From positions 1 through 7,090 of the forward strand of contig JABXJT010000143.1 in the NCBI GenBank assembly GCA_013375455.1: DNA of 7,090 nt. The letters run 5' to 3'. Below are positions 1 to 7,090 of this stretch, piece after piece; position 1 is the first letter of the stretch; every line of letters starts with the position of its first letter. The DNA is from Candidatus Helarchaeota archaeon. GTDB taxonomy: Archaea > Asgardarchaeota > Lokiarchaeia > Helarchaeales > HEL-GB-A. The notes beneath the pieces were generated by a model. That model searched no databases. It saw only the letters and a program-made list of their open reading frames with translations, and was not told the DNA's origin. A program made the translations under genes and the position numbers.

Positions 1-162
1 AGTGAAAGCTAAATCAAAAATTGAATCGAAATAAATTTGCCAATCTCGAACCAACACCATAAATAGCAGAATTCCCAATCCTATAGCGAGGAAAAGTCCA
101 AATACCATTGCAATTAAAACTCTTCTGAACCTTTTCGGACTAATTTGCTCGTAAGCATCCAT
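1..162 (-). CDS. N-terminal part of a small predicted membrane protein (runs off the left edge)
   Basis: Only the first 54 codons are present. The frame is open from an ATG at 162-160 to the window edge. The protein begins MDAYEQISPKRFRR, a short charged cytoplasmic-type tail. A strongly hydrophobic stretch follows at about residues 15-38, rich in L, I, V, F, G and M, which looks like one transmembrane helix. It is followed by RDWQIYFDSIFD. The positive residues just before the helix suggest an inside N-terminus. An in-frame ATG six bases earlier (168-166) abuts the Shine-Dalgarno sequence, so the ATG at 162 with a 6-base spacer is the better start. No family can be named from this fragment. 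That it is a real gene is supported by the strong ribosome binding site and the membrane-like composition; its function is unknown. Confidence 0.7.
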   Translation of the reverse strand, partial: MDAYEQISPKRFRRVLIAMVFGLFLAIGLGILLFMVLVRDWQIYFDSIFDLAFT

Positions 163-168
163 AATCAT

Positions 169-175
169 TCCTCCT
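169..175 (-). promoter_or_regulatory. Strong Shine-Dalgarno site of the left-edge membrane protein
   Basis: The minus strand reads AGGAGGA, six bases before the ATG at 162-160. It is the best ribosome binding site in the window and decides between two in-frame ATGs. The upstream ATG at 168 has no spacer. The topoisomerase, ligase and repeat-protein genes lack a comparable well-spaced site. Confidence 0.7.
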
Positions 176-198
176 AAATGTAACCTCTCTTGAAATTC

Positions 199-214
199 AG
201 AGTTCGATAACTCT
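199..214. repeat. Small hairpin-forming inverted repeat in the leader of the left-edge gene
   Basis: AGAGTT-CGAT-AACTCT is a perfect 6-bp inverted repeat with a 4-base loop. It lies about 24 bases upstream of the Shine-Dalgarno site of the left-edge gene. An AT-rich stretch near 243-256 (TTAATTAATAA on the minus strand) could be the TATA box. The hairpin would then lie at or just after the transcript start, as an operator or leader hairpin. The stem is short and could be chance. Confidence 0.3.
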
Positions 215-306
215 CTATTTTGATCAACTTTTATCTTTTTAATTATTAATTAATTTATCTTTATTTCTGGAGTTATTTCAGTGCTTAATTTTGGAAACTA
301 GGATAG

Positions 307-333
307 AAAAAATTAAAAGATTTTTTAGAAAAA
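307..333 (-). terminator. Oligo-T tracts after topA, likely archaeal-type terminator
   Basis: Directly after the topA stop codon the minus strand carries three T runs, T5 (333-329), T4 (318-315) and T6 (312-307), with no stable hairpin. Archaeal RNA polymerase commonly terminates at such U-rich tracts. The rest of the spacer to the next gene is AT-rich and contains no supported gene. Confidence 0.4.
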
Positions 334-335
334 TT

Positions 336-2507
336 TCAGGAATTAGATGCCTTTTTGGATTTTTCTTTTTTCTTTTGATATCGTTTTTGGATATCTTCGT
401 GATTTACCCAATTAACACAGCTATTAAATGGTCGGCTACCTGCAATTTTTATGGACACCATTGGGTATTCCTTATTATATTTATCTCTGCAATAGGCGCA
501 AATTTTTTTAGGCATGGGTGAAATTTTACCTCGTTGGGAAATAGGAAATGAGTTTTGACAGTCTGGATAGCTAGTACATCCTATAAATCTCTTTTTTGTT
601 GCCTTCGAGCGAATTATGATCAAATCACCATCGCCGCATTTGTCACATTTCCCAATATAACTTTGTCTTTTCCAAGTCTTTCGGATTGATACCGCGAGAT
701 CATTTCCAATGAGTTGCTCATCATCTTTAAAATCCATCAGGATGGGTTCTAGATTATTTCTGACATCATCCAATACGCGATTTTTAGTTAATTGGCCTTT
801 CTCGATGGTTTCCATTTCTTTTTCTAATTGTTTTGTCATTTCAATCGAGAGAACTTGAGGGCAATGTATGGCTAAAGTTTCAGAGACGGCGGCACCAATA
901 TCGGAAATATGAATACTCTTTTCGAATAAATATCCTCTATCATATAATTTATCAATTATACTTGCACGAGTTGCTTTTGTACCTATTTCTTCCTTTTCCA
1001 TAAATTTTCGCAGGGAATTTTGGTTGTATCTTGAAGGGGGTGAGCTATATTTTTCCACCAGATCCATACTTAGTTTCATCTTTTGGCCTTGCCGAATTTC
1101 AGGAAGGATGATCTCCTTCGATTTGGCAAAAGGGTAATATTCCATCCAACCTAGAACTTTAATTCGTCGTCCCCTTAAATAGAATTTATATTTTTCTAGT
1201 TCTAACAAAATACGAATTGATGTTACGATGGCAGGATCTCCAAAAAGAGCAAGAAATCGACGGACGACTAAATTAAATATGTTTTTTTCCAAGTTAGATA
1301 ATTTTTTTGCGGGAACTTCACCTGTTGGCAAAATTGGTGGATGCGCTGGGTCAGTTTTCTTTCCTTTCGTTGGAGTTAAATCAGGTTTGGCAAATATTTC
1401 ATCAACATACTTGGTATAAGTCTTTATAGATTTTAATTTGGTTAATATATCTTTTATATCGATGGTTTCTGGTATGATTTCGCTTGATGTTCTCGGATAA
1501 CTAATGTAGGCACCTAGATAAAGACGCTCAGCGATGTTTAAAGTTTGTGTTGGAGCGTAACCAAAATAACGATAACTTTCTGATTGAAGACTGCTTAAAT
1601 TAAAAGGGATAGGTGGAGCATTTGTTGATTCTTTTGTCTTAATATCTTTAACCGTCCCTTCCCCATTTTTGCAATCGTTGATAACTTGTTCCGCCTCTTT
1701 TTTATATTGTATTTTTGCTTTTGAAAAATCCACGTCGTATTCCTTTTCATTTAATTGAGTGCTTGCTTTGACTTGCCAGTATGGTGTGGGTACGAAAACG
1801 TTAATTTGCTTTTCTTTTTCAAAAACTGTAGCCAAGGTGGGACCTTGAACACGCCCAATACTAAGCAAATAGTAATTTATACCTTCGGCAGTTTTGGCGG
1901 CTAATGTTAAAGCATGAGTTAAATTAATACCATATACGTAATCAACTTCATGCCTACAGAGACCAGCATCAATTAAATTAAAATTTAAAGATTTGAGTGG
2001 ATTTTTATAAGATTCCAAGATGTCTTTTTTGGTTAGAGTCGAGAATTTCATTCTTTTGGCTTTTTTTGTTGCTTCTGGACCACAACAAAACTGTAGAATG
2101 TTGTACCCAATCGTGGCTCCCTCAAGATCATAATCACAAGCATTTACATGGGTTTCGCATTGTGATGACAGATCTTTTATATTATTAACTATTTTTTCGA
2201 CATCCAATGCTCTTTTTCTCTGTTTTTTACTCTTTGTCCTCTTTAAAACTTCATTAGCAGGTACCCATTTCATATCAAAAATAGGATACGACCATCCTTT
2301 TTGCCCAGGTTGTTTAATTTCTTCGATCGTGAATAAGTGGCCTAAAGCGGAAACTATAACCAAGTCATCCCCGTCTCGTTTGGCCTGATAATACGTAACT
2401 CCGTCAACATTCATCTTTTTGGGTTTACCCTGCTCATCTAGAATTTCAGAAATTTTCTTCATTGCCGTGGGTTTTTCCGCAATAATCAAGGTGGCCATGA
2501 TAATCAT
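336..2507 (-). CDS. topA: DNA topoisomerase I, archaeal type IA
   Basis: This enzyme relaxes negatively supercoiled DNA by cutting one strand and passing the other through the break, with a transient 5'-phosphotyrosine link. The 723-residue protein starts with a TOPRIM domain: Glu11 in LIIAEKP and the acidic triad Asp125, Asp127, Glu129 in DYDLEG. It continues with GRVQGPT (218-224), the catalytic Tyr337 in ISYPRTSSE, AHPPILPTG around His389, and GTKATRASI (509-517). The C-terminus has a C4 zinc finger (Cys621, Cys624, Cys644, Cys650). A second, degenerate finger (Cys670, Cys673, Cys697) has His703 near the place of the missing fourth Cys. A lysine-rich tail ends the protein. Length and order match archaeal topoisomerase I. 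Two in-frame ATGs exist, at 2507 and 2498; the second gives MATLIIAEKP, closest to the family's usual N-terminus. Neither has a well-placed Shine-Dalgarno site. The gene is divergent from the ligase, 110 bp away. No intein or frameshift interrupts it. Confidence 0.96.
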   Translation of the reverse strand: MIIMATLIIAEKPTAMKKISEILDEQGKPKKMNVDGVTYYQAKRDGDDLVIVSALGHLFTIEEIKQPGQKGWSYPIFDMKWVPANEVLKRTKSKKQRKRALDVEKIVNNIKDLSSQCETHVNACDYDLEGATIGYNILQFCCGPEATKKAKRMKFSTLTKKDILESYKNPLKSLNFNLIDAGLCRHEVDYVYGINLTHALTLAAKTAEGINYYLLSIGRVQGPTLATVFEKEKQINVFVPTPYWQVKASTQLNEKEYDVDFSKAKIQYKKEAEQVINDCKNGEGTVKDIKTKESTNAPPIPFNLSSLQSESYRYFGYAPTQTLNIAERLYLGAYISYPRTSSEIIPETIDIKDILTKLKSIKTYTKYVDEIFAKPDLTPTKGKKTDPAHPPILPTGEVPAKKLSNLEKNIFNLVVRRFLALFGDPAIVTSIRILLELEKYKFYLRGRRIKVLGWMEYYPFAKSKEIILPEIRQGQKMKLSMDLVEKYSSPPSRYNQNSLRKFMEKEEIGTKATRASIIDKLYDRGYLFEKSIHISDIGAAVSETLAIHCPQVLSIEMTKQLEKEMETIEKGQLTKNRVLDDVRNNLEPILMDFKDDEQLIGNDLAVSIRKTWKRQSYIGKCDKCGDGDLIIIRSKATKKRFIGCTSYPDCQNSFPISQRGKISPMPKKICAYCRDKYNKEYPMVSIKIAGSRPFNSCVNWVNHEDIQKRYQKKKEKSKKASNS

Positions 2508-2522
2508 CTGCTTCTCAGTTGA

Positions 2523-2552
2523 TTAAACCTCCACGTCATGTGGTAGGTTTAA
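2523..2552. repeat. 30-bp near-perfect inverted repeat between topA and the ligase gene
   Basis: The left arm TTAAACCTCCAC (2523-2534) pairs with the right arm GTGGTAGGTTTAA (2540-2552) over 12 base pairs with one extra T at 2544. The centre is GTCAT. It begins 16 bases upstream of the topA ATG at 2507 and ends 65 bases before the ligase ATG. A TATA-like box lies just beyond it on the topA side (minus strand TTATTTAATA, 2563-2554). From that box, topA transcription would start inside the palindrome, which is an operator-like position. If transcribed instead, the minus-strand RNA would form a hairpin holding the GGAGGT at 2532-2527. That motif is too far (19 bases) from the ATG to be a normal ribosome binding site. 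A dimeric repressor site is the simplest reading, but this is inference. Confidence 0.65.
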
Positions 2553-2582
2553 GTATTAAATAACTAAGATACTTATTAAAAT
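2550..2582. promoter_or_regulatory. Divergent promoter region with TATA-like boxes (topA and ligase)
   Basis: TATTAAA occurs twice on the plus strand (2554-2560 and 2574-2580), so TTTAATA is read twice on the minus strand. Both resemble archaeal TATA boxes. The second would place a plus-strand start near 2605, giving the ligase a leader of about 10-15 bases. This fits the absence of a clear Shine-Dalgarno site before its ATG. The first, read on the minus strand, would place topA initiation near 2533. A second, weaker inverted repeat, TAAGTAT...ATACTTA (2550-2556 and 2569-2575), overlaps these boxes. Which box serves which gene is not settled by the sequence. Confidence 0.45.
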
Positions 2583-2617
2583 ATTGAGATTTCCAATTAA
2601 AAAAACACGGGTCTTGA

Positions 2618-4396
2618 ATGAGATACGGGTTATTATCGAAGGCATATGAGCAGTTGGAGTCTACCTCAAAGCGCTTAGAGATGACTGACATCTTAGCTCA
2701 GTTATTTAAAGAGACTCCAATTGATATTATTGATAAAGTCATTTTTCTTACTCAGGGTAAATTACATCCATCTTGGTTAGGACTGGATGTAATCGGACTT
2801 GCGGAAAAATCTTTAATCAAGGCGGTAGCTCAAGCGACTAATTTAAACGAAGATAAAATCAGTAAAAAAGTTATAAAAATTGGTGATATAGGGTCTGCTT
2901 TTAAAGATATTATCTTAATAAAACGAAAACAAAAGAGTTTAGCCGATTTTGGTATGAAAAAGAAAGCGAAGCAGCCATTAACTGTTGAAAAAGTATACTC
3001 GAAACTTAATAACATTGCCAAGGCTTCAGGTACTGGTTCTGCGGATTTTAAAATCAAGGAATTAGCGGATTTAATAAGGAATACAACCGCAATTGAAGGA
3101 AAATGGCTTTTAAGAACTGCGCAAGGAAAATTACGGTTTGGTGTGGCAGAATCCACGATATTAGATGCTTTAGTACTTGCATTTACGACTGATAAGAATA
3201 ATAAACAATATATTGAACGTGGCTATAATATTCACCCCAATCTAGGGAAAATTGCCAAAATTTTAGCAAATCAAGGTCTAGAAGCCATCAAAAAAATGAA
3301 GATAGAGCTTTTCACCCCAGTAAGAATGATGCTAGCTCAGAGATTATCATCCATTGAAGAAATTCTAGAAAAGCTCGGGGGAAAATGCGCTTGCGAATAT
3401 AAATATGACGGAGAACGGCTTCAGATTCATCTTGATGATGAGGTAATGCTATATACGAGGAATTTAGAGAATGCCACTACTCAATATCCTGATGTACAAA
3501 AGCTTGTCCGGGAGCTTGATATTGATAAGGCAGTAATTGAAGGTGAGGTTGTCGCCGTGGATTCCTCTGGTGGATTACGGCCGTTTCAAGAACTGATGCA
3601 CCGAAGAAGGAAATATGGAATTAAGGAAGCTGTCGAAAAATACCCAATTAATCTATTTCTCTTTGATATCTTAAAAAGAGATGAGAAAGATCTTATTGAT
3701 GAGCCATACACAGTCCGTCGAGAAAATTTAAAACAGATTGTTAGAGAAACTGAGCGTTTAAGGTTGGGGAAAGCAATAATTTCTGATAATATCCTCGAAA
3801 TTGAAGAATTTTTTAACTCTTCGATTGAATCAGGTTGCGAAGGGATTATCGCAAAGTCTATCCAAAAAGAATCTGTATATCAGGCTGGCGCGAGAGGATG
3901 GCTCTGGATAAAGCTCAAGGAATCATATCAGAGTAAAATGGCGGATAATATCGATATAGTGGTTGTTGGGGCTTTCTGGGGGCGCGGAAAGCGAGCCCAG
4001 ACGTACGGAGCTCTTTTATGTGCAGTTTTTGATGAGGAGGAGGGCAATTATAAGACTATCTGTAAAGTCGGTTCAGGATTTAGTGATTCTGACCTCGCGC
4101 TCTTCCTTCAGAAATTTGAAGAAGTTAAGAGAGATACAAAGCCTCCACAAGTGAAATCAGTGATCAAGCCGCCACCCGATGTTTGGTTTGACCCTCTAAT
4201 AGTGACAGAAATTGCTGGAGATGAAATTACGTTGTCAAACGTGCATTTAGCGGGATTTGGTAAAGTAAAGACAAATTCGGGGCTTGCTATCCGATTTCCG
4301 AGGTTCATTCGCTGGCGTGAAGATAAATCCATAGAAAATATAACTACAACCGAAGAAATTATAGATATGTACAAACGACAAAGAAAAACCGTTTAA
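2618..4396 (+). CDS. lig: ATP-dependent DNA ligase, archaeal replicative type
   Basis: This enzyme seals nicks during replication and repair through an enzyme-AMP and a DNA-adenylate intermediate. The 592-residue protein has the usual three domains. The N-terminal DNA-binding domain (about 1-210) includes LRFGVAESTILDAL. The adenylation domain (about 230-430) has the nucleophile Lys262 in EYKYDGER, Arg281, IEGEVVAVD (307-315), LFLFDIL (346-352), EGIIAK (408-413) and WIKLK (430-434). The OB domain (about 440-590) contains DIVVVGAFWGRG and ends with motif VI, RFPRFIRWREDK (559-570). Residues 105-112, QKSLADFG, match a PIP-box core (Gln, aliphatic at +3, Phe at +6) at the position where archaeal ligases bind the PCNA clamp. 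The N-terminus MRYGLLSKAYEQLESTSKRLE matches the family, supporting the ATG at 2618 despite no clear ribosome binding site. The gene converges with the repeat nuclease gene, and the two stop codons overlap. Nothing is truncated. Confidence 0.97.
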   Translation: MRYGLLSKAYEQLESTSKRLEMTDILAQLFKETPIDIIDKVIFLTQGKLHPSWLGLDVIGLAEKSLIKAVAQATNLNEDKISKKVIKIGDIGSAFKDIILIKRKQKSLADFGMKKKAKQPLTVEKVYSKLNNIAKASGTGSADFKIKELADLIRNTTAIEGKWLLRTAQGKLRFGVAESTILDALVLAFTTDKNNKQYIERGYNIHPNLGKIAKILANQGLEAIKKMKIELFTPVRMMLAQRLSSIEEILEKLGGKCACEYKYDGERLQIHLDDEVMLYTRNLENATTQYPDVQKLVRELDIDKAVIEGEVVAVDSSGGLRPFQELMHRRRKYGIKEAVEKYPINLFLFDILKRDEKDLIDEPYTVRRENLKQIVRETERLRLGKAIISDNILEIEEFFNSSIESGCEGIIAKSIQKESVYQAGARGWLWIKLKESYQSKMADNIDIVVVGAFWGRGKRAQTYGALLCAVFDEEEGNYKTICKVGSGFSDSDLALFLQKFEEVKRDTKPPQVKSVIKPPPDVWFDPLIVTEIAGDEITLSNVHLAGFGKVKTNSGLAIRFPRFIRWREDKSIENITTTEEIIDMYKRQRKTV

Positions 4397-6942
4397 AAAT
4401 CATCCAATCTTTTATTTGCTTGTAGGTCTAACCTCTTATCAAGCGCGTAAATTTTTTCAATTAACGATTGTATTTTCTTTTTATTAGTAGGAGTTATCTC
4501 TGCTCTTAATTGCTGAATCAATTCATTTTTGGAACAAAAGATAATTTGACACCCATTTTTTTTCTGAATTAAATTCACATCACCTTTTAGGAGATAAATT
4601 TTCATTTTTTTAGCCATCAGTGTATATATTTCCCATTCCTTAACACTAATACTCGTAAAACTCCTTTTAATCTCAATAATTGTATCAAACCTTTGCCCCA
4701 CTTTCAAATGAATACTTTTTCCTATAATTTTAAGAGGAATTTTGGAAAAATCATGAACAACACAGTCAGGTATAACGTATTTTTGCTTATATTTTTCTAA
4801 CAAAGGGTGAAATACCCTAAATTTATGGAGATCATATAAAATTTCCATACAATCCTTTCCAACTTTATCGAAAATCACACCCTCCTTTATAGCTTCTTCT
4901 AATTCATATGTTTGATACCCCCGAGCTTCTAAAAATCCATTCCAAGTCAGCCCTTCACGGATCAAATAAGTAGAAAACCCTCCAAATTTCTTTCCTACTT
5001 CCGCAAGATGAGGTGATCGTCCATAAATCTCAACATAATCAGCAACCCAATCTTCTACCGACTTGATAGTGGCAGATTCTGACCAATTGTATTCACCCCC
5101 AAAATTAGGAGTATGGCCCCGCGTCTTCAAAAGCTCATTGTAAGTCAGCTTCTTGCCTGTCAAATAGTGTTGAAATCCCCCAAATTTCCCCCGTACTTCC
5201 TTATAATAGGGTGATCGCCCATGAGCCTTAACAAAATCAGCAATCCACTTCTCTACCGATTTAATAGTTGCAGGGTCCGACCAATCGTGCTCATATTTTA
5301 CATTAGGGACATAACCCCGCGCCTTTAAAAACTCGTTGTAAGTCAGCTTCTTACCTGTTAAATAGTATTGAAATCCCCCAAATTTCTCTTGTAATTCCCT
5401 AAAAAAAGGTGATCGCCCATGAGCCGTAACAAAATCAGCAACCCACTTTTCTACCGATTTAATAGTTGCAGGGTCTGACCAATCGTGCTTATATTCTAAA
5501 TTAGGGACATGGCCCAGCACCTTCAAAAACTTGTTGTAAGTCAACTTTTCATGTTCCAAATAATGAGTGAAACCCCCAAATTTCTCCTGTAATTCCCTTA
5601 AAAAAGGTGATCGCCCATGAGCCGTAACAAAATTAGCAACCCACTTCTCTACCGACTTAATAGTAACAGGGTCTGACCAATCGTGTTTATATTCTAAATT
5701 AGGGACATGGCCCCGCGCCTTCAAAAACTCGTTGTAAACCAATTTTTCATTTTTCAGATAGCGTTGAAATCCCCCAAATTCCTTTATCAACTCTGCAAGA
5801 TAAGGTGATCGCCCATGAGCCGTAACAAAATCAGCAACCCACTTCTCTACCGATTTAATAGTGGCAGGATCTGCCCAATTATAAACATATTCTATATTAG
5901 GAGTATAGTCCCGTGCTTTCAAAAAACCATTCCAGGTCAGTTTCTCTTGTCTTAGAAAATTAGAAAATCCACCAAACTTCTTCATCACCTCTCTATGATG
6001 AGGTACTCGTCCATTAGTTTGAGTAAAATCTGCAACCCAATCCTCTACCACCTTAATAGTAGCAGGATCTGCCCAATTATATATTATCTCTTTATTTAGG
6101 GGAATTTTACATTCTTTCAAGAATTGATTATAGGTCCTATTATAAACTTTTGCTTCATAATCGAGAAATCCCCCAAATTGAGCATATAATTGCTTACTTA
6201 TTGGAGCCTTTTTAAATTGCTTGTAATGATTAATAACCCATTGCTGAATTTCTTCTCTTTTTCCACGGATTTCCCATTTAGAAGTAGGTAATCTCACGTA
6301 TTTTCTATTATCAATTTTGATTTTTTCCAAATTTTTAATGTAAAAATTAATATCATAAAATTTTGAACCGTGCCCATAAATAGCTGTATTCTCACTCAAT
6401 AGAATATTATTCAGCTTTTTTTCTAAGGTTTCGATTTCTCCTCGAATTAATTTTTGTTGTATAATGGGATTTTCAGGGAGGTGGAGAAATTTATGTAAAT
6501 TAATGTTATTTTTAAGAATATACTTATACTTAACAATTGATTTATCAAAATCACGCGCGGATAATTGTAATCTTTCACGTAAACGGCCGAGAACTGCCCC
6601 CAACTCGGGATTTCTCAAAAATTTTTGATCAAAATGACTAAATTCTTTTAAAGTTTCGCGTAAGTTACCGTTCTCCATAATTTCTAAGGGGACCAGAATG
6701 CCATAACCATATTTGAAGGCATTATGTTCGAGGAAATGTTCAAGCGTCGGGGAGAGTTCGTTGAGGGGCGTCTGGTCAAGTTCGATCCATCCATTTTGAA
6801 GCGTTTCGGAATTCTTTAAATCATCACTGGGCATTTTTAATTCCATCTGAGGGAGTTCTACGCTTTTATTCGGGTCGGATGTTTCTGATTCTGGGGATTC
6901 AGCAGTTATAAGATCGTTTTTAACCATGGTTTTATTTTTCAA
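4393..6942 (-). CDS. Seven-repeat protein (homing-endonuclease-associated-like repeats) with C-terminal PD-(D/E)XK nuclease-like domain
   Basis: I do not recognise a named gene. Four parts are visible in 849 residues. (a) Residues 1-60 are polar, Ser/Glu/Pro-rich and probably disordered. (b) Residues about 60-220 form a mixed, largely helical region of unknown family. (c) Residues 223-685 hold one degenerate (67-residue) and six regular 66-residue repeats; each conserved copy contains Trp1, TIK, Trp13, GR-x-P, FGGF and a closing N-x-(F/L)-L. (d) Residues about 690-790 look like a restriction-endonuclease fold: IPD with Asp726, then IIEIK with Glu757 and Lys759, then a helix beginning VKEWEIYTLMAKK and a strand. 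A charged, coiled-coil-like helix closes the protein. The repeats resemble those associated with HNH and homing endonucleases, which are thought to bind DNA, but no HNH motif is present. The start is uncertain: a TTG at 6942 or an ATG at 6927, neither with a good ribosome binding site; the frame is open upstream to a TAG at 7026-7024 without another start codon. A TATA-like TTTAAAAAA lies at 7041-7033. A DNA-binding nuclease is the best inference; defence, mobility or repair roles cannot be separated. Confidence 0.9.
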   Translation of the reverse strand: MKNKTMVKNDLITAESPESETSDPNKSVELPQMELKMPSDDLKNSETLQNGWIELDQTPLNELSPTLEHFLEHNAFKYGYGILVPLEIMENGNLRETLKEFSHFDQKFLRNPELGAVLGRLRERLQLSARDFDKSIVKYKYILKNNINLHKFLHLPENPIIQQKLIRGEIETLEKKLNNILLSENTAIYGHGSKFYDINFYIKNLEKIKIDNRKYVRLPTSKWEIRGKREEIQQWVINHYKQFKKAPISKQLYAQFGGFLDYEAKVYNRTYNQFLKECKIPLNKEIIYNWADPATIKVVEDWVADFTQTNGRVPHHREVMKKFGGFSNFLRQEKLTWNGFLKARDYTPNIEYVYNWADPATIKSVEKWVADFVTAHGRSPYLAELIKEFGGFQRYLKNEKLVYNEFLKARGHVPNLEYKHDWSDPVTIKSVEKWVANFVTAHGRSPFLRELQEKFGGFTHYLEHEKLTYNKFLKVLGHVPNLEYKHDWSDPATIKSVEKWVADFVTAHGRSPFFRELQEKFGGFQYYLTGKKLTYNEFLKARGYVPNVKYEHDWSDPATIKSVEKWIADFVKAHGRSPYYKEVRGKFGGFQHYLTGKKLTYNELLKTRGHTPNFGGEYNWSESATIKSVEDWVADYVEIYGRSPHLAEVGKKFGGFSTYLIREGLTWNGFLEARGYQTYELEEAIKEGVIFDKVGKDCMEILYDLHKFRVFHPLLEKYKQKYVIPDCVVHDFSKIPLKIIGKSIHLKVGQRFDTIIEIKRSFTSISVKEWEIYTLMAKKMKIYLLKGDVNLIQKKNGCQIIFCSKNELIQQLRAEITPTNKKKIQSLIEKIYALDKRLDLQANKRLDDF
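4452..4482 (+). terminator. Possible T-tract terminator for the ligase transcript, inside the opposing gene
   Basis: Downstream of the ligase stop the plus strand has T6 (4452-4457), then T4 and T5 split by one C (4473-4482). These lie inside the 3' end of the convergent repeat-protein gene, because no spacer separates the two. For the opposite transcript the nearest T run is T5 at 4388-4384 in the ligase 3' end. The gene is AT-rich, so T runs are common; support is weak. Confidence 0.25.
4888..6276 (-). repeat. Tandem coding repeat array: one 201-bp and six 198-bp units
   Basis: In protein order the units lie at 6276-6076 (degenerate, 67 codons), 6075-5878, 5877-5680, 5679-5482, 5481-5284, 5283-5086 and 5085-4888. 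The first Trp of the six regular units recurs at residues 290, 356, 422, 488, 554 and 620, so the spacing is exactly 66 with no indels. Central copies share long identical or nearly identical DNA stretches, for example around 5405-5440 and 5600-5640. The outer copies are more diverged. This pattern fits growth by tandem duplication from the middle, with exchange between copies. Confidence 0.95.
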
Positions 6943-7036
6943 GGCCTGTGAATTCGAGGATGAGTTACGGTCAGGGATTTTCGCAAGATTATTCCGGAGA
7001 TTTATCTGGTCATCCTTTTTTTTCTAATTTTCTTTT

Positions 7037-7090
7037 TTAAATTTGCCCTATGAGGAGCGCCCACTTCTTTTCTAATCGAGCAAGCTCCTT
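7037..7090 (-). CDS. Possible C-terminal end of an upstream gene (runs off the right edge)
   Basis: The minus strand from 7090 encodes KELARLEKKWALLIGQI followed by TAA at 7039-7037. The fragment has the heptad-like mix of charged and hydrophobic residues of a C-terminal amphipathic helix. It ends 94 bases before the TTG start of the repeat protein, so the two could be co-transcribed. Only 17 codons are visible. Another minus-strand frame is also open here (ending in a lysine-rich tail at a TAA near 7004), so the reading frame is not certain and no function can be assigned. Confidence 0.35.
   Translation of the reverse strand, partial: KELARLEKKWALLIGQI

Follow-up and report, generated by a model that had tools for sequence, protein, structure and literature searches.

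In this work, we found a gene for six indel-free repeats of exactly 66 aa each (aa 290-685; positions 6075-4888, minus strand), followed by a putative nuclease domain, in the window, i.e., the whole 7,090-nucleotide stretch of Candidatus Helarchaeota DNA that was analyzed. We propose, with evenly balanced confidence, that the product may be a DNA-directed, site-specific nuclease, in which a modular helix-turn-helix array would bind the site and aim a PD-(D/E)XK-type domain to cleave it. Sequence-specific binding of nucleic acid by the array alone is, in our assessment, rather likely.

The repeat-array gene, its neighbors, and its relatives

The features of the window are given below. Repeats 2 to 6 were delimited in the translated sequence, the motif codons in an alignment of relatives (designated P0001-P0007), and the tail by a tail comparison.

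336-2507, minus strand: archaeal topoisomerase I gene (TIGR01057, 645.7 bits; cut-off 458)
2618-4396, plus strand: ATP-dependent DNA ligase gene (TIGR00574, 508.3 bits; cut-off 217.8)
4393..6942, minus strand: 849-aa open reading frame (ORF), listed with a TTG start that may not be the true one
6277..6735, minus strand: N-terminal helical stretch (aa 70-222), common to P0001, P0002, P0003, and P0005
6076..6276, minus strand: degenerate repeat 0 (67 aa; aa 223-289), with 73%, 64%, and 40% identity to P0002, P0003, and P0005
5878..6075, minus strand: repeat 1 (aa 290-355), of all repeats the least like its P0002 counterpart (36/66)
5680..5877, minus strand: repeat 2 (aa 356-421)
5482..5679, minus strand: repeat 3 (aa 422-487)
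5284..5481, minus strand: repeat 4 (aa 488-553)
5086..5283, minus strand: repeat 5 (aa 554-619)
4888..5085, minus strand: repeat 6 (aa 620-685)
4396..4887, minus strand: C-terminal PD-(D/E)XK-like domain (aa 686-849), assigned by motif with no family match, ending in a PCNA-box-like tail
4765..4770, minus strand: codons of P725-D726 (PD motif)
4666..4674, minus strand: codons of E757-I758-K759 (E-x-K motif)
4396..4407, minus strand: C-terminal L-D-D-F, a PCNA-interaction-like tail

The self-identity of the ORF at an offset of 66 is 0.33, compared with at most 0.09 in shuffles (n = 200, offsets 64-68), so a chance origin of the 66-residue periodicity is excluded. All residues quoted in the earlier note, as well as its six 66-aa repeats, were verified in the translation. 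The span given there (4888..6276) does hold the six repeats, but its upper end takes in repeat 0, which had not been counted; this unit lies directly N-terminal of the regular repeats and carries their landmarks in degenerate form.

Three protein searches over about 5.8 billion sequences, two of which scored only the 7,990 and 7,993 candidates that share the most words, identified at least seven related proteins (P0001-P0007). The repeat profile found seven relatives among 7,993 scored candidates, and the C-terminal domain found four among 256. Identity to the window protein in the alignment is 97% for P0001, 79% for P0002, 52% for P0003, and 45% for P0004, while P0005 has the C-terminal domain in common with it (42% identity). 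P0002 is, by its source label, a protein from a Candidatus Helarchaeota MAG; Helarchaeota are an Asgard phylum. Six repeats each are present in P0001, P0002, and P0004, three in P0003, and three with inserts in P0005. The N-terminal stretch (aa 70-222) has 78%, 53%, and 34% identity to P0002, P0003, and P0005; it was not found in P0004, for which the best alignment (24%) falls in the nuclease region. In the comparison with P0003, conservation is lowest in the repeats (40%, compared with 53% for the N-terminal stretch, 64% for repeat 0, and 63% for the C-terminal domain). The distant P0006 and P0007 score 42.8 and 586.9 bits against Pfam HNH_repeat, and P0007 consists of hardly more than 12 copies of this repeat. 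No relatives were confirmed in 84,980 species genomes (two scans, each based on between two and six short peptide patterns) or among viral contigs (three scans, likewise with two to six patterns each). With P0004 as the query, there was no match to phages and only HNH_repeat-like matches to plasmids (24-27% identity, 8 plasmids). With P0007 as the query, 3 phage and 66 plasmid records were found, and eight of the plasmid stretches were inspected.

The repeat-array gene and the convergent DNA ligase gene have a TTAA stop (4393-4396) in common, leaving zero spacer between them. No Rfam families or tRNA genes were found in the window, its inverted repeats are short (12-14 bases), with none that brackets the gene exactly, and no long repeats were found flanking it. 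With this stop overlap and the lack of such repeats, Rfam matches, and tRNA genes, a recent mobile insertion is not favored. The same observations bear on a strict free-standing homing endonuclease that cuts the allele lacking the gene. Such a role would fit the Pfam description of the repeat as homing endonuclease associated and the small number of relatives (at least seven by profile, four by C-terminal domain, and none confirmed in the pattern-limited scans of the species genomes). However, the surroundings of the gene, with no spacer on the ligase side, argue against it, and we consider it unlikely; being a special case of the proposed site-specific nuclease, it overlaps with the latter in probability. 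For the biological role more broadly, a free-standing homing-type nuclease and a defense nuclease are both possible. A PADLOC search for defense systems gave no match. Short matches below the cut-offs to NCBIfam gltA, Pfam PMBR, and Pfam DUF6344 were set aside, and two PHROG matches (phrog_37736, 39.7 bits; phrog_11403, 25.7 bits) are both short and of unknown function.

Family and predicted fold of the repeats

The earlier note had placed the repeats among those known next to homing endonucleases and had proposed a Pfam search. The assignment was right in kind, as the homolog P0004 scores 26.9 bits against PF18780 (HNH_repeat), above the curated cut-off of 26, but the window protein itself scores 18 bits, below this cut-off. 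P0001 scores 10.3 bits, and P0002 and P0003 are unlisted at E up to 1. Since P0004 passes the cut-off and the window protein does not, the window repeats are described at the sequence level as a divergent relative of HNH_repeat and are not filed as a member. In an hhalign comparison, a profile of 21 repeats (six from the window, six from P0002, three from P0003, and six from P0004, leaving out the six repeats of the near-identical P0001 and the three insert-bearing repeats of P0005) aligned with 11 P0007 repeats (all but the first of 12, which is truncated) at 85.4% probability over 37 columns with 24% identity. The likeness to HNH_repeat includes G-R-x-P-x-x-x-E, a variable cluster after the P and another on the third helix, tandem arrays, and a link to nucleases. 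By contrast, the Asgard repeats have a 66-residue period, about five extra residues between helices 2 and 3, and an F-G-G-F motif, as judged from an alignment made by eye.

Matches to the LexA DNA-binding domain (PF01726, curated cut-off 23.7) are all below the cut-off: 20.6 bits for the window protein, 19.8 for P0001, 15.3 for P0002, and 23.1 for P0004, with P0003 unlisted. A sequence search against solved structures gave no convincing match for the repeats. The modeled repeat has four helices (helix 1 at about 4-21, helix 2 at 27-33, helix 3 at 37-43, and helix 4 at 48-54) and a modest resemblance to helix-turn-helix domains. Its fold neighbors include DNA-binding LexA and sigma-70 chains, whose helix-turn-helix-like domains have the same helix order. 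Most of the positions listed as variable in the earlier note are on helices 2 and 3 of this model; at the level of helix assignment only, its proposal of a recognition surface, which buried or averted variable positions would contradict, is consistent with the model. The full-length model is poor (mean pLDDT 49.8). In a viral structure library, one match was found at E < 0.001 (A0A8S5S295, TM 0.23).

Variation between repeats and between orthologs

The earlier note had listed 11 positions (26-28, 31-33, 38-39, and 42-44) as those at which variation concentrates. These positions do differ more between repeats (0.76) than the other 55 (0.32), but they are not the only variable ones, and positions 33 and 44 are less variable than the rest of the list (0.33 and 0.53). 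At least 70% of repeat pairs differ at 17 positions, of which nine belong to the list and eight do not (19, 50, 58, 61, 62, 64, 65, and 66). The most variable 19-residue stretch begins at 48, in the linker (0.51, compared with 0.49 for 26-44).

Positions that determine specificity for a site that is kept are expected to differ between repeats and to agree between orthologs when repeats of the same index are compared. The window protein and P0002 differ by a mean of 0.23 at the 11 positions and 0.19 elsewhere. Same-index identity at these positions is 0.77, the best of 720 pairings (mean 0.34). At the variable positions of helix 1, 20/36 cells differ between the two proteins, compared with 15/66 in the cassette at 26-45 (Fisher p 0.001), and the corresponding numbers with repeat 1 excluded are 18/40 and 8/55 (p 0.002); these cells are non-independent, and the regions were chosen after inspection of the data. 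Position 19 is different in 6/6 repeats. The linker, which is as variable as the cassette, is likewise kept by index (15/60 cells differ), and the region 46-66 has a same-index identity of 0.82, compared with a mean of 0.60 over pairings. Across the whole repeat, variability among repeats correlates positively with that between orthologs (Spearman 0.63). Repeats other than repeat 1 match their P0002 counterparts at 53-60 residues, and repeat 1 looks as if the unit had been replaced.

At the codon level, codons 26-46 have a synonymous difference of 0.62 among repeats 2-5, compared with 0.22 in the remaining codons (p 0.0013 by permutation; 1 of 66 circular shifts); inclusion of repeats 1 and 6 gives p 0.005 (5 of 66). 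Given these two values, the frame looks homogenized among the repeats and the cassette does not. A dN/dS comparison across repeats, which the earlier note had suggested, did not give values clearly above 1: for repeats 2-5 and all six repeats, respectively, dN/dS is 0.93 and 1.14 at nine core variable positions and 0.62 and 0.58 at the 11 listed ones. By contrast, at the nine positions within codons 26-45 that are off the list, pN is 0.02 and pS is 0.67 in repeats 2-5.

The same pattern was found in unrelated HNH_repeat arrays. On a Bacillus subtilis plasmid, one gene contains 14 copies (733 bits) and its neighbor another six, and the corresponding gene on two other plasmids has 17 and 15 repeats; comparison among these plasmids revealed whole units missing or added. 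Ortholog comparisons used 10/14 repeat pairs with DNA identity above 0.9 (repeats 3, 7, 13, and 14 were excluded), and plasmids L005 and L003, which are the same over the gene, were counted once. Seven cassette positions (P+1 to P+3, P+8, +9, +10, and +12) have a variability of 0.58-0.88 between the 14 repeats, and only 1/70 cells differ between orthologs in the ten pairs, compared with 10/90 at the nine columns outside this set whose variability is 0.5 or more (Fisher p 0.02). At the level of the sequences, this contrast is real yet not sharp, because half of the twelve columns with the highest variability (1, 3, 6, 8, 23, and 44) fall outside the cassette. Nonsynonymous/synonymous differing codons are 617/224 between repeats and 2/5 between orthologs in codons 24-36 (the cassette), 628/638 and 10/15 in codons 1-22, and 315/496 and 8/8 in codons 37-50; column 23 belongs to none of these three regions. 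In P0007, variability peaks at columns P+1, +2, +9, and +12 (0.91 each) and +13 (0.89), with +3 and +19 (0.87) and a pair of columns in helix 1 (0.85) close behind. Given the five extra residues, the window positions P+1 to P+3, P+13, +14, +17, and +18 match these columns by eye.

This index-specific conservation supports the cassette positions as putative specificity determinants. A simple code is disfavored by the equally high variability of position 19 and the linker, by the index conservation of the linker, and by the low net charge of the array. A non-specific or structural array, which binds the DNA backbone or a protein partner and in which differences reflect surface drift and gene conversion of the frame, would be consistent with the variability of position 19 and the linker and with the overall correlation between paralog and ortholog variability. 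Frame homogenization alone would also make helix-1 sites differ between orthologs, and frame-restricted conversion alone could produce part of the helix 1 contrast. However, the best-of-720 identity at the 11 positions and the cassette kept by index in two distant arrays argue against such an array, and conversion that spares the cassette would itself need explaining; we regard this alternative as doubtful.

The C-terminal domain and the proposed mechanism

All six aligned sequences have P725-D726 and E757-x-K759 of the C-terminal domain unchanged, with a spacing of 31 residues; this motif, recognized by eye, is accompanied by G-K-D-C and N-G-C-Q-I in the alignment. By this motif, the domain looks like a PD-(D/E)XK nuclease. 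Comparisons with Pfam, NCBIfam, and PDB sequences gave no supporting match for it, and it was modeled mostly at pLDDT < 50. The earlier note mentioned neither this domain nor the tail. P0006 has a separate PD...D-A-K stretch after its repeats; kinship of the two domains is not claimed, as hhalign gave only 1.6%.

A tail of L-x-[DES]-[FY] with no more than two residues after it is present in 7/7 nuclease-like proteins (the window protein and P0001-P0006) and in 0/2 pure arrays; sampling letters from the family composition gives a chance of about 0.005 each, and six of the seven proteins are mutually related. The strict Q-x-x-L-x-x-F-x box is found in P0005 and P0006 (chance about 0.001 each), and the strict PCNA box pattern (Q-x-x-[LIM]-x-x-aromatic) is absent from the window protein, P0001-P0004, and both pure arrays. 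The tails hint weakly at PCNA tethering, an idea formed after they were seen. Archaeal NucS, a DNA nuclease, binds PCNA via a comparable C-terminal peptide (excerpts of PMC8228993).

In the mechanism that we propose, each 66-aa repeat would form a helix-turn-helix-like unit with helix 1, helix 4, and core residues as the constant frame. The ligand would be DNA rather than RNA or a protein, and it would be contacted by the start of helix 2 (26-28) and by helix 3 (38, 39, 42, and 43), which differ from unit to unit. The array would lie along the DNA, with six or seven units jointly reading one extended site; the C-terminal domain would then cut at or near that site, and the PCNA-box-like tail may hold the nuclease to the DNA. 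Since helix-turn-helix units usually span more than one base pair, typically several, a base rule of the PUF or TAL type is unlikely to transfer directly to these repeats, and recognition of one base per module is not claimed.

The low net charge of the array and its modular variable sites would suit RNA equally well. An RNA-directed version would combine an RNA-binding helical-repeat array with a C-terminal PD-(D/E)XK-type endoribonuclease, as in FASTK proteins, which bind RNA and have a C-terminus related to PD-(D/E)XK endoribonucleases (excerpts of PMC12687428, in the text of which the phrase 'HTH repeats' occurs four times). However, this version is at odds with the DNA-binding LexA and sigma-70 chains among the fold neighbors, with the resemblance of the tail to a PCNA box, and with relatives on haloarchaeal plasmids, in which HNH_repeat occurs with HNH_2 just above its cut-off (L007) or adjoining a C2H2 zinc-finger match just below its cut-off (L006). 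We therefore consider an RNA-directed nuclease improbable and retain the DNA-directed one.

More broadly and more tentatively, HNH_repeat arrays from Asgard archaea to Bacillus plasmids may represent a natural modular helix-turn-helix system for reading DNA, with two short specificity clusters per unit, gain and loss of whole units, and coupling to nucleases. Should each unit of such arrays indeed read its own part of the DNA, nature would have its own version of the engineered array-nuclease fusions, one in which evolution has already marked the specificity positions, and HNH_repeat would join TAL repeats and zinc fingers as a third natural design.

Comparison with known systems

The window protein resembles TAL effectors and TALE nucleases in having near-identical modules, a constant frame with variable residues, and a degenerate N-terminal repeat, and the engineered TALE nuclease fusions also have a C-terminal nuclease, as the window protein putatively does. 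However, TAL repeats are helical hairpins of 34 aa that read one base each, whereas the window repeats are helix-turn-helix-like units of 66 aa, and no common ancestry is indicated. A PDB match to the TAL effector Hax3 (E 0.025) was judged to be repeat noise.

NucS/EndoMS of archaea is comparable as a DNA nuclease whose C-terminus carries a PCNA-interaction peptide; however, it is mismatch-specific, and the excerpts of PMC8228993 mention no repeats. It is set beside the window protein by description only. According to excerpts of Hu et al. (2024; PMC11417379), STAR, MOON, and pTERF are natural repeat arrays with variable positions and demonstrated DNA binding, but the main text does not contain the terms homing, HNH, helix-turn-helix, or archaea.

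In the open-access literature that we searched, which excludes subscription journals and preprints, the phrase 'homing endonuclease associated repeat' was not found, and neither was any paper on Helarchaeota together with homing endonuclease. Searches of this literature for modular DNA-binding repeats and helix-turn-helix arrays gave no paper on HNH_repeat among the matches listed (titles and abstract starts). PF18780 or HNH_repeat appears there in one paper only, in a structure-modeling table (PMC8078820), in which the DsrC chain 2xsj_C is the best Swiss-Model template for HNH_repeat at 14.67% identity and a GMQE of 0.24, below the suitability threshold of that study (0.4). This chain is a homology-modeling template and was dropped as a structural match to the model. 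It also heads the list of fold neighbors of the window repeats, which is at most a mild coincidence.

HNH_repeat arrays on Bacillus plasmids

Genes encoding HNH_repeat (Pfam PF18780) arrays were found on three Bacillus plasmid stretches:
L001, 11962-15649, HNH_repeat array genes
L003, 2797-5757, HNH_repeat array gene
L004, 2458-5076, HNH_repeat array gene
The array genes carry 14-17 HNH_repeats each (in L001, 14 in one gene and six in a second gene), have undergone gain and loss of whole repeat units, and are annotated solely as hypothetical proteins. An integrase gene and a helix-turn-helix gene adjoin them.

More distant protein relatives

The relative P0006 combines an HNH_repeat array with a PD...D-A-K stretch, for which no convincing alignment to the nuclease-like domain of the window protein was obtained, and ends in a strict PCNA-box-like sequence. 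In P0007 (678 aa), 12 HNH_repeats take up nearly all of the length, and no convincing effector domain was found.

Other features of the window

The DNA ligase gene and the repeat-array gene run towards each other and have four bases (4393-4396) in common, a shared TTAA stop. One further ORF lies at the window start:
1-162, minus strand, likely small membrane protein (N-terminal 54 residues; truncated by the window edge)
AGGAGG can be read a little upstream of its ATG.
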